The notes under the pieces: generated by a model
What the model was told of the DNA's origin: nothing
The model's database searches: none
The model's input: only the letters and a program-made list of their open reading frames with translations
Translations under genes and position numbers: made by a program
NCBI GenBank assembly: GCA_013289765.1
Contig: JABCZI010000001.1
Coordinates: 372,001-436,000, forward strand
From: Acidobacteriota bacterium
GTDB taxonomy: Bacteria; Acidobacteriota; Terriglobia; Terriglobales; Acidobacteriaceae
Reading direction: 5' to 3'
Length of the DNA stretch: 64,000 nucleotides
Shown: positions 1 through 64,000 of the stretch, piece by piece
Layout: the number at the start of each line of letters is the position of its first letter
Position numbering within the stretch: the stretch's first letter is position 1

Positions 1-317
1 GCGTCGTAAGCGCCGAATCGCCACGATGCAAATGCAACACACAGGAGCATATGCGCCAGAAGCAGGAGCAAAACCTTGAGTTCGATGGTGAGCTTGTTGC
101 GGCGAGTGGCCGGAACCGCGAAAATCAGCGCCAGCAAAGCGATCGCGCCCGTAACTTTCCCGATCGGAATGACGTCGAGCCCGGGAATAAAATCTTCCGG
201 TCGAACGAAATAAATAAACGAGAAGAGAACGAGGGCATAATAGGCTAGAGTGCTTCGCGTCTGGCGCGAGGGCGCCCATTTCCGAGCCGGTTCTATTCTC
301 GGTGCGTTGTGGTTCAT
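1..317 (-). CDS. O-antigen ligase/polymerase-like membrane protein, N-terminal part
   Basis: The gene starts at an ATG at 315-317 and runs off the left edge of the window, so only about 105 residues are visible. After a short basic N-terminus there is a hydrophobic helix (LAYYALVLFSFIYFV), then the segment RPEDFIPGLDVIPIGKVTG and two further hydrophobic stretches. This start is typical of the O-antigen ligase/Wzy-like proteins found in exopolysaccharide clusters. It is the last visible gene of the minus-strand operon, 70 bp after the GT2 gene, which fits a polymerase or ligase for the lipid-linked repeat unit. The family call rests on the N-terminus and the context; the catalytic loop lies outside the window. 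Confidence 0.7.
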   Translation of the reverse strand, partial: MNHNAPRIEPARKWAPSRQTRSTLAYYALVLFSFIYFVRPEDFIPGLDVIPIGKVTGAIALLALIFAVPATRRNKLTIELKVLLLLLAHMLLCVAFASWRFGAYD

Positions 318-387
318 TTCTGCTCCGACTTTGCCGACGAACGTAGTTTTGCGGAATTAGCCAATTCGCACATGGGCCAAATCATTC

Positions 388-1512
388 TCATCGACTCCAG
401 ACGGGTTTTCGTCCGGCCACAAAATTAGCGAACGCTACCACTGCCGCTGTGTTCAGCAGCAAGAAGGTCGCGGCCGCATCGCCCGCGCCTGCTATGATGC
501 TCGGCTTCGGCAATCGGACTAGAGCCAACAGGCCCAGCGCGTAGAAAGCCAACTGCAAAACCAGTGCTGCCCGGTAAACAACGCCGTTCAGCCACAAAGA
601 AGCGACCAGCATTGCCGTGAGCGCAAAAGGAACTGCCAGACGCAGCAACTTGTGACTGACGAACCGCCACAACAACGGATTGCGGCTGGTTATAAGCCAC
701 GGAGCGAGTTGCATCAGTTGATAATTTCCACTCAACGTTCGCACCTTGCGCGAGAATTCGGGGCCGCCACCGAGGTTCGGACTATCCCACGCGCGCGCCC
801 TGCCGTCGAAGATCACACGTTTTTCCTGCCGTGCCACGTGCATCGGAATGTAAACATCATCCAGAATGGTCCCCTCGGGCACTGGAACCAGCAAATTTCG
901 CCGCACCGCGTAAAGAGCGCCGGTCGACCCAACCACCGAACCTGACGCCGACTCCAGTTCGCGAATCTTTTTTTCGATTCTCCAGTACAGGCCCATTCCT
1001 CTGTATGCTTCACCCGATTCGGGATTACCCAGCATCAGCGCTCCGCTCACGCAACCTACTTGCGGGTCTGCGAAGTTTTCCACCAGCAGGCGGACGGCGC
1101 CAGACTCGATTTTCTGCCGTGCATCGGTGAAGACAACCACATCGCCCGCAGCCAGCGAGGTCGCGTCATTCAATCCGGAGGCTTTGCCGCGGGACAACTG
1201 GTTCATCACAACCTGCACTCGCGGATCTTCCGCGTGCTGCCGCAGAATAGCGTCCGTGCGATCTGTCGATCCATCCGAGACCACCACAATCTGGTAGAGC
1301 GCCTGCGGATAGTCCAGTTCCAGCAGGTTTCGCAGTTTTGCCTCAATCCACTGCTCTTCGTTGCGGACAACCATTACGATGGAAATAAAGAGTTGTTGCT
1401 GGGAGCGGAGTACCGGCCAGGGCCGAATACGGGCTCGCAACCACAACCAGCCCATGTAACCCGCGTAGGTATAGGCGATAAGAAGAGCGGAGGCCCAGAA
1501 CACCCAGGTCAT
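388..1512 (-). CDS. GT2 family glycosyltransferase, membrane-anchored
   Basis: A 374-residue inverting glycosyltransferase. It has an N-terminal membrane helix, then the GT2 fold beginning at SIVMVVRNEEQWIEAKL, with the nucleotide-binding VVSDGSTDRTD near residue 80, the metal-binding FTDAR near 130, and ILDDVYIP near 219 as acceptor-side acidic motif. Two or more membrane helices lie in the last 90 residues, as in processive or lipid-acceptor GT2 enzymes. The ATG overlaps the stop of the upstream glycosyl-1-phosphate transferase by 4 bp (ATGA), indicating translational coupling. It probably adds a later sugar of the exopolysaccharide repeat unit to the undecaprenyl carrier. Sugar specificity cannot be read from the sequence. 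Confidence 0.88.
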   Translation of the reverse strand: MTWVFWASALLIAYTYAGYMGWLWLRARIRPWPVLRSQQQLFISIVMVVRNEEQWIEAKLRNLLELDYPQALYQIVVVSDGSTDRTDAILRQHAEDPRVQVVMNQLSRGKASGLNDATSLAAGDVVVFTDARQKIESGAVRLLVENFADPQVGCVSGALMLGNPESGEAYRGMGLYWRIEKKIRELESASGSVVGSTGALYAVRRNLLVPVPEGTILDDVYIPMHVARQEKRVIFDGRARAWDSPNLGGGPEFSRKVRTLSGNYQLMQLAPWLITSRNPLLWRFVSHKLLRLAVPFALTAMLVASLWLNGVVYRAALVLQLAFYALGLLALVRLPKPSIIAGAGDAAATFLLLNTAAVVAFANFVAGRKPVWSR

Positions 1513-2885
1513 TGCGCTCCCCGTCCCAGGAGTACGATCTTAACGGTCTGAAATATGATCAGAAAATCCAGGCCCAGCGAGGCGTTCTTGATATAGAACA
1601 GATCGTACTGGAGCTTTTCGCGGGCATCTGCCAGCGTGTTCCCGTACTTGTATTGCACCTGCGCCCACCCGGTGATGCCTGGCCGCACCACGTGGCGTAC
1701 GCCGTAATAAGGAATTTCTTTGCTCAGCCACTCGACAAACTCGGGACGCTCCGGCCGCGGTCCAACAAAATGCATATCCCCCTTCAGCACGCACCACAAC
1801 TGGGGAATTTCGTCGAGGCGCGAGGAGCGCAGGAACTTGCCCACGCGGGTAATTCGCGGATCATCGTCCGAAGCCCAGGTCGCACCGGTGTCTGCTTCCG
1901 CGTTCGTCCGCATGGTGCGAAACTTGTAGCAGTAAAAAACTTGACCGCGCCTTCCCACGCGCTGCTGCCGGTACAACACTGGGCCAGAGGAATCCATCCG
2001 GACCGCCAGCACAATGAAAGGAAGCAAAGGCAGAGAAAGAATGAGCCCCATAAGGGCAACTGTAAAATTCAACATCCGGCGAAGCAGCCGAAAGACGCTG
2101 CTAAAGCGAAATCCATCGGCGAAAATCAGCCAACTGGGATACAACTGCTCGACTTCAATCCTTCCGGTGATCTTTTCCAGCCAGGAGGTTGCCTCTTCCA
2201 CTTTGACGCCCCCCAGGCGAAGCTCCAGTAATTCTTCCACCGGCAAAGTTCCGCGACGGTTCGGCATGGCGACGATTACGCGATGCACACCTTTTTTCTC
2301 TCTCGCCACGCCAAGAAGATGTGACGCTACGGTGTCACGGGTCAATTCGCCCGGAACATCGCCGGTCCACCCTACAACTTCGATGCCCAGAGTTGAACGT
2401 TCGCGCAGACCCGTCACCAGGCGTTCCGCGCGTTCTCCGGTGCCCAGCACATAAACTCGTTCGCGGAGGAAGGGTTGTTTCACCATCCAGAAATAAGCCC
2501 CGCGCCAACCTAGTAAAGTGAAGGTCAGAATAATGAGTCCAGCCAGTGCCGACCCATTTCCAGGCATAATGTTCGGATAAAGGAAACCGACCGCCGACAG
2601 CGCGAGCGATACAAATCCGAGAACCAGCAAAAGACGAAATATTTGATCCCATTTCGCTCCCACGCTGGAGGAATCGTAAAGATCGAACCAATGGGAAAAG
2701 AGCAAAACCACGCCGGTGACCGCGAGAATCTTCACATAGCCGTTTTCCACATTGAGCAGAAGCCAGCTGTCCTCCCGATTCTGCAACATGGTTCCCATGA
2801 CGAACGAGAGCCAAACAATCATGGCTTCGCCCACCAACAGAACGAGCGTACGCAGCGGATAATAGACTTTGAACAGCCGGATCAC
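1509..2885 (-). CDS. Undecaprenyl-phosphate sugar phosphotransferase (polyprenyl glycosylphosphotransferase)
   Basis: A 458-residue WbaP/EpsB-type initiating transferase. It transfers sugar-1-phosphate to undecaprenyl phosphate, the first step of repeat-unit synthesis at the inner membrane. The N-terminal third holds about four membrane helices. A middle Rossmann-like region (VYVLGTGERAERLV) follows, then the C-terminal bacterial sugar transferase domain with YCYKFRTMRTNAE, GPRPERPEFVEWL and VRPGITGWAQVQYKYG. The start is GTG, preceded by AGGA. It lies 15 bp after the kinase gene and overlaps the GT2 gene by 4 bp. It is close to the TIGR03013/TIGR03025 families that go with exosortase systems. 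The identity of the sugar is unknown. Confidence 0.9.
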   Translation of the reverse strand: MIRLFKVYYPLRTLVLLVGEAMIVWLSFVMGTMLQNREDSWLLLNVENGYVKILAVTGVVLLFSHWFDLYDSSSVGAKWDQIFRLLLVLGFVSLALSAVGFLYPNIMPGNGSALAGLIILTFTLLGWRGAYFWMVKQPFLRERVYVLGTGERAERLVTGLRERSTLGIEVVGWTGDVPGELTRDTVASHLLGVAREKKGVHRVIVAMPNRRGTLPVEELLELRLGGVKVEEATSWLEKITGRIEVEQLYPSWLIFADGFRFSSVFRLLRRMLNFTVALMGLILSLPLLPFIVLAVRMDSSGPVLYRQQRVGRRGQVFYCYKFRTMRTNAEADTGATWASDDDPRITRVGKFLRSSRLDEIPQLWCVLKGDMHFVGPRPERPEFVEWLSKEIPYYGVRHVVRPGITGWAQVQYKYGNTLADAREKLQYDLFYIKNASLGLDFLIIFQTVKIVLLGRGAQ

Positions 2886-2900
2886 GGTTTCTGTCTTCCT

Positions 2901-3851
2901 CTAGGACTTCGTCTCAGTTACATTTTTTCCGGACGCCCCGTAGTAGTAGCGCGAATAGGGGGTGGAAGCACTATTGGTTCCGTTCAGCACCACCCCTACC
3001 AGAGCCTGATCGGGAAATTCTTCTCGCGCCCGTCGCGCCATATCGACGGGTGTGGCATTGGAACGCACGACCATCAACACACCGTCACAGCTCTTGCCCA
3101 GAACGCTGGCATCGGACACCGGAACTGCAGGCGGCGAATCGATGATGATCCAATCGAATAACGCCTCCACCCGTTGCAACAGGAATTTCAGCCGTCCGTT
3201 GGACACCAGTTCCGCGGGATCAGAGATTTCGTCTCCGCTAGGAATCAGAAACAAGTTTTCCATGGGACCGCGCTGCATGATCGAAAACTCGTCGCTCCTG
3301 CCTTGAAGGTAATCGGAGAGGCCTGGGGACGCCGTCGTGCCCAGCATCAGATGAAGGCGTGGACCGCGCAAATCGGCATCGATCAGCAACACCCGGCGTC
3401 CGTGTTGCCGTACCAACACCTGCGCGAGGTTTGACGCAGTGAACGATTTACCTTCTTTTGGCAGCGCACTGGTGATCAGCAGTTTCTTGAGCGTCATCTT
3501 TTCCCGCATGTGATAGAGGCGGGAGCGCAGGGTGCGAAATTCCTCAGTACCGATGGCTGAATCGTCACCGTTGAAGAACAACATCGTCGCATCGGGCTTC
3601 CACTGCAGTTGCGGGCAGCGCGCCAATAAAGCGTCAAGACCGAAAGGGTTTGCAAACGACGGCATAGCCGACGTAAGTGGAATTCCTCCAGAAGGGACCC
3701 CGGTTGCGACCGTTGCGGAAGGATCTTCATCGATCGTCCTCGCAGGCAGCTCAGATCTCTCGGGCGTTGCGAAACTGGAATGCGCTGAACCTCCCTGCGA
3801 TACCGCTCGTTCTTGTTCTGCTTTTTTCAAAGCTTCATGAATTCTGCTCAT
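2901..3851 (-). CDS. CpsD/CapB-type tyrosine-protein kinase
   Basis: A 316-residue cytoplasmic BY-kinase that acts with the Wzz-like protein in the same operon to control polymer length and export. Visible motifs are Walker A SALPKEGKS (128-136), Walker A' VLLIDADLR (154-162) and Walker B IIIDSPP (235-241). The C-terminus carries a tyrosine cluster, YSRYYYG, the usual autophosphorylation tail. The first 90 residues are a low-complexity linker with no membrane helix, so kinase and membrane activator are separate proteins, as in Gram-positive and exosortase-type loci. Its ATG overlaps the next gene by 4 bp. Confidence 0.9.
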   Translation of the reverse strand: MSRIHEALKKAEQERAVSQGGSAHSSFATPERSELPARTIDEDPSATVATGVPSGGIPLTSAMPSFANPFGLDALLARCPQLQWKPDATMLFFNGDDSAIGTEEFRTLRSRLYHMREKMTLKKLLITSALPKEGKSFTASNLAQVLVRQHGRRVLLIDADLRGPRLHLMLGTTASPGLSDYLQGRSDEFSIMQRGPMENLFLIPSGDEISDPAELVSNGRLKFLLQRVEALFDWIIIDSPPAVPVSDASVLGKSCDGVLMVVRSNATPVDMARRAREEFPDQALVGVVLNGTNSASTPYSRYYYGASGKNVTETKS

Positions 3852-4804
3852 AGTTTCCCTTCCTTGGGGAGGTCCTTCTCTTCATCGCGTAAGCGGTCGG
3901 CTAAAGTGGCCAGCGACCGCAAGGCTTCCACTAAATCAAATTTCTCCGCGCCGGCTGCCGCGACCGGCACCGTCATAACACCTGCCGCCGTACTGTCTCC
4001 TAGATCAAAATCTCGGGCCACTCCATCGACTACAGCCGGAGCAATTACTTTCTGTTGATCGACGAACGCGCTTACCAGGCAATGCTCGCACAGCAGATTG
4101 ATCACTCGCGGAATGCCGTTGGCATAGCGGTGAATCGCTACCAAAGACTCCGGGGCAAAAATCTCCTGGCCGTTTGAACCGGCAATTCGCAGCCGCTGCT
4201 GCACGTAAGCCTTGGTTTCGTCCAAGGTAAGCGGATGCGTCTTGGCGCGGAGCGTTAGCCTTTGCCGTAGTTGCCGCAGTTGTGGCTGCTTCAGCTTCTG
4301 CTCCAGTTCGGGCTGGCCGACGAGAACGATCTGCAGCAATTTTTCAGTGAAGGTCTCAAGGTTGGTCAGCATCCTGATCTCTTCCAGCACCTCATCGCTA
4401 AGGTTCTGCGCCTCGTCTACGATGAGCACCGCAGTCTCGCCCGCGCGGTATCGATCCAGCAGCCAGTTGTAGAGTCGCAGCAAGATCTGGCTCTTGGCTT
4501 TTGAGTCGCATAGAATACCGAAATCCGCCATCATGTAATCCAGGAACTGGGGTGTGTTCAGGCGCGAATTGAAGATAAAGGCGGTTGCCACCTGCTGCAG
4601 GCGCAACCACTCCAGCAACTTATTGATCAGGGTTGTTTTGCCCGTCCCAACTTCGCCGGTGAGCAACACAAATCCTTTGCGGCTCTGGATGCCGTATGTC
4701 AGGCAGGCCAGCGCTTCCTCGGTATGCCGCGTCAGAAATAAGTAACGCGGATCGGGGTTGACGTTGAACGGATTGGCCCGTAGGCCATAAAACTCTTTGT
4801 ACAT
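3848..4804 (-). CDS. ExeA/GspA-like AAA ATPase of exosortase-type EPS loci
   Basis: A 318-residue cytoplasmic P-loop ATPase. The N-terminus YKEFYGLRANPFNVNPDP is the signature of ExeA-like ATPases. Walker A is GEVGTGKTT (50-58) and Walker B is AVLIVDEAQNL (125-134). The family TIGR03015 (XrtA-associated ATPase) sits at this place in PEP-CTERM EPS clusters. It lies between the Wzz-like gene (24 bp gap) and cpsD (4 bp overlap). Its exact role in export is not known; coupling of ATP use to export assembly is the usual guess. Confidence 0.87.
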   Translation of the reverse strand: MYKEFYGLRANPFNVNPDPRYLFLTRHTEEALACLTYGIQSRKGFVLLTGEVGTGKTTLINKLLEWLRLQQVATAFIFNSRLNTPQFLDYMMADFGILCDSKAKSQILLRLYNWLLDRYRAGETAVLIVDEAQNLSDEVLEEIRMLTNLETFTEKLLQIVLVGQPELEQKLKQPQLRQLRQRLTLRAKTHPLTLDETKAYVQQRLRIAGSNGQEIFAPESLVAIHRYANGIPRVINLLCEHCLVSAFVDQQKVIAPAVVDGVARDFDLGDSTAAGVMTVPVAAAGAEKFDLVEALRSLATLADRLRDEEKDLPKEGKL

Positions 4805-4828
4805 GGTCTTTCCCTGAGAAACTCCAAC

Positions 4829-6379
4829 CTACAGCCTTGCCATTTCCTTCTCATCCACTCCCTTTTTCCGACTCCAGAAGTGGCCTTTGCCGTTTGTTGC
4901 GACCGTTTCTATGACCCACGGAACCGAAACCAGAAGCGGAAGGCCCAAGGCGGCTTCGACATCCGCCTCAGTGCGAATGCTCTTGTCACGCATCTCAAGC
5001 CAAAGCGTCAAGCCAAGCCCCAAAACCAGACCGGCGCCTAATCCCCCGCCGGCAAACAACAGCCGGTTCGGAAAACTCGGCGAATCCGGAAGACTGGCGG
5101 GATTCAGCAGCGCCATCTGTTCTCCCTGCTGCTGCTGCTGGGCCTGGGTCGCCATCTTCGAGGTGCCCTGCTTGGCCAAGTCGTCCAGATAAACTTTTTG
5201 AGCGTTGTCGTAATCGCGAGCAAGTTCTTTGTACTGGCCCTCCACGGAAGGACTCGACGATACCCGTCCCTGGTAAATTGAAATTTCCTGCTGAAGTTTC
5301 TTTTGATCGCGCGTCGTCTGCGTAATCATGTCCTGATATTGGTGAATCTGCAGCCGCAGTTGACGAATCTCCGGTGGCTCCGATGCCGATCCCTTCTCGC
5401 TTCCCGGATCGGTTGCCTTCGTGGACGAGTCATTGATTGCCGCCAATTGCTTTTTCACTTCTGCGATATCGCCTTTGGTCTTGATCACGTCCGGGTGATC
5501 TTCGGTATAGCGCCCCTGCAGATCGATGAGTTGAGCCTGCAATTGTGAGAGCTGGGTTTGCAGGGTTTGGGGATTGGTCGCGGACAACGCTGTTTTCCAT
5601 GCCGCCAGTTGTTGCGCGAGCATCGATTCGGTATAGGCCTTGTCCTGAGTCGCCCGGTTCAAGGCTTGGGTATTCGCATCCAGTTGCGAATTCAAGCCCA
5701 TCAGGATCTTCATATTGTTATCTTCGTCTCCAGGAAGCTGGCCCATGTGCTGGTTCTTGAAGGCTGCGAGTTTCTTATCCAGATCGTCGAGATTCTGCTT
5801 GGCTTCCTCCACCTGCTTGGTGAGGAAAAGAGTTGTACCTTGGGTCGCATCCTGCCTGGATTTGAGATCTTCTTCGAGCAGCATCGAAGTCAGGTCGGTG
5901 CAGATTTGCTGGGCTTCGCGCGCGCTTGATGCCGTGTAATTTACGTTGAATCCAGGCACCGGGCTGCTCTGCTGGCCGGGCTTCTTCTTGGGGCCCGAAC
6001 CGAACTGCGACAAATCGGTGATCACCGGCTGGATCGTCATGTTGAGGCGAATGTTGTCCATCACATCGTCGACATTCTGGCCTCCTTTGGCCAAGCCCCA
6101 GCGATCCACCATGGGCCGCAATCGGCTCGGGCTCAGCACCTGCTGTTCGATCGTGGCAATGTGCTGCGTCAGGTCCTCGGTGAATACCTGCTGCACGACC
6201 GCATCTGGAATCTTTGGCGCTTCCACCAGCACCAGCGACTGAGATGTGTATTTAGGCGAGAAAGCGTACGACACTATGAATCCGGCCAACGGCGCCAGCA
6301 GCGCAGGGATCAGAATCACCTTGATCCGGCGGCGAAACATCGCCAGATAATCGTCCATCGTCAGTTCGCGATTTTCCAT
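4829..6379 (-). CDS. Wzz/GumC-like polysaccharide chain-length determinant
   Basis: A 516-residue inner-membrane protein. It has an N-terminal Wzz domain with a first membrane helix at about 19-42 (VILIPALLAPLAGFIVSYAF) and a long periplasmic part rich in Gln, Lys and Asp heptads (about 180-400) expected to form coiled coils. A second membrane helix near 437-460 is preceded by the proline-rich PASLPDSPSFPNRL typical of GumC proteins. It sets polymer length and bridges to the outer-membrane channel, with the separate CpsD kinase as cytoplasmic partner. A poly-Gln stretch (QAQQQQQGEQ) lies just before the second helix. It corresponds to the TIGR03007 type. Confidence 0.88.
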   Translation of the reverse strand: MENRELTMDDYLAMFRRRIKVILIPALLAPLAGFIVSYAFSPKYTSQSLVLVEAPKIPDAVVQQVFTEDLTQHIATIEQQVLSPSRLRPMVDRWGLAKGGQNVDDVMDNIRLNMTIQPVITDLSQFGSGPKKKPGQQSSPVPGFNVNYTASSAREAQQICTDLTSMLLEEDLKSRQDATQGTTLFLTKQVEEAKQNLDDLDKKLAAFKNQHMGQLPGDEDNNMKILMGLNSQLDANTQALNRATQDKAYTESMLAQQLAAWKTALSATNPQTLQTQLSQLQAQLIDLQGRYTEDHPDVIKTKGDIAEVKKQLAAINDSSTKATDPGSEKGSASEPPEIRQLRLQIHQYQDMITQTTRDQKKLQQEISIYQGRVSSSPSVEGQYKELARDYDNAQKVYLDDLAKQGTSKMATQAQQQQQGEQMALLNPASLPDSPSFPNRLLFAGGGLGAGLVLGLGLTLWLEMRDKSIRTEADVEAALGLPLLVSVPWVIETVATNGKGHFWSRKKGVDEKEMARL

Positions 6380-6426
6380 ATTGTTCGGTACCCGTTCCGC
6401 TGGCCGTTGAGGGCCAGCCTCAAAAA

Positions 6427-7977
6427 TTAGTCAAGCCGGATCGGCCGGGGAGTCCAATCCAGTCCGATTGAACCCACTTGACGCCGAGACGTGTTACTGC
6501 ACCCCACTGTGCCGGCAGAGCTGAACAAAGTCGGCGCCACCGGACACGCAGTATCGAAGCTCATGTGGTTGTACTGATAACTCAAAAATCCTCGGAAATT
6601 ACGTCCGAACTGCCGGTGCAGCCCTGCTCCGGCATACAAATAGCTAAAACTGTTCGCGTTGACGGTAGAACCGCCAAGCTGAAGCCGGCTGTTCTTGGTG
6701 TAGCCCAGGTCCCCAAAAATATCCCAAACGCGGCTCAATGGTCTTTGCGCCGCGAAACTCACAATGTCGCTGCGCGAGCCCGCGAAAAGTCCGGAGCCAC
6801 TGGTATTAAAGCGCTCATAACTCAGAGAGAGCGACGTTTTTGGAAATTTGTAGCGGATCGAAACGCGACCCGCGACACCGGTGTGGTTGGCGATCTGGGA
6901 CACACCCACTAAATTCCCTCCGATGCTCGAACAGTTGCTCGTAGGGATTTCCACGGGAATGCCCAGATAAGTACACACGTACGCGACGTCGCTGGTATGA
7001 GTAAATTGGGGTCCCGCGCCGATGGTGAAATCCATGCGCCCGGAAATGCGGTGACCGTACATGGCCTGCAAAACGTGCGAGTGCACTGCGGTACCGACGG
7101 TAGAAAAATTAAAGCCCTGGTACCCATAACTCAGCGCGATCTGATCCTTCGGATTCAGGATTCGGTCATAGCCGACTTGTACAGTCTCTTCACTGCTACC
7201 AATGAAAGCAATGTTCTCAGGGGTGCCGGTCAAGGAAGTAAGGCCACCGTAGAAATGTACGATTCCGTAGCCAGCGGAGAGCGTCATTGAGGACTTCGGA
7301 CTCAGGTTCTCAACGATATCCGCTAATCCCAAATTCGTAAGACGTGGCACCTGACCGACGGAGATGCCGCTTCCACCGTTGAACGAACTGGTCTGTCCGC
7401 CGAAAGCAGCGGCTCCAAGCATGCCCGAGCCCAGGCTCGCGAGCCCTGAGTTATAAGCCCCACTCCCGCCATAGGCTTCGAAACCAAAATTACCTTCGGG
7501 AAGGTAACTGAATGAATCGCGAATGGCCAATTGCCCGCGCCGCCAGTTGATCCTGTTGTCTATGTCGAATTGCTGCAGTTGCTGCAACCCGAGGCCCTTC
7601 TGGTCGTAATAGATCACGCCGCCGATGTAATCCATTGCTACCTGATAGTTTTTCCAGAGCTTCTGCAGCGTCAGGCTGCCTAACCCTCGCGTGACTGGGC
7701 TCACGGTTGACCCGCCTAGAGTGTCGCCGGCGTTAGAATCCACGGACTCGCTGAAATGCAGGCCGGGTAGCAGGAAACTCTCCGGAGCAGAGTGGGGCTC
7801 GAGCGACGGCTGGTCGATGGCGGATATGGGCGGGTTCTCACTCACCGTAGGTGCAGGATTTTCCTGTCCAAAGGCGGGTGCTGGGGAAGGCGCAGGCGGT
7901 TCGTCGCCTTGCGCCCAGGCCGCGCTGACCACAGACAGGGTCAGCGTTAGGGTCAAAATGATTTGGCCTTTGTTCAT
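6427..7977 (-). CDS. Outer-membrane beta-barrel protein of the EPS locus
   Basis: A 516-residue secreted protein. The chosen start gives a clean signal peptide, NKGQIILTLTLTLSVVSAAWAQ, 34 bp after the export gene with GGAAGAGG upstream; a longer reading from 8022 would overlap that gene. A Pro/Ala-rich segment follows, then about 400 residues of alternating aromatic and hydrophobic strands (for example VAMDYIGGVIYY, TLSAGYGIVHFYGG, SIRYKFPKTSLSLSYERF) ending in IGLDWTPRPIRLD. This resembles the beta-barrel proteins paired with exosortase-type EPS operons. Place in the operon suggests a role in secretion across the outer membrane. The strand pattern supports a barrel; the specific role is inferred. 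Confidence 0.75.
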   Translation of the reverse strand: MNKGQIILTLTLTLSVVSAAWAQGDEPPAPSPAPAFGQENPAPTVSENPPISAIDQPSLEPHSAPESFLLPGLHFSESVDSNAGDTLGGSTVSPVTRGLGSLTLQKLWKNYQVAMDYIGGVIYYDQKGLGLQQLQQFDIDNRINWRRGQLAIRDSFSYLPEGNFGFEAYGGSGAYNSGLASLGSGMLGAAAFGGQTSSFNGGSGISVGQVPRLTNLGLADIVENLSPKSSMTLSAGYGIVHFYGGLTSLTGTPENIAFIGSSEETVQVGYDRILNPKDQIALSYGYQGFNFSTVGTAVHSHVLQAMYGHRISGRMDFTIGAGPQFTHTSDVAYVCTYLGIPVEIPTSNCSSIGGNLVGVSQIANHTGVAGRVSIRYKFPKTSLSLSYERFNTSGSGLFAGSRSDIVSFAAQRPLSRVWDIFGDLGYTKNSRLQLGGSTVNANSFSYLYAGAGLHRQFGRNFRGFLSYQYNHMSFDTACPVAPTLFSSAGTVGCSNTSRRQVGSIGLDWTPRPIRLD

Positions 7978-8011
7978 CCTTATTCCTCTTCCACTTTTTC
8001 TTTTAGCAAGC

Positions 8012-8635
8012 TTACGGAACAACGATCGTATCTCCCGGTTTCAGAACGATATTCTGTTGCGTATCCCGTCCCTTGATTGCATCCTTATAGTGAAATGGCA
8101 GTTTGATCTGCTGGCCGTTCTCCCCCACCCGGAGAAGGTAAATCGCCCTGAGATTGGAGAACTGAGTAAATCCCGCGCTCGATAAGGCCTGCAACACCGT
8201 CATGTGAGGCAGCAACGGCATCGGACCGGAATGAACCACTTCGCCCAGCACAAAAATTCGCTGGCTGTTCATCGCCGTCACCACCACGGTCACACGCGGG
8301 TCAGCGATGTATTTTTTTAATTTGTCATGAATCGAAGTCCCGAGTTGCATGGGAGTCATACCCGCAGCCTGTACATCGTCGAGAAGAGGTATCGAAATTT
8401 TCCCGTCGGGACGCACCGGCAGAGTGACACTCATGTCGGGTTCTTTCCAGACCGTAATGTGCAGCGTATCGTCAGCCCCAATGATGTAATCGACCGGGGC
8501 TTGCCCGGAGGCTTGAACTTCTGGTGGCGCCTTTTGAGCCTTGTCGGAACCTGGGTGGGGCTCGTCCTGCGCCCGCACTCCAACGGTAACCAATCCTAAT
8601 AGCGCCAGGCACGCCAACTTTGCTACTCTTGTCAT
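8012..8635 (-). CDS. Wza-like polysaccharide export protein
   Basis: A 207-residue secreted protein from the ATG at 8635, which has AGGAG six bases upstream and gives the signal peptide TRVAKLACLALLGLVTVGVRAQ. An upstream in-frame start at 8665 would overlap the preceding stop. The mature part has the Poly_export domain (DYIGADDTLHITVWKEPDMS, VRPDGKISIPLLDDVQAAG) followed by one SLBB-type segment (RIFVLGEVVHSGPMPL) and a final KPGDTIVVP. There is no lipobox cysteine and no C-terminal amphipathic helix as in E. coli Wza, so it is a short form that probably works with the beta-barrel encoded next to it. Confidence 0.88.
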   Translation of the reverse strand: MTRVAKLACLALLGLVTVGVRAQDEPHPGSDKAQKAPPEVQASGQAPVDYIIGADDTLHITVWKEPDMSVTLPVRPDGKISIPLLDDVQAAGMTPMQLGTSIHDKLKKYIADPRVTVVVTAMNSQRIFVLGEVVHSGPMPLLPHMTVLQALSSAGFTQFSNLRAIYLLRVGENGQQIKLPFHYKDAIKGRDTQQNIVLKPGDTIVVP

Positions 8636-8651
8636 GCGCTCTCCTATCGAG

Positions 8652-9614
8652 CTAAGTCGCCCCATACTCCGAGCATCCCATTTGTTTAAGCTTGTACAGC
8701 AAAGCCTTATAACTGATCTGCAATTCCTGGGCGGCGCGGCGACGATTCCAGCGAGTACGGGTCAACGCGCGCAGAATAATTTCCTTCTCGGCTTCGCGCG
8801 AGGCGGCGCGGGCCACCTGCTTCAGAGAAACTCGAACACCGTTGGTTCCCACATCCGGGCGCAGCAACATGGCACGCAACCCGCCCATCGCCACCCTTTC
8901 ATCTCCCAGGGCCACGATCGCCTTGGCGGCATTTTCCAGCTCCCTCACATTTCCAGGCCACGAGTACTCCTGAAACAGGCGATGTGTTTCTTCGCTTAAT
9001 CCCGGCACCGCACGCTGAAAATCGCGGCCGTATTTGCGCAGAAAGTGTTCCATGAGCACCGGAATATCTTCCCGCCGCTGGCGCAGCGGCGGCAACCGCA
9101 AGCACACTCCACTGATGCGGTAATAAAGGTCCTCGCGAAGATTCCCCGCCCTAACCTCTGCTTCCAAATCGCAAGCGCTTCCACTAATGAGCCGAGCCAG
9201 GCCGTGAGCGCGACTGCCGTTCCCATTGCCCTTGGTCAAAGCGCGAAGCAACCAAGCCTGGCCCTCGGCGCTCAGTTCCGCCAACTCCTCTAAGAAGACC
9301 GTGCCCGCTCCGATCAAGTCCGCCGGCTCCGCCGAATCTTCGAATTTTTCGGGACCGAGTTGCGCACAAGAAATAACGCGAAACGTCTGCTTGCCGCGCC
9401 GGGAAAGATCATGGACCCTGCGGGCCGTGGCTTTCTTGCCTACACCGCGTTCCGCCAGCAAAAGCACTGGAACTTCACTTTGCGCGACCTCCCGCATAAT
9501 GGCTTCCACGCTGCGCATGCTTGGACTCGTACCTTCGACAAAGTCCACTCTCAGCGGCTGTCGGGGCATTGCGGTGTGTCCGTTTTCCACGCTTCGGCGG
9601 ACATGTGATTCCAT
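8652..9614 (-). CDS. Sigma-54-activator-like regulator lacking the GAFTGA loop
   Basis: A 320-residue protein, first gene of the EPS operon. It has an NtrC-type AAA+ core without a receiver domain, then a Fis-type helix-turn-helix at about 278-312 (LTRTRWNRRRAAQELQISYK). The core is degenerate: Walker A reads AERGVGKK (54-61) in place of GETGTGKE, and Walker B reads TVFLEEL (105-111). The whole segment that normally holds [13 protein letters not shown] is missing: residues 80-105 pass from ISCAQLG straight to LIGAGTVFLEE. The R-finger/sensor region (YYRISGVCLRLPPLRQRREDIP) and the WPGNVREL motif are kept. Without the GAFTGA loop it should not remodel sigma-54, so it may act as a DNA-binding repressor or a sigma-70 regulator of this locus. 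It resembles a shortened PrsR. Confidence 0.85.
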   Translation of the reverse strand: MESHVRRSVENGHTAMPRQPLRVDFVEGTSPSMRSVEAIMREVAQSEVPVLLLAERGVGKKATARRVHDLSRRGKQTFRVISCAQLGPEKFEDSAEPADLIGAGTVFLEELAELSAEGQAWLLRALTKGNGNGSRAHGLARLISGSACDLEAEVRAGNLREDLYYRISGVCLRLPPLRQRREDIPVLMEHFLRKYGRDFQRAVPGLSEETHRLFQEYSWPGNVRELENAAKAIVALGDERVAMGGLRAMLLRPDVGTNGVRVSLKQVARAASREAEKEIILRALTRTRWNRRRAAQELQISYKALLYKLKQMGCSEYGAT

Positions 9615-10100
9615 CTAAGGTCCTTTTCTCGCGGACAAAAGTCTCAGAATCCGACAGACTTCAGAAGCCTTGTAAGAGCACGGCACATACCATAAATCTC
9701 CCTGACGGGGAAAGATCGAAATCCAAGGTTACCGCCCTGTTTTCAAAAGTATATAAGCCAGAATCCGGCATGGGAGGGAGAAAAACCTACTCACGTTAAC
9801 CTACACGTTTCCCCACAAAAGAGAAAGTATTTACCCAATCAAGGGTAACCGCTTTCTCCTTTTGAACGGTTACGAATGGCAATAATACCCCAACTCCTTT
9901 CTCTTCAATGCCATGGAAACGGAGCTTTCGCTCGAGCCTGGACGAACAGTTTTCTTTTGTTCAATCTCGTAACGCGCCCCGGCTATTCCCCCCTGCGGCG
10001 GTGGCCCCGGGTGATTACCAGCGGTTAGGCTTTTGATTGCGGGCGCTTGCCGCTTCGAATATGCTGAAGGTATCCCCCAGGGTTAATTGAGCCATCTCCA
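9615..10100 (+). promoter_or_regulatory. Divergent control region between EPS operon and exosortase, with repeated GGTWACC motifs
   Basis: This 486-bp gap separates the minus-strand EPS operon from the plus-strand exosortase gene and must hold both promoters. No convincing -24/-12 sigma-54 promoter was seen. The motif GGTTACC/GGTAACC or close variants recurs: GGTTACCG at 9727-9734, GTTAACC at 9795-9801, and an inverted pair GTAACCG (9845-9851) and CGGTTAC (9867-9873) 15 bp apart. The pair could form an operator, possibly for the Fis-HTH protein encoded next door. The 3' part (about 9970-10040) is GC-rich with no coding signal. Binding is inferred only from the repetition. Confidence 0.4.
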
Positions 10101-10994
10101 GTGAGCCAAGTGCTGCAATCCGAACGAGTACGCGTACGTCTGCCCGCGGTTGCACCGGCGCGGCCCTCGTGGTGGAAAGCCGTCGTGATCGCCGGCGTAT
10201 TGCTCTGGCTATATATGCCAACGCTCGCTCATCTGGTCTCGCAATGGTGGAACGACCCCAATTACTCTCATGGTTTTTTCGTTCCTCTATTTTCCGCATT
10301 TGTGATCTGGCAGGAACGAAACAAGTTAAGCGGGCTGAACCCGCGGCCCTCGTGGGCCGGGCTATTGTTCCTGGGATTCGGACTGTGCGTACTTATCGTT
10401 GGGCAGATGGGCGCGGAGCTTTTTCTTTCGCGGTTGTCCTTACTGATTGTGCTTGCGGGATTGATCGTGCTTTTTCTGGGATGGAATTTTCTTCGCGCCC
10501 TTATATTCCCCTGGGCGTTCCTGCTTCTGATGATTCCGGTTCCAGCAATTGTCTTCAACCAGATTACATTCCCCCTGCAATTACTGGCCTCGAAAGTCGC
10601 CAGCACCACTCTGCCTTGGATGGGAGTGCCTGTGCTACGGGAAGGTAATGTCATCGTTCTTCCGGCCATGGCTTTGGAAGTGGCCGAAGCCTGCAGCGGG
10701 ATCCGCTCGCTGATGTCCCTGACTACGCTTGCCGTAATTTATGGTTATTTGATGGAACGTAAAGTCGGCGTACGCGTCCTGTTAGCTGGGGCCTCGATTC
10801 CGATTGCTGTTGCCGCCAACAGCTTACGTATCGTTGGGACGGGCTTACTGGTGCAGTACTGGGATCCTGAGAAGGCGCAGGGATTCTTTCATGAATTTTC
10901 GGGATGGCTGATTTTTGTGGTTTCGCTCGTCATGCTCTACCTTCTGCATCACGTCGTTCGCATCTTCTGGCGCGAGGAGTCGACGGAACCATGA
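10101..10994 (+). CDS. Exosortase (XrtA/EpsH family)
   Basis: A 297-residue polytopic membrane cysteine transpeptidase. The start is GTG. Eight or so hydrophobic helices are visible. The catalytic triad of the family is present: Cys198 in EACSGIRSL, Arg243 in ANSLRIVG and His264 in GFFHEFSGW. Exosortases cut C-terminal sorting signals (PEP-CTERM-like) and join proteins to a surface polymer, and they are usually encoded beside EPS loci as here. The next gene, epsI-like, overlaps by 4 bp. No obvious PEP-CTERM substrate was recognised in this window. The exact exosortase subclass was not decided. Confidence 0.92.
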   Translation: MSQVLQSERVRVRLPAVAPARPSWWKAVVIAGVLLWLYMPTLAHLVSQWWNDPNYSHGFFVPLFSAFVIWQERNKLSGLNPRPSWAGLLFLGFGLCVLIVGQMGAELFLSRLSLLIVLAGLIVLFLGWNFLRALIFPWAFLLLMIPVPAIVFNQITFPLQLLASKVASTTLPWMGVPVLREGNVIVLPAMALEVAEACSGIRSLMSLTTLAVIYGYLMERKVGVRVLLAGASIPIAVAANSLRIVGTGLLVQYWDPEKAQGFFHEFSGWLIFVVSLVMLYLLHHVVRIFWREESTEP

Positions 10995-11644
10995 AAAGAT
11001 CCGGACTGCTGCGCTTCTCTTTGGCCGTGACGCTGATCGCCTTGACGGCGATCCTATTGCAGGCGCGCGGTCGCAATGAAATCATTCCCCGTCGCCTGCC
11101 ATTGTCTTCGTTTCCCGCACAGCTCGGAAGCTGGGACGGCACCGAGATCGAGTTAGACAAGCAAACTCTCGACATTCTTGGTGCTGGCGACTTTATGGAA
11201 CGCGTCTATCAGAATCAGGCTCAGAGATTGCCGGCCATCGATCTATTTCTGGCCTACTTTCCCAGCCAGCGAGCTGGTGACACCATCCACTCTCCGCAGC
11301 ATTGCCTGCCTGGAGCAGGATGGAATCCCGAAGAGAACAATCGCGTTACCCTTTCTCTGCCCGCTCACGAGCCCTTCCCCGCCAACCGCTACGTGATCGC
11401 CAGAGCCGGCGCGCGGAAGTTAGTAGTGTATTGGTATTGGGCGCATGATCGTGGCGTGGCCAGCGAATACTGGGCCAAGTACTATTTGGTGGCGGACTCG
11501 ATTCGCATGAACCGCAGCGACGGCGCTCTGGTGCGCATCACCACCGATATGTTTCCAGGCGAAACAGCGACCGCCGCTCAGCAGCGCATCCTACCATTTG
11601 CTTCTGCGGTGAGTCCGCTGCTGGATGACTACATTCCGCGCTAG
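10991..11644 (+). CDS. EpsI-domain exosortase-associated protein
   Basis: A 217-residue protein with an N-terminal signal anchor (LLRFSLAVTLIALTAILLQA) and the EpsI/DUF3485 domain, recognised by the conserved AGDTIHSPQHCLPGAGWNPE and the YWYWAHDRGVAS segment. The start is the ATG at 10991, inside the exosortase stop (ATGA overlap). EpsI domains are found next to or fused to exosortases and are thought to help EPS synthesis or export; their biochemical activity is not established. The His-Cys pair in the conserved motif is the likely functional centre. The protein is probably periplasmic and membrane-tethered. Confidence 0.9.
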   Translation: MKRSGLLRFSLAVTLIALTAILLQARGRNEIIPRRLPLSSFPAQLGSWDGTEIELDKQTLDILGAGDFMERVYQNQAQRLPAIDLFLAYFPSQRAGDTIHSPQHCLPGAGWNPEENNRVTLSLPAHEPFPANRYVIARAGARKLVVYWYWAHDRGVASEYWAKYYLVADSIRMNRSDGALVRITTDMFPGETATAAQQRILPFASAVSPLLDDYIPR

Positions 11645-11679
11645 GCGGCCGGTATCAAGCGTGGAGTTCTACAGCGTCA

Positions 11680-11913
11680 TTAGTCGAGTGTCCACCTCTG
11701 AACCGGCGGATCGTTGACCAGAGAACTGGGCCCGAACGACTCGCCGTTATCCTCAGTGACTGATACGATTCCGCCGATAACGAATCCCTTCCATTCAGAG
11801 CTCTTAAGCGAATAAATTTTGTTTCCCGGCTCAAGCATTTGGGCAGAATTACTGGTCTGAGCGTCGAGAAAACTTGGGTCATCGATCAGACTCGTACAGA
11901 AGTTTTTATTCAT
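11680..11913 (-). CDS. Possible small hypothetical protein
   Basis: A 77-residue reading frame begins at the ATG at 11913 and would follow the DUF4188 gene on the same strand. The product (starts NKNFCTSLIDDPSFLD, contains SEWKGFVIGGIVSVTEDNG, ends VQRWTLD) is not low-complexity and has a plausible globular look. However, the start has no ribosome site at normal distance; the only AGGAG is about 25 bases upstream in the 14-bp tandem repeats. No family recognised. The rest of the 11645-11957 gap holds only those repeats. Confidence 0.3.
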   Translation of the reverse strand: MNKNFCTSLIDDPSFLDAQTSNSAQMLEPGNKIYSLKSSEWKGFVIGGIVSVTEDNGESFGPSSLVNDPPVQRWTLD

Positions 11914-11930
11914 GGAAAGGGATTGTCCAG

Positions 11931-11972
11931 CAGCACTCCTTCTTCAGCACTCCTTCTTCAGCTCTCTTTCTT
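11931..11972. repeat. Three tandem copies of a 14-bp repeat at the end of the DUF4188 gene
   Basis: CAGCACTCCTTCTT occurs perfectly at 11931-11944 and 11945-11958 and with two changes at 11959-11972. The third copy is inside the 3' end of the DUF4188 gene and encodes its last residues (KKES). On the minus strand the unit contains AGAAGGAG, so the repeat multiplies a Shine-Dalgarno-like sequence just after the stop codon. Confidence 0.8.
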
Positions 11973-12482
11973 CGGTGGGTCCCCGTACAGTTCCGCTTCC
12001 GACAACACGGGCGCTGCCGCGGATTCTTTTCCGCCACGCGCGGCTGCGCCGAACATCGGACCGCGCGCAGGGACCGCCGGCGCGAATTTCATAAATCCGA
12101 TTGGCTTCAGAACGTCGTCGTAAATCGCTTCCATGCCACCACGGCGAAAATAGGTTTCGTGCCAGAAACCGGTTCCACCGGCATCCCGCAGGAAGTCTTG
12201 CCACCACACTCTGTGCGGATCCGAGCGAGTCCACTTCAGCAGGGACTCTGGATCACGCCAATACTGCCTCATACCCGCGTGCATGGGAAATAATGAGAAG
12301 AGAAAATTTTCGTGCAGCAGCAAGCCGTCGGGCATCGCCTCAACCGAAGAAGATATTTTGGGTCCAAATCCGATGAGCGTCTTGATCCCCGCAATGCGAT
12401 TCACGCGCATTCCGAGGTAAATCACTACCAAGTCAGGGTAGCCAGAGAGATCAACTGTTCGCCGCTCAACTCGAGTAGTCAT
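11958..12482 (-). CDS. DUF4188 family protein (monooxygenase-like)
   Basis: A 174-residue soluble protein matching the DUF4188 family by many conserved blocks: RTVDLSGYPDLVVIYLGMRV, DGLLLHENFLFSLFPMHAGM, RQYWRDPESLLKW, GGTGFWHETYFRRGGMEAIY and PIGFMKFAPAVPARGPMF. The family is related in fold to dimeric alpha-beta barrel monooxygenases and phenylacetaldoxime dehydratase-like haem enzymes, but the substrate is unknown. The tail carries a low-complexity end (EELYGDPPKKES-like) formed partly by a tandem repeat. It lies 12 bp downstream of the GcvT-like gene on the same strand and may be co-transcribed with it. Confidence 0.8.
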   Translation of the reverse strand: MTTRVERRTVDLSGYPDLVVIYLGMRVNRIAGIKTLIGFGPKISSSVEAMPDGLLLHENFLFSLFPMHAGMRQYWRDPESLLKWTRSDPHRVWWQDFLRDAGGTGFWHETYFRRGGMEAIYDDVLKPIGFMKFAPAVPARGPMFGAAARGGKESAAAPVLSEAELYGDPPKKES

Positions 12483-12494
12483 AATTCCAGAACA

Positions 12495-13700
12495 TCACAC
12501 CGGCGTCGCCGTCTTCCGCGTCGGATTGAAAAACGGCATCGCCGTCACCTTCACATTGGTCTTCAACCGGATCGCCTCAATCGTAATCTCCATCTGCAAC
12601 TGTGTCCCCAGCTTCGCATGCTCGGTCTCGACGCTGGCAAGGGCGATCATCTTTTTTAGGATGGGTGACCAACTCGTAGTCGTCGCCTTCCCTACCTGCT
12701 TTTCCCCAGCATACAACGGCACCGCCGCACGCGAAGCCTGGCTCGGCGCCGCCGGTGTTAATCCATAGCGCTCGTAGAGCGCTTCCACATCGGTCCAATC
12801 GACTTCGACACCAACAAATTGCCGGGCGACGCCATTCTTCGCGTCCTGCTCCAGCGCTCGCTTGCCAATGAAATTTTCTTTTTCCAGATGCACCATCTTG
12901 CCGAATCCAAGCTCGTACGGAGAATATTTCTGCGAAGCAATCAGCGCCTTCTTCGAACTGCTGTAATCCACTTCGATCAGCAGCAGGCCGGCTTCCACGC
13001 GCGCCACATCGAGCGCCAGCATGCCCGCAGCGTGCAGATCAAACTGCTTGCCCTTCTCCGCGAGCGCATCCCAAACTTTCACCGCATCGTTCGCTTCTTT
13101 TAATGGCACCCAGATCTCATATCCCAGATCGCCCGTGTAACCGGTTCTCGAGATGTCCACGGGTACTCCTGCAATTTTGCCGTGGGTGACGCGAAAATAT
13201 TTCAGGTTCGCGATGTCGGCTTCGGCCACGGATTTCAAGAGCTTTGCCGAGGTCGGCCCTTGCAGCGCGAGTGCCGCAACTTTCTCGGAAATGTCTTCGA
13301 TCTGCACATCCATGTTCAGGCCGTTCTGCCGGAACCACCGCAGGCTCGGATCGGCTGCCGTCCAGCGATAAACATTCTCTTCGAGCCGCGAGATCGTTCC
13401 ATCGTCGATGACCTTGCCCTCTTCATCGCACCAGCAGCAATAAATCACCTGCCCCACTTTCACCTTATTAACGTCGCGCGTGATCACGCGGTTCACCAGG
13501 CGGGTCGCGTCTTTGCCAGTGATCAAATACTTGTAGAGCGGTGAAATATCGATCAGCGCCGCCGCATTGCGGATGGCATTGTACTCATGCTCGTGATGCA
13601 CTTCATACACGCTTACGGTGTAGTATCCCGACCACTCGCGGTAATTCAGGCTGTGGCAAAGAGGGAAAGTTCTCTCGTGGAAGGCGGTTCCAAGGGGCAA
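12495..13700 (-). CDS. GcvT-like aminomethyltransferase family protein
   Basis: A 401-residue folate-binding protein of the GcvT/YgfZ superfamily. It begins at a TTG (13700); the N-terminus PLGTAFHERTFPLC followed by EVHHEHEYNAIRNAAALIDIS is typical of one GcvT-like subfamily, not of the true glycine-cleavage T protein. Other blocks are GRVITRDVNKVKVGQ-like, GTISRLEENVYRWTAADPSLRW and RTGYTGDLGYEIWVP, the last being the conserved folate-site Tyr-Thr-Gly motif. No gcvH or gcvP is nearby. It is divergent from two FAD oxidoreductases, which suggests oxidation of an N-methyl or amine compound with transfer of the one-carbon unit to tetrahydrofolate. That pathway is an inference. Confidence 0.82.
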   Translation of the reverse strand: MPLGTAFHERTFPLCHSLNYREWSGYYTVSVYEVHHEHEYNAIRNAAALIDISPLYKYLITGKDATRLVNRVITRDVNKVKVGQVIYCCWCDEEGKVIDDGTISRLEENVYRWTAADPSLRWFRQNGLNMDVQIEDISEKVAALALQGPTSAKLLKSVAEADIANLKYFRVTHGKIAGVPVDISRTGYTGDLGYEIWVPLKEANDAVKVWDALAEKGKQFDLHAAGMLALDVARVEAGLLLIEVDYSSSKKALIASQKYSPYELGFGKMVHLEKENFIGKRALEQDAKNGVARQFVGVEVDWTDVEALYERYGLTPAAPSQASRAAVPLYAGEKQVGKATTTSWSPILKKMIALASVETEHAKLGTQLQMEITIEAIRLKTNVKVTAMPFFNPTRKTATPV

Positions 13701-13757
13701 AGGATTGACCTCAAGAAAATTAAGCCGAACCCGGATTATACGCCGGAGCCTTCCACA

Positions 13758-13819
13758 AAGGCGTCATCCCGAAGACCCGCGTTCTCTCCAGCGGGGCGAG
13801 AGCTTCGGGATGACGCCTT
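13758..13819. repeat. Perfect 17-bp inverted repeat (REP-like) in the gcvT-like/FAD oxidoreductase gap
   Basis: AAGGCGTCATCCCGAAG at 13758-13774 pairs perfectly with CTTCGGGATGACGCCTT at 13803-13819 across a 28-bp GC-rich loop. The sequence resembles the GTCATCCCGA...TCGGGATGAC palindromes that are scattered between genes in acidobacterial genomes. It lies in the 328-bp divergent gap 13701-14028, which otherwise shows no coding signal and must contain the promoters of both flanking operons. Confidence 0.75.
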
Positions 13820-14028
13820 CTATTTGCAAATCTTGCAGACAAAATCTCGCGTTCCCGATAGAATGACGCTTCGAGCTTCAGCCATGCGCTCTCTGATGCC
13901 AAAATTGTCGAATGTCCTCCGCAGCTGGAGCGTCCTTCCCAGCGGTCTCTAACGCGCGCCCCAAAACTGCGCTAATATTCCTCGTTCCCTCTCTCAACCA
14001 GCAAGCACCCGCTAAAGGCTAAGCGCTT

Positions 14029-15621
14029 ATGGCTAATTCATACGATGTAATCGTAATCGGAGGCGGCCACAACGGCCTTGTCAACGCCGCCTATCTGGCG
14101 CGCGCCGGCAAGAAAGTTCTGGTGCTTGAACGCCGCCACATTCTCGGCGGCGCGGCCTGCACCGAAGAAATTTTTCCCGGGTTCAAGTTTTCCGTGTGTT
14201 CCTACGTGGTGTCGCTACTGCGCCCGGAAATCATTCGCGACCTTGATCTGCCTCGCCACGGCCTCGAAATCCTCCCGCTCGATGGCACGTTCACTCCCAT
14301 GCCCAGCGGAGATTACCTATGGCGCGTGAACGACCATGGCAAGACTCATCGCGAGATCGCCCGCCACTCCCGCGTCGATGCCGAAGCCTACGACGAATTC
14401 GGCAAAGCCATGCAAGCCATGTGCCGCTTTGTGAAACCGATTCTCAGCATGGTCCCGCCCGATCCCAACACGCTCAACCCGCGCGAACTGATGAAGCTTC
14501 TTTTCATCGGACGCCGCTTCCAAGGCATGTCGAGCAATGACAAATACAACCAGGTCCAGCTCATGACCATGAGCGCCATTGATTTTCTAGATCAATGGTT
14601 CGAGACGGATGTGCTCAAGGCAACAATGTCTGCATCGGGCATCATCGGTACATTCCTCGGCGTCCGCTCGCCGGGTACCGCCTACGTTCTGCTCCATCAC
14701 TACATGGGAGAAATCGACGGCGCGTTCCGTGCATGGGGATTCGCGCGCGGCGGTACTGGAGCAATTTCAAACGCCATCGGCGACGCGGCCCGCGAAGCCG
14801 GAGTCGAGATTCGAACGCAAGCCGCCATCGCGAAGATCATCGTGAAAGACGGCAAGGCCAAAGGAGTGGTCCTCGCCAATGGCGACGAAGTTTATGCCGA
14901 CACAATTTCCTCCAGCGTCGACCCGCGACTGACGTTCAACAAATTCATCGAAGCCGAACATCTTCCTGCCGATTTTCTCGAGGACATCAATCGCTTCAAA
15001 TATCGCGGCTCCTCCGGCAAGGTAAACATGGCTCTCGACGCGCTGCCGAACTTCACGGCGATGCCGGGGCCGGGGCCACACCTGCGCGGCGCAATCTCGA
15101 TTTCGCCATCAGTCGAGTACATGGAGCGCGCATACGACGACGCCAAGTACGGTAATTTCTCCCGCCGCCCCTACATTGACATGGTCATCCCTTCCCTCAC
15201 CGATCCCTCAGTGGCGCCGCCGGGCAAGCACGTCATGTCCTGCTTCGTGCAATACGCGCCATACAAGCTTCGTCCAGGCCTGAACTGGGACGACCAGAAA
15301 GAAGCGTTCGGCGATACTGTCGTAAACACCATTGCCGAATACGCCCCCAACATCAAAGACATCATTTTGCACCGGCAAGTCATCACCCCGCTCGACCTCG
15401 AACGCGAATGGGGATTGAGCGAGGGCAACATCTTCCAGGGCGAACTTTCTCTGGAGCAGCTTTTCTTCTTGCGTCCCGCACCGGGCTACGCCCGCTTCCG
15501 CACTCCGATCAAAAATTTATACATGTGCGGTTCGGCCACGCATCCGGGCGGCGGAATCATGGGTGCGCCGGGACGACTCGCAGCTCTCGAAATGCTGAAA
15601 GACAGCAAGGGAGCGGCATAA
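14029..15621 (+). CDS. FAD-dependent oxidoreductase (phytoene desaturase/PYROXD2-like), first of a tandem pair
   Basis: A 530-residue soluble flavoprotein. The dinucleotide-binding motif is VIVIGGGHNGLVNAAYLARAG near residues 6-27, followed by the VLERRHILGGAACTEE segment. The C-terminus has the FAD-binding NLYMCGSATHPGGGIMGAPG block found in phytoene-desaturase-like amine oxidoreductases. It resembles the PYROXD2 subgroup, whose substrates are unclear. It is followed 2 bp later by a paralogue of the same length, and is divergent from a GcvT-like gene, which points to amine or N-methyl oxidation and not to carotenoid synthesis; no phytoene synthase is nearby. Confidence 0.87.
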   Translation: MANSYDVIVIGGGHNGLVNAAYLARAGKKVLVLERRHILGGAACTEEIFPGFKFSVCSYVVSLLRPEIIRDLDLPRHGLEILPLDGTFTPMPSGDYLWRVNDHGKTHREIARHSRVDAEAYDEFGKAMQAMCRFVKPILSMVPPDPNTLNPRELMKLLFIGRRFQGMSSNDKYNQVQLMTMSAIDFLDQWFETDVLKATMSASGIIGTFLGVRSPGTAYVLLHHYMGEIDGAFRAWGFARGGTGAISNAIGDAAREAGVEIRTQAAIAKIIVKDGKAKGVVLANGDEVYADTISSSVDPRLTFNKFIEAEHLPADFLEDINRFKYRGSSGKVNMALDALPNFTAMPGPGPHLRGAISISPSVEYMERAYDDAKYGNFSRRPYIDMVIPSLTDPSVAPPGKHVMSCFVQYAPYKLRPGLNWDDQKEAFGDTVVNTIAEYAPNIKDIILHRQVITPLDLEREWGLSEGNIFQGELSLEQLFFLRPAPGYARFRTPIKNLYMCGSATHPGGGIMGAPGRLAALEMLKDSKGAA

Positions 15622-15623
15622 CC

Positions 15624-17219
15624 ATGCCCGAGAACAGATCCAACCGGCGCGACATCGTCATCATCGGTGGAGGCCACAACGGCCTGGTCACCGCGTTCTA
15701 CCTTGCCAAGGCGGGATTCAAGCCTCTCGTCGTTGAACGCCGTTTCCAAGTTGGCGGCGCGGCCATCACCGACGAATTTCATCCTGGCTTTCGCTGTTCT
15801 ACGCTGGCGCACAGTGCTGGTCCAATTCGTCCCGACATCGTCCGTGACATGCAACTGGAAAAACACGGCCTCAGATTCATCACGCCAGAGACCTGCGTCA
15901 CCACTCTCTCGCCCGACGGGCGCGCCCTTTCGATGTATCAGGATCGGAATCAATCGGCAGAGGCAATTGCTGCCTTCTCGCAGAAGGATGCAGCCAAGTA
16001 TCCAGAGTTCGCAACCTCTCTGGGCAAAATCAGCAAAGTAATCGCCGAAGTGCTTGCGACCACTCCGCCTGATATCGATCACCCCAGCAGGGGCGATCTT
16101 TGGAGCATGCTCAAGACCGGACGCGCCCTGCGGAATCTGGGGAAGAGAGACCTGTATCGCGTCCTGCGCTGGGGACCGATGGCGGTGGCTGATCTGGTCG
16201 CGGAATATTTCGAAACTGAATTACTGCGTGCCGTCGTTGCGGCGCGTGGAATTTTCGGAACTTTTCTGGGCCCGTGGTCAGCGGGCAGCAGCTTGCAGTT
16301 GCTGATCCGCGCCGCCGGCGATTCTCACCCTGTGGGATCTGCGTTCTTCGCCGCTGGCGGAATGGGCGCGCTTACTCACGCCATGGCTTCCGCCGCGAAG
16401 GCTTCCGGTGTCGAGATTCGCACCGGGGCGGAGATCATCGAGATTCGCGTGAAGGACGGCGCAGCAACCGGCGTGCTGCTCGGCACGGGCGAAGAAATCG
16501 ATGCCAGTGTGGTAATCTCCAACGCCGACCCAAAACGCACGCTGCTCAAGCTTACCGACCCGATTCATCTTTCTCCCGACTTCGTGCAGAAACTGCAGCA
16601 CTACCGCCGTAATGGCACGGTCGCAAAGGTCAACCTTGCACTCTCAGCCCTGCCAACTTTCACGGCCTTGAAAAACCGAGATGGCTCCGCTCTTAAGGGA
16701 CGCATTCATATTGGCCCTGAGATCGACTATCTCGAGCGCGCCTTCGACGAGTCTAAATACGGCAATTTCTCACGCCAACCCTATCTTGAAGCCACCATCC
16801 CGTCGCTGATCGATCCCACACTTGCGCCTGATGGCAAACATGTGATGTCCATCTACATGCAATACGCACCCTACAAATTGAAAGGCGATTGGGAAGACCA
16901 GCGCAAAGCACTCGGTCAAACCGTTGTGCAGACGCTCGCGCAGTACGCACCGGATCTGCCCGAGATGATCCTGCATCATCAGATTATTACTCCGCTGGAT
17001 CTCGAAGAAGTTTATGGAATGACCGGCGGCCAAATCTTCCACGGTGACCTCGCGCTCGACCAGTTCTTTACTATGCGTCCGCTGCTGGATTGGGCGCGCT
17101 ACCGCACTCCGATCGAAAACCTGTATCTTTGCGGCAGCGGCACGCATCCGGGAGCGGGATTGACCGGAGGCTCGGGAGCGAATGCCGCGCGCGAAATTCT
17201 GAAGGCACTAAGAAAGTAG
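15624..17219 (+). CDS. FAD-dependent oxidoreductase, second of a tandem pair
   Basis: A 531-residue paralogue of the preceding gene, starting at the ATG two bases after its stop. It shows IVIIGGGHNGLVTAFYLAKAG near residue 11, VVERRFQVGGAAITDEFHPG, and at the end NLYLCGSGTHPGAGLTGGSG. The two proteins share blocks such as DYLERAFDESKYGNFSRQPY and QYAPYKLKGDW along their whole length, so they arose by tandem duplication and have since diverged. Tight spacing suggests translational coupling and possibly a heterodimer. Substrate unknown. Confidence 0.86.
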   Translation: MPENRSNRRDIVIIGGGHNGLVTAFYLAKAGFKPLVVERRFQVGGAAITDEFHPGFRCSTLAHSAGPIRPDIVRDMQLEKHGLRFITPETCVTTLSPDGRALSMYQDRNQSAEAIAAFSQKDAAKYPEFATSLGKISKVIAEVLATTPPDIDHPSRGDLWSMLKTGRALRNLGKRDLYRVLRWGPMAVADLVAEYFETELLRAVVAARGIFGTFLGPWSAGSSLQLLIRAAGDSHPVGSAFFAAGGMGALTHAMASAAKASGVEIRTGAEIIEIRVKDGAATGVLLGTGEEIDASVVISNADPKRTLLKLTDPIHLSPDFVQKLQHYRRNGTVAKVNLALSALPTFTALKNRDGSALKGRIHIGPEIDYLERAFDESKYGNFSRQPYLEATIPSLIDPTLAPDGKHVMSIYMQYAPYKLKGDWEDQRKALGQTVVQTLAQYAPDLPEMILHHQIITPLDLEEVYGMTGGQIFHGDLALDQFFTMRPLLDWARYRTPIENLYLCGSGTHPGAGLTGGSGANAAREILKALRK

Positions 17220-17441
17220 CTGGCACCTCGTCAGCCGACGGCGGTGCGACAAAATGAAGAACCGGTGCTCCATCTCCTGCCTCGTTGTAAAGGAGTCCCA
17301 CGCGAAAGTCCATGCACTTCCGCGGACTCGGCGTTAAACATTCCGGTAGTAACTTGCGGGTGGGTGTGACTTTCGTCTTTACTTAAACAGCTGTAAAGAA
17401 TCCCTCAAGCGACGGGGAGATCTCACTCGCGGGAGTGTTTT

Positions 17442-18947
17442 TTGGCCGAGGACCTTAAATTTGAATTATCGATCTTGGCGACGGTCCAGGGTCTCTACCA
17501 GAAGCTGATGCGGGATTCGCTTGGTGGTGATGTGCCCATCCCGACAGGCCTGGATGAAGCCTCGCTCCGCCAATCGGAGGACGACCTTCCGGAAACTCTT
17601 TCCCGGATGTACCGCTGGCTGCATGTTCTGGATATGGCGATTACACCCGCTATGCTGCGACAGGCGCTTACGCCGGACACAGACTCGGAAGTCGCGGAAG
17701 CCCTGCTCCGTTATTTTGTGAAGCGGCGTGAACCCAGCGAAGTGAATCGCGATAAAACCGATCTAATTGCGACTTTCCTTTATCGCCATCCGCGGGTTGC
17801 CGGCCAATGGCAACAACATGGCTATGGACTGGATGGATCACTGCCGCTCTCTCCATTCGAAATTGCATTGATTGAAATCCTTGCCGATACGGACGTGCCT
17901 TCGCTCCCCGAAGAGCACGTGCAATTGCTCCGCAACTTCGATCCGTTCCGAGAAGAGATCAGCCGTTATCGCGATTTCAATGCGCTCATGGATTCCGGCA
18001 TTGTCTCGCGAGTGCGCGAATTGAAGCGCTGGCTGGATTCCTCTTTCTATCACCCCGGCGTGCTGGCGACTGTAGCCGCCCACAATGCCGCGTTCGGCGA
18101 ACGCTTCGATCAACTCTTTACCAAGGCGCTAGGAGAAATCAAGCAATTCGCCCAGGCTCTCGACGAAATGGGTGGCAGCATTCTCAGCACCGTGGACGGC
18201 GTGGAAGTCACCGTCGAACATGTGGCCGCAATCGAGCAGAAGGAAATGCTCGATGCCGACTACAGCGGTGCGTTGGAAAAATTTCGGCGAGTCTCACGCC
18301 TGAAAAAAGAACTCGATCGCAGGCCACCGATCCGCAAGGCGCTGCTCGCGCCCAACGCCGGCAGCGCCATACCATCCTCGGGATCGGCGGCCAGCGCTGC
18401 GAAACCGGTGCGCAGTGTGACCCCCAATAAACAAATCCCCGCACAGGCATTTCAGCCTCCGGTCGTCACGGCACAGCAAATCTCTGCCGAAGAAGGTAAG
18501 TTACGCCGAGTCGAGGAATCGATCCGAGTGTTTGTGCGTGTGGCGGATCCGAAATATCGCCGAGTCGTGCCCATGCGTTTCTTCAATCTCACACTGACAG
18601 TGGAAGAAGTTGAGGCCTACAACGCCAGCTTCCTCGAGGAAAAGAGCTTGCGCGCGGATGTCGCTCGCACGCTGATCCGCCTGGTTTCGTGTGTTGCACG
18701 CGTTAACACAGAGCTTGAAGAGCTTAAACGCAGCCAAAGCATGTCGTCATTGTGGAAACTTCACGCAGACGCCCTCGTCGTCTTGCTCGACATCGCCAGC
18801 AACACCACCGAAGAAGCGGGAAGAGTCGCGAAGCTGGCCGAGAAGATTGAGGACGGGGCCTGGTCCGAAGCCATCGACCAAACCGCGCAAAAATTGCGGA
18901 TCCGCACGGATCTAGCGGTGAAGGCTATGGCGCATTCGGGAAGCTAG
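17442..18947 (+). CDS. Uncharacterised 501-residue cytoplasmic protein
   Basis: No family recognised. The start is a TTG at 17442 with GGGAG about eight bases upstream. No signal peptide or membrane helix is visible. The protein is mostly helical and charged: a first domain (about 1-150), a middle helical part with KRWLDSSFYHPGVLATVAAHN and FDQLFTKALGEIKQFAQALDEM, a Pro/Ala/Ser-rich linker (about 300-345, LAPNAGSAIPSSGSAASAAK) and a C-terminal helical domain beginning EEGKLRRVEESIRVFVRVAD. The last codons overlap the convergent toxin gene by 4 bp. The two-domain form with a flexible linker hints at a scaffold or regulator, but nothing more can be said. Confidence 0.75.
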   Translation: MAEDLKFELSILATVQGLYQKLMRDSLGGDVPIPTGLDEASLRQSEDDLPETLSRMYRWLHVLDMAITPAMLRQALTPDTDSEVAEALLRYFVKRREPSEVNRDKTDLIATFLYRHPRVAGQWQQHGYGLDGSLPLSPFEIALIEILADTDVPSLPEEHVQLLRNFDPFREEISRYRDFNALMDSGIVSRVRELKRWLDSSFYHPGVLATVAAHNAAFGERFDQLFTKALGEIKQFAQALDEMGGSILSTVDGVEVTVEHVAAIEQKEMLDADYSGALEKFRRVSRLKKELDRRPPIRKALLAPNAGSAIPSSGSAASAAKPVRSVTPNKQIPAQAFQPPVVTAQQISAEEGKLRRVEESIRVFVRVADPKYRRVVPMRFFNLTLTVEEVEAYNASFLEEKSLRADVARTLIRLVSCVARVNTELEELKRSQSMSSLWKLHADALVVLLDIASNTTEEAGRVAKLAEKIEDGAWSEAIDQTAQKLRIRTDLAVKAMAHSGS

Positions 18948-19378
18948 AGGGCCGGCGGAGTAGCGACCAGCTTTTGTATTTCCGCGCCCAGCAGATCGAA
19001 ATGGCGCACATTCCAGGTGTAGAGATGATCCGCTCGTGCCTTGAGTGCGCATGCCGCGACCAGGCCGTCATACACTGCCCCGCCCACGATTCCCAGCTGC
19101 GCCATGCGGCGTATGGCGGCGCAGTACTCATCGCCGTCAAGGCAAATCAGTGTAAACCGCTGCTCGATTCCTTGTAAAACCAAGCTTGCAGCTTCGGCAC
19201 TCATCCGTTCTTTTCCGGGATAGCGGGTGAACGTTGAGTACGCTTCCGCCAGGCTGTGGGCCGCACAAGCCGCTTGCTTTCGAGTCGCAGACGCAAACAC
19301 CGGGAAGCTGCGGGCGTGGTGGGGATGGTCGGGCAGGAGCGCCGCAACCAGGACTGTGGTGTCGAAGAACAATTTCAC
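18944..19378 (-). CDS. VapC-like PIN-domain toxin
   Basis: A 144-residue PIN-domain ribonuclease. The expected acidic residues are visible: Asp6 in KLFFDTTVL, Glu45 in HSLAEAYSTF, Asp104 in GGAVYDGLVAACAL, and the TWNVRHFDLL ending typical of VapC proteins. Its start overlaps the antitoxin stop by 4 bp, the usual toxin-antitoxin arrangement. It cleaves RNA when the antitoxin is degraded; the target is unknown. Its 3' end overlaps the convergent 501-residue protein gene by 4 bp. Confidence 0.88.
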   Translation of the reverse strand: MKLFFDTTVLVAALLPDHPHHARSFPVFASATRKQAACAAHSLAEAYSTFTRYPGKERMSAEAASLVLQGIEQRFTLICLDGDEYCAAIRRMAQLGIVGGAVYDGLVAACALKARADHLYTWNVRHFDLLGAEIQKLVATPPAL

Positions 19379-19680
19379 CGGGATTTCTTCCGTCGCGGGC
19401 GACGCGCGGGGAGATTGCCCATAAAGCTCAGCTCACGCTCGCGGCGAATCTGGCGCAGCGTTTCATCGGTAGCTCCGGCGGGGATCGGCTCCCCGACGCC
19501 GAACACCCAAATCCCTTGCTTCTGGTGCAGCCCAACTCCTCCCCGTCGCGGGCGGAGCACGATGCGATCCTCCGAGCTTTCCAGTTCTAGCGAATCGCCC
19601 GCGCGGAGCTGCATTTCGTCGCGAACCGGCTTGGGCAGGACGACTCGTCCGGCTTTGTCGAGGGTTAGAGTGGTGGTCAT
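19375..19680 (-). CDS. AbrB/SpoVT-type antitoxin (VapB-like)
   Basis: A 101-residue protein from the ATG at 19680. The N-terminal AbrB swapped-hairpin DNA-binding domain is clear: TTTLTLDKAGRVVLPKPVRD followed by LRAGDSLELESSEDRIVLRP. The C-terminal half (TDETLRQIRRERELSFM, then a basic tail) would wrap the PIN toxin. Longer readings reaching 19755 or 19891 add residues unlike any antitoxin and are not used. The protein should bind its own promoter together with the toxin and so repress the pair. Confidence 0.85.
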   Translation of the reverse strand: MTTTLTLDKAGRVVLPKPVRDEMQLRAGDSLELESSEDRIVLRPRRGGVGLHQKQGIWVFGVGEPIPAGATDETLRQIRRERELSFMGNLPARRPRRKKSR

Positions 19681-20022
19681 AGATGTAATTATACAGTGGC
19701 ATTTGGTACTTGAAAATGCCATTTCTCGGCTGGGACGTGGAAGACAATGGCGCATATCTCAGGCTCTCTGATGTGAAAGGCTCAGCCACGACCATCCTGC
19801 GCGAAAATGCAGTACTGGTGCGCCGGGGCTCACCCACGTTCCCGCAGTTGAGGGGTTCGACTGGGAAGCGCGGAACTGTTGAATCGCGCAACGCTGGGGG
19901 AATTCTTTCACTTCACTTTCATTTATTCGTGGCGCGGGCAGCTACCGGGCTGCGCCCGGGCGGACAGCCGAGGGCGGCTGTCCCCACATGGGCATGGATA
20001 GCTGACGGCTGATCGCTGACAG
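19681..20022. terminator. Gap between antitoxin and rng; hairpin at 19962-19983
   Basis: A non-coding 342-bp stretch. It contains the promoter side of the toxin-antitoxin pair. Near the rng end there is a perfect 9-bp hairpin, GGACAGCCG (19962-19970) and CGGCTGTCC (19975-19983) with an AGGG loop, about 40 bases past the rng stop. There is no T-run, so it may be an mRNA 3'-end structure or a REP-like repeat and not a classical terminator. It is followed by the short repeats AGCTGACGGCTGATCG and CTGACAGCT. Two reading frames in this stretch (19710-20012 and 19463-19891) lack coding character. Confidence 0.4.
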
Positions 20023-22881
20023 CTAGTTAATATCGAACTGCTCCTGATGCAAGGCCGGATCGCTCTTCACGATAATGGTCCGTTTCGTCAGTTCTTCCAT
20101 TTCGTTCAAGAGGCGTCCGTTATTTCCTTTTAATTCTTTTGCGACATCCGGATGTACGCGCAGCATCACATCTTCACGCTCCAAATGTTTGGCGATCTTG
20201 CGCATCTCCACGTAAATCTCATTCGCCACGGTGGTCAGAGATTTTACGTAGCCAGTGGACTGGCAATACGGACAAGGCGCGCCGATCGTGCGTTCGAGTG
20301 ACTGCTTCACGCGTTTGCGGGTAATAGCGACCAGTCCGAAATCGTTGAACTGCAGCACTTTTGAAGGCGCACGGTCGTGGCGGAGTTCTTCTTCCAGCGC
20401 CTGCATGACGCGCTGGCGGTTGCGGCGCTCATCCATGTCGATGAAGTCGATGATGATGATGCCGCCCAGATCGCGCAGGCGAATCTGGCGGACGATTTCC
20501 TTGATCGCGTCCACGTTGGTTTTGACGATCGTGTCTTCGAGGCGCGAGGTCTTGCCCACGTACTTGCCGGTGTTGATGTCGATGGCAACCAGCGCTTCAG
20601 TCTGATTGATGACGATGTAGCCGCCGCTCTTCAGCCAGACCTTCGACTTGAGCGCCTTATTCATCTCCTCGGCGAGGCCGAATTGCTCGAATAGCGGCGT
20701 CTCTTTGGTATAAAGCTTCACGCGCTTAACCAGCGCGGGCTGGAAGCGATTGAAGAAACGCAGAATGCGCTCGTATTCCGGTTCGGTGTCGACCCAGATC
20801 ACGGAGAAGTCCGAGGTGACCTGGTCGCGCAGCACGCGCTCGACGACATTGAGATCGTGATAGATCAGCGCCGGCGGCTTGGAAGCTTCCGCTCGCGTTT
20901 TGATATCGTTCCACAAGCCTTTGAGGAAACGGATATCGGCGCGCAATTCGTCTTCGCTCGCGTTTTGCGCGGCGGTACGGACGATGAAACCGCCGTGTCC
21001 GTTTTCACGCTCGCTCATCACGATGCGCTTCAATCGCTGCCGCTCTTCGTCGGAGGCGATCTTGCGCGAAACTCCGGTGTGGTTCACCGTTGGCATGTAA
21101 ACCAGGAAGCGGCCCGGGAGCGCGATGTGACTGGTAATGCGCGCGCCTTTCTTTCCGATTGGTTCCTTGGCGATCTGTACCAGGATTTCCTGGCCTTCTT
21201 TCAGCAAGTCGCTGATCTTCGGAATATCATGCTGCTCGCGGCGCGGGAAGCGGCGTCCACCACCGCGGCGTCCACCGCCGCGCTGGCGGTCGAAACCGGG
21301 CCGCGGACGGGGAGAGCGCTGGGTATAACCGGCGGTCGCCGCCGGTGCGCGAACCTCGGCTCGGGCATCGACCGCGCCGGTGCCACGAGCTTCGGCATCG
21401 AGCATGGCCTCGGCTTCGGCTTGCGCTTCTTCCAATTCCAATTCCTCGGTGTCTTCCTCGCCTTCCGCAACCCCGCCTTCGGCAGCCGGCGCAATTCCTG
21501 AGTCCGTCAAAGACGACATATGGATCTCGGCAACTGTCTCGCGAACATCAGAAAACTCGTGCCGCCCACCTTCCGAACTTGTCTGACCTGCTGCACGCGT
21601 CTCTTCTTCGAATTCGTCGTATCCTTCATCAGACGATTCTTCATAGCCAACGGTGTCCGCTTCTTCTTCCTCGATGGTTTCTTCTTCCATCGTCCCTGGA
21701 GCGGCAAAGGCCGCAGTCTCATGCTCTCGCACCGAAGCCGGCGACGGAACGAAACGCTCGGGTCGAGGTTGAACGAGTTCCTCTTGTTCTTCGACCAACT
21801 GTTCTTCGGCAAATTGCTGTTGCGACCTCGCTTCGCTTTCGGGCTCGGCCGGAACGGCCTCGGTCAACGGCTGAGGCAGGCGAAATTCACGGTTCCAATC
21901 CACAGACGATGCAGCCGAGGTAGGCTCGGCTTCAGAGTGATCGTCTCGAGAGTGATCCTCTCGGAAGTGATCCTCTTGCGGATGCTGTGACTCCTCGTGC
22001 TGAAGATATGGCTGGGGGACGCTCGGTGTAGCGCTGGCGAAGATCGGTTCGTCGTCGGGAAAAGGCGTGCCACCCGGGTCCGCCGAACTCAGTGGCGTGG
22101 ATTCAATCTCGTTTGCTTTGGGACGCTGCACCTGTATCGGCGGCGTCTGCGTCATGCCGCGGTATTTCGAAATGGATTCGCCCGGGAGCAAAATGGGTTG
22201 GTATCCCGCAGGCGGTCCGAACGACTGGGTTCTTTTTGGTTCCTGAAGGCGAGGAGCCGGAGGAGCGGGCGAAGGAACGCTTTCTGTGGAAGGGCGGGCG
22301 GTACGCTGTTCTGGCGCCCGATCGCGCCCGTCGCCACGGGAATCACCGCGGCCATCGCGACGGCCACCGCGTCGACGGCGGCGTCCGCGATACGCTCCCC
22401 GCTCCCGGTCCTGAGCGGTATTGGCGGCATCCGGCAAAACGCCAGTTGAGGCTTGCATCTCCCCACTTTGTTCAGTCTCTTCGAAGCTCTGCGCCGGGCC
22501 ATTCTCGAAGCTCGCTTGAGCGTCGGCAGCTTCTGTTCCTGCCGCCGATGGCCCATCGGAGGAGGTTAGTTCCCCTCTAGCAGGTTGCACCCGCATATCC
22601 TGCACTCCGCGATTTGCGGGCACGATGTCGGTCACGTCCTCGTCGTGCTCTTCCAATTCCATAAAGTCGGAGACGTACAGGAAGGCGTCGCGCTCCAGGC
22701 CAACATCAACGAAGGCAGACTGCATGCCGGGCAACACGCGGGTTACGCGGCCTTTGTAGATGGATCCTGCCAGGGTGTATTCATTTTCGCGCTCGAGGTA
22801 GATTTCCGCGAGCAGATCGTCTTCCACCAGACCCACCTTAGTTTCGTGTGGGGTAGAAGAGACAAATAACTCTTTGTTCAT
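20023..22881 (-). CDS. rng: RNase E/G family endoribonuclease with a long insertion inside the S1 domain
   Basis: A 952-residue endoribonuclease for rRNA and mRNA processing. The N-terminal S1 domain starts normally (LAGSIYKGRVTRVLPGMQSA to FLYVSDF, about 38-73). It is then interrupted by about 480 residues before resuming at ISDLLKEGQEILVQIAKEP (about 556). E. coli RNase E has only a roughly 20-residue loop there. The insert has an Arg/Gly tract (RGRRRRRGGRRDGRGDSRGD), Pro- and acid-rich parts and a second RG tract (RQRGGGRRGGGRRFPRR). The catalytic part is intact: EALVAIDINTGKYVGKT and GGIIIIDFIDMDERRNR carry the two metal-binding Asp, and APCPYCQSTG is the zinc link. There is no C-terminal scaffold, so the insert may replace it. 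It follows rodA in the rod cluster. Confidence 0.93.
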   Translation of the reverse strand: MNKELFVSSTPHETKVGLVEDDLLAEIYLERENEYTLAGSIYKGRVTRVLPGMQSAFVDVGLERDAFLYVSDFMELEEHDEDVTDIVPANRGVQDMRVQPARGELTSSDGPSAAGTEAADAQASFENGPAQSFEETEQSGEMQASTGVLPDAANTAQDRERGAYRGRRRRRGGRRDGRGDSRGDGRDRAPEQRTARPSTESVPSPAPPAPRLQEPKRTQSFGPPAGYQPILLPGESISKYRGMTQTPPIQVQRPKANEIESTPLSSADPGGTPFPDDEPIFASATPSVPQPYLQHEESQHPQEDHFREDHSRDDHSEAEPTSAASSVDWNREFRLPQPLTEAVPAEPESEARSQQQFAEEQLVEEQEELVQPRPERFVPSPASVREHETAAFAAPGTMEEETIEEEEADTVGYEESSDEGYDEFEEETRAAGQTSSEGGRHEFSDVRETVAEIHMSSLTDSGIAPAAEGGVAEGEEDTEELELEEAQAEAEAMLDAEARGTGAVDARAEVRAPAATAGYTQRSPRPRPGFDRQRGGGRRGGGRRFPRREQHDIPKISDLLKEGQEILVQIAKEPIGKKGARITSHIALPGRFLVYMPTVNHTGVSRKIASDEERQRLKRIVMSERENGHGGFIVRTAAQNASEDELRADIRFLKGLWNDIKTRAEASKPPALIYHDLNVVERVLRDQVTSDFSVIWVDTEPEYERILRFFNRFQPALVKRVKLYTKETPLFEQFGLAEEMNKALKSKVWLKSGGYIVINQTEALVAIDINTGKYVGKTSRLEDTIVKTNVDAIKEIVRQIRLRDLGGIIIIDFIDMDERRNRQRVMQALEEELRHDRAPSKVLQFNDFGLVAITRKRVKQSLERTIGAPCPYCQSTGYVKSLTTVANEIYVEMRKIAKHLEREDVMLRVHPDVAKELKGNNGRLLNEMEELTKRTIIVKSDPALHQEQFDIN

Positions 22882-23320
22882 GGAGACTCCGGTCCCGCCC
22901 CGACTAACTTAAGAAAGTCGGGCGGGCTTCACCGGGGATGAGCAAGGAAGGAAACGGGAGGATCGAGCGTCGCGATACTGGCCCCGCACGGGGGACGGCT
23001 GGGGCGGGGAAGGTTTCTTCCGGGCCGAGTCCGCTGCACAAGCTTGGGTATCTTCTGCACTTTTCGCTTTTTAGCTGCGGGGTTTGTGACCGCACTCTCA
23101 GACCGTTTTCGGTCGGGGGGCCGTTTCCCTGCCAGCAGCCTTATAGCTTCAATCCTGCCCGGCCTTCAACTGCTCAACTAGCCGGTGAAATGCCCTCTTT
23201 ACGCGAGGGCGATCGATATTTTTGGGGCTGCGCCAGTCGGCGCAGCAACTGCTCTTACTTCCTTCCCGGTTCCGAAGAAACGGGAATTTAAAATGCCCCT
23301 CAATTAACCGGCTCGGCCGG
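22882..23320 (-). promoter_or_regulatory. Long leader region upstream of rng, with a perfect hairpin
   Basis: A 439-bp stretch without a convincing gene separates rodA from rng. It holds a perfect 8-bp hairpin, GCTGCGCC (23227-23234) and GGCGCAGC (23239-23246), with a 4-base loop, and several G- and C-rich tracts (around 23100-23130). In enterobacteria the rne mRNA has a structured leader of similar length used for autoregulation. A similar role here is only an analogy. The nearly same hairpin occurs upstream of mreB (29702-29717). Confidence 0.35.
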
Positions 23321-24418
23321 CTAATTCACAAAGCGGCGCATTCGAACGTTCATAACCATTCCCAGCGCCAGGAACATAAACAACACTGAAGACCCGCCGT
23401 AACTCATTAACGGCAAAGGTATTCCGGTGACCGGCATAAAGCCAACCACCATGCCGACATTGACCAGAATATGGAAGCTAAGCACAGCCACCACACCCAT
23501 CACCACGAACGTGCCAGCGCGGTCGGGCGCTGTTTGCGCGTTCTGCGTCAAACGCATCAGCACAATGAAGTATAGCAGCAGAACCCCCAAAGCGCCGACG
23601 AATCCGTGCTCCTCGGCAAAGGCCGCGAAAATGAAGTCCGTTTGTGGAACTGGAAGGAAAGCCCCGTGTGTTTGCGAGCCTTTACCACCCCACAGCCCTC
23701 CCGAACCAACCGCAATCAGGGATTGCGTAACTTGATACCCCGACCCTTGGGGATCGGCATCGGGTTCAAGAAAACTAGTCAGACGCTGTTTCTGGTACGT
23801 CTTCAGAACATGAACTCGGGGGGTGAAGAACACCGCTCCGATGCCCACTGCGGCAAGCAGCACAACTACCAATCCTTGTTTCCATTGCAGTCCGCCCAGG
23901 AATACACCCATTACCGCGATCGGGACGTAAGTCAGGGCGGTACCCAGATCCGGTTGTGCCAAAACCATCAGCATGGGAATCCCGACAATGGCTCCCGCCT
24001 TAATGAAGTCCGGCCATGAAAGTTCGCGATGCCTGAGGTCAGCAAAATACTTTGCCACCGCCAGGATGAGAATCAGCTTCACCCACTCCGAAGGCTGGAA
24101 GTGGTTTCCACCGGGCATCTTGATCCAGCGCCGCGCACCCAGATATTTCTGCCCCAGCAAAAGCACCGCCATCAGAGAGGCAACGCCGGCGATATAAAAC
24201 CAGTGAATCCTGTCCAGAAGCGCCTGGTAGTTCACCGCACTGATTACGAACATCGCCGCCACGCCGCCCAATACCCAGTAAATCTGCCGAATGTGAGAGC
24301 CCGCAAACTTGGTATGCGCAGTGGCGCTCTGGATCTCCATGACGCCTAGCCCGCAGATCATCAGCACAAAGATCAGTAGAAGCCAGTCAAAATCGCGAAA
24401 TGAAACGTAGCGACTCAT
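23321..24418 (-). CDS. rodA: RodA, rod-shape peptidoglycan polymerase (SEDS family)
   Basis: A 365-residue SEDS glycosyltransferase with about ten membrane helices. Family marks include KLILILAVAKYFADL, VLAQPDLGTAL, the large loop with VTQSLIAVGSGGLWGGKG and TDFIFAAFAEEHGFVGALG, and the C-terminal GMVVGFMPVTGIPLPLMSYG. It polymerises lipid II for side-wall elongation together with PBP2, encoded just upstream (76 bp gap), and under MreBCD control. The catalytic Asp lies in the WGGKGSQTHGAF-TDFIFA loop region. Length is normal. Confidence 0.95.
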   Translation of the reverse strand: MSRYVSFRDFDWLLLIFVLMICGLGVMEIQSATAHTKFAGSHIRQIYWVLGGVAAMFVISAVNYQALLDRIHWFYIAGVASLMAVLLLGQKYLGARRWIKMPGGNHFQPSEWVKLILILAVAKYFADLRHRELSWPDFIKAGAIVGIPMLMVLAQPDLGTALTYVPIAVMGVFLGGLQWKQGLVVVLLAAVGIGAVFFTPRVHVLKTYQKQRLTSFLEPDADPQGSGYQVTQSLIAVGSGGLWGGKGSQTHGAFLPVPQTDFIFAAFAEEHGFVGALGVLLLYFIVLMRLTQNAQTAPDRAGTFVVMGVVAVLSFHILVNVGMVVGFMPVTGIPLPLMSYGGSSVLFMFLALGMVMNVRMRRFVN

Positions 24419-24422
24419 GAGT

Positions 24423-24540
24423 AGTGAGTACCCAGTACCGAGTACCGAGCAAGCGCCTCCGTTTCCGCTTCTCCGACTTGTTTGTCCGGCACCTTCATTG
24501 CATTTTCCCGGTACTTGTTACTAGGTACTGGGTACTCGAG
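24423..24540. repeat. Inverted AGTACC-type repeat between rodA and mrdA
   Basis: GAGTACCCAGTACC on the plus strand (about 24426-24439) is matched by its exact complement GGTACTGGGTACTC (about 24525-24538). Both arms continue as further AGTACC units (AGTACCGAG; AAGTACCGGG). The right arm extends into the mrdA gene, so the C-terminal residues STQYLVTSTGK of PBP2 are written by the repeat. The same repeat family recurs between mreC and mreB at 28508-28577. Confidence 0.75.
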
Positions 24541-26486
24541 ATTCCCGGCGCAGCGGTCGCCAGGACCGACCGCTTCTTCGGTAGTTTCAAAGAAAAGCGC
24601 CCGCCTTCCAAATTCTTGCCTTCGGGCATGGTCCAGAGAGCGCCTATGTCGACTTTGCCATCCCCTTTTGGTTGCTCCACGATTTTATTGGGTATGCGCC
24701 GCTGCTTGTCAACGTAAGCCTTAAGGACCTGAGTTGCCAGGCGCGCCGCCAATCTCCCGTGCTCCCCGCCTTCGAACAGCACGCAAACAATGATGTCGGG
24801 ATTTCGCCGCGGCGTGAATCCCACGAACCAGCCGTTCTGCGCCAGGGCTTCACTGTTTTTGAACTTCGCCCGGGTGGACAGGGAGACGATCTGCGCCGAA
24901 CCAGTCTTCCCGGCTATATCAATCCCCGGTACATGCGCCGAAGGAGCGGTGCCTTCCGGGAGTAGAACCCGCGACATGGCGTCTGTAATGAAGGCCCACC
25001 CGCTCGGATCGATGGGAATATTTTTCGTCTCGGTGACGTGACTCGTCTCTACGTAGCTGGGGGGAAGGCCTTCAGGCTCGACTACGTGAGGCACAACCAG
25101 CCGCCCGCCCATCGAGATCGCCGCGATGGCTCGGATCAATTGCACCGGCGTGATTGCGACCGCACCCTGCCCTATGCCAACGGATATCGTCTCTCCGGCG
25201 AACCACTTCTGTTTAAAGTTGCGGATCTTCCACTCTTCCGAGGGCATGACGCCGCTGACTTCATTGGGCAAGTCGATCCCGGTTTTTTGTCCCAAGCCAA
25301 GAGCGCTGGCGTACTTGGCAATGCGGTCAATCCCAAGCTTTTCCGCGAGCGTGTAGAAAAACACATCGCAAGACTGATAGATAGCTTTTTCCAGGTCCAC
25401 GGGACCGTGGCCGCCCTTCACCCAGCAGCCAAATCGTCGTCCGAAAAACTCCGCCCCACCCGTGCAGTCTACGTGGAGAGACTGTGCGATACCTTCCTGC
25501 CATCCCGCTACCGCCATGATGATTTTGAAAGTCGAACCGGGAGCCAGCTGGGCCTGAATCGCTTTGTTCATCAGCGGTTTGTCGGGATCAGTCACCAACT
25601 TGTTCCACTGATCGCGTGAGACCCTTACCGCAAAATCATTGGGATCAAATGACGGCCGGCTCACCATCGCGAGAATTTCGCCGGTGCGCGGGTCCATCGC
25701 GACAATCGCACCATTCTTTCCTTCCAACGCTTCCTCGGCTGCAATCTGCAGATCGATATCGACGGTCAGCTTTAATTGTTTCCCCGGAATAGCTTCCGTC
25801 TCTCCCAGCAGCCCCACTTCGCGGCCGTGGCTGTTTACCAGCGCCCGCCGCGCTCCGTTCGTCCCCATCAGTTCATTGTTGTACTGCCGCTCCACGCCGG
25901 AAACTCCGACTACATCTCCCGGACTATAAAGCTCAAACTGGGGCTGGTTCAGCATGTCTTCGGTCACTTCGCCGACGTAGCCGATCAGGTGGGCCATAAA
26001 CCCGTTGCGAGGATACAAACGGCGGTGGGCCACGATGGTGTCGAGCTCAGGGAGTTCGTTGCGATGGGCATCGATGAACGCCAGCTCATCCTGCGTAATA
26101 TCTTCTTTTAAGAAGATCGGTTGATACTGCGGCATGGACGAGAAATGCCGGATACGAGTCCGCACTTCACTGGGATCGAGGTGCAGGCCTTGTGCAATCA
26201 GATCCGCATCGGCATTCAGGTCACGAGAAGAGTCCCGCAAGAGGAGCGCCGAAAATGATGGATAGTTTTCTACGATGGTGCGACCTTCGCGGTCGAGAAT
26301 CTTGCCGCGGGGTGCGAGGATCGGAACATTTCGAATGCGGTTTTTCTCAGCTGCCGAGGCGTAATAGCCGCTCTCCATTACCTGGAGTCTCCACAGCCCG
26401 TACGCCAGCACCAGAAAGATGGCCAGGATCATGTACTGCGCCACCGTCAGGCGGATTTCCGATACTTTATCGTCACGTCCGAACAT
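24495..26486 (-). CDS. mrdA: Penicillin-binding protein 2 (elongasome transpeptidase)
   Basis: A 663-residue class B PBP. It has a short cytoplasmic start, one membrane helix (LTVAQYMILAIFLVLAYGLW), the PBP dimerisation region (NRIRNVPILAPRGKILDREG) and a transpeptidase domain. Active-site motifs are LAPGSTFKIIMA (Ser-x-x-Lys), YQSCDVFFY (the S-x-D form used by PBP2) and DIAGKTGSAQIV (Lys-Thr-Gly). It cross-links glycan made by RodA in the side wall. The last residues (SSTQYLVTSTGKMQ) are encoded by an AGTACC-type intergenic repeat that has invaded the gene end. Confidence 0.95.
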   Translation of the reverse strand: MFGRDDKVSEIRLTVAQYMILAIFLVLAYGLWRLQVMESGYYASAAEKNRIRNVPILAPRGKILDREGRTIVENYPSFSALLLRDSSRDLNADADLIAQGLHLDPSEVRTRIRHFSSMPQYQPIFLKEDITQDELAFIDAHRNELPELDTIVAHRRLYPRNGFMAHLIGYVGEVTEDMLNQPQFELYSPGDVVGVSGVERQYNNELMGTNGARRALVNSHGREVGLLGETEAIPGKQLKLTVDIDLQIAAEEALEGKNGAIVAMDPRTGEILAMVSRPSFDPNDFAVRVSRDQWNKLVTDPDKPLMNKAIQAQLAPGSTFKIIMAVAGWQEGIAQSLHVDCTGGAEFFGRRFGCWVKGGHGPVDLEKAIYQSCDVFFYTLAEKLGIDRIAKYASALGLGQKTGIDLPNEVSGVMPSEEWKIRNFKQKWFAGETISVGIGQGAVAITPVQLIRAIAAISMGGRLVVPHVVEPEGLPPSYVETSHVTETKNIPIDPSGWAFITDAMSRVLLPEGTAPSAHVPGIDIAGKTGSAQIVSLSTRAKFKNSEALAQNGWFVGFTPRRNPDIIVCVLFEGGEHGRLAARLATQVLKAYVDKQRRIPNKIVEQPKGDGKVDIGALWTMPEGKNLEGGRFSLKLPKKRSVLATAAPGISSTQYLVTSTGKMQ

Positions 26487-26712
26487 CGGGCTTCGGGCTT
26501 CGGGTCTCAGGGTTCAGGCGCGCAGACAAACCTGAGCTGAGGCTAATGCCACTTCATCCTCTCAAATGGAATTCAGCTTTATTGTAGTCCCGGCTAGCCG
26601 GGCATATAGACCTCGCTGCGAAACGAAGGTCACGTACCATCTCGCCAGGGACCGAGCAACTATCTTTAAGGGTTGCCGGGGTGAGGCCCGAAAGCCGAAG
26701 CCCGAAACCCGT
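26487..26712. repeat. Gap between mreD and mrdA bounded by inverted CGGGCTTCGG repeats
   Basis: The 228-bp gap begins with GGGCTTCGGGCTTCGGGT (26488-26505) and ends with the opposite-strand form GCCCGAAAGCCGAAGCCCG (about 26685-26703). The arms share the core CGGGCTTCGG. The interior has no gene. The layout is like a small palindromic element or recombined REP pair inside the rod operon. Confidence 0.5.
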
Positions 26713-26714
26713 CT

Positions 26715-27227
26715 TTACGTTCTCTGCTTAAATTTGTCCAACACGAAGTACAACACCATGCCCACGATCCCATTCGCCAGCCCAGACAAGATCCCATGGC
26801 TCCAGCTCCAATTCAGTGTAAGGTTCACCATGCCCCGGGCGACCGTGAAGAAAACCGCTTGATGCACCAGGTAAAACGCCACCGTGATCAGCAACCGGGC
26901 TCCTGCGTTTTCGACGTCCAGTTTGGCGCCCAGAGATGAAGCCAGGTAGCCCACCACCGTCTTGGCGATGCCATAGATTCCGATCGGATAAGGACCCAGC
27001 ATGTCCTGCGCCAATCCGATCGCTGCTCCGGTAAACAAACCGGAAATCGGATTGCGCCGCGCCATGCCGAAGAAGATTGTCACCAGCAGAGGCAGATCGA
27101 AGATGGAAAAAATTCGTCGCGGCAGAAACGCTTGTAGAAACAGAGCGAGCAGCGGCACGCCGACTGTCACCGGAATACTGAACCGGTAAACTTCAATCTG
27201 CTCCCCTGATGTGTAAGTGATAGGCAC
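26715..27227 (-). CDS. mreD: MreD, rod-shape determining membrane protein
   Basis: A 170-residue inner-membrane protein. The GTG at 27227, one base after the mreC stop, gives the normal MreD length; a longer reading from 27368 would overlap mreC by 140 bp and adds a non-membrane, Pro/Arg-rich head. About five membrane helices are visible (VGVPLLALFLQAFLP, LPLLVTIFFGMARR, LFTGAAIGLAQDMLGPYPIG, LLITVAFYLVHQAVFF, LANGIVGMVLYFVLDKF). The DMLGPYPIGIYG segment is characteristic. It works with MreB, MreC, RodA and PBP2 in the elongasome. Confidence 0.88.
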   Translation of the reverse strand: MPITYTSGEQIEVYRFSIPVTVGVPLLALFLQAFLPRRIFSIFDLPLLVTIFFGMARRNPISGLFTGAAIGLAQDMLGPYPIGIYGIAKTVVGYLASSLGAKLDVENAGARLLITVAFYLVHQAVFFTVARGMVNLTLNWSWSHGILSGLANGIVGMVLYFVLDKFKQRT

Positions 27228-27228
27228 G

Positions 27229-28500
27229 CTAGTTAGGATTGTTTTCCGCGGCAGGTTGAGGACCTGATTGCGGTGTTGAAGGATTAGAGGGAACGGCTGC
27301 AGGTTTTTCCGGAGTCTTGGTCGTGCTGGACGTAGCGCGATTGGTTCCGTCCGAGGGCACCCGGCCATTGCTCGCGTCAGAATCAGAGGATTTCACGACT
27401 GGGCTTTCGGCGGTAGTGCTCGCCGGGGCTAATCTCAGGGCAGGACGTTCCGCTGACTTAGTCCCAGTGCCAGCGACGGCTGCAGGTTTAGTGCCGCCGT
27501 TAAGCCCTGGTTTCGCGCTGGGGATTGAGCCTGCAGCGGCGGTGCCGGCAAGTTTTCCCGTTGCCGCGACCGGCGCGCCCGGAACGGTCGCGGGCTTGTC
27601 CGGAACCGAAGGCAGCCGCTGCGCGAGAATATCTGCCGCTCGCACCTTGCCCCCACTTTCGGCGACTACCTCGCGTTCCTGCTTTTCGGTCAACACTAAT
27701 ACTTCTTCCAGCCGGCTCAAATCTGCCGCCGGATGCACTTTTATGTTCAGAAACAATTCTTTTCCCGGACTGACTTTCATGACCGTCCCGACGGGAAATC
27801 CCTTGGGGAAAATCTGGTCGCCACCGCTGCTCAAAACCGTTTCTCCAGGAGTGACCTGCTCATCACTCATAACTCGTTCGAGAACCAGTTCGCCTTCCGG
27901 AGTTCCCCGCAACACGCCCTGCAGCCGTGACTTCTCCAGTAGGACACCGACGCCGCTGCTCTGGTCGTTGATCATCAACACCAGAGAAGTCGACGGATAC
28001 GTGCGCAATACTTTGCCCACGATCCCACCCGACGTAATCACCGGCATGTCCGGGGCAATGCCCTGGTTGGAACCTTTGTCGATATAGATGGACCGGGAAA
28101 GATCGCTTCCACTCGAACCAATAACCTGGGCAGGAACCGTCTTCATGACGACTTGTTCTTTAAAAGCCAGCAGGGACTGCAGGCGGCGGGCCTGGGCAGC
28201 ATCTTCGTTCAACCGAACCTGCTCCAACCGCATCTGCTGAATCTGTTCTTTGAGCTGGCGATTCTCGGCCCGGACCCCGCGGAGGAAGAAATAATTGTGC
28301 CAAACGTTATTCGTGCTGTTCTGCGTCCAGACGAGTATGCGCTCCAACGGAGTAATCGCATCCACCGCCCAGATGCGGATCAGCCTGGTGTGTTCGGCAT
28401 CGACGCTGCGCTTAACCTGAACCGCAAGCCCAAGCACCTGCAGAAACAGCACCCCTACAAGGATGGTCAGATTACGGTAGCGGCCGAGTACGGATTCCAT
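27229..28500 (-). CDS. mreC: MreC, rod-shape determining protein with a long low-complexity tail
   Basis: A 423-residue protein. It has an N-terminal membrane helix (LTILVGVLFLQVLGLAVQV), a coiled coil (about 70-110, NRQLKEQIQQMRLEQVRLNE) and the MreC beta-barrel domains (about 120-270) with VIGSSGSDLSRSIYIDKGSN and VITSGGIVGKVL. Past about residue 290 it has an extra Ala/Pro/Thr/Ser-rich tail of some 130 residues (TVPGAPVAATGKLAGTAAAG and similar), which most MreC proteins lack. The tail is probably disordered and periplasmic, perhaps reaching peptidoglycan or partner proteins. The gene lies between mreB and mreD. Confidence 0.93.
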   Translation of the reverse strand: MESVLGRYRNLTILVGVLFLQVLGLAVQVKRSVDAEHTRLIRIWAVDAITPLERILVWTQNSTNNVWHNYFFLRGVRAENRQLKEQIQQMRLEQVRLNEDAAQARRLQSLLAFKEQVVMKTVPAQVIGSSGSDLSRSIYIDKGSNQGIAPDMPVITSGGIVGKVLRTYPSTSLVLMINDQSSGVGVLLEKSRLQGVLRGTPEGELVLERVMSDEQVTPGETVLSSGGDQIFPKGFPVGTVMKVSPGKELFLNIKVHPAADLSRLEEVLVLTEKQEREVVAESGGKVRAADILAQRLPSVPDKPATVPGAPVAATGKLAGTAAAGSIPSAKPGLNGGTKPAAVAGTGTKSAERPALRLAPASTTAESPVVKSSDSDASNGRVPSDGTNRATSSTTKTPEKPAAVPSNPSTPQSGPQPAAENNPN

Positions 28501-28507
28501 AACAGTT

Positions 28508-28577
28508 GCTAGTACCGAGTACCTTGTACCCAGTGAACGCGCAATTTTTCTCGGTACTAGGTACTGGGTACCCGGTA
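28508..28577. repeat. Second inverted AGTACC-type repeat, between mreC and mreB
   Basis: CTAGTACCGAGTACC (28508-28522) followed by TTGTACCCAGT faces CTCGGTACTAGGTACTGGG (28550-28568) and TACCCGGTACTGT. The arms contain the same AGTACCG/AGTACCC units as the repeat at 24423-24540, and CTAGTACCGAG is shared perfectly between the two arms. It fills most of the 84-bp gap between the genes. Confidence 0.75.
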
Positions 28578-28584
28578 CTGTTTA

Positions 28585-29643
28585 CTATTCAATCGAAATC
28601 TTGCGCAGCAGCTTGAAGTCGCTGAGCATCTTGCCCGTACCCAACACGACGCTGCAGAGCGGATCGTCGGCGATTGAAACTGGCAGGCCGGTTTCTTCGC
28701 GGATGCGCTTATCCAGATTTTTCAGCAGAGCGCCGCCTCCAGTGAGCACAATACCGCGGTCGCTGATGTCGGCGGAAAGCTCCGGCGGAGTGCGCTCCAG
28801 GGCCACGCGAATCGCATTCATGATCGTCGAAACACATTCGCTCAAGGCCTCGCGAATCTCGCCATCATCCACCGTGATCGTCTTCGGCACACCTTCGATA
28901 AGGTTACGCCCCTTGATCTCCATCGTCATCGGCTTGTCGAGCTGATGAGCGGAACCGATTTCCATTTTGATCTGCTCGGCCGTGCGCTCGCCGATCAACA
29001 GGTTATATTTCCGCTTCAGATAATTCATGATGGCTTCGTCCATCTGATTGCCCGCCATCCGCACCGAACGCGAGTAAACGATGCCGCTCAACGAAATCAC
29101 CGCGATGTCTGTGGTGCCACCGCCAATATCAACCACCATGTTGCCGCTAGGTTCAGTAATCGGAAGCCCGGCTCCAATCGCAGCCACCATCGCCTGTTCC
29201 ACCAGATGAACCTCACTTGCTTTGGCGCGATAGGCGGAGTCCATGACCGCGCGCTTTTCCACCTGCGTGATCTCCGATGGCACTCCAATCACAATTCGCG
29301 GATGCACCAGCATTTTGCGGTTGTGCGCCTTCTGGATGAAATAGTTCAGCATCTTCTCAGTGACTTTGAAGTCGGCAATCACGCCATCCTTCATTGGTTT
29401 GATAGCGACGATGTTTCCTGGCGTCCGGCCAAGCATTTCTTTTGCTTCTTTGCCCACGGCTTCCACTTCGCCCGTGTTCTTGTTGATGGCGACGATTGAG
29501 GGCTCGTTCACCACAATGCCCTTGCCACGCGCATAGACCAGTGTATTGGCCGTGCCAAGATCGATGGCCAGGTCGCTTGAGAACAAGCTGAACAGTGACC
29601 TCAGGTTGTGAGAACGTGAAGAATGAAATCCGTTATTTGACAT
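28585..29643 (-). CDS. mreB: MreB, actin-like rod-shape protein
   Basis: A 352-residue actin-fold ATPase that positions wall synthesis along the cell. Motifs: phosphate 1 [13 protein letters not shown], connect 1 with [16 protein letters not shown], phosphate 2 [17 protein letters not shown] and adenosine [15 protein letters not shown]. Length and motif spacing are normal. It is the first gene of the minus-strand rod operon, followed by mreC, mreD, mrdA, rodA and then rng. Confidence 0.96.
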
Positions 29644-29701
29644 GAGACGAACTCTTCTCGCGATCTACTTTGATCGCACTGTTTAGCGGGCGAACCCGAT
29701 T

Positions 29702-29717
29702 TGCGCCATCCGGCGCA
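29702..29717 (-). promoter_or_regulatory. Hairpin in the mreB leader
   Basis: TGCGCC (29702-29707) and GGCGCA (29712-29717) form a perfect 6-bp stem with an ATCC loop, about 60 bases upstream of the mreB start. The core stem TGCGCC/GGCGCA is also found upstream of rng (23227-23246). No clear -10/-35 pair was assigned in the 198-bp gap 29644-29841. Confidence 0.3.
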
Positions 29718-29841
29718 GATGCCCCTCTCTTAGTCTATGAGAGGCCGGGCAACTCTGCCGGAACCGAAGGTTCTGTCCTGTTGGACCGAACCCCATTTCT
29801 GCCTTCCAACGTACTTCGCAGCCGAACCTAACCGGACTCAC

Positions 29842-31128
29842 TTACTGAATGATGATCTTCTTCTGCTGCGTATTAACCCCACCCTGTGCCGTCTGCGCAG
29901 TTACCGTAATTACAGCTTCACCGAGTGCCAGGGGCGGCGTAAAGTAATGGAACGTTCCATCCTCCGTAACCATGGGGACTTCCCGTCCATTCACCATCAC
30001 TCTGGCCCCGACTTGGGTCTTTCCCGCCACTTCAATGACGTGACCATGCTGGATGAAGGGATCGAGTTCCAAGTCGATGGCCTCCGTTTGTTTTCCTTTG
30101 GAAATAATGGTGAAACGGTTTTTCTCGCTCTCCACCGACTCTTTCCCCGACGCTTCGTAGGACTGGACTACCCAGTAATACGCTCCTTCGCCCAGGCTCG
30201 TAACCGAGACATCCGCAGTGTTCACTCTTTTATCAACTAGAGTAGAAGAAAAGTAAGGGTTCCTTGAGATTCGCAGCCGGTAAGCCACGGCATTTGCCAT
30301 CGGTGTCCAGGAGAACTCCACGTCCTTGGTAGCCTCGCCGGCGGTGAAAATCGGAGCCATGTTGGCCGGGGAAATCGGTGTCGGCGGCCCTGTACCCTTT
30401 GCCTTCTCCATACGCGGTTCGGCCGCCTTGAAACTGACTTTTTCCCAATTCGCCAACTGCACCGTTTGTCCGTTACGCGAAACCTCGCCAGTACCTTTCT
30501 TCATGAGAATTTCGTGTTGATCAAGTTTGGGATCGTTGCGTACCTGGGCGGTCGATTGCGGAGATAACGATGCCGTCGCGCCCGCCACAATCACCTGTGA
30601 TTTCGATCCCTGGGAGTAAGTTGCAGTCGAAAGATCCACCGTTCCAGTGCTTACCGCCACGGCCACATTCGTCTGCTGCTGGTCATTGGCCGAATTCTCT
30701 TCAATTACGATCAGCGAATCCTGCTTCACGGTATAGCTGGTCCCGTCGTTGAATACCACCTTCGCCATACCTTCCGAACCGGTTTGCACCACGTCGCCCT
30801 TGTCGAGTGGAACGTTGTAGTCTGCCGCTACCCAGCTGTTGCCGCTGCTCTTCTTAATCCGCACCGTGCCATCCAGCGCCGTGAAGTGGGCTTGCTGCGC
30901 AGTCGATATTCCGCTGCCCCCCGCCGGCGCCATACCTGCCACGCGGTGCAATGCCTTGTCAGCAATGTTTCCGACCGTCTTGAAGCTGTTTTCTGTGAAT
31001 TGCGGAAAGGTGAGCCGTACCGCGATCAAGAATAACCCGGCTCCAGCCATGATCAGCAGCACCACGCTGCGATACGTGACCGTTTTCCACGCGATGTGGT
31101 ATCCCGGTTTGCGAGTCTCTAAAGACAC
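29842..31128 (-). CDS. FecR-domain protein with membrane anchor
   Basis: A 428-residue protein, GTG start. One N-terminal membrane helix (VVLLIMAGAGLFLIAVRL) is followed by a periplasmic FecR domain (about 85-190) with LDKGDVVQTGSEGMAKVVFN and DGTSYTVKQDSLIVIEEN. Further on are beta-sandwich repeats, including VEFSWTPMANAVAYRLRISR and GAYYWVVQSYEASGKE (fibronectin-like), and a C-terminal part resembling a glucodextranase-like domain (QVGARVMVNGREVPM). No ECF sigma partner is adjacent, so it is unlikely to be a classical iron-sensing anti-sigma regulator. A cell-envelope structural or binding role is more likely. It is upstream of mreB on the same strand with a 198-bp gap. Confidence 0.8.
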   Translation of the reverse strand: MSLETRKPGYHIAWKTVTYRSVVLLIMAGAGLFLIAVRLTFPQFTENSFKTVGNIADKALHRVAGMAPAGGSGISTAQQAHFTALDGTVRIKKSSGNSWVAADYNVPLDKGDVVQTGSEGMAKVVFNDGTSYTVKQDSLIVIEENSANDQQQTNVAVAVSTGTVDLSTATYSQGSKSQVIVAGATASLSPQSTAQVRNDPKLDQHEILMKKGTGEVSRNGQTVQLANWEKVSFKAAEPRMEKAKGTGPPTPISPANMAPIFTAGEATKDVEFSWTPMANAVAYRLRISRNPYFSSTLVDKRVNTADVSVTSLGEGAYYWVVQSYEASGKESVESEKNRFTIISKGKQTEAIDLELDPFIQHGHVIEVAGKTQVGARVMVNGREVPMVTEDGTFHYFTPPLALGEAVITVTAQTAQGGVNTQQKKIIIQ

Positions 31129-31308
31129 GTTGACTAAAACCTTGTTGAAGCCTTATGGAGATGTGTAATTCCAACGTTACCATAAGCCCATCGGCACCAA
31201 AAATGGGTAATCAACAAGGAACATTACCTTCGTTTGTGCGAGTAGGGCACATGCACAGTGCCAAGTTCCATGACATGGAGGTGCCGTACCGTTTATCCTT
31301 GCCTCCCG

Positions 31309-32913
31309 ATGGCCAGCACACACACAACTTCCTTTCTACCGCGCAATGCACACAAGTCGTTCTTCGCGGGAGGCATGCTGATTGTCGCCGCTATCGCCCT
31401 GGCCAAACTGCTCCTCCACATCTACTTCAACAACCGCTATGGCTACTTTCGCGATGAGTTCGATTACATCTCCTGCGGCGATCATCTGGCGTGGGGATAT
31501 GTGGACCAACCGCCGCTGATTCCGTTTCTTATTCACATCAGCCGTGCTGTTTTAGGAGATTCGCTCCGCGCCATTCGCTTTATTCCGGCGCTAGCATCTT
31601 CGCTTCTGGTTGTGCAGGCCGCCGTCCTCGCCCGCGAGTTCGGCGGACGCCGCTTCGCTCTGCTTCTGACCGCGATCACCATCGTGATTGCGCCGCAGTA
31701 TCTTTCCAACGGCAGCTTGCTTGGCACCAACTGCCTCGAACCCAATCTGTGGATGGGCTGCGCCTACTTTGCCATCCTCGCCATCAAGCGCAACAATCCT
31801 CGCTACTGGCTCTGGTTCGGAGTCGTGGCCGGGCTCGGCCTGCAGGAGAAATACTCCATCGCCGTCTTCGGGTTTGGCATCGTCGTCGGCCTTCTCTTAA
31901 CCCCGCAACGCCGTATCTTTCTTAATCCCTGGATTTGGATGGGCGGCCTCGCTGCCTTCCTGATTTTCCTGCCTAATCTTTTGTGGAACATCCACTATCA
32001 CTGGCCATTCGTCGAACTGATGCACAACATTCGTGCCGAGGGGCGCGACGTAATCCTTCCGCTGCCACAATATTTTTTTCAGCAGACTTTGCTGGTTCAC
32101 CCTTTCGCCGCGCCAATCTGGCTGGCGGGACTGTTTGGGCTCCTCTTTTCCGCGCGCCTCAAACCTTACCGCTTTCTCGGCTGGTGCTACCTGACTTGCT
32201 TCACCATGTTCTTTGTTCTTCACGGGAAGAATTACTATCTGGCGCCGGTTTATCCCATGCTGCTGGCGGCGGGTGCGGTCGTGATCGAATCCTTCATTGA
32301 GGGCCGCGAGTCTTCAGTTGAGCAAAATTCTCGCCCGCGCCACGGCTGGCTCAAGCCCGTGATCGTCATCTTATTGCTAGCTAGCGGCGCACACCTGGCT
32401 CCCGTGGCAGTCCCCATTTTTTCTCCGGACAAATTCATCGCCTACACAAAAACTCTGCCCATGAAGCTGCCGGTGATGGAACACAGCCACGCCCGCGCTG
32501 TCCTGCCGCAGTGGTACGCCGACCAATTCGGATGGGAGGAAATCGTCGCCGAGACTGCTGTCGCCTGGGATCGCATCCCGCTATCAGACCGCAAAGACTG
32601 TGGCATCTTCGCTCAGGACTACGGTCAGGCCGGCGCCATCGACTTCCTTGGCCGCCGCTACGGCCTGCCGCGCTCGTTAAGCGGGCATCAAACCTGGTTT
32701 CTCTGGGGACCGCGCGGTTATTCGGGCAATTGCATGATCGTGCTCGATGACAGCCGCAAACGCCTCGAAGAGCTTTGGGAACACGTCGAATATGTCGGCA
32801 CATCCGCCGATAATCCTTACGCTCTGGAAAAGCAAATCGACGTCTTTATTTGCCGTAACCCGAAATTCGCCACTCTTGCAGAACTTTGGCCGCAAATAAA
32901 ACACTGGCGATAG
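31309..32913 (+). CDS. GT39/ArnT-like membrane glycosyltransferase
   Basis: A 534-residue polytopic protein from the ATG at 31309. An upstream in-frame ATG at 31258 only adds a Cys/Arg-rich head. The first helix is followed by the periplasmic catalytic loop YFRDEFDYISCGDHLAWGYV, with the acidic pair typical of PMT/ArnT enzymes, then VDQPPLIPFL. About ten membrane helices follow and a soluble C-terminal domain of about 150 residues. Such enzymes transfer a sugar from a polyprenyl-phosphate donor to lipid or protein. Donor and acceptor are unknown. It is divergent from the FecR gene. Confidence 0.85.
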   Translation: MASTHTTSFLPRNAHKSFFAGGMLIVAAIALAKLLLHIYFNNRYGYFRDEFDYISCGDHLAWGYVDQPPLIPFLIHISRAVLGDSLRAIRFIPALASSLLVVQAAVLAREFGGRRFALLLTAITIVIAPQYLSNGSLLGTNCLEPNLWMGCAYFAILAIKRNNPRYWLWFGVVAGLGLQEKYSIAVFGFGIVVGLLLTPQRRIFLNPWIWMGGLAAFLIFLPNLLWNIHYHWPFVELMHNIRAEGRDVILPLPQYFFQQTLLVHPFAAPIWLAGLFGLLFSARLKPYRFLGWCYLTCFTMFFVLHGKNYYLAPVYPMLLAAGAVVIESFIEGRESSVEQNSRPRHGWLKPVIVILLLASGAHLAPVAVPIFSPDKFIAYTKTLPMKLPVMEHSHARAVLPQWYADQFGWEEIVAETAVAWDRIPLSDRKDCGIFAQDYGQAGAIDFLGRRYGLPRSLSGHQTWFLWGPRGYSGNCMIVLDDSRKRLEELWEHVEYVGTSADNPYALEKQIDVFICRNPKFATLAELWPQIKHWR

Positions 32914-32946
32914 TATCCCGTACCTGAGGATTTTCAGGCGAAAGAA

Positions 32947-35337
32947 TCACCGCCGAAAAAGATAGCTGACTTTGACAAAAAAGACTCGCCCGTCATTGAT
33001 CAACCCGTTGCTGCGGACCAGGCCGCCGCCATTCGGATCGCATCCCACCGATTGTCCCGCCACCGGAAGACAAAGGCCGGGGATGAGGTTCTCCAAATTG
33101 CTGTTGTAGCCAACATATACCGCGGTGCCGGGATGAACGAGATAAGTAATGAGGAAGTTAAGACTGAGATCCTTAGTGGTCTGCAGTGAACTGTAGGTCG
33201 GATTGGCGAGCAGCCCGTTGTATTGCAAGATGGTCCGCAGCGAAAGCGCCTGCGTGAATTGATAATTCCACTGGCTGCGGATGATGTGGTTGTTGAACGA
33301 GGAGTGGTGCGCGGCGCCATTGAGCACCCGATCCAGAATGTAGGTATTGTCGATTTCCAGATGCCCGGTTGGCTTGATGCTCATGGTGTGATTGATAAAG
33401 AGTTCGTCGCCTGTAATTGGCAGTTGTCCGGTAGGTACGACAATCAAGACTGTCCCGTCGCGAACAACTGTTGTACGCCACGTGATCAAACGCGAGGGGC
33501 TGCCGCTTACCACCAGGCCTACCTGATCCTGCGCATACTTGTGATCAGCGGGCAGGCCGGAAAAATCCACCGGGCGCAGCACGTCCGTCTCGATGCCGGC
33601 GATCGGAGCGAAAAGCAAATTATGGCGGAAGTAAAACACCCAGTCGCCACTGTAAATGTGCTGCAGGCCAATCCCGTTGTGATCCCAGATGTCATGCGTG
33701 TTGAGTTCAGGACCCTGAAATACGAGGTGCTTCCCTTCCGGCCGCCAATAGAAATGAAAGTATTGGGCGGCGTGGCGGATATCGGTTCGCGGAACGAAGC
33801 CTGCATCCGTGTGAAAATTGGGCGTAATGTCCTGAAACATCAATTCGTAGGAGAATCGCCGACCAATCCCATTGAGCACCGCTTCGTGGTCCTGCCCGAA
33901 CGTGTAGCCGATCGCCGGAGGCGCGATCGTGTTGCCGGCACCGCTGGAAGTATTTACGGCAGAAACAACGTCGCTGGTTGCATAGGTGGAAGAAACCAGG
34001 CTGCGAAACCAGGAAGTCCAATTCTTGCCGAGGCGGAAGCTGGCATCCAGTCCGCCAACCCGGTTGAAGTTACCGTTGTATTCGCGATCCACATACACCG
34101 CGCCCACGCTACTTTGATCGCCGATATCATGACTCACCCGGCCTACCGCAAAATAAGCGCGTGTGCCGCTCAGCGGACTGTAGTCAGGAACGAAAAGTCC
34201 CGGTGAGCGATCGTCGGCGACAAAAAATCCCACGTTCCACGGCCCCTGTTTCCCAGTGAGGCGGGCCCCAAAACTTGGCTCGATGATGCGCCGGGTAAAA
34301 AGTATCCGCGACGTTTGATACACGCCAATGTTTGTATCGCTGAAGAAATTTGAATTCTCCAGGAAGAATGGCCGCTTCTCTGGAAAAAATACTTCAAACC
34401 GCTGGTTTACCGTGTTCTGAGGCTGGTCCGATTCGATTTGCGCGAAATCCGGGTTGATCGTCGTATCCAGCACCAGACTGTCATGGAAGACGAATTTCGA
34501 ATCGAGCCCAAGTTTGCCCTGAAGATTGCGGTTGTCGAAACGCGGCTGGATAGGATCGCGATCATCCAGAGTGCGCAAACCGCTCAAGTATCCATAAGGA
34601 TTGAACTGCATGTTGCGGCTGGGTGAAACGTCCGCCACGCCGGTGATGAGAGCTTCCTGATTCAGACGGCCTGAAATCCGGCTGGAAACGCGCGGCCAGT
34701 AATCGTATTCATCATTGCGCGCGATGTAGCGCATCAATGTCACGCCCCACACCTGTTCATTTGCGGGATGAAACCGAATGCTGCGGAACGGAATCGATAG
34801 CCAAACAATGTAACCTTTATCAGTCACCTTCGCCCGGGAATCCCAAACGGTATCGTAGGAATAGTCCGCGCCGCTGTCTTCAGTCCACAGCGCGTCGGAT
34901 TGGACTCCCCGCGGATTTACGTCGAAGAGGAAGCCGTGACGCTGGTCATGAAAAGTATCCAGCGTGAGTTCAACGTAGTCGTCGTCGGGCGGTGTGACGG
35001 CTTCCCGCCGGGTCAGATGTCCGCGGATCGCCTGTGGCTCTTTGTCCCAGCAGACCCAGACCAGGTACAAGTTTGCCCCGTCATACCCCAGGTAGACATC
35101 GGTACGCTGCGTCGCAGCCTTGCCGTCGGATGGCTGCTGCTGGATAAAATCTGTGACCTTGGCTAGCTGCGCCGAGTTACCGCGCGGCGCCATGTCCTCG
35201 AAATCTTCAAGGCGCGGCGGGGCTGCTACGCGCGCAATTCGCACTTCAGTTGCCGCACCGGCGGCATGAACGCAAGATATTAGAAAGAGGCCGGCCGATA
35301 ACAAAATATTGAGGGAAATAAGTCTGTACACGCGCAT
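32947..35337 (-). CDS. DUF5916 outer-membrane protein with CBM9-like N-terminal domain
   Basis: A 796-residue secreted protein. The ATG at 35337 has AAGGA upstream and gives the signal peptide RVYRLISLNILLSAGLFLISC. The N-terminal CBM9-like fold (about 60-240) is recognised by YLGYDGANLYLVWVCWDKEP, DDDYVELTLDTFHDQRHGF and VWLSIPFRSIRF. The rest is the DUF5916 region with FFPEKRPFFLENSNFF and ILFTRRI, ending in beta strands and a C-terminal YLFRR, expected to form an outer-membrane barrel. The family is common in Acidobacteriota and Bacteroidota; its substrate is unknown, with roles in polymer uptake or binding suggested by the CBM. Confidence 0.86.
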   Translation of the reverse strand: MRVYRLISLNILLSAGLFLISCVHAAGAATEVRIARVAAPPRLEDFEDMAPRGNSAQLAKVTDFIQQQPSDGKAATQRTDVYLGYDGANLYLVWVCWDKEPQAIRGHLTRREAVTPPDDDYVELTLDTFHDQRHGFLFDVNPRGVQSDALWTEDSGADYSYDTVWDSRAKVTDKGYIVWLSIPFRSIRFHPANEQVWGVTLMRYIARNDEYDYWPRVSSRISGRLNQEALITGVADVSPSRNMQFNPYGYLSGLRTLDDRDPIQPRFDNRNLQGKLGLDSKFVFHDSLVLDTTINPDFAQIESDQPQNTVNQRFEVFFPEKRPFFLENSNFFSDTNIGVYQTSRILFTRRIIEPSFGARLTGKQGPWNVGFFVADDRSPGLFVPDYSPLSGTRAYFAVGRVSHDIGDQSSVGAVYVDREYNGNFNRVGGLDASFRLGKNWTSWFRSLVSSTYATSDVVSAVNTSSGAGNTIAPPAIGYTFGQDHEAVLNGIGRRFSYELMFQDITPNFHTDAGFVPRTDIRHAAQYFHFYWRPEGKHLVFQGPELNTHDIWDHNGIGLQHIYSGDWVFYFRHNLLFAPIAGIETDVLRPVDFSGLPADHKYAQDQVGLVVSGSPSRLITWRTTVVRDGTVLIVVPTGQLPITGDELFINHTMSIKPTGHLEIDNTYILDRVLNGAAHHSSFNNHIIRSQWNYQFTQALSLRTILQYNGLLANPTYSSLQTTKDLSLNFLITYLVHPGTAVYVGYNSNLENLIPGLCLPVAGQSVGCDPNGGGLVRSNGLINDGRVFFVKVSYLFRR

Positions 35338-35590
35338 CGGATCCTTAGACTTAGCAATCGGGCGCTCAGATAAATCCCGAACATAGAGCCTGCCCCAGCA
35401 ATTAGACCCGATGCGTGGCAAAACGTTAGTCAGACGTTAGAAATACAAGACATTGTGCCTCGGTCTTGTTGACGGCAAGGTTTCCGCGTTACCCTTGACA
35501 TCGCGAGACGCCGTCATCAACAATTGACCGGGCTTCGAACTCGTTTCAAATCGGCTTACTCGGTTCTTAGATTCTCCACGAGGTTTTTGC

Positions 35591-37648
35591 ATGTTGCTTG
35601 CTGCGCGCCTGGCATTCGTCTGCCTACCATTCTTTCTCGTTGCCGTTGTTTCAGCCCAAAGTATCAACGTATCTCAACCCACCATGTGGGCGTCCAAGCC
35701 AGATGTAGCCGCCTTTGAGAAAATCGAAAATGACCGCCTCGCTGCCGGCCAGCGTGCGATCGATACTTTGATCGCTGCGAAAGGCCCGCGCACAGTTGAA
35801 AACACGCTCATTCCCTATGACGAGGCCGTTCGCCAGAATAATTCCGCCGGATATCTTGCCGGCCTCATGGAGCAGGTCCATCCCGAAGCTGCGTTCCGCG
35901 ATCACGCCACGGCCATGCTCACGAAAGTCAGCGCCGCGCAAACGGCAATCGCTCTGAACCACGACGTTTATAATGCGCTCGCCGCCCTCGATCTTTCGAA
36001 GGTCGACGCCGCCACGCGTTATTACGTTCAACGGCAGCTTCTGGAATTCCGTCTCGCCGGGGTCGACAAAGACGACGCTACCCGCGCCCGTCTCAAGAAA
36101 CTCAACGATCAGTCCACCGAAGAGCAATCCATGCTCGATCGCAATATTTCCGACGGCCAGAAAACAATCGAGGCCGATCCCTCGGAACTCGATGGCCTGC
36201 CGCAGGATTACATCGAGCGTCACAAGCCCGCAGCCGATGGCAAGATCCATATCACCACTGATTACCCCGATGCCTTGCCCGTCTTCAGTTTCGCGAAGAG
36301 TGATGCCCTGCGTCGAAGACTCGCCGTCGCCTTCAACACTCGTGCGTACCCGAAAAATCAGGAAGTCCTCACCAGCCTGATGAAGACTCGTTACGAAATC
36401 GCCACGCTACTCGGCTTTTCCAACTGGGCAGATTACAACGCCGCCGACAAGATGATGGCAAAGGGCAGCAACATTGCCGACTTTATCCGGCAGGTGAACG
36501 ACTCTTCCCTGCCGCTCGCCAAGCGTGAATTTGAAATGCTGCTCGCCGAAAAACAGAAGACAGATCCCGGGGCAAAAGAAATCTGGGACTACGAACGAGC
36601 CTACCTTTTGGAATTAGTTCGCCGGTCCAAGTACGATTTCGATTCTCAATCGGTGCGTCCTTATTTTCCTTTCGTGCAGGTGAAGCAGGGGATCCTTGAC
36701 GCTGCCGCGGAACTGTTCCATGTCAGCTTCCAACAGGAATTGAATGTTCCCTCATGGGATCCTTCCGTTGAGACCTGGATTGTCATCGACAGCGGCAAAC
36801 CGATCGGCCGTTTTTATCTCGACATGCACCCACGCCCCGGCAAGTTCAGCCACGCCGAAATGGCGCCGGTGCTCGATGGTATTCGCGGCAAGCAACTTCC
36901 CGAAGCCATTCTGGTATGCAACTTTCCCGTGCCCACCGCTACGGATCCTGGCCTGATGGATTATGGCGACGTGGAAACTTTCTTCCACGAATTCGGACAT
37001 CTCATGCACCATATCCTCGGCGGCCAGCAATCATGGGCCGGCATCACCGGCATCAGCATGGAATCCGATTTCGTGGAAGCTCCGTCGCAGATGCTCGAAG
37101 AATGGATTCGCAGCCCACAAGTCCTCGCCAAGTTTGCCCGGCACTACAAAACTGGCGAACCCATTCCCGCCGACCTCGTGGTTCGCGCCAACCGCGCCTC
37201 AGCCTTTGGACGCGGTGCCTGGATCGCGCGTCAAAATGCGCTCACCGCCATTTCCTATGGCATCTATAAAACTAGCCCTGAAAATGTCGACCTCGATAAA
37301 GTCACACTCGAAGCCAACCGCCGCTATACCCTCTTTACTCCCCTGCCGGAAACCCACATGTGGGCATCCTTCGGACACCTCGGCGGCTACTCCTCCGCTT
37401 ATTACACTTATCTCTGGGACAAAGTGATCGCGGAAGATTTCTTTCTGCAATTCGATCACAAGAATCTGCTGGCTGGCGATGCTCCCATGCGCTACCGCCG
37501 CATCGTGCTGGAACCGGGAGGCTCCATGTCAGCCAACGACCTGGTCAAGAACTTCCTCGGTCGGCCGCAGAATATGACAGCCCTGCAGCACTGGATGGCC
37601 GAAGAATTCGAATCCGTCCCGGCTAGCTCAAAGTCATCGGGAGAATAA
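35591..37648 (+). CDS. M3 family zinc metallopeptidase, exported
   Basis: A 685-residue oligopeptidase. The signal peptide LLAARLAFVCLPFFLVAVVSAQ indicates export to the periplasm, unlike cytoplasmic OpdA. The zinc site is His466-Glu-Phe-Gly-His470 in VETFFHEFGHLMHHILGG, with the third ligand Glu expected in SMESDFVEAPSQMLEEW about 25 residues later. YYTYLWDKVIAEDFF near the C-terminus is typical of M3 peptidases. It would cut short peptides outside the cytoplasm. It stands alone, divergent from the DUF5916 gene, with a 253-bp shared promoter region. Confidence 0.93.
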   Translation: MLLAARLAFVCLPFFLVAVVSAQSINVSQPTMWASKPDVAAFEKIENDRLAAGQRAIDTLIAAKGPRTVENTLIPYDEAVRQNNSAGYLAGLMEQVHPEAAFRDHATAMLTKVSAAQTAIALNHDVYNALAALDLSKVDAATRYYVQRQLLEFRLAGVDKDDATRARLKKLNDQSTEEQSMLDRNISDGQKTIEADPSELDGLPQDYIERHKPAADGKIHITTDYPDALPVFSFAKSDALRRRLAVAFNTRAYPKNQEVLTSLMKTRYEIATLLGFSNWADYNAADKMMAKGSNIADFIRQVNDSSLPLAKREFEMLLAEKQKTDPGAKEIWDYERAYLLELVRRSKYDFDSQSVRPYFPFVQVKQGILDAAAELFHVSFQQELNVPSWDPSVETWIVIDSGKPIGRFYLDMHPRPGKFSHAEMAPVLDGIRGKQLPEAILVCNFPVPTATDPGLMDYGDVETFFHEFGHLMHHILGGQQSWAGITGISMESDFVEAPSQMLEEWIRSPQVLAKFARHYKTGEPIPADLVVRANRASAFGRGAWIARQNALTAISYGIYKTSPENVDLDKVTLEANRRYTLFTPLPETHMWASFGHLGGYSSAYYTYLWDKVIAEDFFLQFDHKNLLAGDAPMRYRRIVLEPGGSMSANDLVKNFLGRPQNMTALQHWMAEEFESVPASSKSSGE

Positions 37649-37697
37649 CTGGGCTCGCGAGTAGCCTGAATGTCTGTTCGATTTGTATAAGTACAAA

Positions 37698-38042
37698 CTA
37701 CAGCTTGAATGATAGGCGGGGCAACACGCCGCCTGGAACGCTTTCCATATAGTCTTTGTAACCGGGTAGATTCTGTTTGAGAAAAGCGTCTTCTCTCCGT
37801 GCCCTCCATACCGTAATGGCGCAGAAGATCGTGGCTGGGATTAAGGCTATCCATGAGCCAATAGCGAGCGCGCTCGCGGGAATAGCAACGATATTCGCGA
37901 AATAGGCGGGATGCCTGAGGATGCGGTAAGGCCCGCGAGTGACCACGCTATGCCCCAGCTCTGCCTGAAAGTAAATGACCGGCGAGTAAAAAGAATTCAC
38001 GCTGATCGTCCAAGCCTGAAATCCCGAGCCCGCAACATACAC
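37698..38042 (-). pseudogene. C-terminal fragment of an isoprenylcysteine methyltransferase-like protein
   Basis: A 114-residue fragment with the ICMT/PEMT-type motif GHSVVTRGPYRILRHPAYFAN and two membrane helices, ending GYKDYMESVPGGVLPRL. Intact family members have about 180-200 residues with further N-terminal helices. Here the sequence upstream of the GTG at 38042 is the broken end of an ABC ATPase gene, so the N-terminal half is gone. The reading overlaps the out-of-frame continuation of the ATPase. It is unlikely to be active. Confidence 0.75.
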
Positions 38043-38544
38043 CCGTGGTGGGTTCGTCGAGAAATAGCAGGTCCGGATCTCCTATCAGAGCACAAGCCAT
38101 CGCCAGCCTTTGCTTTTGACCGCCCGAAAGGCCGCCGACACGCGACTTTCGCTTTTCATCGAGCTGCACCATTGTGATTACTTGCTCGACAGTAAGTCCT
38201 TGGGGAAAAAAGCTGCGGAAGAGGCGTATCACTTCTTCAACTGTGAGTTTTTCCGGAAATTGCGTTTCCTGCAACTGGATACCAATACGCTGGCGGAGTT
38301 CGTTGGCATGGTCGCGCCAGCTGTGTCCAAGCATCTGGACTGTGCCAGAATCCGGGGAAATGAGCCCTTCGCAGATTTCAATCGTCGTGGTTTTGCCGGC
38401 GCCATTGGGACCAAGCAGACCGAAGCACTCTCCGCGCTCGACCTTAAGATTGAGGCCGTTCACCGCAACAACGTCTGCAAATGACTTGCGAAGCTCTTGG
38501 ATGACAAGTGCGGCACCATTCGACTGCTCTTCAGTGGCCAGCAT
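38041..38544 (-). pseudogene. ABC transporter ATPase truncated after Walker B
   Basis: The first 168 codons encode a normal DRA/CcmA-type ABC ATPase: Walker A GLLGPNGAGKTT (42-53), Q-loop IGIQLQETQF, signature GGLSGGQKQRL (137-147) and Walker B LLFLDEPTTG (159-168). Right after DEPTTG, where LDP (D-loop) should follow, the sequence changes to VCCGLGISGLDD and runs on as a false frame to 37948. The D-loop, H-loop and C-terminus are missing. No permease gene follows. The junction at about 38040 is also where the methyltransferase fragment begins, so one deletion created both fragments. Confidence 0.82.
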
Positions 38545-39014
38545 TCCTCATGTTATTACGGAACAGCATCGAAAGAAAGTGTGCGACGACATTGGATGGC
38601 CGCACTGCTTTTTCTTGAGAAATCAGCCATTGCTATTCATTTCCAGGCAGATTTACGTGACGGATTGTTACATACTCATTCGAAAATGAACCAAGATGAA
38701 ATCTGAGCCACCCAGCTCAAGTTAGCGCTAAAAGGGGCGCATCCCCACTTGACGAACCATTGGTGGTGGGACGAAGTCGAGAAATGGCCGTTGACCGAAT
38801 GAAAGAACTTTTCCCAGGGTTCGCGCAAGATGACTTCTCACTGGTGCACATCGTCAATTCATGTGAAGAGATGATGAAAGTACAAGTTCCCCGCCCGTTC
38901 GTGAGCGCCGTCGCTCCTTATCGCAAGCCAGGCAGAAACAGTCGCGATGGTCGGCGCGAAAGTCGAGATGAATGCACGCCAATAGGGCCCGATGGAATCC
39001 GTGGCTGTCGACCT
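38545..39014. other. Gene-free stretch
   Basis: This 470-bp stretch lies between the truncated ABC gene and the end of the secreted-protein gene on the minus strand. No reading frame has coding character on either strand. The only structure noticed is AGGGGCGCATCCCC near 38731, a short imperfect palindrome. It may be left over from the rearrangement that made the adjacent pseudogenes. Confidence 0.5.
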
Positions 39015-39689
39015 TCAGCGATGGGCGTAAGACATGGTCCAAACCGCCTTATCGCCATCGTGATATTCATTGCCTTCCCAGGGGTCACCGCAGACGTGCA
39101 AATACTCGTAAGGAGTTCCAGCAAACATCACCCAAGCGCCTTTGTCGCGAACCGTGTTCGGAAGGCCATTTGCCGCGGCATCGAAAGGCCACGTGATCAT
39201 CCAATGCGGGCCTATGGGAATAGCGGGACTGGTCTTATCCCCAGGATTAGTATTGCTTCTCTGTGTGGCGCCACACAGCATGTAAATCATTCCGGGCGCT
39301 GTGTTCGTCGGCTTCGGCTTTCCTTGCATGGCATCCATCATCCATCGCATACCCATCGGGTTCATGCACATGGGTGGGTCGCCGATTTTGTTTTCGTTTC
39401 CCGGTGTACAAACCCACTCATTCGTTCCTTGGACGAGAACGGTTATGGTGCCATCGGCAGCTATTTCAGCAACCGTCGCGTCTTTGGTCACATGTTCAGG
39501 TCCGGAGAGGCGGGCCCTCCTAACTCTTGGATCTTCCGCTTTATCTGTCATGTATAGGTCTCCTAGAGCTGGGTCATTGGATACAATCTGTTTCCGTCCG
39601 GTTTCATCACGGAGAATTCGAAATTCGCCGCCGCCGCCCTTGCTGGCCCGATAATCCACGCGCGATCTGAGCGCCAGCTGTGAGCGCAA
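39015..39689 (-). CDS. Secreted protein of unknown family, paralogue 1, signal peptide out of frame
   Basis: The main frame (224 residues from a TTG at 39689) has no signal peptide. In a frame offset by one base, an ATG at 39717 (or 39726) encodes a clean one, KLTVFCLFVALTAGAQ, and stops soon after. Removing one G from the GGG at 39637-39639 would join it to the main frame as SGQQGGGGEFRILRDETGRK. So this is a recent frameshift or a base-call error. The conserved core is shared with the gene at 44273-44875: CTPGN, IGDPPMC, KPKPTNTAPG, YMLCGATQRSNT and IGPHWMITWPFD. Function unknown. It follows the DUF302 gene by 27-64 bp and is predicted to be under the sigma-54 promoter at 40327-40343. Confidence 0.7.
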   Translation of the reverse strand: MRSQLALRSRVDYRASKGGGGEFRILRDETGRKQIVSNDPALGDLYMTDKAEDPRVRRARLSGPEHVTKDATVAEIAADGTITVLVQGTNEWVCTPGNENKIGDPPMCMNPMGMRWMMDAMQGKPKPTNTAPGMIYMLCGATQRSNTNPGDKTSPAIPIGPHWMITWPFDAAANGLPNTVRDKGAWVMFAGTPYEYLHVCGDPWEGNEYHDGDKAVWTMSYAHR

Positions 39690-39753
39690 CGAAAAGACAA
39701 AATACAGTTAGCTTCATTTCAAACATCGCCTCAACATCTCCTGACAGGCGCCG

Positions 39754-40269
39754 CTAACTCGCGATCTTCCGCAGAAGCGGAATCATGCGATCATCCAACT
39801 CCTGTGGAACCGGCGAATCCCTCATTTCGGGGAACTGGCTGAAGAACGAGGTCGGAAGATCGATGTCGATACGCGCGTCCTCCCCGTCTCTTTGCGAGAC
39901 ACAGAAGCGCACCGGGGCTCCAAGGCCGGCCCGTTCGGAGTACCTGAACAGGCCTTGAGCGATAGTCGCATTGCCAAACAGGTAGAACCGGGATTCAATC
40001 GGGATTCCCGCCAATCGCTGCGTTGTACCCTGGTCGAGCCAATAGAAAATCGCGAATTCCGTCGGCTCACCGACTTTCTTCACGTACGCCGCCAACTTTT
40101 CCGAATCTCCGTCGGCCGTCAGGTCGCGCAAAGTCTCGGCGTCATAGTGCTGGAATGTACTCTCGATACGGCTGATCAAGTCCGCAAACGACCTTTTCGA
40201 ATGGATCGTAACGAGTTCGCAGGTAAACGGTGTCTTTGTGACTTCCGCTGTTTTGTCTGTGCTTTTCAT
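39754..40269 (-). CDS. DUF302-like protein
   Basis: A 171-residue soluble protein. It has a DUF302-like pattern: ELVTIHSKRSFADLISRIES at the start, then FYLFGNATIAQGLFRYSERAG and LGAPVRFCVSQRDGEDARID, with DLPTSFFSQF near the end. DUF302 proteins have no established biochemical role and often accompany stress operons. It is the first gene after a predicted sigma-54 promoter (40327-40343), leaving a 5' leader of about 47 bases. It is followed by paralogue 1 of the secreted family. Confidence 0.72.
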   Translation of the reverse strand: MKSTDKTAEVTKTPFTCELVTIHSKRSFADLISRIESTFQHYDAETLRDLTADGDSEKLAAYVKKVGEPTEFAIFYWLDQGTTQRLAGIPIESRFYLFGNATIAQGLFRYSERAGLGAPVRFCVSQRDGEDARIDIDLPTSFFSQFPEMRDSPVPQELDDRMIPLLRKIAS

Positions 40270-40326
40270 TTTTATGAAGCTCTGCTCTGAATTTCAATTT
40301 GGTGAGCGATCACCGATCATAACTAT

Positions 40327-40343
40327 TGCAACCGTACGTCCAA
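40327..40343 (-). promoter_or_regulatory. Predicted sigma-54 promoter P1 (-24/-12) for the DUF302 operon
   Basis: On the minus strand the sequence is TTGGACGTACGGTTGCA. It has the invariant GG and GC of the -24/-12 boxes with the required 10 bases between them, and TTGCA is a perfect -12 box. It points at the DUF302 gene. The activator gene lies just behind it, and an activator-site block sits about 60-80 bp upstream. The matching promoter P2 is at 47435-47451. Confidence 0.8.
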
Positions 40344-40381
40344 TTTGGATGTCGCTGAAAACAGGCTTCGAAAAGGAAATT

Positions 40382-40421
40382 GGAGTGACAGAATCTTAGA
40401 AACTCTCAGAATTCTGCGAGT
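40382..40421 (-). promoter_or_regulatory. Activator-binding block upstream of P1
   Basis: Contains the imperfect palindrome ACTCTCAGAATTCTGCGAGT (40402-40421; core CAGAATTCTG is a perfect palindrome) and GGAGTGACAGAATCTTAG (40382-40399), which repeats the AGAATCT/AGAATTCT half-site. The palindrome is centred about 95 bases before the predicted start of transcription, the usual place for enhancer sites. The same two elements occur at the same spacing before P2. The likely binder is the adjacent Fis-HTH activator. Confidence 0.7.
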
Positions 40422-40433
40422 TGAACGAAGGGC

Positions 40434-43127
40434 TTACCGGAGGATGCGTTTCTCTATCTTGAGCTGTTTGATTTTCAAATGTAACGTCGACGGCGGAATC
40501 CCGAGCTTGACCGCGGCTCCGCGAGGCCCAGCAACTTTCCCTTTGGTTTCCGCAAGAGCGCCTTCTATCAATTCCTTCTCATAATTCCGGAGGTTCTGTG
40601 TGAGTGGGCTCGACGATCCGGTGCGAGGTGCATTTTGGGTTGAAAGCCAGGCCTCATCGATCCAAAAGGTATCCCCGGTGCAGAGGATTACGGATCTCTC
40701 GACGATATTTTGCAGCTCACGAATATTACCTGGCCAATCATAGGACTGGCATAACTTGAGCGTGTTCTTGTCGATCTTGCTGATCTTCTTTTTTCGCGCC
40801 TTCTCCGCATAACGCTTCACGAAGTACTCGACCAGCATCGGAATGTCTTCCCTCCGATCCCGAAGAGACGGCACGTCGATGGGGAAGACGTTTAATCTGT
40901 AAAAGAGATCTGCTCGGAAACCACGTGCGGCTATCGCTGCCGATAGATCGCGGTTGGTAGCGGCGATAATTCGGACGTCAGTGGAAATGACCTTGCTGCT
41001 TCCCACTCTTTCAAACTGGCGTTCCTGGAGCACTCGAAGCAATGCAATCTGAGCTTCCGCGGGAAGCTCGCCGATTTCATCGAGAAAAATTGTGCCGGAG
41101 TTCGCCAACTCAAAGCGACCCTCTCGGCGCTGCAGAGCACCGGTAAACGCGCCCTTCTCGTGGCCAAACAATTCCGATGCGATGAGCGAACCAGGAATCG
41201 AGGCGCAATTTACGCTGATAAAAACCTTGTTTGCACGTTGCGAATGCTTATGTATGGCGCGTGCAATGAGTTCCTTCCCGGTACCTGTTTCGCCCGTAAT
41301 CAGCACCGTAGAATCAGTAGGAGCAACTTTCACGATGCTCGAAAGGACTGTCTTCAACGCCGGGGAGGAGCCCACGATCTCTTCAAACATGAAGACCTGG
41401 TCGATTTGCTCTCGCAACACGAAGTTTTCTTGCCGCGTTTTATCCTCCGCCTGTTTGCGATCGTCGATGTCAGTGGCGGTCGCATACCAGCGGATGATCT
41501 CTCCCTGTTCGTCCCGCAGCGGGTTGTATTGGACCAGGAACCAACGATATTGATCGTCCCTGCTTCGGCGCACTCGTAGTTCGTACTCGAATGGGCCCCC
41601 TCGCGCGAGCGCCGCAGCGCGTTCATCGCGCAATCTCTCCAAATCCTCCGGATGAAAAACCTGACGAAAGTTCCCCGACTTCATTTCTTCTTTCGTCAGG
41701 CCGGTGTACTCCAGAACTGCCCGATTTGCAAACAGAAAGGTTCCATCAGTTCCAATAGCGCCGATCAGCTGAGGTATGGCGTCGATGATGGTTCGAAGCT
41801 CAGCTTCGGATCTGGCTTTTTCTTCGAAGGCCTTCGCTAATTCACCTTCGGCGCGCTTCCGGTCGTCAATGTCAGTCAACAATATGTACCAGCCGGTAAC
41901 ACGACCATCCAGATCGCGCGCGGGGAGCGCGCGAGATTGAAACCAGCGGTACACACCATCGGCACGCCGCTGGCGGAGCTCAAGATCCTGCGGCTGCCCG
42001 GTTTCGAGCCAACCACGATACGCGTCCATTACGCGGGGAAGGTCATCCGGATGGACATGCCCGAAGTTGGGCGAATTTTTCCATTCCTCAATCGTCGTGC
42101 CGAAATATTCCAAGGCTTGGCGGTTGAGAAGTTCGACCTTTCCTGCGGCGCTCAAAGTGAACACAAACCCCGGAATGGTGTCGACGATCAGACGAGAGCG
42201 TTCCTCACTCCCATGGAGCGCCGACTCGTTGCGCTTACGCTCAATCGCAACCGCCGCGATATGCGTAATCTGCTCGATGATCTTTTGATCCTGCTCATTT
42301 GGCCTGCGCGGCTCGCGCCAATAGATCGCGAAGGTACCCAATACAAGGCCATTCGAGGCGAGGATAACGGTCGACCAGCACGCTTTTAGGCCATGCGTCA
42401 ATGCGGATGTGCGCCATCCATACGTGTCCCATCGGGTGTCCGAAGCCACGTCCGAGACAATCACTTGTGTCTTGCTACGCGCTGCCTGAGTGCAGGGTCC
42501 ACATTCGCGATCCACCGGTATGCCTGGGAAGTGGTCGTTATAACTGGATGGGAGGCTGGGGGCAACAGCCTGCTGGATTTCAGAGGCACTTGGATCGAAC
42601 AGGAGGACGCTACAGAGACATCCACTGGCGGTCTGCTCTACAACTCGGCACAGGGCTTCGAGAATAGATTCTAGAGGATTGCCCTTGGCGGTCATTTCCA
42701 GAACGAGATTCTCTCCGGCAAGCAAGCATTCCGCCCGTTTCCGGTCTTCGATGTCGGTGTTCGTCCCAAACCATTTGACAACCTCTCCATCGCTGTCGAA
42801 AGAGGGGGTCGCACGGAAAAGAAACCAACGATACACGCCGTCGAAACGGCGCAAGCGCGCTTCCATCTCACCTGGCGCGCCAGAAGTCAGAACCGATCGC
42901 CAGTAATCCACGAGTCCATTCACGTCGTCCGGGTGAAGGGCAACCGTCCAGCCCCAATCATGAGCCTGTTCGGTTGAGAGACCGGTATAGTCGAGCCAGC
43001 GCTGGTTGAAGAAATCAGCGGATCCGTCCGAACGAGCGGACCACGCGAGGGTCGGGATTGCGTCAACCACAAGGCGAACGTTCTGCGCTTGCCGAGCCAG
43101 ATCAGAGGTGTGGGCTGCAGATGCCAT
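40434..43127 (-). CDS. Sigma-54-dependent activator with PAS-GAF-PAS-PAS sensor region
   Basis: An 897-residue cytoplasmic enhancer-binding protein. Order: PAS (about 15-130), GAF (about 140-300, with [13 protein letters not shown]), PAS (about 310-430), PAS (about 435-560), AAA+ (about 585-815) and Fis-type HTH (about 850-895, [20 protein letters not shown]). The AAA+ core is complete: Walker [28 protein letters not shown], Walker [12 protein letters not shown] and [11 protein letters not shown]. There is no receiver and no membrane helix, so it probably senses a small soluble ligand or redox cue through PAS/GAF. It lies between two operons whose promoters P1 and P2 carry the same activator block, so it is the likely controller of both. 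It follows the epoxide hydrolase gene by 84 bp and may be autoregulated through P2. Confidence 0.92.
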
Positions 43128-43211
43128 GTCGCATTTGATGCCCTCGCGTAACCAAAGGTATCAAGTGCGTTCAGGCTGATTCTGGCGGGCCAGGAAATCG
43201 ACCGGCACGTC

Positions 43212-44267
43212 TTAGACTGGGTTTACGGTTCGCAGGAACTTCACGAGCTGGTCAGTGACCTCTTCAGAGGCTTCGTGTCGTACCCAGTGGCCCACATTGT
43301 CGATTTCGAGATTCCCCACGAGACCGGGGAGGCCGGCACGAAGTTTTTCGACGGGTGGATAGAGCACCCCCAAGCCATCCGCCTTCCCCGCAATGTAAAA
43401 GGAAGGTTGGGTGATTTTCGCGCCTTTCCAAGCACCGGATAAATAGAAATAAGGTTCGGCGGCGCGGTAGTAGTTCAGGCCGCCGTGAAAGCCGGTACGC
43501 TGGAATTCACTGACGTTATGAGCGACGTAATCTGGTTCCGCCCATGAGGGCAACGGCCCTGGAGCCGGACGATAAAGGCTTCGCGCAGGATCCATAGGGC
43601 TCCACCGCTTGTCCGCTGGAGCAGAACCCGATGCCCAATACAGAACCCCCGGAATGGTGACTGCGGCGTCAGCCCAAATTCGATCGGAATCCGGTCGCAT
43701 CTGCGCGAACATGTAGAAGTCGTTTTCATGGCCGGACTTCCGCATGTGCTCGAAGACACTGACATCCCCACGCGGAACGTAAGGCACGCTCAAGCAGAAC
43801 AAAGCTTTAAATCGATCAGGACGCATCAGCGCAGCGTTCCACGCATGAGCTGCACCCCAGTCATGGCCGACGAGGACAGCGCTGGGGATACTCAGCGCAT
43901 CCAGCAAACCAACTAGATCACCGGCCGTATGCAGCGGCGTGTATAAGGTTGCGTCCTCCGGAGCTGAGCTGCGCCCGTAGCCGCGCATATCTGGAGCAAC
44001 TGCTCGATATCCGGCTGATGCGATGGCTTTCATCTGTCGACGCCACGTATAGGAAGTGTCCGGAAACCCGTGGCAGAAAAGAACGGCTGGTCCTTCCCCT
44101 TGCTCAGTTGCGTGCAAGGAGATGCCATTAGTAGCGATGTCGTACTCCTTGAGAAGGGGGTAATCATCAGACTTTGACTTCTGCGATGCCGGCATTCGGG
44201 CGTAGGTGACAACGCCGGCAATCAGTTGGGCGAACGCCAACTTTTTCATAAAAGTTCTTCTCTGCAT
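43212..44267 (-). CDS. Tat-exported epoxide-hydrolase-like alpha/beta hydrolase
   Basis: A 351-residue enzyme from the ATG at 44267, 5 bp after paralogue 2. The N-terminus QRRTFMKKLAFAQLIAGVV is a twin-arginine signal (RRTFMK), so the folded enzyme should be exported. The hydrolase fold shows the oxyanion motif FCHGFPDTSYTWRRQ, DMRGYGRSSAP, the nucleophile Asp in VLVGHDWGAAHAW, and the catalytic His in NVGHWVRHEASE. This pattern fits soluble epoxide hydrolases; haloalkane dehalogenase or fluoroacetate dehalogenase activity cannot be excluded. Substrate unknown. It belongs to the operon predicted to start at P2. Confidence 0.87.
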   Translation of the reverse strand: MQRRTFMKKLAFAQLIAGVVTYARMPASQKSKSDDYPLLKEYDIATNGISLHATEQGEGPAVLFCHGFPDTSYTWRRQMKAIASAGYRAVAPDMRGYGRSSAPEDATLYTPLHTAGDLVGLLDALSIPSAVLVGHDWGAAHAWNAALMRPDRFKALFCLSVPYVPRGDVSVFEHMRKSGHENDFYMFAQMRPDSDRIWADAAVTIPGVLYWASGSAPADKRWSPMDPARSLYRPAPGPLPSWAEPDYVAHNVSEFQRTGFHGGLNYYRAAEPYFYLSGAWKGAKITQPSFYIAGKADGLGVLYPPVEKLRAGLPGLVGNLEIDNVGHWVRHEASEEVTDQLVKFLRTVNPV

Positions 44268-44272
44268 AATCC

Positions 44273-44875
44273 TTATGGGCGTCCCATGATGTGCACATGT
44301 GCGTATGGCGATCCAGCCCACATGATGTAGGCGCCGGTCGGCTTGTGTGTGGTCGGCAAGCCGGTGGTGTTCGGATCGAACGGCCACATAATCATCCAAT
44401 GCGGACCTACGGATATGGGAGAGCTTGTGGTGTCATAAGGATCAGAATCGCTTCGTTGAGTTGCACCGGCAAGCATGTAAGTGATACCCGGGACACTGTT
44501 CGTTGGCTTGGGCTTATGAGCGCTGAAGTCGGCCGCCCACTGCATCGATGCGGCATCCGCACACATAGGAGGGTCGCCTATAACGCTCGGGTTACCCGGC
44601 ATACAGGTAAAGCCGTTGCTGCCTTGGCGCAGAATTACCGTTTTGCCTTGCGCATCTTTATCGACGATTCGTGCGGACTCAGAAATGTCATCTGGTCCCG
44701 CAGACATTGCCCGAGCGATTTTTTCCTGCGTCGTGTCACCTGCCTTCGCAGGTATTTCGCTGTGCAAAGCCCTCGATTCGGCACGGCCTACAGATCTGAT
44801 TCCAATTACGAGAAACAGAGCCATCGCAGTGATGGCACCCGCCAAGATCTTATCTGTCGAATTTTGGGATCTCAT
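44273..44875 (-). CDS. Secreted protein of unknown family, paralogue 2
   Basis: A 200-residue protein with an N-terminal signal/anchor (LAGAITAMALFLVIGIRSVG). The conserved core, shared with the gene at 39015-39689, has CMPGNPSVIGDPPMC (two Cys), SMQWAADF, KPKPTNSVPGITYMLAGATQ and SVGPHWMIMWPFD, then GAYIMWAGSPYAHVHIMG. Related hypothetical proteins with a GDPPMC/GPHxM pattern occur in other soil bacteria, but no function is known. The His, Met and Cys content of the motifs could suit metal binding; that is a guess. It is 5 bp before the epoxide-hydrolase start. Confidence 0.78.
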   Translation of the reverse strand: MRSQNSTDKILAGAITAMALFLVIGIRSVGRAESRALHSEIPAKAGDTTQEKIARAMSAGPDDISESARIVDKDAQGKTVILRQGSNGFTCMPGNPSVIGDPPMCADAASMQWAADFSAHKPKPTNSVPGITYMLAGATQRSDSDPYDTTSSPISVGPHWMIMWPFDPNTTGLPTTHKPTGAYIMWAGSPYAHVHIMGRP

Positions 44876-44942
44876 CTCTGAACTCCTCTCGTTGATGCCA
44901 TGGCGATCACCCCTCAGCCCTTCATTTCGCGGAATCCGCTTC

Positions 44943-45167
44943 CTAGCTCGCCTGCGCGAGCACCTTAGCGTCCAGTTCGCGCTCGGCTCGAAACCAATCG
45001 TCTAACTCGCTGCCCGGTTGTTCGCCGCGCTCAAGATAGATTTCGTATGCGCGACGTCTGATTTCCTTTTCAAGCGCTGCGTCTTTCCCCGCAGCCTCTC
45101 TCGGTTCCACCTGCTTGGAGCTCGCTTGGGACTCCTTACTTACGTTGCTCTTTAGTTTCGATGACAT
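44943..45167 (-). CDS. Small DUF2934 protein
   Basis: A 74-residue protein from the ATG at 45167, which has AAAGGAG seven bases upstream; an in-frame start at 45203 lacks a ribosome site. After a Ser/Lys-rich head, the DUF2934 motif is clear: EIRRRAYEIYLERGEQPGSE followed by LDDWFRAERELD. The domain is a short helical unit of unknown role found in many soil bacteria, often in stress-linked operons. It is part of the P2 operon. Confidence 0.85.
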   Translation of the reverse strand: MSSKLKSNVSKESQASSKQVEPREAAGKDAALEKEIRRRAYEIYLERGEQPGSELDDWFRAERELDAKVLAQAS

Positions 45168-45233
45168 ACTAATCTCCTTTCTCTTACCCAATCGTTCGGT
45201 CAACCTCCTTGCAAAGGTTGTTCCACTGAAAAC

Positions 45234-45956
45234 TTATTTCTGGAACTGTACCTCGCTGAAATCGATTGCTACCATAAGCATTTCCAGGATCGGCCGGCGA
45301 TCGGATCCACGCGTGTACGCGCGCCGTTTGCTTGGCAAACGAATGCCGTTGGCCTCCACGTAATCCGACGTCATCTGCACTGCCTTAAAGCCGCCCGCGA
45401 TATTCACCCTGTAGTCATGGCGGCGCAGCATCAAATCCTCCCCGAAGAAAAAATCCTGAATCTGGTTGTGGGTTTCGATCGAACCAGGGAAGTATGCGCG
45501 CAATACGCGCCACGTCTCTTGGCCCTCCTGCCAGGCCTGAGTTTCCTCGACTCGCACGCCATCCCTGGCAAGCAGGAAGGGAGTGGTGAGATACGTCCAT
45601 ACGGCTTCGCCGTTGAAATAGGCCCGATCGAGTGCGTCCCAAGGAGTACTCATTTGGTGACCCGCGAACGAGTCTTTAGGCGCACGGCGCTCAGCAACCA
45701 CTCTGCCATCGAGCTTCTCAATGGCTATACGATCTGGCGTGAACATGGTGCGCTGATCGGGAGCCCCATATGGCACGACCGACGAGCGTTCCTCATGCAA
45801 CCAAACAGTCATGCGGCGCGGAGTTGAGTCCTGAGGCGCTCCCTTGAGTGCGAATAGGCCGCCGCCGCTCACAATTGTGGCTTCAACTTTGTTGTAACCA
45901 TTCCAGCGATCTCTTCCGCCGTGAGCCTCAAGAATTCTGGCAAGCAGTTCGTTCAT
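45234..45956 (-). CDS. Uncharacterised 240-residue protein (AHGGRDRWN family)
   Basis: Starts at the ATG at 45956 with AAGGAG eight bases upstream. The N-terminus NELLARILEAHGGRDRWNGY and later blocks SFAGHQMSTPWDALDRAYF, AVWTYLTTPFLL and ETWRVLRAYFPGSIETHNQ are recalled from an unnamed family in Actinobacteria and Proteobacteria. No signal peptide is visible although the beta-strand pattern (FFFGEDLMLRRHDYRVNIAG) looks like a LolA-type or lipid-binding fold. Function unknown. It lies 26 bp after the alcohol dehydrogenase gene in the P2 operon. Confidence 0.75.
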   Translation of the reverse strand: MNELLARILEAHGGRDRWNGYNKVEATIVSGGGLFALKGAPQDSTPRRMTVWLHEERSSVVPYGAPDQRTMFTPDRIAIEKLDGRVVAERRAPKDSFAGHQMSTPWDALDRAYFNGEAVWTYLTTPFLLARDGVRVEETQAWQEGQETWRVLRAYFPGSIETHNQIQDFFFGEDLMLRRHDYRVNIAGGFKAVQMTSDYVEANGIRLPSKRRAYTRGSDRRPILEMLMVAIDFSEVQFQK

Positions 45957-45982
45957 CAACTATCTCCTTCGTTGTGCGCGCT

Positions 45983-47017
45983 CTAAGCCGCTTCGCTTTT
46001 CGGGACTAGCACCATGCGAAACCGTGCCTTGCCTTGCATCATGCGAGCGTAAGCATCGGCAGCTTGTTCGAGTGGAAGTGTCTCGATCATCGGCCGAATG
46101 CTCTCGAGGACGCTAAAGGCCAGAGTGTCCTCGTTATCGATCGGAGTTCCGGTCAAGCTCCCATAGATCGAGCGCCCTCCAAACACGAGCGGGAATGCAT
46201 TTAATTGGATCGGGTCCCCCGGCACCCCCACTACGATGAGCTTGCCGCGCACTGCAAGGCCGGACACAAGCGGCCCCATCGCATCACCACTGGGGGCCGT
46301 TGCAAGAATCGCTCTCGCCCCGCCCATACGCTGCAGCACCGCTGCGGCATCATCCACGGCAGTATCGATGTAAACGTGCGCGCCCAAGTCTTTTGCAAGC
46401 TTTTCCTTGTCGCGTCCCTTTCCGATTGCGACAGTACGGAATCCCATGTGCCGGGCAAACTGGACGCCAAGATGCCCCAGGCCACCAATACCCTGCACAG
46501 CTACCAGATCTCCGCCGCGCAATCCGGCATTGCGAAGAGCGTTGTAGGTGGTGATGCCCGCGCATAGAAGAGGTGCGGCTTCCGCGGATGTGAGTTCATC
46601 CGGCACCGAAGAGAGGGCACGCGCTTCAGCGATCATCACCTCCGCATATCCTCCATCTACAGTTACTCCCGACACCACAGGGTTCTGACAATTTACGATG
46701 TCCCCGCGCCGGCACGGTTCGCACACCCCGTCTTCTCCGGCAATTAGGCCGACTCCAACCCGTTGACCGATTTTCCATCTGGACACTCCAATGCCCAGAG
46801 CTTCAATACGGCCGACGACTTCATGTCCCGGAACACGCGGCAGAGTCAGGCCTGGGTAAGTTCCAGTGACCGTGGCCGCATCGGTGTGACAGATTCCACA
46901 TGCTTCCACCCGAATACGAACCTGGCCTGGTCCGGGCTCGGGGACTTGTCGTTCTACTACTCGAAGCGTGCCGGGTGCTGAAACTTCGACCGCTTTGTAT
47001 GTATCTTTCATTTCCAT
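45983..47017 (-). CDS. Zinc-dependent alcohol dehydrogenase
   Basis: A 344-residue medium-chain dehydrogenase. The ATG at 47017 has AGAGG about ten bases upstream; starts further up would overlap the STAS gene. Catalytic zinc ligands are seen in ACGICHTDAATV and VPGHEVVGRIEALG. The NAD(P) motif is VQGIGGLGHLGVQFARHMG. The structural zinc loop reads GEDGVCEPCRRGDIVNC, with only three Cys where AdhA/YjgB-type enzymes have four; the first is Asp. It probably interconverts an alcohol and an aldehyde in the cytoplasm. It is second in the P2 operon. Confidence 0.9.
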   Translation of the reverse strand: MEMKDTYKAVEVSAPGTLRVVERQVPEPGPGQVRIRVEACGICHTDAATVTGTYPGLTLPRVPGHEVVGRIEALGIGVSRWKIGQRVGVGLIAGEDGVCEPCRRGDIVNCQNPVVSGVTVDGGYAEVMIAEARALSSVPDELTSAEAAPLLCAGITTYNALRNAGLRGGDLVAVQGIGGLGHLGVQFARHMGFRTVAIGKGRDKEKLAKDLGAHVYIDTAVDDAAAVLQRMGGARAILATAPSGDAMGPLVSGLAVRGKLIVVGVPGDPIQLNAFPLVFGGRSIYGSLTGTPIDNEDTLAFSVLESIRPMIETLPLEQAADAYARMMQGKARFRMVLVPKSEAA

Positions 47018-47090
47018 TTCGTGTGTACCTCTCATTTGTTTTTCAGTCCGGCCGAACGACGAGGGCGTCACTGCCACGATGATTCCACTC

Positions 47091-47351
47091 TCAACCTTTT
47101 TCTCTTTCCATCCATTCGCGTAAATATGAAGGACAGTTCTCAAGCTTCACGCCATCCGCTTCGCAACGCAGGAAGAAGCCCATTACCTCGCGATCGATTA
47201 CGCCAACGTCCTTCAGATCTAAAACAATGTCCCGCTCCGTTTGAATTTCAAAAAGCCTGCTCAATTCAGCTATCACCTGTGTTTCGAGTCGGCCACTCAC
47301 GATAAACACTGTGGAGCTTCCTCGTGCCGCAGTCTCAATCCTGAAAGTCAT
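47091..47351 (-). CDS. STAS-domain protein lacking the phosphorylatable Ser
   Basis: An 86-residue single STAS domain: FRIETAARGSSTVFIVSGRL, then RDIVLDLKDVGVIDREVMGF and the ending SYLREWMEREKG. In anti-sigma antagonists the loop is D-S-x-G with the Ser phosphorylated; here it is VIDREVMGF, so Arg replaces Ser. It may act constitutively or as a simple protein-binding module. It is the first gene after promoter P2, with a leader of about 73 bases. No anti-sigma kinase is nearby. Confidence 0.82.
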   Translation of the reverse strand: MTFRIETAARGSSTVFIVSGRLETQVIAELSRLFEIQTERDIVLDLKDVGVIDREVMGFFLRCEADGVKLENCPSYLREWMEREKG

Positions 47352-47434
47352 CGATCAGGCCGTTTGACCTATGTCGCAGTCGCGGTTGCACCCCACTGCA
47401 TTGCTTCCGTCGCAGAGCCGGTCATGAGTAGTAG

Positions 47435-47451
47435 TGCAACCGAGGGCCCAA
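47435..47451 (-). promoter_or_regulatory. Predicted sigma-54 promoter P2 (-24/-12) for the STAS-ADH operon
   Basis: On the minus strand the sequence is TTGGGCCCTCGGTTGCA, with GG and GC ten bases apart and a perfect TTGCA -12 box. It points to the STAS gene. Together with the block at 47489-47528 it aligns over about 95 bp with the P1 region. The operon it would serve runs without strand change to the activator gene. Confidence 0.8.
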
Positions 47452-47488
47452 TCGGATTTCATTGAAAACAGGGATTGGACAGGAAATT

Positions 47489-47528
47489 GGAGCGACAGAA
47501 TCTTAGAAGGTGTCAGAATTCTGCGAGT
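47489..47528 (-). promoter_or_regulatory. Activator-binding block upstream of P2
   Basis: GGTGTCAGAATTCTGCGAGT (47509-47528) and GGAGCGACAGAATCTTAG (47489-47506) match the P1 block in sequence and in distance to the promoter; the palindrome is centred about 94 bases before the predicted transcription start. One arm of the palindrome is less regular than at P1. Confidence 0.7.
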
Positions 47529-47599
47529 TCGCTCGGTGCGAACCGCCAAGACGAAACTCAACATAAAGAAATACGCCTTCTAGTTGATCCTCTCTTTGG

Positions 47600-47635
47600 A
47601 CTCGCAGAATTCGGACAGTTCCTAGGATTCCATCC
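47600..47635 (+). promoter_or_regulatory. Third, diverged copy of the activator block, opposite orientation
   Basis: ACTCGCAGAATTCGGACAGT (47600-47619), then CCTAGGATTCCATCC (47621-47635), aligns with the P1 and P2 blocks read on the other strand, with more changes in the second element. It faces the GH15 gene at 48135. No -24/-12 promoter with correct spacing was found at the matching distance (about 47680-47697). The rest of the 47352-48134 gap contains P2 and its sites but no gene. Confidence 0.5.
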
Positions 47636-48134
47636 GAGTCGTGGATTTCAAAAGCGAAGATGCGGCGCAAACGATGGCGCTCGCACCCGCACCTTGCCTT
47701 GACAATTAGTATGGTCGGAGGAGAAGCGCCTTAGACGGCTGTTATCGCTTCCGGCCATTCCCGGAACCGTTGCGACTGTCGTCTTCAACTGCTCGATTGG
47801 ATTGATCAGCTGCCCAGGATGGCATAGACGCTGCGCACCATCTTCCTTCCCCATATCGGGGGAATCTACGGGAGTCAACTTTCTAAGTGATATTTTCTTC
47901 CATGTCAGAACCGTTTAGGCTGTAGAAAGCGCATCGCTCACTCCGGTTACAGAGTTCCGCACGCGCGTTCGAACCTAGGAGAATGTCTATGGCTGGCACA
48001 GCAGAAATCTTGACGCCCCTACCATCCGAAGAGCTGCATACGATGGATGCCTAATTGGCACGCTTGTAATTATTTATCGGCGGGCATGATCTATATGAGG
48101 ACACTAATTCGAACCACAGGAAGGAAACACAGCG

Positions 48135-49973
48135 ATGTCCTATCGGCCTATCGAGAATTACGGAATCATCGGCAACATGCGCACGGTTGCCCTGGTGGGT
48201 ATGAACGGCTCGATCGACTGGTATTGCCACCCACAGTTTGATTCGCCCAGCATTTTCGGAGCGATCCTGGATGACAAAAAGGGCGGCCGATTCCAAATTT
48301 CCGCCGGCGGTAATGTTGTCCGACACAAGCAGTTCTATTGGCCCTCCACCAACGTCCTGGTTACGCGCTTCCTGTTGGGGGATGGAATCGCCGAACTGGA
48401 AGACTTCATGCCGGTGGGTTTAACCTCCGACTCGCCTGGGGCTCATCGTATTTGTCGTCGCATACGCTGTGTCCGGGGGGCTGTACCCATTTCGGTATCC
48501 TGCCGTCCGGCTTTCGATTATGGACGACAGATCCACGACACCCAGATCGAGACTCACGGAGCAACATTCAAAGGGAGCAGTTTGAGCCTGGCGCTTTCCG
48601 CCAGCGTGCCCCTCAGTAAGGATGGGCAAGGCGGAGTAAGTGCTGAGTTCGTTCTCGCCGAAGGAAAATCGCAAGTCTTCATTCTTCGGGACGATTGTGC
48701 CGACGGTGTGCCCTGTCCGCCGTCCGAGAAAGAGGCCGAGGAGATACTACAAGGCACCGTGAAATTCTGGCACGACTGGCTTTCCTCTTGCACTTACCAT
48801 GGGCGCTGGCGGGATCAGGTACAAAGATCAGCTTTGGCCCTGAAGCTTCTCACTTTTCAACCCACCGGCGCCATCATAGCCGCGCCCACCACAAGTTTGC
48901 CCGAGGTTATCGGAGGCGCTCGCAATTGGGATTACCGCTACACCTGGATCCGCGATGCAGCCTTCACGGTCTATGCCTTTCTGCGCATCGGCTTCAGAGA
49001 TGAGGCCGCTGCCTTCATGAGCTGGATAAGAGATTATGCGTCCAAACACGTCAATCCGAAAACCGCCGGCGCAGTCGTCCTCACGATCGAGGGCGGCACG
49101 CAGCTTCCCGAGCAAACGCTGGATCACTGGGAAGGGTATCGAGGGTCGCGGCCCGTTCGCATCGGCAATGCAGCCGTTTCGCAGTTCCAGGGAGACATCT
49201 ACGGCGAGTTTATGGACGCGTTTTACCTGTCCAACAAGTACGTCAGTCCCACCTCCTATGACGTTTGGGTGAAGATCCGCAAGCGTCTGGACTGGATCTG
49301 CGAAAACTGGCAGCTTCCTGATGCCGGCATTTGGGAGATGCGCAATCGCCAGGAACATTTCGTCTACTCAAAAGTCATGAACTGGGTGGCGCTCGATCGC
49401 GGCCTTCGGCTGGCTGACAAGCGTGCGCTTCCAGCGGACCGGGCAAAGTGGATGCGCGAACGTGATCGTATCTACGAAGAAGTAATGACCCAAGGCTGGA
49501 ACGAGAAGCGCCAAGCCTTTACGCAATTTTACGGCAGCGAAGACCTGGACGCGTCGCTCCTTATTATGCCGCTCGTGTTCTTCATGGCGCCCACTGATCC
49601 GCGGATGATCAGCACCATAAACGCCATCCTCAAGAATCCGCGAGATGGAGGTCTCGTCAGCGACAGCCTTGTCTATCGCTATCCGCCGCAACCCCGTATC
49701 GACGGTCTGCCGGGCGAGGAAGGTACTTTCAACATGTGCTCCTTTTGGCTGGTAGAGGCGCTGACGCGAGCAGGTCAGGCAGATCCCGAAAAACTGGATC
49801 ATGCCAGGCTGTTGTTTGAACGGGTGCTCGGCTATGCCAACCATCTCGGGCTTTACGCGGAACAAACCGGGCCGCAAGGCGAGGCGCTGGGCAATTTCCC
49901 GCAGGCCTTTACACACCTGGCGCTGATCAGTGCCGCATTCAATCTGGACCGAATGTTGGGGAGCCAGGTTTGA
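48135..49973 (+). CDS. GH15 family glycoside hydrolase (glucoamylase/trehalase-like)
   Basis: A 612-residue cytoplasmic enzyme. The N-terminal beta domain begins [20 protein letters not shown] and [19 protein letters not shown], typical of the bacterial GH15 group that includes mycobacterial trehalase. The (alpha/alpha)6 catalytic domain has [20 protein letters not shown], the general acid Glu in [18 protein letters not shown] and the general base Glu in [20 protein letters not shown]. It hydrolyses alpha-glucosidic bonds in trehalose, maltooligosaccharide or glycogen; which one cannot be decided. It stands alone, with TTGGCACG at 48055-48062 upstream but no matching -12 box. Confidence 0.92.
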
Positions 49974-50170
49974 CCTACGACGGTCTCGTCACAAAGCGTT
50001 AGGAGAGTGCATGCCAGCTTGCCGCGTCCAAGGTAATATTTCTTCCTGAGGACTCCACCAAAGACATTTTTAGGCCCAGACTGAATAAGGGGAAATTTAT
50101 GCCCTGTCCGCCGGGTTATCGCGCCGAGATGAAAGGAGAAATCATCGAGAGCGCGTGCAAATTGTTCAAT

Positions 50171-50317
50171 GCTGCTCTGATTTCGAATTGTGCTGAGTGT
50201 GCCGCCATATTGTTCGAGTCGCTCTTGAAATTAGCTTAAATTGTGAGTCCTATTGCACCACGATCTGCCCGGTCATTTTCCGGTGGATGGTGCAGTAGTA
50301 GGGATACGTTCCCGCCT
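50171..50317. repeat. Direct repeat, copy A, of the cupredoxin-sigma junction
   Basis: Pairs with 54701-54847 in the same orientation about 4.5 kb away. It covers the first 12-13 codons of the ECF sigma gene and the last codons of the cupredoxin gene (minus strand). The perfect part is 50171-50236. Confidence 0.85.
50250..50317 (-). pseudogene. 3' remnant of a cupredoxin gene
   Basis: The minus strand encodes GTYPYYCTIHRKMTGQIVVQ followed by a TAG stop at 50250-50252. It matches the end of the cupredoxin at 54780-55130 (YYCTIHPKMTGQIVVQ), including the Cys, His and Met copper ligands. There is no upstream coding sequence. It is part of the duplicated junction. Confidence 0.75.
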
Positions 50318-50383
50318 CCGAGCCCCACAGAAACAAACCACTGCGCTAAAAGCCCCGATTCACAACTTGATTAAGGGCTGGGG

Positions 50384-50578
50384 TCAGGACGGGTCGTCGA
50401 CAACGGGCGTTTTGGTGCTGACAGGCTTCTCTTCTTCAGCTTTCAAGGCCGATTTGAAACCGCGGATACCTTCCCCGATTCCTTTGCCTAGTTCAGGAAG
50501 TTTTTTTGGCCCGAACACGAGTAAGGCAATTCCGAAAATCATCAGGAGATGCGTCGGTTGAAATAGTCCTTCTAACAT
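50384..50578 (-). CDS. tatA: TatA/E-type twin-arginine translocase subunit
   Basis: A 64-residue protein from the ATG at 50578, which has AAGGAGG six bases upstream; a longer reading from 50692 adds a Cys-rich head with no ribosome site. The short membrane helix (HLLMIFGIALLVF), the GPKKLPELGKGIGEGIRGFK amphipathic helix and the charged tail are typical of TatA. It forms the pore for folded Tat substrates. It sits directly downstream of a Tat-dependent ferritin-like gene. No tatB or tatC is in this window, so it is a satellite copy. Confidence 0.92.
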   Translation of the reverse strand: MLEGLFQPTHLLMIFGIALLVFGPKKLPELGKGIGEGIRGFKSALKAEEEKPVSTKTPVVDDPS

Positions 50579-50692
50579 ACTGCCTCCTTCATATCTGATA
50601 AGACAATCTCCACTATCACACGACAACAATGCAGACGCTGCAACCGTGACCAGATGCAGCGTCTGCCTACAACAAGGGGAGGGCTGCAACAA

Positions 50693-51886
50693 TTACAAAG
50701 CGCGTCGGACTGAATCAGCTTCGGTCGCCAACTTGTTAACCAGGCTGAAGAACACCTCCGACTGACCCAGGAATAAGAGATCCTTAGTGAAAGACCTGAT
50801 TGTGGCCACGGCGCCGCCGTTCTGAGTCAGCGTTGGTCGAATCACGGAGCACTGGGGTAGATTGTTGTTGATAAACCCGCATGGCTCAGGCAGGATCAAG
50901 TTCGTTTGATCGAGCTCTGACTTAGGGGCATTTAGATCAGGAAAGGTCAGCCCAGTAACTGGATCAGTTACGCCAGCTAGAGGCTGACTCACTGCGTTGC
51001 CCGCCTTGTCATGCCAAAGCCCGAAATGGTCGATCTCGACTCCTCCGATGCTGATGAGGATTCGTAGAACTTCAGGGTCCGTCGCCTTGAGGGCCAGAGT
51101 CGGATAGAGACTAGCTCCACCCTGCTCAATATATGCAAAGTGAAATCCCGCTGTATTTGCGATGGCCTGCATGCGAGCCTCTTGCGGGTTAGCCGGAGGC
51201 ACCGGTTGCGGCTGATCAGGTGGAGTATCGCTGTCGTTTAGAGGTATGGCGGGCTGGTTCTCAATGGTAAATGGTCCTTTGAACGTCGCCCCTAAATCCG
51301 GATTCTTTGTGCTGCGGTACCGTGTGTACCAACTTAGATCAACGTTGAGCTTCATAAGGTTGGTCAATCTTCCGACATCCTTGGCTCCGGTCGCTTGACT
51401 GCTGGGCAAAGTTCGGAACGCATCCAGATCAACCGGCTCCGCCCCTTTGGAAATCAAGTATGCGTTCAGGAAGGCCGCATGACTGATCTCATCATCGGTG
51501 TTATCGGCGATATATTGCGCCATATCGCCATCAAGGTTGCTGAGTGCGGCGATGTATGCCGGATTACCCCCTTGGACTCCTCCGAGCTCGTTGTATTGCT
51601 GCCATAAGTCAACCTCGATGAGTTCAGCCGCCGCTGCGAACCGCAACAGGGCAGCGTCGCCTCGGGAAAGCTTGCCCGAGCTTTGCGCGGCTTGCGCGTT
51701 GCTCTCAGCTCCCAAGAAGGCTCCCGCTGACAGCGTTGCACCGGCGATTCCCAGGCCCTTGAGGAATGAACGCCTCTTGACTACCCCCTGCCAGTGACGT
51801 TGAACACTTTCTTCGGTTGCAGACTGACTTGCCTCAGGTGAGTCTGTCTCAGACACCACCACAGATAGAGGATTCTTCTCTTTCAT
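50693..51886 (-). CDS. Tat-exported ferritin-like domain protein
   Basis: A 397-residue protein. The N-terminus carries a twin-arginine signal, VKRRSFLKGLGIAGATLSAG, behind a charged head of about 35 residues. The mature part begins with a helical ferritin-like region (DAALLRFAAAAELIEVDLWQ, DDEISHAAFLNAYLISKGAE) with Glu and His spacing expected for a di-metal site, of the ferritin_2 type. The C-terminal half (EVLRILISIGGVEIDHFGLW and more) is less familiar. It may protect the periplasm from metal or peroxide stress; that is inferred. A predicted ECF promoter lies upstream (51939-51992). tatA follows. Confidence 0.82.
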   Translation of the reverse strand: MKEKNPLSVVVSETDSPEASQSATEESVQRHWQGVVKRRSFLKGLGIAGATLSAGAFLGAESNAQAAQSSGKLSRGDAALLRFAAAAELIEVDLWQQYNELGGVQGGNPAYIAALSNLDGDMAQYIADNTDDEISHAAFLNAYLISKGAEPVDLDAFRTLPSSQATGAKDVGRLTNLMKLNVDLSWYTRYRSTKNPDLGATFKGPFTIENQPAIPLNDSDTPPDQPQPVPPANPQEARMQAIANTAGFHFAYIEQGGASLYPTLALKATDPEVLRILISIGGVEIDHFGLWHDKAGNAVSQPLAGVTDPVTGLTFPDLNAPKSELDQTNLILPEPCGFINNNLPQCSVIRPTLTQNGGAVATIRSFTKDLLFLGQSEVFFSLVNKLATEADSVRRAL

Positions 51887-51938
51887 GGTTTGCGCTCCAA
51901 TTCATTTGTTTTGGTTTTTTTCCAGCAGTACTCAACGC

Positions 51939-51992
51939 TTAGACGCAGCGGCCCAGTGGCAAGATACCGAGAGGATGTCATTTGATTGTCAA
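51939..51992 (-). promoter_or_regulatory. Predicted ECF-type promoter for the ferritin-like gene
   Basis: On the minus strand: upstream block ACAATCAAATGACATCC, then GTATC as a -35-like element, 17 bases, and CGTCTAA as a -10-like element. CGTC is the common core of ECF -10 boxes. The same layout with 26 of 30 matching bases in the upstream block plus -35 occurs before the TIGR03118 gene. The rest of the gap 51887-52126 has no gene. Confidence 0.55.
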
Positions 51993-52126
51993 CTCTTTGC
52001 AACCTCGCGGAGACAATTACTGCGATACTGACGAGCGCGAAACTTTTAAAGGGGACCACGTGCTTGCCAACGATTACCTCTTGCGGTAAGGGCGCACCGA
52101 AATGCGCCCTTACCAAGAGGATGGTC

Positions 52127-53704
52127 TTATTTGACAGTTATAGTTACAGGAGCAGAATGACTTAGTGCCCCAGATGTTCCCTTCACTGTCAAGGTCACCT
52201 GAGATCCCGGCGCTGTCGTCTGTTGTTTCGAGCTGCTGCTGCCACAACCGAGGGCGAATAACGAGGCAACAATCAGCAGGCCAAGCAAACTCATCCACAA
52301 GATATTCTTGCGTGAGATCGGTTTGCGTTTGCGAGTCGTGAGCAACGTTCCGAACAGCCCCAGACCAGGCAGCAGCGCCGCGATGCCGTAACCCATAGGG
52401 GGTGGAGTCGACGCGACTGAGACGGTCAAAGTTGAGGACGACGCACTTCCTCCGGGGGAAATAGTTGAAGGATTGAAAGCACAGGTCAAACCCGCGGCTG
52501 TAGAGCAGCTTAGCGAAATCTGCCCATTAAATCCCCCGACCGATGCGGCGCTGATCATAAGACTAGCCGCGCCGCCCGGTGCGACGGTCGCGCTGGGCGC
52601 CGATAGATTCAGCGAAAAATCGGGAGTCCCGACCGCGGCTGCTGCGATAACGCTGGCGAAGACGCTGGTTGTGCTGCCTCCCGCGGGGAAGTTGGGTTGG
52701 TTGCCGCCTCCCGCGGTGAGATAAAGAGTGCCTGGATCACCAGAGGCGCCGCCTCCGCCAAATACCATGTCCCACAAGCCTGGATTGACCAACACCTTGT
52801 TGGAAGAATCAGTGAGCTGGCCCAGAAACTTCCCGGTTGTGTCAAATGCATTGATAGTGCCGTCGCCAAAATTTCCGACCAAAATCGCGTTTGGAAAAGC
52901 TCCGAAGGTAGCCGGAGCTGCCACCACTCCCCAAGGCGCGTTGAGTTGGCCGCCAGACGCGACGAAGGTCTTTACGAAATTACCGTTCGCGTCAAAAATA
53001 TCGACCTGCCCCAGGCCCGCGCCAGGCTGAGCGTCATGTTTTGCCGTATCCTGCATCGCATAGGCGACATAGATCTGGTTTCCAATGACGTGAATGCCGT
53101 GAGGAGCAAAACCCGCGGGTAGATTTGGATCGGTGAATGAACCGCTCAACGAAGTGGGGTTGAAGTTGCGATCGAAAACGTCAACTTTGCCGCTATTGAA
53201 ATTTGCTGCCAAAAGAGAAGTGCTGTTGACCAAGGCCAGACCCTTGTAAACCGCGCCACTGGCCGAGTTATCAAACGCTACCGTTGCCGTATTGCTGGCG
53301 CCAGTCCAGTTGGCGATGATCCCGTCTTCGGTATCAAAAATGAACTGGCCGCCACCGAAGTAAACGCCGTTTCCGTTAGCCACATTACCCGTAGGGCAGC
53401 CAGGACTGCAATTGCCATTTGGATTGCCTGTCGCGCCGGGTATGGTCACCACGAGACCCGTGTCTTTCTTGCCTTGATTGTCATAGAGTGTGGACGTGCC
53501 GCTGTTGTTGTCGGCGATCCAGAAGTCCGACCCTGGGACAAAGGAAATGCCCCAGGGGTTCACAAGTTGAGAATCTGTTGTGGTCGCCACGCCGGCTGTG
53601 TTCGAGACCAAGTTAGTCTGCGAATAGCCGGCCTGCTGGGCCCGCAGCCCTGAAGGTATTGCTAATATCATTAGTAGTCCAAACGACAAGAGTGTTGTTT
53701 TCAC
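52127..53704 (-). CDS. TIGR03118 family secreted protein
   Basis: A 525-residue protein. The GTG at 53704 has GGAGG five bases upstream and gives a signal peptide (KTTLLSFGLLMILAIPSGLRAQ); an ATG at 53716 is too close to its own AGGAG. The body is a beta-propeller-like TIGR03118 domain with TDSQLVNPWGISFVPGSDFW, AFDNSASGAVYKGLALVN, APHGIHVIGNQIYVAYAMQD and NPGLWDMVFGGGG. Then come an Ig-like part (SLMISAASVGGFNGQISLSC), two hydrophobic segments with a Cys (FALGCGSSSSK) and a final strand region. It is probably surface-associated. Function unknown. It has a predicted ECF promoter upstream. Confidence 0.87.
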   Translation of the reverse strand: MKTTLLSFGLLMILAIPSGLRAQQAGYSQTNLVSNTAGVATTTDSQLVNPWGISFVPGSDFWIADNNSGTSTLYDNQGKKDTGLVVTIPGATGNPNGNCSPGCPTGNVANGNGVYFGGGQFIFDTEDGIIANWTGASNTATVAFDNSASGAVYKGLALVNSTSLLAANFNSGKVDVFDRNFNPTSLSGSFTDPNLPAGFAPHGIHVIGNQIYVAYAMQDTAKHDAQPGAGLGQVDIFDANGNFVKTFVASGGQLNAPWGVVAAPATFGAFPNAILVGNFGDGTINAFDTTGKFLGQLTDSSNKVLVNPGLWDMVFGGGGASGDPGTLYLTAGGGNQPNFPAGGSTTSVFASVIAAAAVGTPDFSLNLSAPSATVAPGGAASLMISAASVGGFNGQISLSCSTAAGLTCAFNPSTISPGGSASSSTLTVSVASTPPPMGYGIAALLPGLGLFGTLLTTRKRKPISRKNILWMSLLGLLIVASLFALGCGSSSSKQQTTAPGSQVTLTVKGTSGALSHSAPVTITVK

Positions 53705-54051
53705 GTTATCCTCCATACTCCTATTTGTAATGTTGTGTAAATGCAGCACTCCGTCGAATGACGACGTATGCTCAACCCAGTTAGTGCCAGACACATATCT
53801 GCGTCTTACTTATTACTCGTGTGTGGCTACCTATGTGAATTAGACGCTGTGATCAACGGTGAGATACGGACGGGATGTCATTTGATTGTAAATTCGTACC
53901 TTCACGCTTACTTCGTAAGCAAGCCGTAGCGACATCAACATGAAGTGCTGACGAAAACATTGCTCGAGCCTAAAAGGAGGGAGGAGGTGGCCATCTCGGT
54001 TCGATTCCCTTTGAGAATCGTTTGTCTCTGTCAACCCCCGTCGGCAATTTC
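53705..54051 (-). promoter_or_regulatory. Gap with a predicted ECF-type promoter (53840-53892) and a hairpin
   Basis: The minus strand has the block ACAATCAAATGACATCC, -35-like GTATC, 16 bases, and -10-like CGTCTAA at 53840-53892, matching the promoter at 51939-51992. Behind it is a 6-bp hairpin GCTTAC (53906-53911) and GTAAGC (53915-53920), which could end the sigma-gene transcript. No gene in this stretch. Confidence 0.55.
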
Positions 54052-54738
54052 TCATGCCAGCTCTTGCGCTCTCAGCTCCTCGCCGGCGAATCGTCCGGGC
54101 CATGACCCTGCTGCTGCAGATTCGGTTTGGCCGCTGAAATACTGCTTCAACCGTTCGCGAAGCTGCAACCGAGCCCGCCATAGCCGAGCCTTCACCGCGG
54201 TCTGGCTAACGTTTAATACCTCTGCAGTTTGATGGATTGACAGTCCTTCGACATCTCGTAGTACGAAGACCGTTCGTAAGATTGGCCGCAACCCTTCCAG
54301 GGCCCTCATTAATGTATTTCGCAATTCAGACGTCCCGTAGATTTGTTCAGGGCTGGGCGCCCGATCGGCCACTTCCAACGGGAGTACGTCTTCATCGCTC
54401 TGAAAATCTTCATCCAGAGATACTTCTTTTGCGGTGCGTTGCTTTCGAAGTTTCATCAGCGACTGGTTCACGGTGATGCGAATCAGCCAGGTCGAGAACT
54501 GGGAAGCCTCGCGGAACTCGCTCAGGTTCTGATAGGCCTTCAAGAACGCCTCCTGAACGGCGTCTTGGGAATCTTCCTTGTTGTGAGTGACGCTTTGAGC
54601 GATTCGTAGAAGTTTGCGATCGTATCGCTTTACGAGTTGCTCGAAAGCGGCCACGTTGCCATCCTTGCTAGCGTGGACAAGATCCAGGTCATCGCTAACT
54701 GCTGCTCTGATTTCGAATTGTGCTGAGTGTGCCGCCAT
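54052..54738 (-). CDS. ECF RNA polymerase sigma factor
   Basis: A 228-residue sigma-70 family factor with region 2 (AAFEQLVKRYDRKLLRIAQS, SQDAVQEAFLKAYQNL, FSTWLIRITVNQSLMKLRKQ) and region 4 (LRPILRTVFVLRDVEGLSIH, QTAEVLNVSQTAVKARLWRA). The linker is acidic (SLDEDFQSDEDVLPLEVADR). No anti-sigma gene is adjacent; a C-terminal tail (GQTESAAAGSWPGRFAGEEL) might have a control role. The two matching ECF-type promoters downstream are the best candidate targets. Its first codons are copied in the repeat at 50171-50317. Confidence 0.9.
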   Translation of the reverse strand: MAAHSAQFEIRAAVSDDLDLVHASKDGNVAAFEQLVKRYDRKLLRIAQSVTHNKEDSQDAVQEAFLKAYQNLSEFREASQFSTWLIRITVNQSLMKLRKQRTAKEVSLDEDFQSDEDVLPLEVADRAPSPEQIYGTSELRNTLMRALEGLRPILRTVFVLRDVEGLSIHQTAEVLNVSQTAVKARLWRARLQLRERLKQYFSGQTESAAAGSWPGRFAGEELRAQELA

Positions 54739-54847
54739 ATTGTTCGAGTCGCTCTTGAAATTAGCTGGAATTGTGAGTGTTACTGCACCACGATCTGTCC
54801 GGTCATCTTCGGGTGGATCGTGCAGTAATAGGGATATGTTCCGGCCT
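54701..54847. repeat. Direct repeat, copy B, over the cupredoxin-sigma junction
   Basis: Intact partner of 50171-50317. Here it spans the functional 5' end of the sigma gene, the 41-bp intergenic region and the functional 3' end of the cupredoxin gene, so this copy is the source or the ancestral state. Confidence 0.85.
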
Positions 54848-55130
54848 TGGCAAATGTGTAGGAAAACTTCTCGTCGGTATCCCGCACCTTGGACTTGAAC
54901 ACGCCCTCCGTGCTGACCACCGTGTGGGGAATATCATCACGGTTAGTCCAGGTAACTGTGGCGCCGACAGGCACTGTTACTGACTGTGGCCCAAAACTGA
55001 AGTTATCGATTTTAACCTCGGCGTTTGCCGCATCATTTGCCTTCACGCGAGGCGATGCCGCCGTCAACAGCAGCACTGCGAGCATTACGGGTGGTACCAA
55101 ACCTGCAATCCATACATTTTTCGTTGCCAT
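54780..55130 (-). CDS. Cupredoxin (plastocyanin/azurin-like)
   Basis: A 116-residue periplasmic blue-copper protein. It has a signal peptide (IAGLVPPVMLAVLLLTAASP) and one cupredoxin domain: VKIDNFSFGPQSVTVPVGAT, VTWTNRDDIPHTVVST with the first His ligand, and AGTYPYYCTIHPKMTGQIVV with Cys, His and Met ligands. It is of the short amicyanin-like type. It may carry electrons or buffer copper. It lies between the phosphoesterase gene and the ECF sigma gene on the same strand. Confidence 0.92.
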   Translation of the reverse strand: MATKNVWIAGLVPPVMLAVLLLTAASPRVKANDAANAEVKIDNFSFGPQSVTVPVGATVTWTNRDDIPHTVVSTEGVFKSKVRDTDEKFSYTFAKAGTYPYYCTIHPKMTGQIVVQ

Positions 55131-55181
55131 TGTTTGTTCCTTTCTAACTTCGATGATTTTGTTGATCGTGTTGGGCGACTA

Positions 55182-56195
55182 TTACCACTCGGTTTCTTTC
55201 CCAGAAGCCAAAGGGCTCGATGCGCCAAGCGGCGAATCGACCACTGCGAGGCTGCGACCGCTGACCACATAGTTCACATCGGTGATGCCTAACACCTGCT
55301 GCAGCTGCTCGGCTGGAACCTTCATCGGGCCGGCCGACGGAGCTGATCCCGGTGCAGGTTGAGGAAACGCGGTCGACATCGCGGTGTGGAACGAAACCTT
55401 ACCTTCCACCTTCTGCATAATTTGGTGAATATGTCCGTTCAACACCGTCACCGAACCGAAACGCTTGACGTAAGACAACGCTTGCTCGCTGTCGTCTGTT
55501 CCCCAGCCCCAATCCGGATAGATCGTCCACAGCGGAATGTGCGCAAACAAAACGACCGGGGTGCTCGCAGAGCGGCCCTTGAGATCGTTTTCAAGCCACT
55601 CCAATTGGTCTTGACCCAACGATCCCATGCCGCCGGCTTTCAGATTTGCAACATTCACTAGACCGACGAAATGCACGCCCTTCTGATCGAAGCTGTACCA
55701 CCCGGTTCCTTTCGTACCCTTCCCATAGCGCTGTAGATACTCATCGCCGTTGTCGCTCAGCATGTCGTGCTCACCCGGCACAAAATAAATCTGTTTCGGG
55801 GATGCTCCTTTTAATACCTGGTCCAGCGTGTCGAACTCACTCGGCTTCGAGAGTTGGCTCAAATCACCGGTGTGAATAATGAAGTCTGGTTTGTGCTGCA
55901 TCGCGTTGATCTTATTGATTGCCGTCTGCAGCGTGGCCGTGACGTCCGGGTTCGCTGGCTTGTTGAAACCGATGTGGCTGTCGCTTATCTGCACAAAGGT
56001 GAAGTCCCCGCTCTTGGCGGCATCTTTGCCGTAACCTTTGGCGAATGCCCGGGACACCGGAATGCCGCCGCTCATGGTCCAGACCAGGCCGGTACCAGCC
56101 CACGCCATGCACTTCAGGAATCCCCGACGATCAACGCCGTCGTTGTTGAGGTCTTGCAAATTTTGATCGATAAGATCTTGTTTGTTGTTGGCCAT
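55182..56195 (-). CDS. Tat-exported metallophosphoesterase
   Basis: A 337-residue protein from the ATG at 56195, with GGAGGG upstream; a longer reading from 56315 adds a non-signal head. The twin-arginine signal is DRRGFLKCMAWAGTGLVWTM. The calcineurin-like metal site is visible as FTFVQISDSHIGFNKP, DFIIHTGDLSQL, YFVPGEHDML, VVLFAHIPLW and VTVLNGHIHQI. GEHD in place of the usual GNHD is an odd change of the metal-bridging Asn to Glu. Substrate unknown. It heads the group phosphoesterase-cupredoxin-sigma; gaps are 51 and 41 bp. Confidence 0.89.
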   Translation of the reverse strand: MANNKQDLIDQNLQDLNNDGVDRRGFLKCMAWAGTGLVWTMSGGIPVSRAFAKGYGKDAAKSGDFTFVQISDSHIGFNKPANPDVTATLQTAINKINAMQHKPDFIIHTGDLSQLSKPSEFDTLDQVLKGASPKQIYFVPGEHDMLSDNGDEYLQRYGKGTKGTGWYSFDQKGVHFVGLVNVANLKAGGMGSLGQDQLEWLENDLKGRSASTPVVLFAHIPLWTIYPDWGWGTDDSEQALSYVKRFGSVTVLNGHIHQIMQKVEGKVSFHTAMSTAFPQPAPGSAPSAGPMKVPAEQLQQVLGITDVNYVVSGRSLAVVDSPLGASSPLASGKETEW

Positions 56196-56528
56196 GTTGC
56201 CCTCCGTGGATTGTGACGTTCTGAGGTGATAACCAGCACGAGTCGTTTTTATTCCCCACAAAAACTCGAAGGACAAGCAATTCTTCCTGAGACCGGAATT
56301 ACAATCCTTCCTCATCGAAGTAGAAGGCCCCCTCCGATTCGCACTGCGACGGTCTGCTGTGAAGAAGGTAGCTTCGAAAAGTTTAGCGCTTGTCAGGAAG
56401 ATGTAACGCTTGTGTAGGTTTTTGGTAAAAACTATCAGTCGTTCGTTTCGTTACATCTTTCGATCGACTCGCGATGGGGTGGGGAGGGTTACCGTCTCTG
56501 AATTGTTCACCGGAGGATTTAGATTCTT
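56196..56528 (-). promoter_or_regulatory. Upstream region of the phosphoesterase gene with an 11-bp inverted repeat
   Basis: AAGATGTAACG (56398-56408) and CGTTACATCTT (56449-56459) form a perfect inverted pair 40 bases apart, about 200-265 bases upstream of the phosphoesterase start. The spacing suits an operator pair or two opposed binding sites. No gene is seen in this 333-bp stretch and no clear -10/-35 was assigned. Confidence 0.4.
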
Positions 56529-56978
56529 CTAGCCAGGTCCGTTTACGCCGCTTAGAAAACCTCCCAAATGTGCGGTCAATGCCACGAGACCGACTGCCAA
56601 CAACTCAATGGCCAGACGGTAGGTCGGAAGGTAGACCGTCCGGCGTCGAGCGTGGAAATGCACCCACCACACCATCCAGATCATCACGGTTGACACGCCC
56701 GCAAGGACCAGGTGCAACAACAGAATTCCCTTCACCTTCTGCCCCTCGAGTTGGAAGTGCCACGCCAGCAGCCCCGTGACGATAACCGGGAACGTTGAAA
56801 TTGCCGCCCCCAGCAGGTTGTAATACGACGCGTCCGCGAGGCCGCGGCGCTTGGTCCACAGAGCCAAGAAGTCGAATGCCACTGCCGCAAGAAACAAGCC
56901 GATTGGAAAATGGATTAGCACTACATGTTGTGCGTGCTTTGCCAAGAGCACGGTCTTGAGATCGAAAGGATTTACCAT
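56529..56978 (-). CDS. DUF2231-type membrane protein
   Basis: A 149-residue protein with four membrane helices. The first carries HVVLIHFPIGLFLAAVAFDF, the typical DUF2231 His-Pro motif, and later ones are VIVTGLLAWHFQLEG, LLLHLVLAGVSTVMIWMVWW and LLAVGLVALTAHLGGFLSGV. His residues in helices 1, 2 and 4 would suit haem or metal binding, which is a general suspicion for this family and not proven. It follows the LVIVD-like gene (69 bp gap). Confidence 0.82.
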   Translation of the reverse strand: MVNPFDLKTVLLAKHAQHVVLIHFPIGLFLAAVAFDFLALWTKRRGLADASYYNLLGAAISTFPVIVTGLLAWHFQLEGQKVKGILLLHLVLAGVSTVMIWMVWWVHFHARRRTVYLPTYRLAIELLAVGLVALTAHLGGFLSGVNGPG

Positions 56979-57047
56979 CGCTCTGCTCCTTTTTTGATTA
57001 CGCGAAAGTTGTCATCGTCACTTGCCGTCCTGCTCCCCGAAAAGTAC

Positions 57048-57641
57048 TCATCCGCCATTGCTATCTGACGAGTCGTTTTTCCCCGGCTTTTGATCCGCCG
57101 GCTGTGACACTATCCAAAGTCCATCGCCGTTCAACACATAAATAAAGTCCCGCTCATCTTGAAGCCACTTGATGACTCCGGAGAACTTTCGCACTACTCG
57201 AGGAGCCGCTGGGTTCGACAGATCCCAAAACACAAGATCATCATCGGACGCACTACGGCGCGGAGGGAGAGTCGCATTTTCCGCAATGATCGCCAAATCA
57301 CCCGTCACGTTCATCCTGCTGGACGCGGCTGGATTCGGCCATAGCACTACCCCAACGGCCTTCGGCTGCTCAGGCTTGCTGATATCGACAATCGAGATAC
57401 CTTGATCTTTTGAATGCTGCACATAGAGGTAATACTTGCCGTTTGTCTTTGTCTGCATTGTCATGTCGACAGTCGACAACCCCGCGAACGGAACATGAGC
57501 GACCACACGGGCCGAGGTGTCTACTGTTTTGCTTTTGTGATCTTTGGCCGATGCTCCACTCGTCGCAATCAAAACGGTGGTAACAAGTGCCAATGCCATT
57601 GAGTTGAAGTGACCGAATTTGCTTCCGCTGATCCTGTTCAT
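57048..57641 (-). CDS. Secreted LVIVD-like repeat protein
   Basis: A 197-residue protein from the ATG at 57641, which has AGGAGG eight bases upstream; a start at 57749 lacks a site and a signal. The signal peptide is SMALALVTTVLIATSGASAK. The mature part has propeller-type repeats: YYLYVQHSKDQGISIVDISK and DDLVFWDLSNPAAPRVVRKF, then DFIYVLNGDGLWIVSQ, with a disordered Asp/Ser tail. These are LVIVD-like beta-propeller repeats. It has too few repeats for a full propeller, so it may be a partial or oligomeric form. Function unknown. Confidence 0.75.
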   Translation of the reverse strand: MNRISGSKFGHFNSMALALVTTVLIATSGASAKDHKSKTVDTSARVVAHVPFAGLSTVDMTMQTKTNGKYYLYVQHSKDQGISIVDISKPEQPKAVGVVLWPNPAASSRMNVTGDLAIIAENATLPPRRSASDDDLVFWDLSNPAAPRVVRKFSGVIKWLQDERDFIYVLNGDGLWIVSQPADQKPGKNDSSDSNGG

Positions 57642-57944
57642 ACACCGCCTCCTGTGAAATGAGTCTCGCCATAGATAACGAACTTGCCGGCCCTTTATTC
57701 CATGTGGCCCGCAATTACCCGCCGAACATCTCCGAGTTGGGACCACCAAAGAACGCGGATGTTGGTCTGACTAATTTGCTAGCTAATCTGTCGAATGAGG
57801 AGTACTGCGATACGCAGGCTTGGCGCTGAACTGAAACTTGGGGAACTCCTATCAAGAAGAACTCGCGCCGTGACTCGGAACTCAAGGTAGCGTGGCCGCT
57901 ACCAACAACAGAGCCCGAGTGTGTGACGACCCTATAAGCAGCGG
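57642..57944 (-). terminator. Gap with a hairpin (57886-57903) after the anti-sigma gene
   Basis: GGTAGCG (57886-57892) and CGCTACC (57897-57903) form a perfect 7-bp stem with a TGGC loop about 42 bases past the anti-sigma stop. There is no T-run, so a classical terminator is not certain. The remainder of the 303-bp gap must contain the promoter of the LVIVD-like gene. No gene seen. Confidence 0.4.
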
Positions 57945-58694
57945 CTAAGCAGCCGCCTTAAGTAGCTCGCTCAGTTTATCGAGATCCTGCGCGCTGGCGT
58001 CACCAATGACGAAATACTGAAGACCATCGTGACTCCAGCTCCGCACGTTGAATGAGAGGCCGCTTCGCGCCGCATCATCGGCACGCAGGGAGCCCAAGGC
58101 TCGCTCCTGGAAAATGAAAACCGAAATCCGATGCTGGCGCACGCTGAAAATCAGTTCCGCTCCCGGAGATTGGTTGAGATAACTAACCTTGGCGCCCATC
58201 AATACGAACGGAGAGTCTTTCAACTCGGGCAGGTTGAAAGTGAAAGGGATTTTTCCCGCAAACCACGGTTTCACAGTGTGCCGTTCAGTCGAAACTACAT
58301 CGACTGGATTAGAACTGGCCAGCGTCGCAACATGCAGGTCAGCCAGTTCACTCACCAACTGTTGTTCGCCTCTCCGTACGCTATTGACCCGGAGAGTAAT
58401 AGCTCCGGCAATCAGCAACACCATTGCGGTTGCAAGAACAGGAAGCCAGAACCGGCTCCAGTGAGCAGGCTGTTTTGCAACGATGTTTTTTTGAATGCGT
58501 GCCCGGAAGGCCGGGTCCGGAGTGAATCTCTGCCCAGCATCGTGTACAGCCCGCTTCAGTTGAACCCTGCTTAAGCTCTCGGCGGCACAAGCGGCACACC
58601 CTTGGAGATGCTCGCCCAACGCCCGCTCCTCGCCGGCCGGAAGCTCACCGTCAAGGTACGCATCGAGTTTGTCATTCCAAGTTTCGCAGACCAT
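57945..58694 (-). CDS. Zinc-finger anti-sigma factor
   Basis: A 249-residue membrane protein. The N-terminal ZAS-type domain reads KLDAYLDGELPAGEERALGE followed by HLQGCAACAAE with the H-x3-C-x2-C zinc motif. One membrane helix follows (FWLPVLATAMVLLIAGAITL, about 82-103). The periplasmic part (about 110-249) contains FTFNLPELKDSPFVLMGAKV and YFVIGDASAQDLDKL, a pattern known from acidobacterial and proteobacterial anti-sigma factors. It lies 15 bp after the ECF sigma gene and should hold that factor at the membrane until a signal arrives. Confidence 0.9.
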   Translation of the reverse strand: MVCETWNDKLDAYLDGELPAGEERALGEHLQGCAACAAESLSRVQLKRAVHDAGQRFTPDPAFRARIQKNIVAKQPAHWSRFWLPVLATAMVLLIAGAITLRVNSVRRGEQQLVSELADLHVATLASSNPVDVVSTERHTVKPWFAGKIPFTFNLPELKDSPFVLMGAKVSYLNQSPGAELIFSVRQHRISVFIFQERALGSLRADDAARSGLSFNVRSWSHDGLQYFVIGDASAQDLDKLSELLKAAA

Positions 58695-58709
58695 GATTAA
58701 CCTCTGGGC

Positions 58710-59285
58710 TCAGGCCCCTTGCATCTTCTGAACTTGCGCCGTCTGCACGCTGGTCCGCAAAGCCCGCCGGGCACGGGATAGGCGCGACATCACCGTCCCC
58801 ATCGGAATGGAAAGCGTGGCAGAAATTTCCTGATACGACATCTCTTCGACCTCACAAAGCAGAAGGACCTCACGATAGGCGACAGGGAGTTGCTCCAGGG
58901 CTTTCTGCACCAGCTCCCGGTCCGAACGCTGCAACAGGATGCTCTCCGGCGTTTCCCGAATCTTGGGCAGATTTTCCTCGTCACCTTCAAGATCAAGGGG
59001 GACGGTTGCCGTCACCTTCAGCCCAGTACGGGATGTCAGGAACGCATTGCGCAAGATCTTGTAAATCCAGGCGCGAAAATTCGTGCCCTGCTGGAATGAA
59101 GAAAATCCCTTAAGTGCTTTGGCATAAGTCTCCTGCACAAGATCCTCTGCCTCTTGCCGATCATGCGTTAGCCAGCAAGCAAAGTTATAGAGCCGCTCGA
59201 AGTGGGGCATGGCCAGCTGCTCGAACGAACCCGATAGCAAGCTCTCCTCCGACACGCACACTAGGGTAAACCAAGCGGCGGTCAT
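58710..59285 (-). CDS. ECF RNA polymerase sigma factor paired with anti-sigma
   Basis: A 191-residue sigma factor. The ATG at 59285 has GGGGA at a good distance; an ATG at 59297 has none. Region 2 shows HFERLYNFACWLTHDRQEAE, DLVQETYAKALKGF and NFRAWIYKILRNAFL. Region 4 shows LPVAYREVLLLCEVEEMSYQ and EISATLSIPMGTVMSRLSRA. The following anti-sigma gene and the tight gap indicate a classical sigma/anti-sigma pair. Targets are unknown. Confidence 0.93.
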   Translation of the reverse strand: MTAAWFTLVCVSEESLLSGSFEQLAMPHFERLYNFACWLTHDRQEAEDLVQETYAKALKGFSSFQQGTNFRAWIYKILRNAFLTSRTGLKVTATVPLDLEGDEENLPKIRETPESILLQRSDRELVQKALEQLPVAYREVLLLCEVEEMSYQEISATLSIPMGTVMSRLSRARRALRTSVQTAQVQKMQGA

Positions 59286-59586
59286 TTTATTCCCCATTGC
59301 TGTAAATAATCACCCGCACATCGCGTCCCCACGGAGCCGAATGCGGTTCGACCATCCAGAGTAGTGCCTCAAAGGACTCGCATGAAATTCGTATCTGAAA
59401 CGTAATCTCGGATAGGCGACGCATCGGCGCGGGGTCGTTTCCGGTATAGCGAGTTATCAGTACCGATAGCCTTCTATCGCTCAACTCGCCCTGCGATTGG
59501 CAAAGGCGGGCAACGTCTACCTTGAAGTTCTTCGTCGCGGACCTGCGGTGTTTGCGACGAGGCTGTTTGTCGCAATTGATTGATTC

Positions 59587-59663
59587 TGGTAGGCGCGGCA
59601 GGAATCGAACCTGCAACCACCGGATTAGAAATCCGGTGCTCTATCCGTTTGAGCTACGCGCCC
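59587..59663 (-). tRNA. tRNA-Arg (anticodon TCT)
   Basis: A complete cloverleaf on the minus strand. The acceptor GGGCGCG pairs with CGCGCCT (one G-U), discriminator A, and CCA is encoded (59587-59589). The anticodon stem CCGGA/TCCGG encloses the loop TTTCTAA, giving anticodon TCT at 59627-59629. The T arm GCAGGTTCGATTCCTGC is canonical. It reads AGA codons. Confidence 0.96.
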
Positions 59664-59713
59664 CTTAGCAAAATTTATCACAAGCTCCGGGTGGAGTATC
59701 ATGCGGTGTCGCA

Positions 59714-60898
59714 TTGAGCTACGCCGCTCCATCTCGCCTCGCTTACATTGACTGGATGCGCGGCCTCGCCTGCGTCCTGATGTTTCAGACTCACTGTTAC
59801 GATTCCTGGCTGAGCCCCGGCGCGCGTCAGAGCAAGTTTTTCATGTATTCCCAACTGGGAGGAACATTTCCCGCCCCTTTGTTTCTATTTCTGGCGGGCA
59901 TTTCATTCGCCTTAGTGACCGACAAGTTGCGGCAGAAAAATCTTGCGCCCGCACAGATTGCTCGCGCCACCATCCGCCGCGGCGCTGAAATCTTTGCCTT
60001 TGGCCTGCTGTTTCGCCTGCAGGAATACATTATCGCCTGGGGCTGGGCGCCGCTCAGCGACCTGTTGCGCGTCGATGTGCTGAACACGATCGGCGTGTCG
60101 ATGATGCTGATGGGAATACTTTGCTGGCTTGTCTTAGCACTTCACCGCGGAGCGCACATGCGGCTAGCCATCATTCTTTCCGCTGCGGGAACTGCTCTGC
60201 TGATTTCCCTGCTGACGCCGCCGTTGTGGACGAACTGGAGGCCAAACTGGCTGCCGTGGCCGCTGGAATCCTACATCAACGGCGTGCACAATCTGGGCAC
60301 TCCGCAGCCATGGCTATTTCCGATTTTTCCCTGGACCGCTTTTGCCTTCGCCGGGCTCACTGCCGGATTCATTCTGCAAAGCCAGTGGGCCCGCAAGCGC
60401 GAAGCTGCGATCTTCTTTATCGCAGGCGCGGCTGGCATCGTGTTGATTGCAGCCGCGCTCTGGTTCGACGCACAACCACATCAACTTTATGCCGCGTACG
60501 ATTACTGGCACACCAGTCCCGATTTTTTATGGCTTCGTGTCGGAATGCTTCTGATGATTTTGACTGCGAGCTATGCCTGGTGCCGTTGGGGCGCCGCGCA
60601 GTGGGGTTTCAGTCCTTTGATTCAGTTGGGCCAGGCGTCATTGCTTGTCTACTGGGTCCATCTCGAATTCGTTTACGGGCGGGCCTCCATCCTGCCGAAA
60701 CACAGCGGCACTATCCGGATCGCGTCCTTGGGATTGCTATGCATCTTTCTCGCCATGCTTACGCTCGCCTTCCTGCGGACGAGGCTGAAGGGTGGCGGCG
60801 CTGAGATTCTGCATCGGCTTCAAGGGTCAACAGGCGGGCATGAATCTTCACAACCCCCGGGGGCAATGGGTTCCAAGCCGCCAGAGCCAGCCCGTTAG
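59714..60898 (+). CDS. DUF1624/HGSNAT-like membrane protein
   Basis: A 394-residue polytopic protein. The start appears to be TTG at 59714, since no ATG or GTG lies in frame upstream and the conserved RLAYIDWMRGLACVLMFQTH must be included. DUF1624 proteins share a catalytic fold with heparan-alpha-glucosaminide N-acetyltransferase and have about ten membrane helices, seen here (APLFLFLAGISFALV, SMMLMGILCWLVLAL, AGAAGIVLIAAALWF, LLVYWVHLEFVYG). The family His in MFQTHCYDSW is present. The C-terminal tail is Pro/Gly-rich. The substrate is unknown; acyl transfer to a surface sugar is possible. Confidence 0.83.
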   Translation: MSYAAPSRLAYIDWMRGLACVLMFQTHCYDSWLSPGARQSKFFMYSQLGGTFPAPLFLFLAGISFALVTDKLRQKNLAPAQIARATIRRGAEIFAFGLLFRLQEYIIAWGWAPLSDLLRVDVLNTIGVSMMLMGILCWLVLALHRGAHMRLAIILSAAGTALLISLLTPPLWTNWRPNWLPWPLESYINGVHNLGTPQPWLFPIFPWTAFAFAGLTAGFILQSQWARKREAAIFFIAGAAGIVLIAAALWFDAQPHQLYAAYDYWHTSPDFLWLRVGMLLMILTASYAWCRWGAAQWGFSPLIQLGQASLLVYWVHLEFVYGRASILPKHSGTIRIASLGLLCIFLAMLTLAFLRTRLKGGGAEILHRLQGSTGGHESSQPPGAMGSKPPEPAR

Positions 60899-60998
60899 TG
60901 GCGCGACCACTTAGGGGACTTTCATGGCATCTTTCCTTTGCGTCCAACTCCACGCTTCTGGGGAGTTTCGGCTGCGTCCCGCCGTTTTCTGAGCGGAG

Positions 60999-62066
60999 CT
61001 ATCGAAACTGCTTAGAAAATTCCACCACTTCGCGTTCGGCCCAGCGCCCGTCGTAGGCCTTATCGCCATCGCGTTCTCCGAAGAAGGCGCAATGGCCGCC
61101 GTCTTCAGTTTCCAGATAGGTGATGTGGGGATTGGAGACGATTTTTTCCCGCGTACCGGACAACAGACGAATAAAAGGATCGTTTGCGGCATGGATGATC
61201 AGCGTAGGCCGCGCGATGTGTTCGATCACGTTCGCAGCGGCAGCCCGGGCGTAGTAATCGTCGGCGCCGGTGAAACCGCAGTAGTAGGCGGTCACGCGGT
61301 CGTCAAACTCTCGCAAAGTTTTAATTCCGCGCAGGCGTGAAGCGTCAAAGCTACCGGGAAATAATCGTGCCTTTCTCCGAAAGCGGCGGAACAACTGCAG
61401 CAGAAAATAATATTCGTAAACGCGGTTCGAGGGCGCATGCAGCGCGTCGGCCGAAGCCGCTAAATTTACCGCCGGACACACCGCCGCCACTCCTCGAAAC
61501 TCCGCTGGCCCTTCACTTCCCCACTCCCCGGCCAGTTTCAACACCAGATTGCCGCCCATGGAAAATCCAATCAGCACATAGCCAGCAATTCCGTCCCGTT
61601 CCACCAGATTCCGCGCCACCGCAGCCACATCCGCCGAACGGCCTGAGTTGTAAAGGGTGGGGGCGCAGTGGTCCATTCCACCGCAGTTCCGCTGGTTCAT
61701 TCGCACTACGTTCATTCCTGCGGCCAGCGCATTCCGCGCGATCCCCAGCATATATTGGGATTCGCTCGATCCCTCCAATCCGTGCACCACAATCAGCGTC
61801 AGCGCGCCATGATCCTTCTGCCAGTGACAAAGGCAAAGCACTGAGACGCCAGGTTCTACTTCGATCAGGCGTCGTTCCGCCTCAGGCAAGCGGATTCGGC
61901 GAGAAGGAAAGAAAGCCGCGAGAGTCTGCACATGCCCCCCCCTCAACAAGGAGCGTGGCCGGAAAACGGAGGGCACGAACGCGGCCGGCTGTTTCGTCAA
62001 GGCGCTCGCAGTCATACCTGATGCTTCCGGTGCGGGCGTTACCGCCTCAGTTTGCGAAGTTCCCAC
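60999..62066 (-). CDS. YheT-like alpha/beta hydrolase
   Basis: A 355-residue hydrolase of the YheT/UPF0017 group. Motifs: RGGHVQTLAAFFPSR near the start, LIVVHGLEGSSESQYM, the family signature VVRMNQRNCGGMDH, the nucleophile Ser in YVLIGFSMGGNLVLKLAGEW and the catalytic His in TEDGGHCAFFGERDG. Related enzymes act on esters or lipids; the exact substrate is not known. The first 30 residues are Thr/Ala-rich and not conserved. It is divergent from the FmdB gene. Confidence 0.91.
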   Translation of the reverse strand: MGTSQTEAVTPAPEASGMTASALTKQPAAFVPSVFRPRSLLRGGHVQTLAAFFPSRRIRLPEAERRLIEVEPGVSVLCLCHWQKDHGALTLIVVHGLEGSSESQYMLGIARNALAAGMNVVRMNQRNCGGMDHCAPTLYNSGRSADVAAVARNLVERDGIAGYVLIGFSMGGNLVLKLAGEWGSEGPAEFRGVAAVCPAVNLAASADALHAPSNRVYEYYFLLQLFRRFRRKARLFPGSFDASRLRGIKTLREFDDRVTAYYCGFTGADDYYARAAAANVIEHIARPTLIIHAANDPFIRLLSGTREKIVSNPHITYLETEDGGHCAFFGERDGDKAYDGRWAEREVVEFSKQFR

Positions 62067-62111
62067 AAATTGATTCTAATGGAAGGACAGTCCCGTCTAC
62101 TGGAGTGATGC

Positions 62112-62345
62112 ATGCCAATCTTTGAATACATCTGCCAGGAATGTCAGCACGAGTTCGAAGCGCTGGTGTTTGGCCGCGACAAAGCCAAGTGCCCAAAGTG
62201 CGAAAGCAAAAAGTTGAGTCCGCAGCTCAGTGTATTTGCCACTTCGGCTAAGGGCTCGATGAACGCGCCCGCTTCCAGCGGAGGCTGCGGTTCCTGCGGC
62301 GACCCGCGCGGCCCCGGCGCCTGCTCGCTTGGCGACCTCGATTAA
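62112..62345 (+). CDS. FmdB-type zinc-ribbon protein
   Basis: A 77-residue protein beginning PIFEYICQECQHEFEALVFG, with the two Cys pairs C-x2-C at YICQEC and KCPKCESKKL forming a zinc ribbon, followed by a Gly/Ser tail with GGCGSCGDPRGPGACS. The family is named from a putative FmdB regulator; its role is not established. The extra Cys in the tail are common in this group. Confidence 0.9.
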   Translation: MPIFEYICQECQHEFEALVFGRDKAKCPKCESKKLSPQLSVFATSAKGSMNAPASSGGCGSCGDPRGPGACSLGDLD

Positions 62346-62503
62346 AGTCGCGCCACTGATGCCTCCACCTTGCTCGGGAAACTTTCGGCACTCTCCATCT
62401 GTGACCGTGGTTACCTTTGTTTCCTCACTGTCCGCGCCTAACATGCGTTGAACCTGATTTACAAACTGCGGCTCGAAACCGTGGTTGAGTCAAGGAGCTT
62501 CGC

Positions 62504-62833
62504 ATGGACCGGCGCCGCCAATCGCGTGTTTTCGTCGACCTCCCCGTCCAGATTTGGGGGATGGATACGTATTCCCGCCCTTTCACTCAAGCTGCCAGCC
62601 TGCGCTCCATCAGCGGACGCGGGGCTACACTTCAATGCGTGGACGCGCAATTGAAGCCCGGCGACGTGATCGACATTCTCTATCAGGGAACGAAAGCGCA
62701 ATTCCGAATTGTGTGGTGCGGCAAACCGGGCACCGACATGGCAGGAGAAGTTGGCCTTGAAAATCTTTCAGCCGATGTCAGGCTTTGGGATGTCGATCCG
62801 CTACGTTGCGCAGCTGCGGTCGGACAGGGATAG
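62504..62833 (+). CDS. PilZ-domain protein
   Basis: A 109-residue protein. The N-terminus DRRRQSRVFVDLPVQIWG provides the RxxxR arm of PilZ, and SLRSISGRGATLQCV stands for the (D/N)xSxxG strand with Ser in place of the first acidic residue. The rest, KPGDVIDILYQGTKAQFRIV followed by GEVGLENL, is a normal PilZ barrel. It may bind cyclic di-GMP, though the changed first residue makes this less sure. It is a single-domain adaptor with no output domain. Confidence 0.83.
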   Translation: MDRRRQSRVFVDLPVQIWGMDTYSRPFTQAASLRSISGRGATLQCVDAQLKPGDVIDILYQGTKAQFRIVWCGKPGTDMAGEVGLENLSADVRLWDVDPLRCAAAVGQG

Positions 62834-63111
62834 ATGCAATTTTATTTGGTAGCCGGATACCACAAACGGGGAGGGCGGGGGAAAGGCTGAAAACCCGCAT
62901 TGGACGGGCCTTTCGCAGTATGCAATCATAAGGAACCCGAAGGCAAGCAGAAAGCGGAAATGAATTCATAATATCGAGTGACGTTGCAGAATTCTTCACA
63001 CTTATTCGATGGCATTCCCCGAAGAGTTGCAACTTCTGTCATCCCGCGTAGTGCGAGACCGTTCCCGCCAAACCACTTCCAAGATTGATTCCAGGTTGTA
63101 AACTCGCAGAG

Positions 63112-64000
63112 ATGAAAGTAAAGATTCTTGGTTCCGCTGCCGGAGGCGCGTTTCCGCAATGGAATTGCGCCTGCGCGAATTGCAGCGCTGTTCGAGTCGG
63201 AACTTTTGCCGGGAAAGCGCGCACGCAGACGCAAGTTGCTATCAGCCATGACGGCCGAACATGGTTTCTTATGGGCGCATCGCCGGACTTGCGCGCGCAA
63301 ATCGAAGCCACGCCCGAGTTGCATCCGCGCGAAGGGTTGCGCCAGTCACCGATCGAAGGCGTGGTGCTTGCCAATGCCGATCTCGACCATGTTCTCGGTC
63401 TTCTCCTGCTGCGTGAACTGCAACCACTGCGCATTCACACTACTGCTTCTGTCCGCCGCATTCTTCACGAAGATAATTCCATGTTCGCAATGCTGCAGAG
63501 AATCCCCAATCAAACAGCATGGACCGACTTCGAACCCGGCAAACAATTTCATCTCTCCGACGCGCAGGGCGCAGAGTCGGGATTACGCTGCCAAGCCTGG
63601 TCACTAAGCGCGCATTTTCCCGCCTACGTCAGCGCCGCACGTCAATCGCAATTCGTGCCCGGCGAAGCTTCCCTGGGATTCCTCATCGAAGGCCCATCCA
63701 GAGCGCGGTTGGCCTATATGCCAGGTGTACCCGAATTAGACGATGCCCTGCTTCAACAACTCGATGCCTGTGACGTTCTACTCTTTGATGGCACATTTTG
63801 GAGCGACGACGAACTGATCCGCGTGCAGGGCGGCGGTCAAACCGCCCGTCAGATGGGCCATATCCCGGTCGAAAATATACTGACTAAGTTGGCGGGATTG
63901 CGGAGCCCGCGTAAAATATTCCTACACATCAACAACACGAATCCCATGCTGAACGAGGTGAGTCCTCAATATCGCCAAGTGCGGGGCGCGGGCTGGGAAG
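63112..64000 (+). CDS. pqqB: PqqB, PQQ biosynthesis metallo-hydrolase, cut by window end
   Basis: Starts at the ATG at 63112 and runs past the window end; 296 residues are visible of about 300 usual. The first residues KVKILGSAAGGAFPQWNCAC, then ANCSAV, are the PqqB signature. ANADLDHVLGLLLLRE carries the metal-site DxDH of this metallo-beta-lactamase-fold family. Others are LAYMPGVPELDD, LLFDGTFWSDDELI, ARQMGHIPVENI and FLHINNTNPML. PqqB hydroxylates the tyrosine of the PqqA-derived dipeptide on the way to pyrroloquinoline quinone. Other pqq genes probably follow outside the window. The 278-bp gap before it shows no gene. Confidence 0.95.
   Translation, partial: MKVKILGSAAGGAFPQWNCACANCSAVRVGTFAGKARTQTQVAISHDGRTWFLMGASPDLRAQIEATPELHPREGLRQSPIEGVVLANADLDHVLGLLLLRELQPLRIHTTASVRRILHEDNSMFAMLQRIPNQTAWTDFEPGKQFHLSDAQGAESGLRCQAWSLSAHFPAYVSAARQSQFVPGEASLGFLIEGPSRARLAYMPGVPELDDALLQQLDACDVLLFDGTFWSDDELIRVQGGGQTARQMGHIPVENILTKLAGLRSPRKIFLHINNTNPMLNEVSPQYRQVRGAGWE

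Follow-up and report, generated by a model that had tools for sequence, protein, structure and literature searches.

A GAFTGA-less paralog of a sigma54 activator heads an exosortase-linked EPS operon in Acidobacteria and is a candidate feedback antagonist at its enhancer

The DNA examined here (the window) is a stretch of 64,000 nucleotides from an Acidobacteriota genome, positions 372,001 to 436,000 of contig JABCZI010000001.1, that contains an exosortase-linked EPS operon and, divergent from it, genes for an exosortase and EpsI (Table 1). The first gene of the operon encodes a bEBP homolog, here designated REG, and the gene directly next to it encodes a Wza-type polysaccharide export protein. 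This order is shared by all 27 loci around REG orthologs (26 of the genus and one, G055, from another family of the class), and in 22 of the 27 an exosortase gene lies on the same stretch, divergent from REG, once at a distance of 4.6 kb. In a larger collection of 105 fetched REG loci, 101 have Wza directly after REG on the same strand, and in L175, L198, L201, and L219 the contig ends within 110 bp of the gene. A divergent exosortase is on the fetched stretch in 76 of the 105. The intergenic region between REG and the exosortase gene (9615-10100) is as the initial annotation of the window described it.

Table 1. Features of the REG locus and EPS operon, in window coordinates.
Feature	Position	Strand	Remarks
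GT2 glycosyltransferase	388-1512	-	
EpsB-type glycosyltransferase	1509-2885	-	TIGR03013, above cut-off
XrtA-associated tyrosine autokinase	2901-3851	-	TIGR03018-like; above cut-off for TIGR01007
XrtA-associated ATPase	3848-4804	-	TIGR03015-like, below cut-off
Wzz/Wzc chain-length determinant	4829-6379	-	TIGR03007-like, below cut-off
PEP-CTERM-system outer membrane protein	6427-8022	-	TIGR03016-like, weak
Wza-type polysaccharide export protein	8012-8665	-	TIGR03027-like, below cut-off; its longest ORF shares 14 bases with REG
REG	8652-9614	-	ATG start, 320 aa; REC-less AAA+ bEBP homolog without GAFTGA loop; Fis-type HTH, recognition helix ISYKALLYKLK
Predicted sigma54 -24/-12 promoter	9677-9692	-	TGGTATGTGCCGTGCT; 8/11 consensus letters; 78 bp before REG start codon
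TTGAAAA / AT-rich element between enhancer and -24	9740-9755	-	conserved in alignment
Enhancer-like dyad	9821-9836	-	family consensus GGGAAA-N4-TTTCCC; window copy has 2/12 mismatches
Exosortase, divergent from REG	10101-10994	+	XrtA model, above cut-off
EpsI	10904-11644	+	TIGR02914, above cut-off

By Pfam, REG comprises Sigma54_activat in two pieces, AAA_lid_14 and HTH_8, that is, the AAA+ sigma54-interaction domain with lid and the Fis-type HTH by which a sigma54-activating bEBP is recognized. Neither Response_reg nor any other Pfam match was found N-terminal of the AAA+ domain, whose match begins at residue 28. The closest sequence relative of REG in the PDB is ZraR, and most of the GAFTGA stretch is skipped in their alignment. 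The AlphaFold single-chain model of REG, which is of moderate quality (pLDDT 71, pTM 0.57), matches structures of ZraR, NtrX, DmpR, PspF, and VpsR, the last of these (7v2b) being among both the sequence and the fold matches; these matches predict an AAA+ activator fold preserved outside the loop.

The initial annotation held that a segment of about 25 residues containing GAFTGA had been lost from REG. The segment is indeed missing, but its size is 16 residues: between the switch Cys and the Walker B Gly-Thr, REG has 20 residues vs. 36 in seven intact relatives of the type described below as ACT (five of the seven encoded upstream of Wza), leaving the L1 segment of REG 16 residues shorter. The pre-sensor-1 (L2) loop is also four residues shorter than in these seven relatives (14 vs. 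18). The altered Walker A and Walker B sequences (AERGVGKK and FLEEL) are as had been stated, and the switch Asn and sensor-I Asn are lost as well, while both arginine-finger arginines, the P-loop GK, the Walker B Glu, WPGN and the HTH are retained. The AAA+ motifs (Walker, switch, sensor, arginine finger) are named here by general usage.

Among the 27 REG members of the genus, the first Gly of Walker A is replaced by Ala in all, the switch Asn and the sensor-I Asn are present in none and the Walker B Asp in only one, and on account of these losses the REG sites should hydrolyze ATP poorly. The catalytic Walker B Glu was found in 27/27 genus members and 61/70 more distant ones, and the two arginine-finger arginines in 27/27 genus members and in 67 and 61 of the 70, respectively. 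As the first Gly of Walker A is kept in 39 of the 70 members outside the genus set vs. none of the 27 within it, we infer that the loop was probably lost first and that the ATPase site was worn later. The invariant residues of the HTH are present in 97/97 REG proteins.

The annotation had viewed the loss of GAFTGA as a change within exosortase-type EPS loci, where an intact PrsR is the norm, and had named homologs that retain the motif, together with decay of this copy, as the observation that would speak against a change of function. Neither was observed. A search of 61 related genomes, 37 of them of the genus (the source genome included), identified REG orthologs with E below 1e-110 in 27 genus genomes and, less closely related, one in G055. 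All 28 proteins are open frames that lack GAFTGA in the alignment. A wider set was assembled from a class-wide search of 399 genomes and from a search of named genomes, in which 80 loci were kept of 158 relatives; the closest titles of the named-genome loci are Candidatus Sulfotelmatobacter, Acidobacteriaceae, Terriglobales, and Terriglobia MAGs. The motif is absent from 105/105 fetched REG loci, duplicates included, and from all 97 distinct REG proteins of at least 250 residues. A phylum-wide draw of 396 genomes (E up to 1e-85) produced no REG outside the class, the six genomes that matched all belonging to the same family as the source genome. Two REG loci of the acidobacterial kind bear other titles (L175, Verrucomicrobia AV16, and L216, Bacillota HOT.MB2.40), which look mislabeled or derived from mixed bins.

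Two trees, both built without the L1 and L2 columns, place REG as a paralogous class-wide clade rather than a one-off variant. In the first, 35/35 REG proteins group together (SH-aLRT 100), with ACT, an intact REC-less bEBP, as the sister group (93). In the larger tree, 97/97 REG proteins lie on one side of a branch with SH-aLRT 99; its long branches belong mostly to the non-REG rows, so the branching order within the non-REG group is unsure. Orthology of REG to PrsR is ruled out by the tree, by the missing receiver domain and by a score of 159.5 against the PrsR model (TIGR02915), for which the cut-off is 502.6.

In the ten closest genus ortholog pairs REG is under purifying selection (omega 0.06-0.19), with the strongest constraint on the HTH (omega 0-0.07); the stretch that replaces L1 (omega 0.09-0.83) is looser than the whole AAA+ core in nine of the ten pairs. 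This selection and the open frames in 27/27 orthologs rule out decay or a sequencing artifact. That REG is a functionless, decaying relic of an autoregulated activator was already disfavored and is, in our judgment, highly improbable: its Walker motifs are degenerate in the genus and partly canonical in distant members, and three genus genomes have the whole EPS operon without REG, but the omega values, the intact frames, the invariant HTH residues, and the conserved promoter and operon position all argue against it.

The intact sister protein, ACT, retains GAFTGA, Walker A and B, and sensor I, and is encoded in the source genome (G000) at G000:C17:18830-19933. It was detected (E up to 1e-90) in all 27 REG-bearing genomes of the genus and in G055 (28/28), as well as in 7 of the 10 genomes of the genus that lack REG. 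Every REG-bearing genome of this sample thus has ACT, whereas ACT is often found where REG is absent. In another family of the same order (f2), no REG was found in the 14 genomes searched, and in the loci that we read the slot upstream of Wza is occupied by an intact, GAFTGA-bearing bEBP of the ACT clade. The source genome encodes 20 other bEBPs whose match to the family is nearly full-length, and among these only ACT and one response regulator have the ISY[KR]ALLYK helix of REG. At one position of the recognition helix REG has Lys where the seven ACT relatives have Arg, and it is the response regulator that shares the Lys of REG. The window itself contains another bEBP (40878-41378, minus strand; G000:C1:412878-413378) with GAFTGA intact in an open frame of 908 aa, and this protein does not have the ISYKALLYK helix.

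In both genomes in which the surroundings of ACT were inspected (L109:9828-14192 on G000:C17 and L111:573-4900 on G007:C43) a PilZ gene adjoins it, leaving a link to c-di-GMP possible. The ISYKALLYK response regulator is encoded near ACT in those genomes, with a histidine kinase gene between the two in G007. Elsewhere, a second EPS ATPase gene of the TIGR03015 type lies directly downstream of ACT (G011:C17, L261:8576-10718), and an EPS ATPase gene at G016:C411 (L263:6585-7538) is accompanied by neither a Wza nor an exosortase match over the 18 kb read around it.

Inspection by eye of alignments of REG upstream regions revealed a GG and a GC, both conserved and separated by ten bases, and a dyad farther away. 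The sigma54 consensus tested was TGGCAC-N5-TTGCW, with GG and GC required and a threshold of 9 of 11 letters. Sites at this threshold were present in 76 of 96 distinct REG upstream regions vs. 2-9 regions for eight other spacings and 2-9 for the reverse strand, and when the start codons were set by homology the count was 80/96, with other spacings and the reverse strand giving no more than 7. Before Wza such a site was found in 7 of 93 regions. The window copy is weak when taken alone (shuffle p 0.15) and owes its significance to conservation. A promoter for sigma70 only, which had been read by eye from the TATATACTTTTGAAAA element, was dropped on the spacing test.

Among dyads up to 230 bp upstream of the -24 element, GGGAAA-N4-TTTCCC ranks first, occurring in 53 of 89 regions (best shuffled dyad, 2-3) and in all 53 at 124-160 bp before the -24. 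With one mismatch allowed it is present in 58 of the 96 REG upstream regions (shuffle mean 0.24, maximum 2). In 18 close relatives, the window included, the distance from the dyad to the -24 is 140-150 bp while the REG start lies anywhere between 75 and 244 bp from the -24, and the dyad and the sigma54 site therefore move as one unit. Between them, the IHF consensus (up to one mismatch) occurs in 41/89 regions (shuffle mean 6.8, maximum 13); the likeness to IHF sites is that of the set as a whole. Enhancer, bend and promoter are the classical layout of a sigma54 promoter, and rpoN is present in the source genome. At least one of the group-3 promoters (L079) has two dyads, at 7212 and 7324, about 110 bp apart, and the one that is common to L086 (7180) is a near-perfect palindrome.

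In the three genus genomes that have the whole EPS operon without REG (G011, G027, and G031), no sigma54 site reaching 9/11 letters lies within 250 bp of the Wza gene. The dyad persists in G031 with two mismatches, and the -24 GG position of that genome reads GA by eye. The pattern is consistent with linked fates of REG and the sigma54 promoter, although two of the operons are relocated and simple joint deletion may be the explanation in those.

Upstream of the exosortase gene, on its own strand, a sigma54-like site was found in 13/71 regions vs. 3-6 for other spacings, and a conserved TTCGCATATGCTG-like element was seen by eye just before that gene in part of the alignments. A signal for EpsI at spacing 4 (40/64) was taken to be an artifact of conserved coding sequence; the spacing control can mislead inside genes, the REG upstream regions being mostly intergenic. 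A strict composite pattern matched in 4 of 399 genomes, two of them at REG promoters, and was too strict. The loose dyad TGRGHAANNNNTTTCCC, with one mismatch, gave 48 matches in the source genome vs. 12 in a reversed control, but since the pattern is nearly palindromic and double counts are possible we drew no conclusion from it, and a wider regulon is possible. With up to three mismatches allowed, the source genome has a single copy of a 21-base enhancer form.

We also examined the upstream regions of 40 ACT genes picked by hand from the results of the 61-genome and class-wide searches, 35 of which encode proteins of at least 50% identity. The dyad precedes 8 of the 40 (shuffle mean 0.08), leaving 32 without it, and a sigma54 site was found in 13 of the 35 (0-1 at wrong spacings). 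In family f2, three of the seven ACT genes near Wza (at least 50% identity) have the dyad. The ACT gene of the source genome has neither a dyad with up to one mismatch nor a sigma54 site of 9 letters or more, and no dyad was found in the flanks of 18 other bEBP genes of that genome. That the dyad precedes ACT genes in genomes without REG indicates that the enhancer is independent of REG.

These data bear on the suggestion in the annotation that REG had become a regulator of sigma70 promoters. VpsR and the NtrC of Caulobacter offer a precedent for such a role: REG could act from the dyad at sigma70 promoters, activating or repressing the exosortase or other genes, while the sigma54 promoter would control only the synthesis of REG itself. 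VpsR controls an exopolysaccharide of the biofilm and, as noted above, resembles REG in sequence and fold, and the dyad lies in the shared intergenic region, 265 bp before the exosortase ORF. Action at sigma70 promoters is described in excerpts of PMC10274813 for the NtrC proteins of Caulobacter and R. capsulatus and for the V. cholerae bEBP. The joint movement of dyad and sigma54 site and the presence of the dyad before ACT genes where there is no REG speak against this reading, and REG, unlike NtrC, is without a receiver domain. We regard it as unlikely overall, and sigma70 regulation as the less likely main role, because the operon to which REG belongs carries a conserved sigma54 promoter, an enhancer dyad and an IHF-like site.

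A bEBP without L1 cannot engage sigma54. The need for L1 in this engagement is also stated in excerpts of PMC3162934 and PMC10274813. As the operon promoter needs L1 engagement and REG has no L1, REG should not activate its own operon, and another protein must do so; the view of the annotation that REG is unlikely to activate sigma54 is supported to the extent that REG alone should be unable to. Judged from sequence, the EPS operon is probably sigma54-driven by ACT or by a sister response regulator. We take ACT as the most likely activator, although the ISYKALLYK response regulator, which has the Lys of REG in its helix, is an equally possible one.

Of the roles considered for REG itself, that of a feedback antagonist at the shared enhancer appears the most likely, and the change from activator to repressor proposed in the annotation is the best fit to the evidence, both the binding of REG and its negative sign being inferred. 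The intact activator, ACT or the response regulator, would bind the GGGAAA-N4-TTTCCC enhancer and drive the operon via sigma54. REG would be made from the same transcript and, with a recognition helix nearly the same as that of the activator, would bind the enhancer or join the rings of the activator, unable to remodel sigma54, such that the output of the operon would be capped by negative feedback. We give an even chance to the proposal that REG arose by duplication from the activator that drives the exosortase-linked EPS operon, was disarmed, and caps output in this manner. Just short of an even chance, in our estimate, is the proposal that it is a dedicated, class-wide sigma54 brake, encoded at the head of the very operon that it holds back and made as an enhancer competitor in each round of transcription.

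Several observations do not sit easily with negative feedback. The window copies of the dyad and the sigma54 site are weaker than the family consensus, the ACT gene of the source genome and 32 of the 40 ACT upstream regions are without the dyad (the former without a sigma54 site also), the uniqueness of the 21-base enhancer form would equally fit a purely local binder, and the recognition helices of REG and the ACT relatives differ by the Lys/Arg substitution. The retention by REG of the arginine fingers and the P-loop GK, and the canonical Walker A of some distant members, make a positive or structural role in mixed rings possible. REG might then be a co-activator that assembles into mixed hexamers, with ACT or the response regulator as partner, and raises or tunes activation, contributing DNA binding and arginine fingers while the partner subunits supply GAFTGA. 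The arginine fingers and Walker B Glu, retained throughout the genus and in most distant members, are consistent with such a contribution, and unequal subunits are conceivable as the protomers of the PspF hexamer adopt different L1/L2 states, according to an excerpt of PMC12054792. Against this, every genus member has lost the first Gly of Walker A, the switch Asn and the sensor-I Asn, all but one of the 27 also lack the Walker B Asp, and in family f2 ACT adjoins Wza without any REG. We consider co-activation improbable.

Sigma54 promoters are all-or-none, being silent without an activator. If our preferred interpretation of REG as a feedback antagonist is true, a conserved, disarmed activator encoded in an operon it can bind would offer a simple means of making the sigma54 switch graded or self-limiting, and an activator would have evolved into a repressor through the loss of one loop. 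It would also yield a prediction of how exosortase-linked slime production is controlled in the Acidobacteria, which are abundant soil bacteria. With candidates identified for the enhancer, the promoter, the intact sister and the disarmed protein, the idea is directly testable.

No account of the REG protein or circuit was found among the matches listed (titles and abstract openings) in the open-access literature, subscription papers being outside its scope, and GAFTGA together with Acidobacteri gave no match there. Proteins with GAFTGA were the only ones retained in a survey of sigma54 regulons from 2025, whose excerpted text does not mention Acidobacteria (PMC12316311). Sigma54 sites and an upstream motif before PEP-CTERM genes, with PrsK/PrsR named, are reported for Proteobacteria in an excerpt of Haft et al. 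(2006; PMC1569441), and one RpoN-dependent PEP-CTERM gene was tested according to an excerpt of PMC9850573.

GAFTGA-less homologs were already known. VpsR and the NtrC of R. capsulatus have an N-terminal receiver or receiver-like domain. Excerpts of PMC3162934 list E. coli TyrR and DhaR, R. capsulatus HupR, VpsR, and B. subtilis YplP as bEBPs in which GAFTGA is deleted or altered, and excerpts of PMC10274813, in which the V. cholerae protein called VpsR elsewhere is printed VspR, add the NtrC proteins of Caulobacter, which both activates and represses, and Rhodobacter capsulatus. Like these proteins, REG retains the AAA+ core and the HTH with L1 deleted or altered; unlike the VpsR/NtrC group, it has no N-terminal receiver or sensor domain, and it is a paralog beside an intact sister, encoded in an operon of the sigma54/enhancer type. 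PrsR/PrsK (TIGR02915/TIGR02916) have in common with REG the exosortase/EPS context, a Fis-type bEBP, and a sigma54 site with an upstream motif, as far as the excerpt of PMC1569441 goes, but REG has neither the receiver domain nor GAFTGA, its score falls far short of the PrsR cut-off, and the promoters of the PrsR system, in the same excerpt, precede PEP-CTERM genes in Proteobacteria whereas that of REG serves an EPS export operon in Acidobacteria. ACT, the sister clade, has a near-identical recognition helix and shares the dyad at part of its genes, differing in that it keeps GAFTGA.
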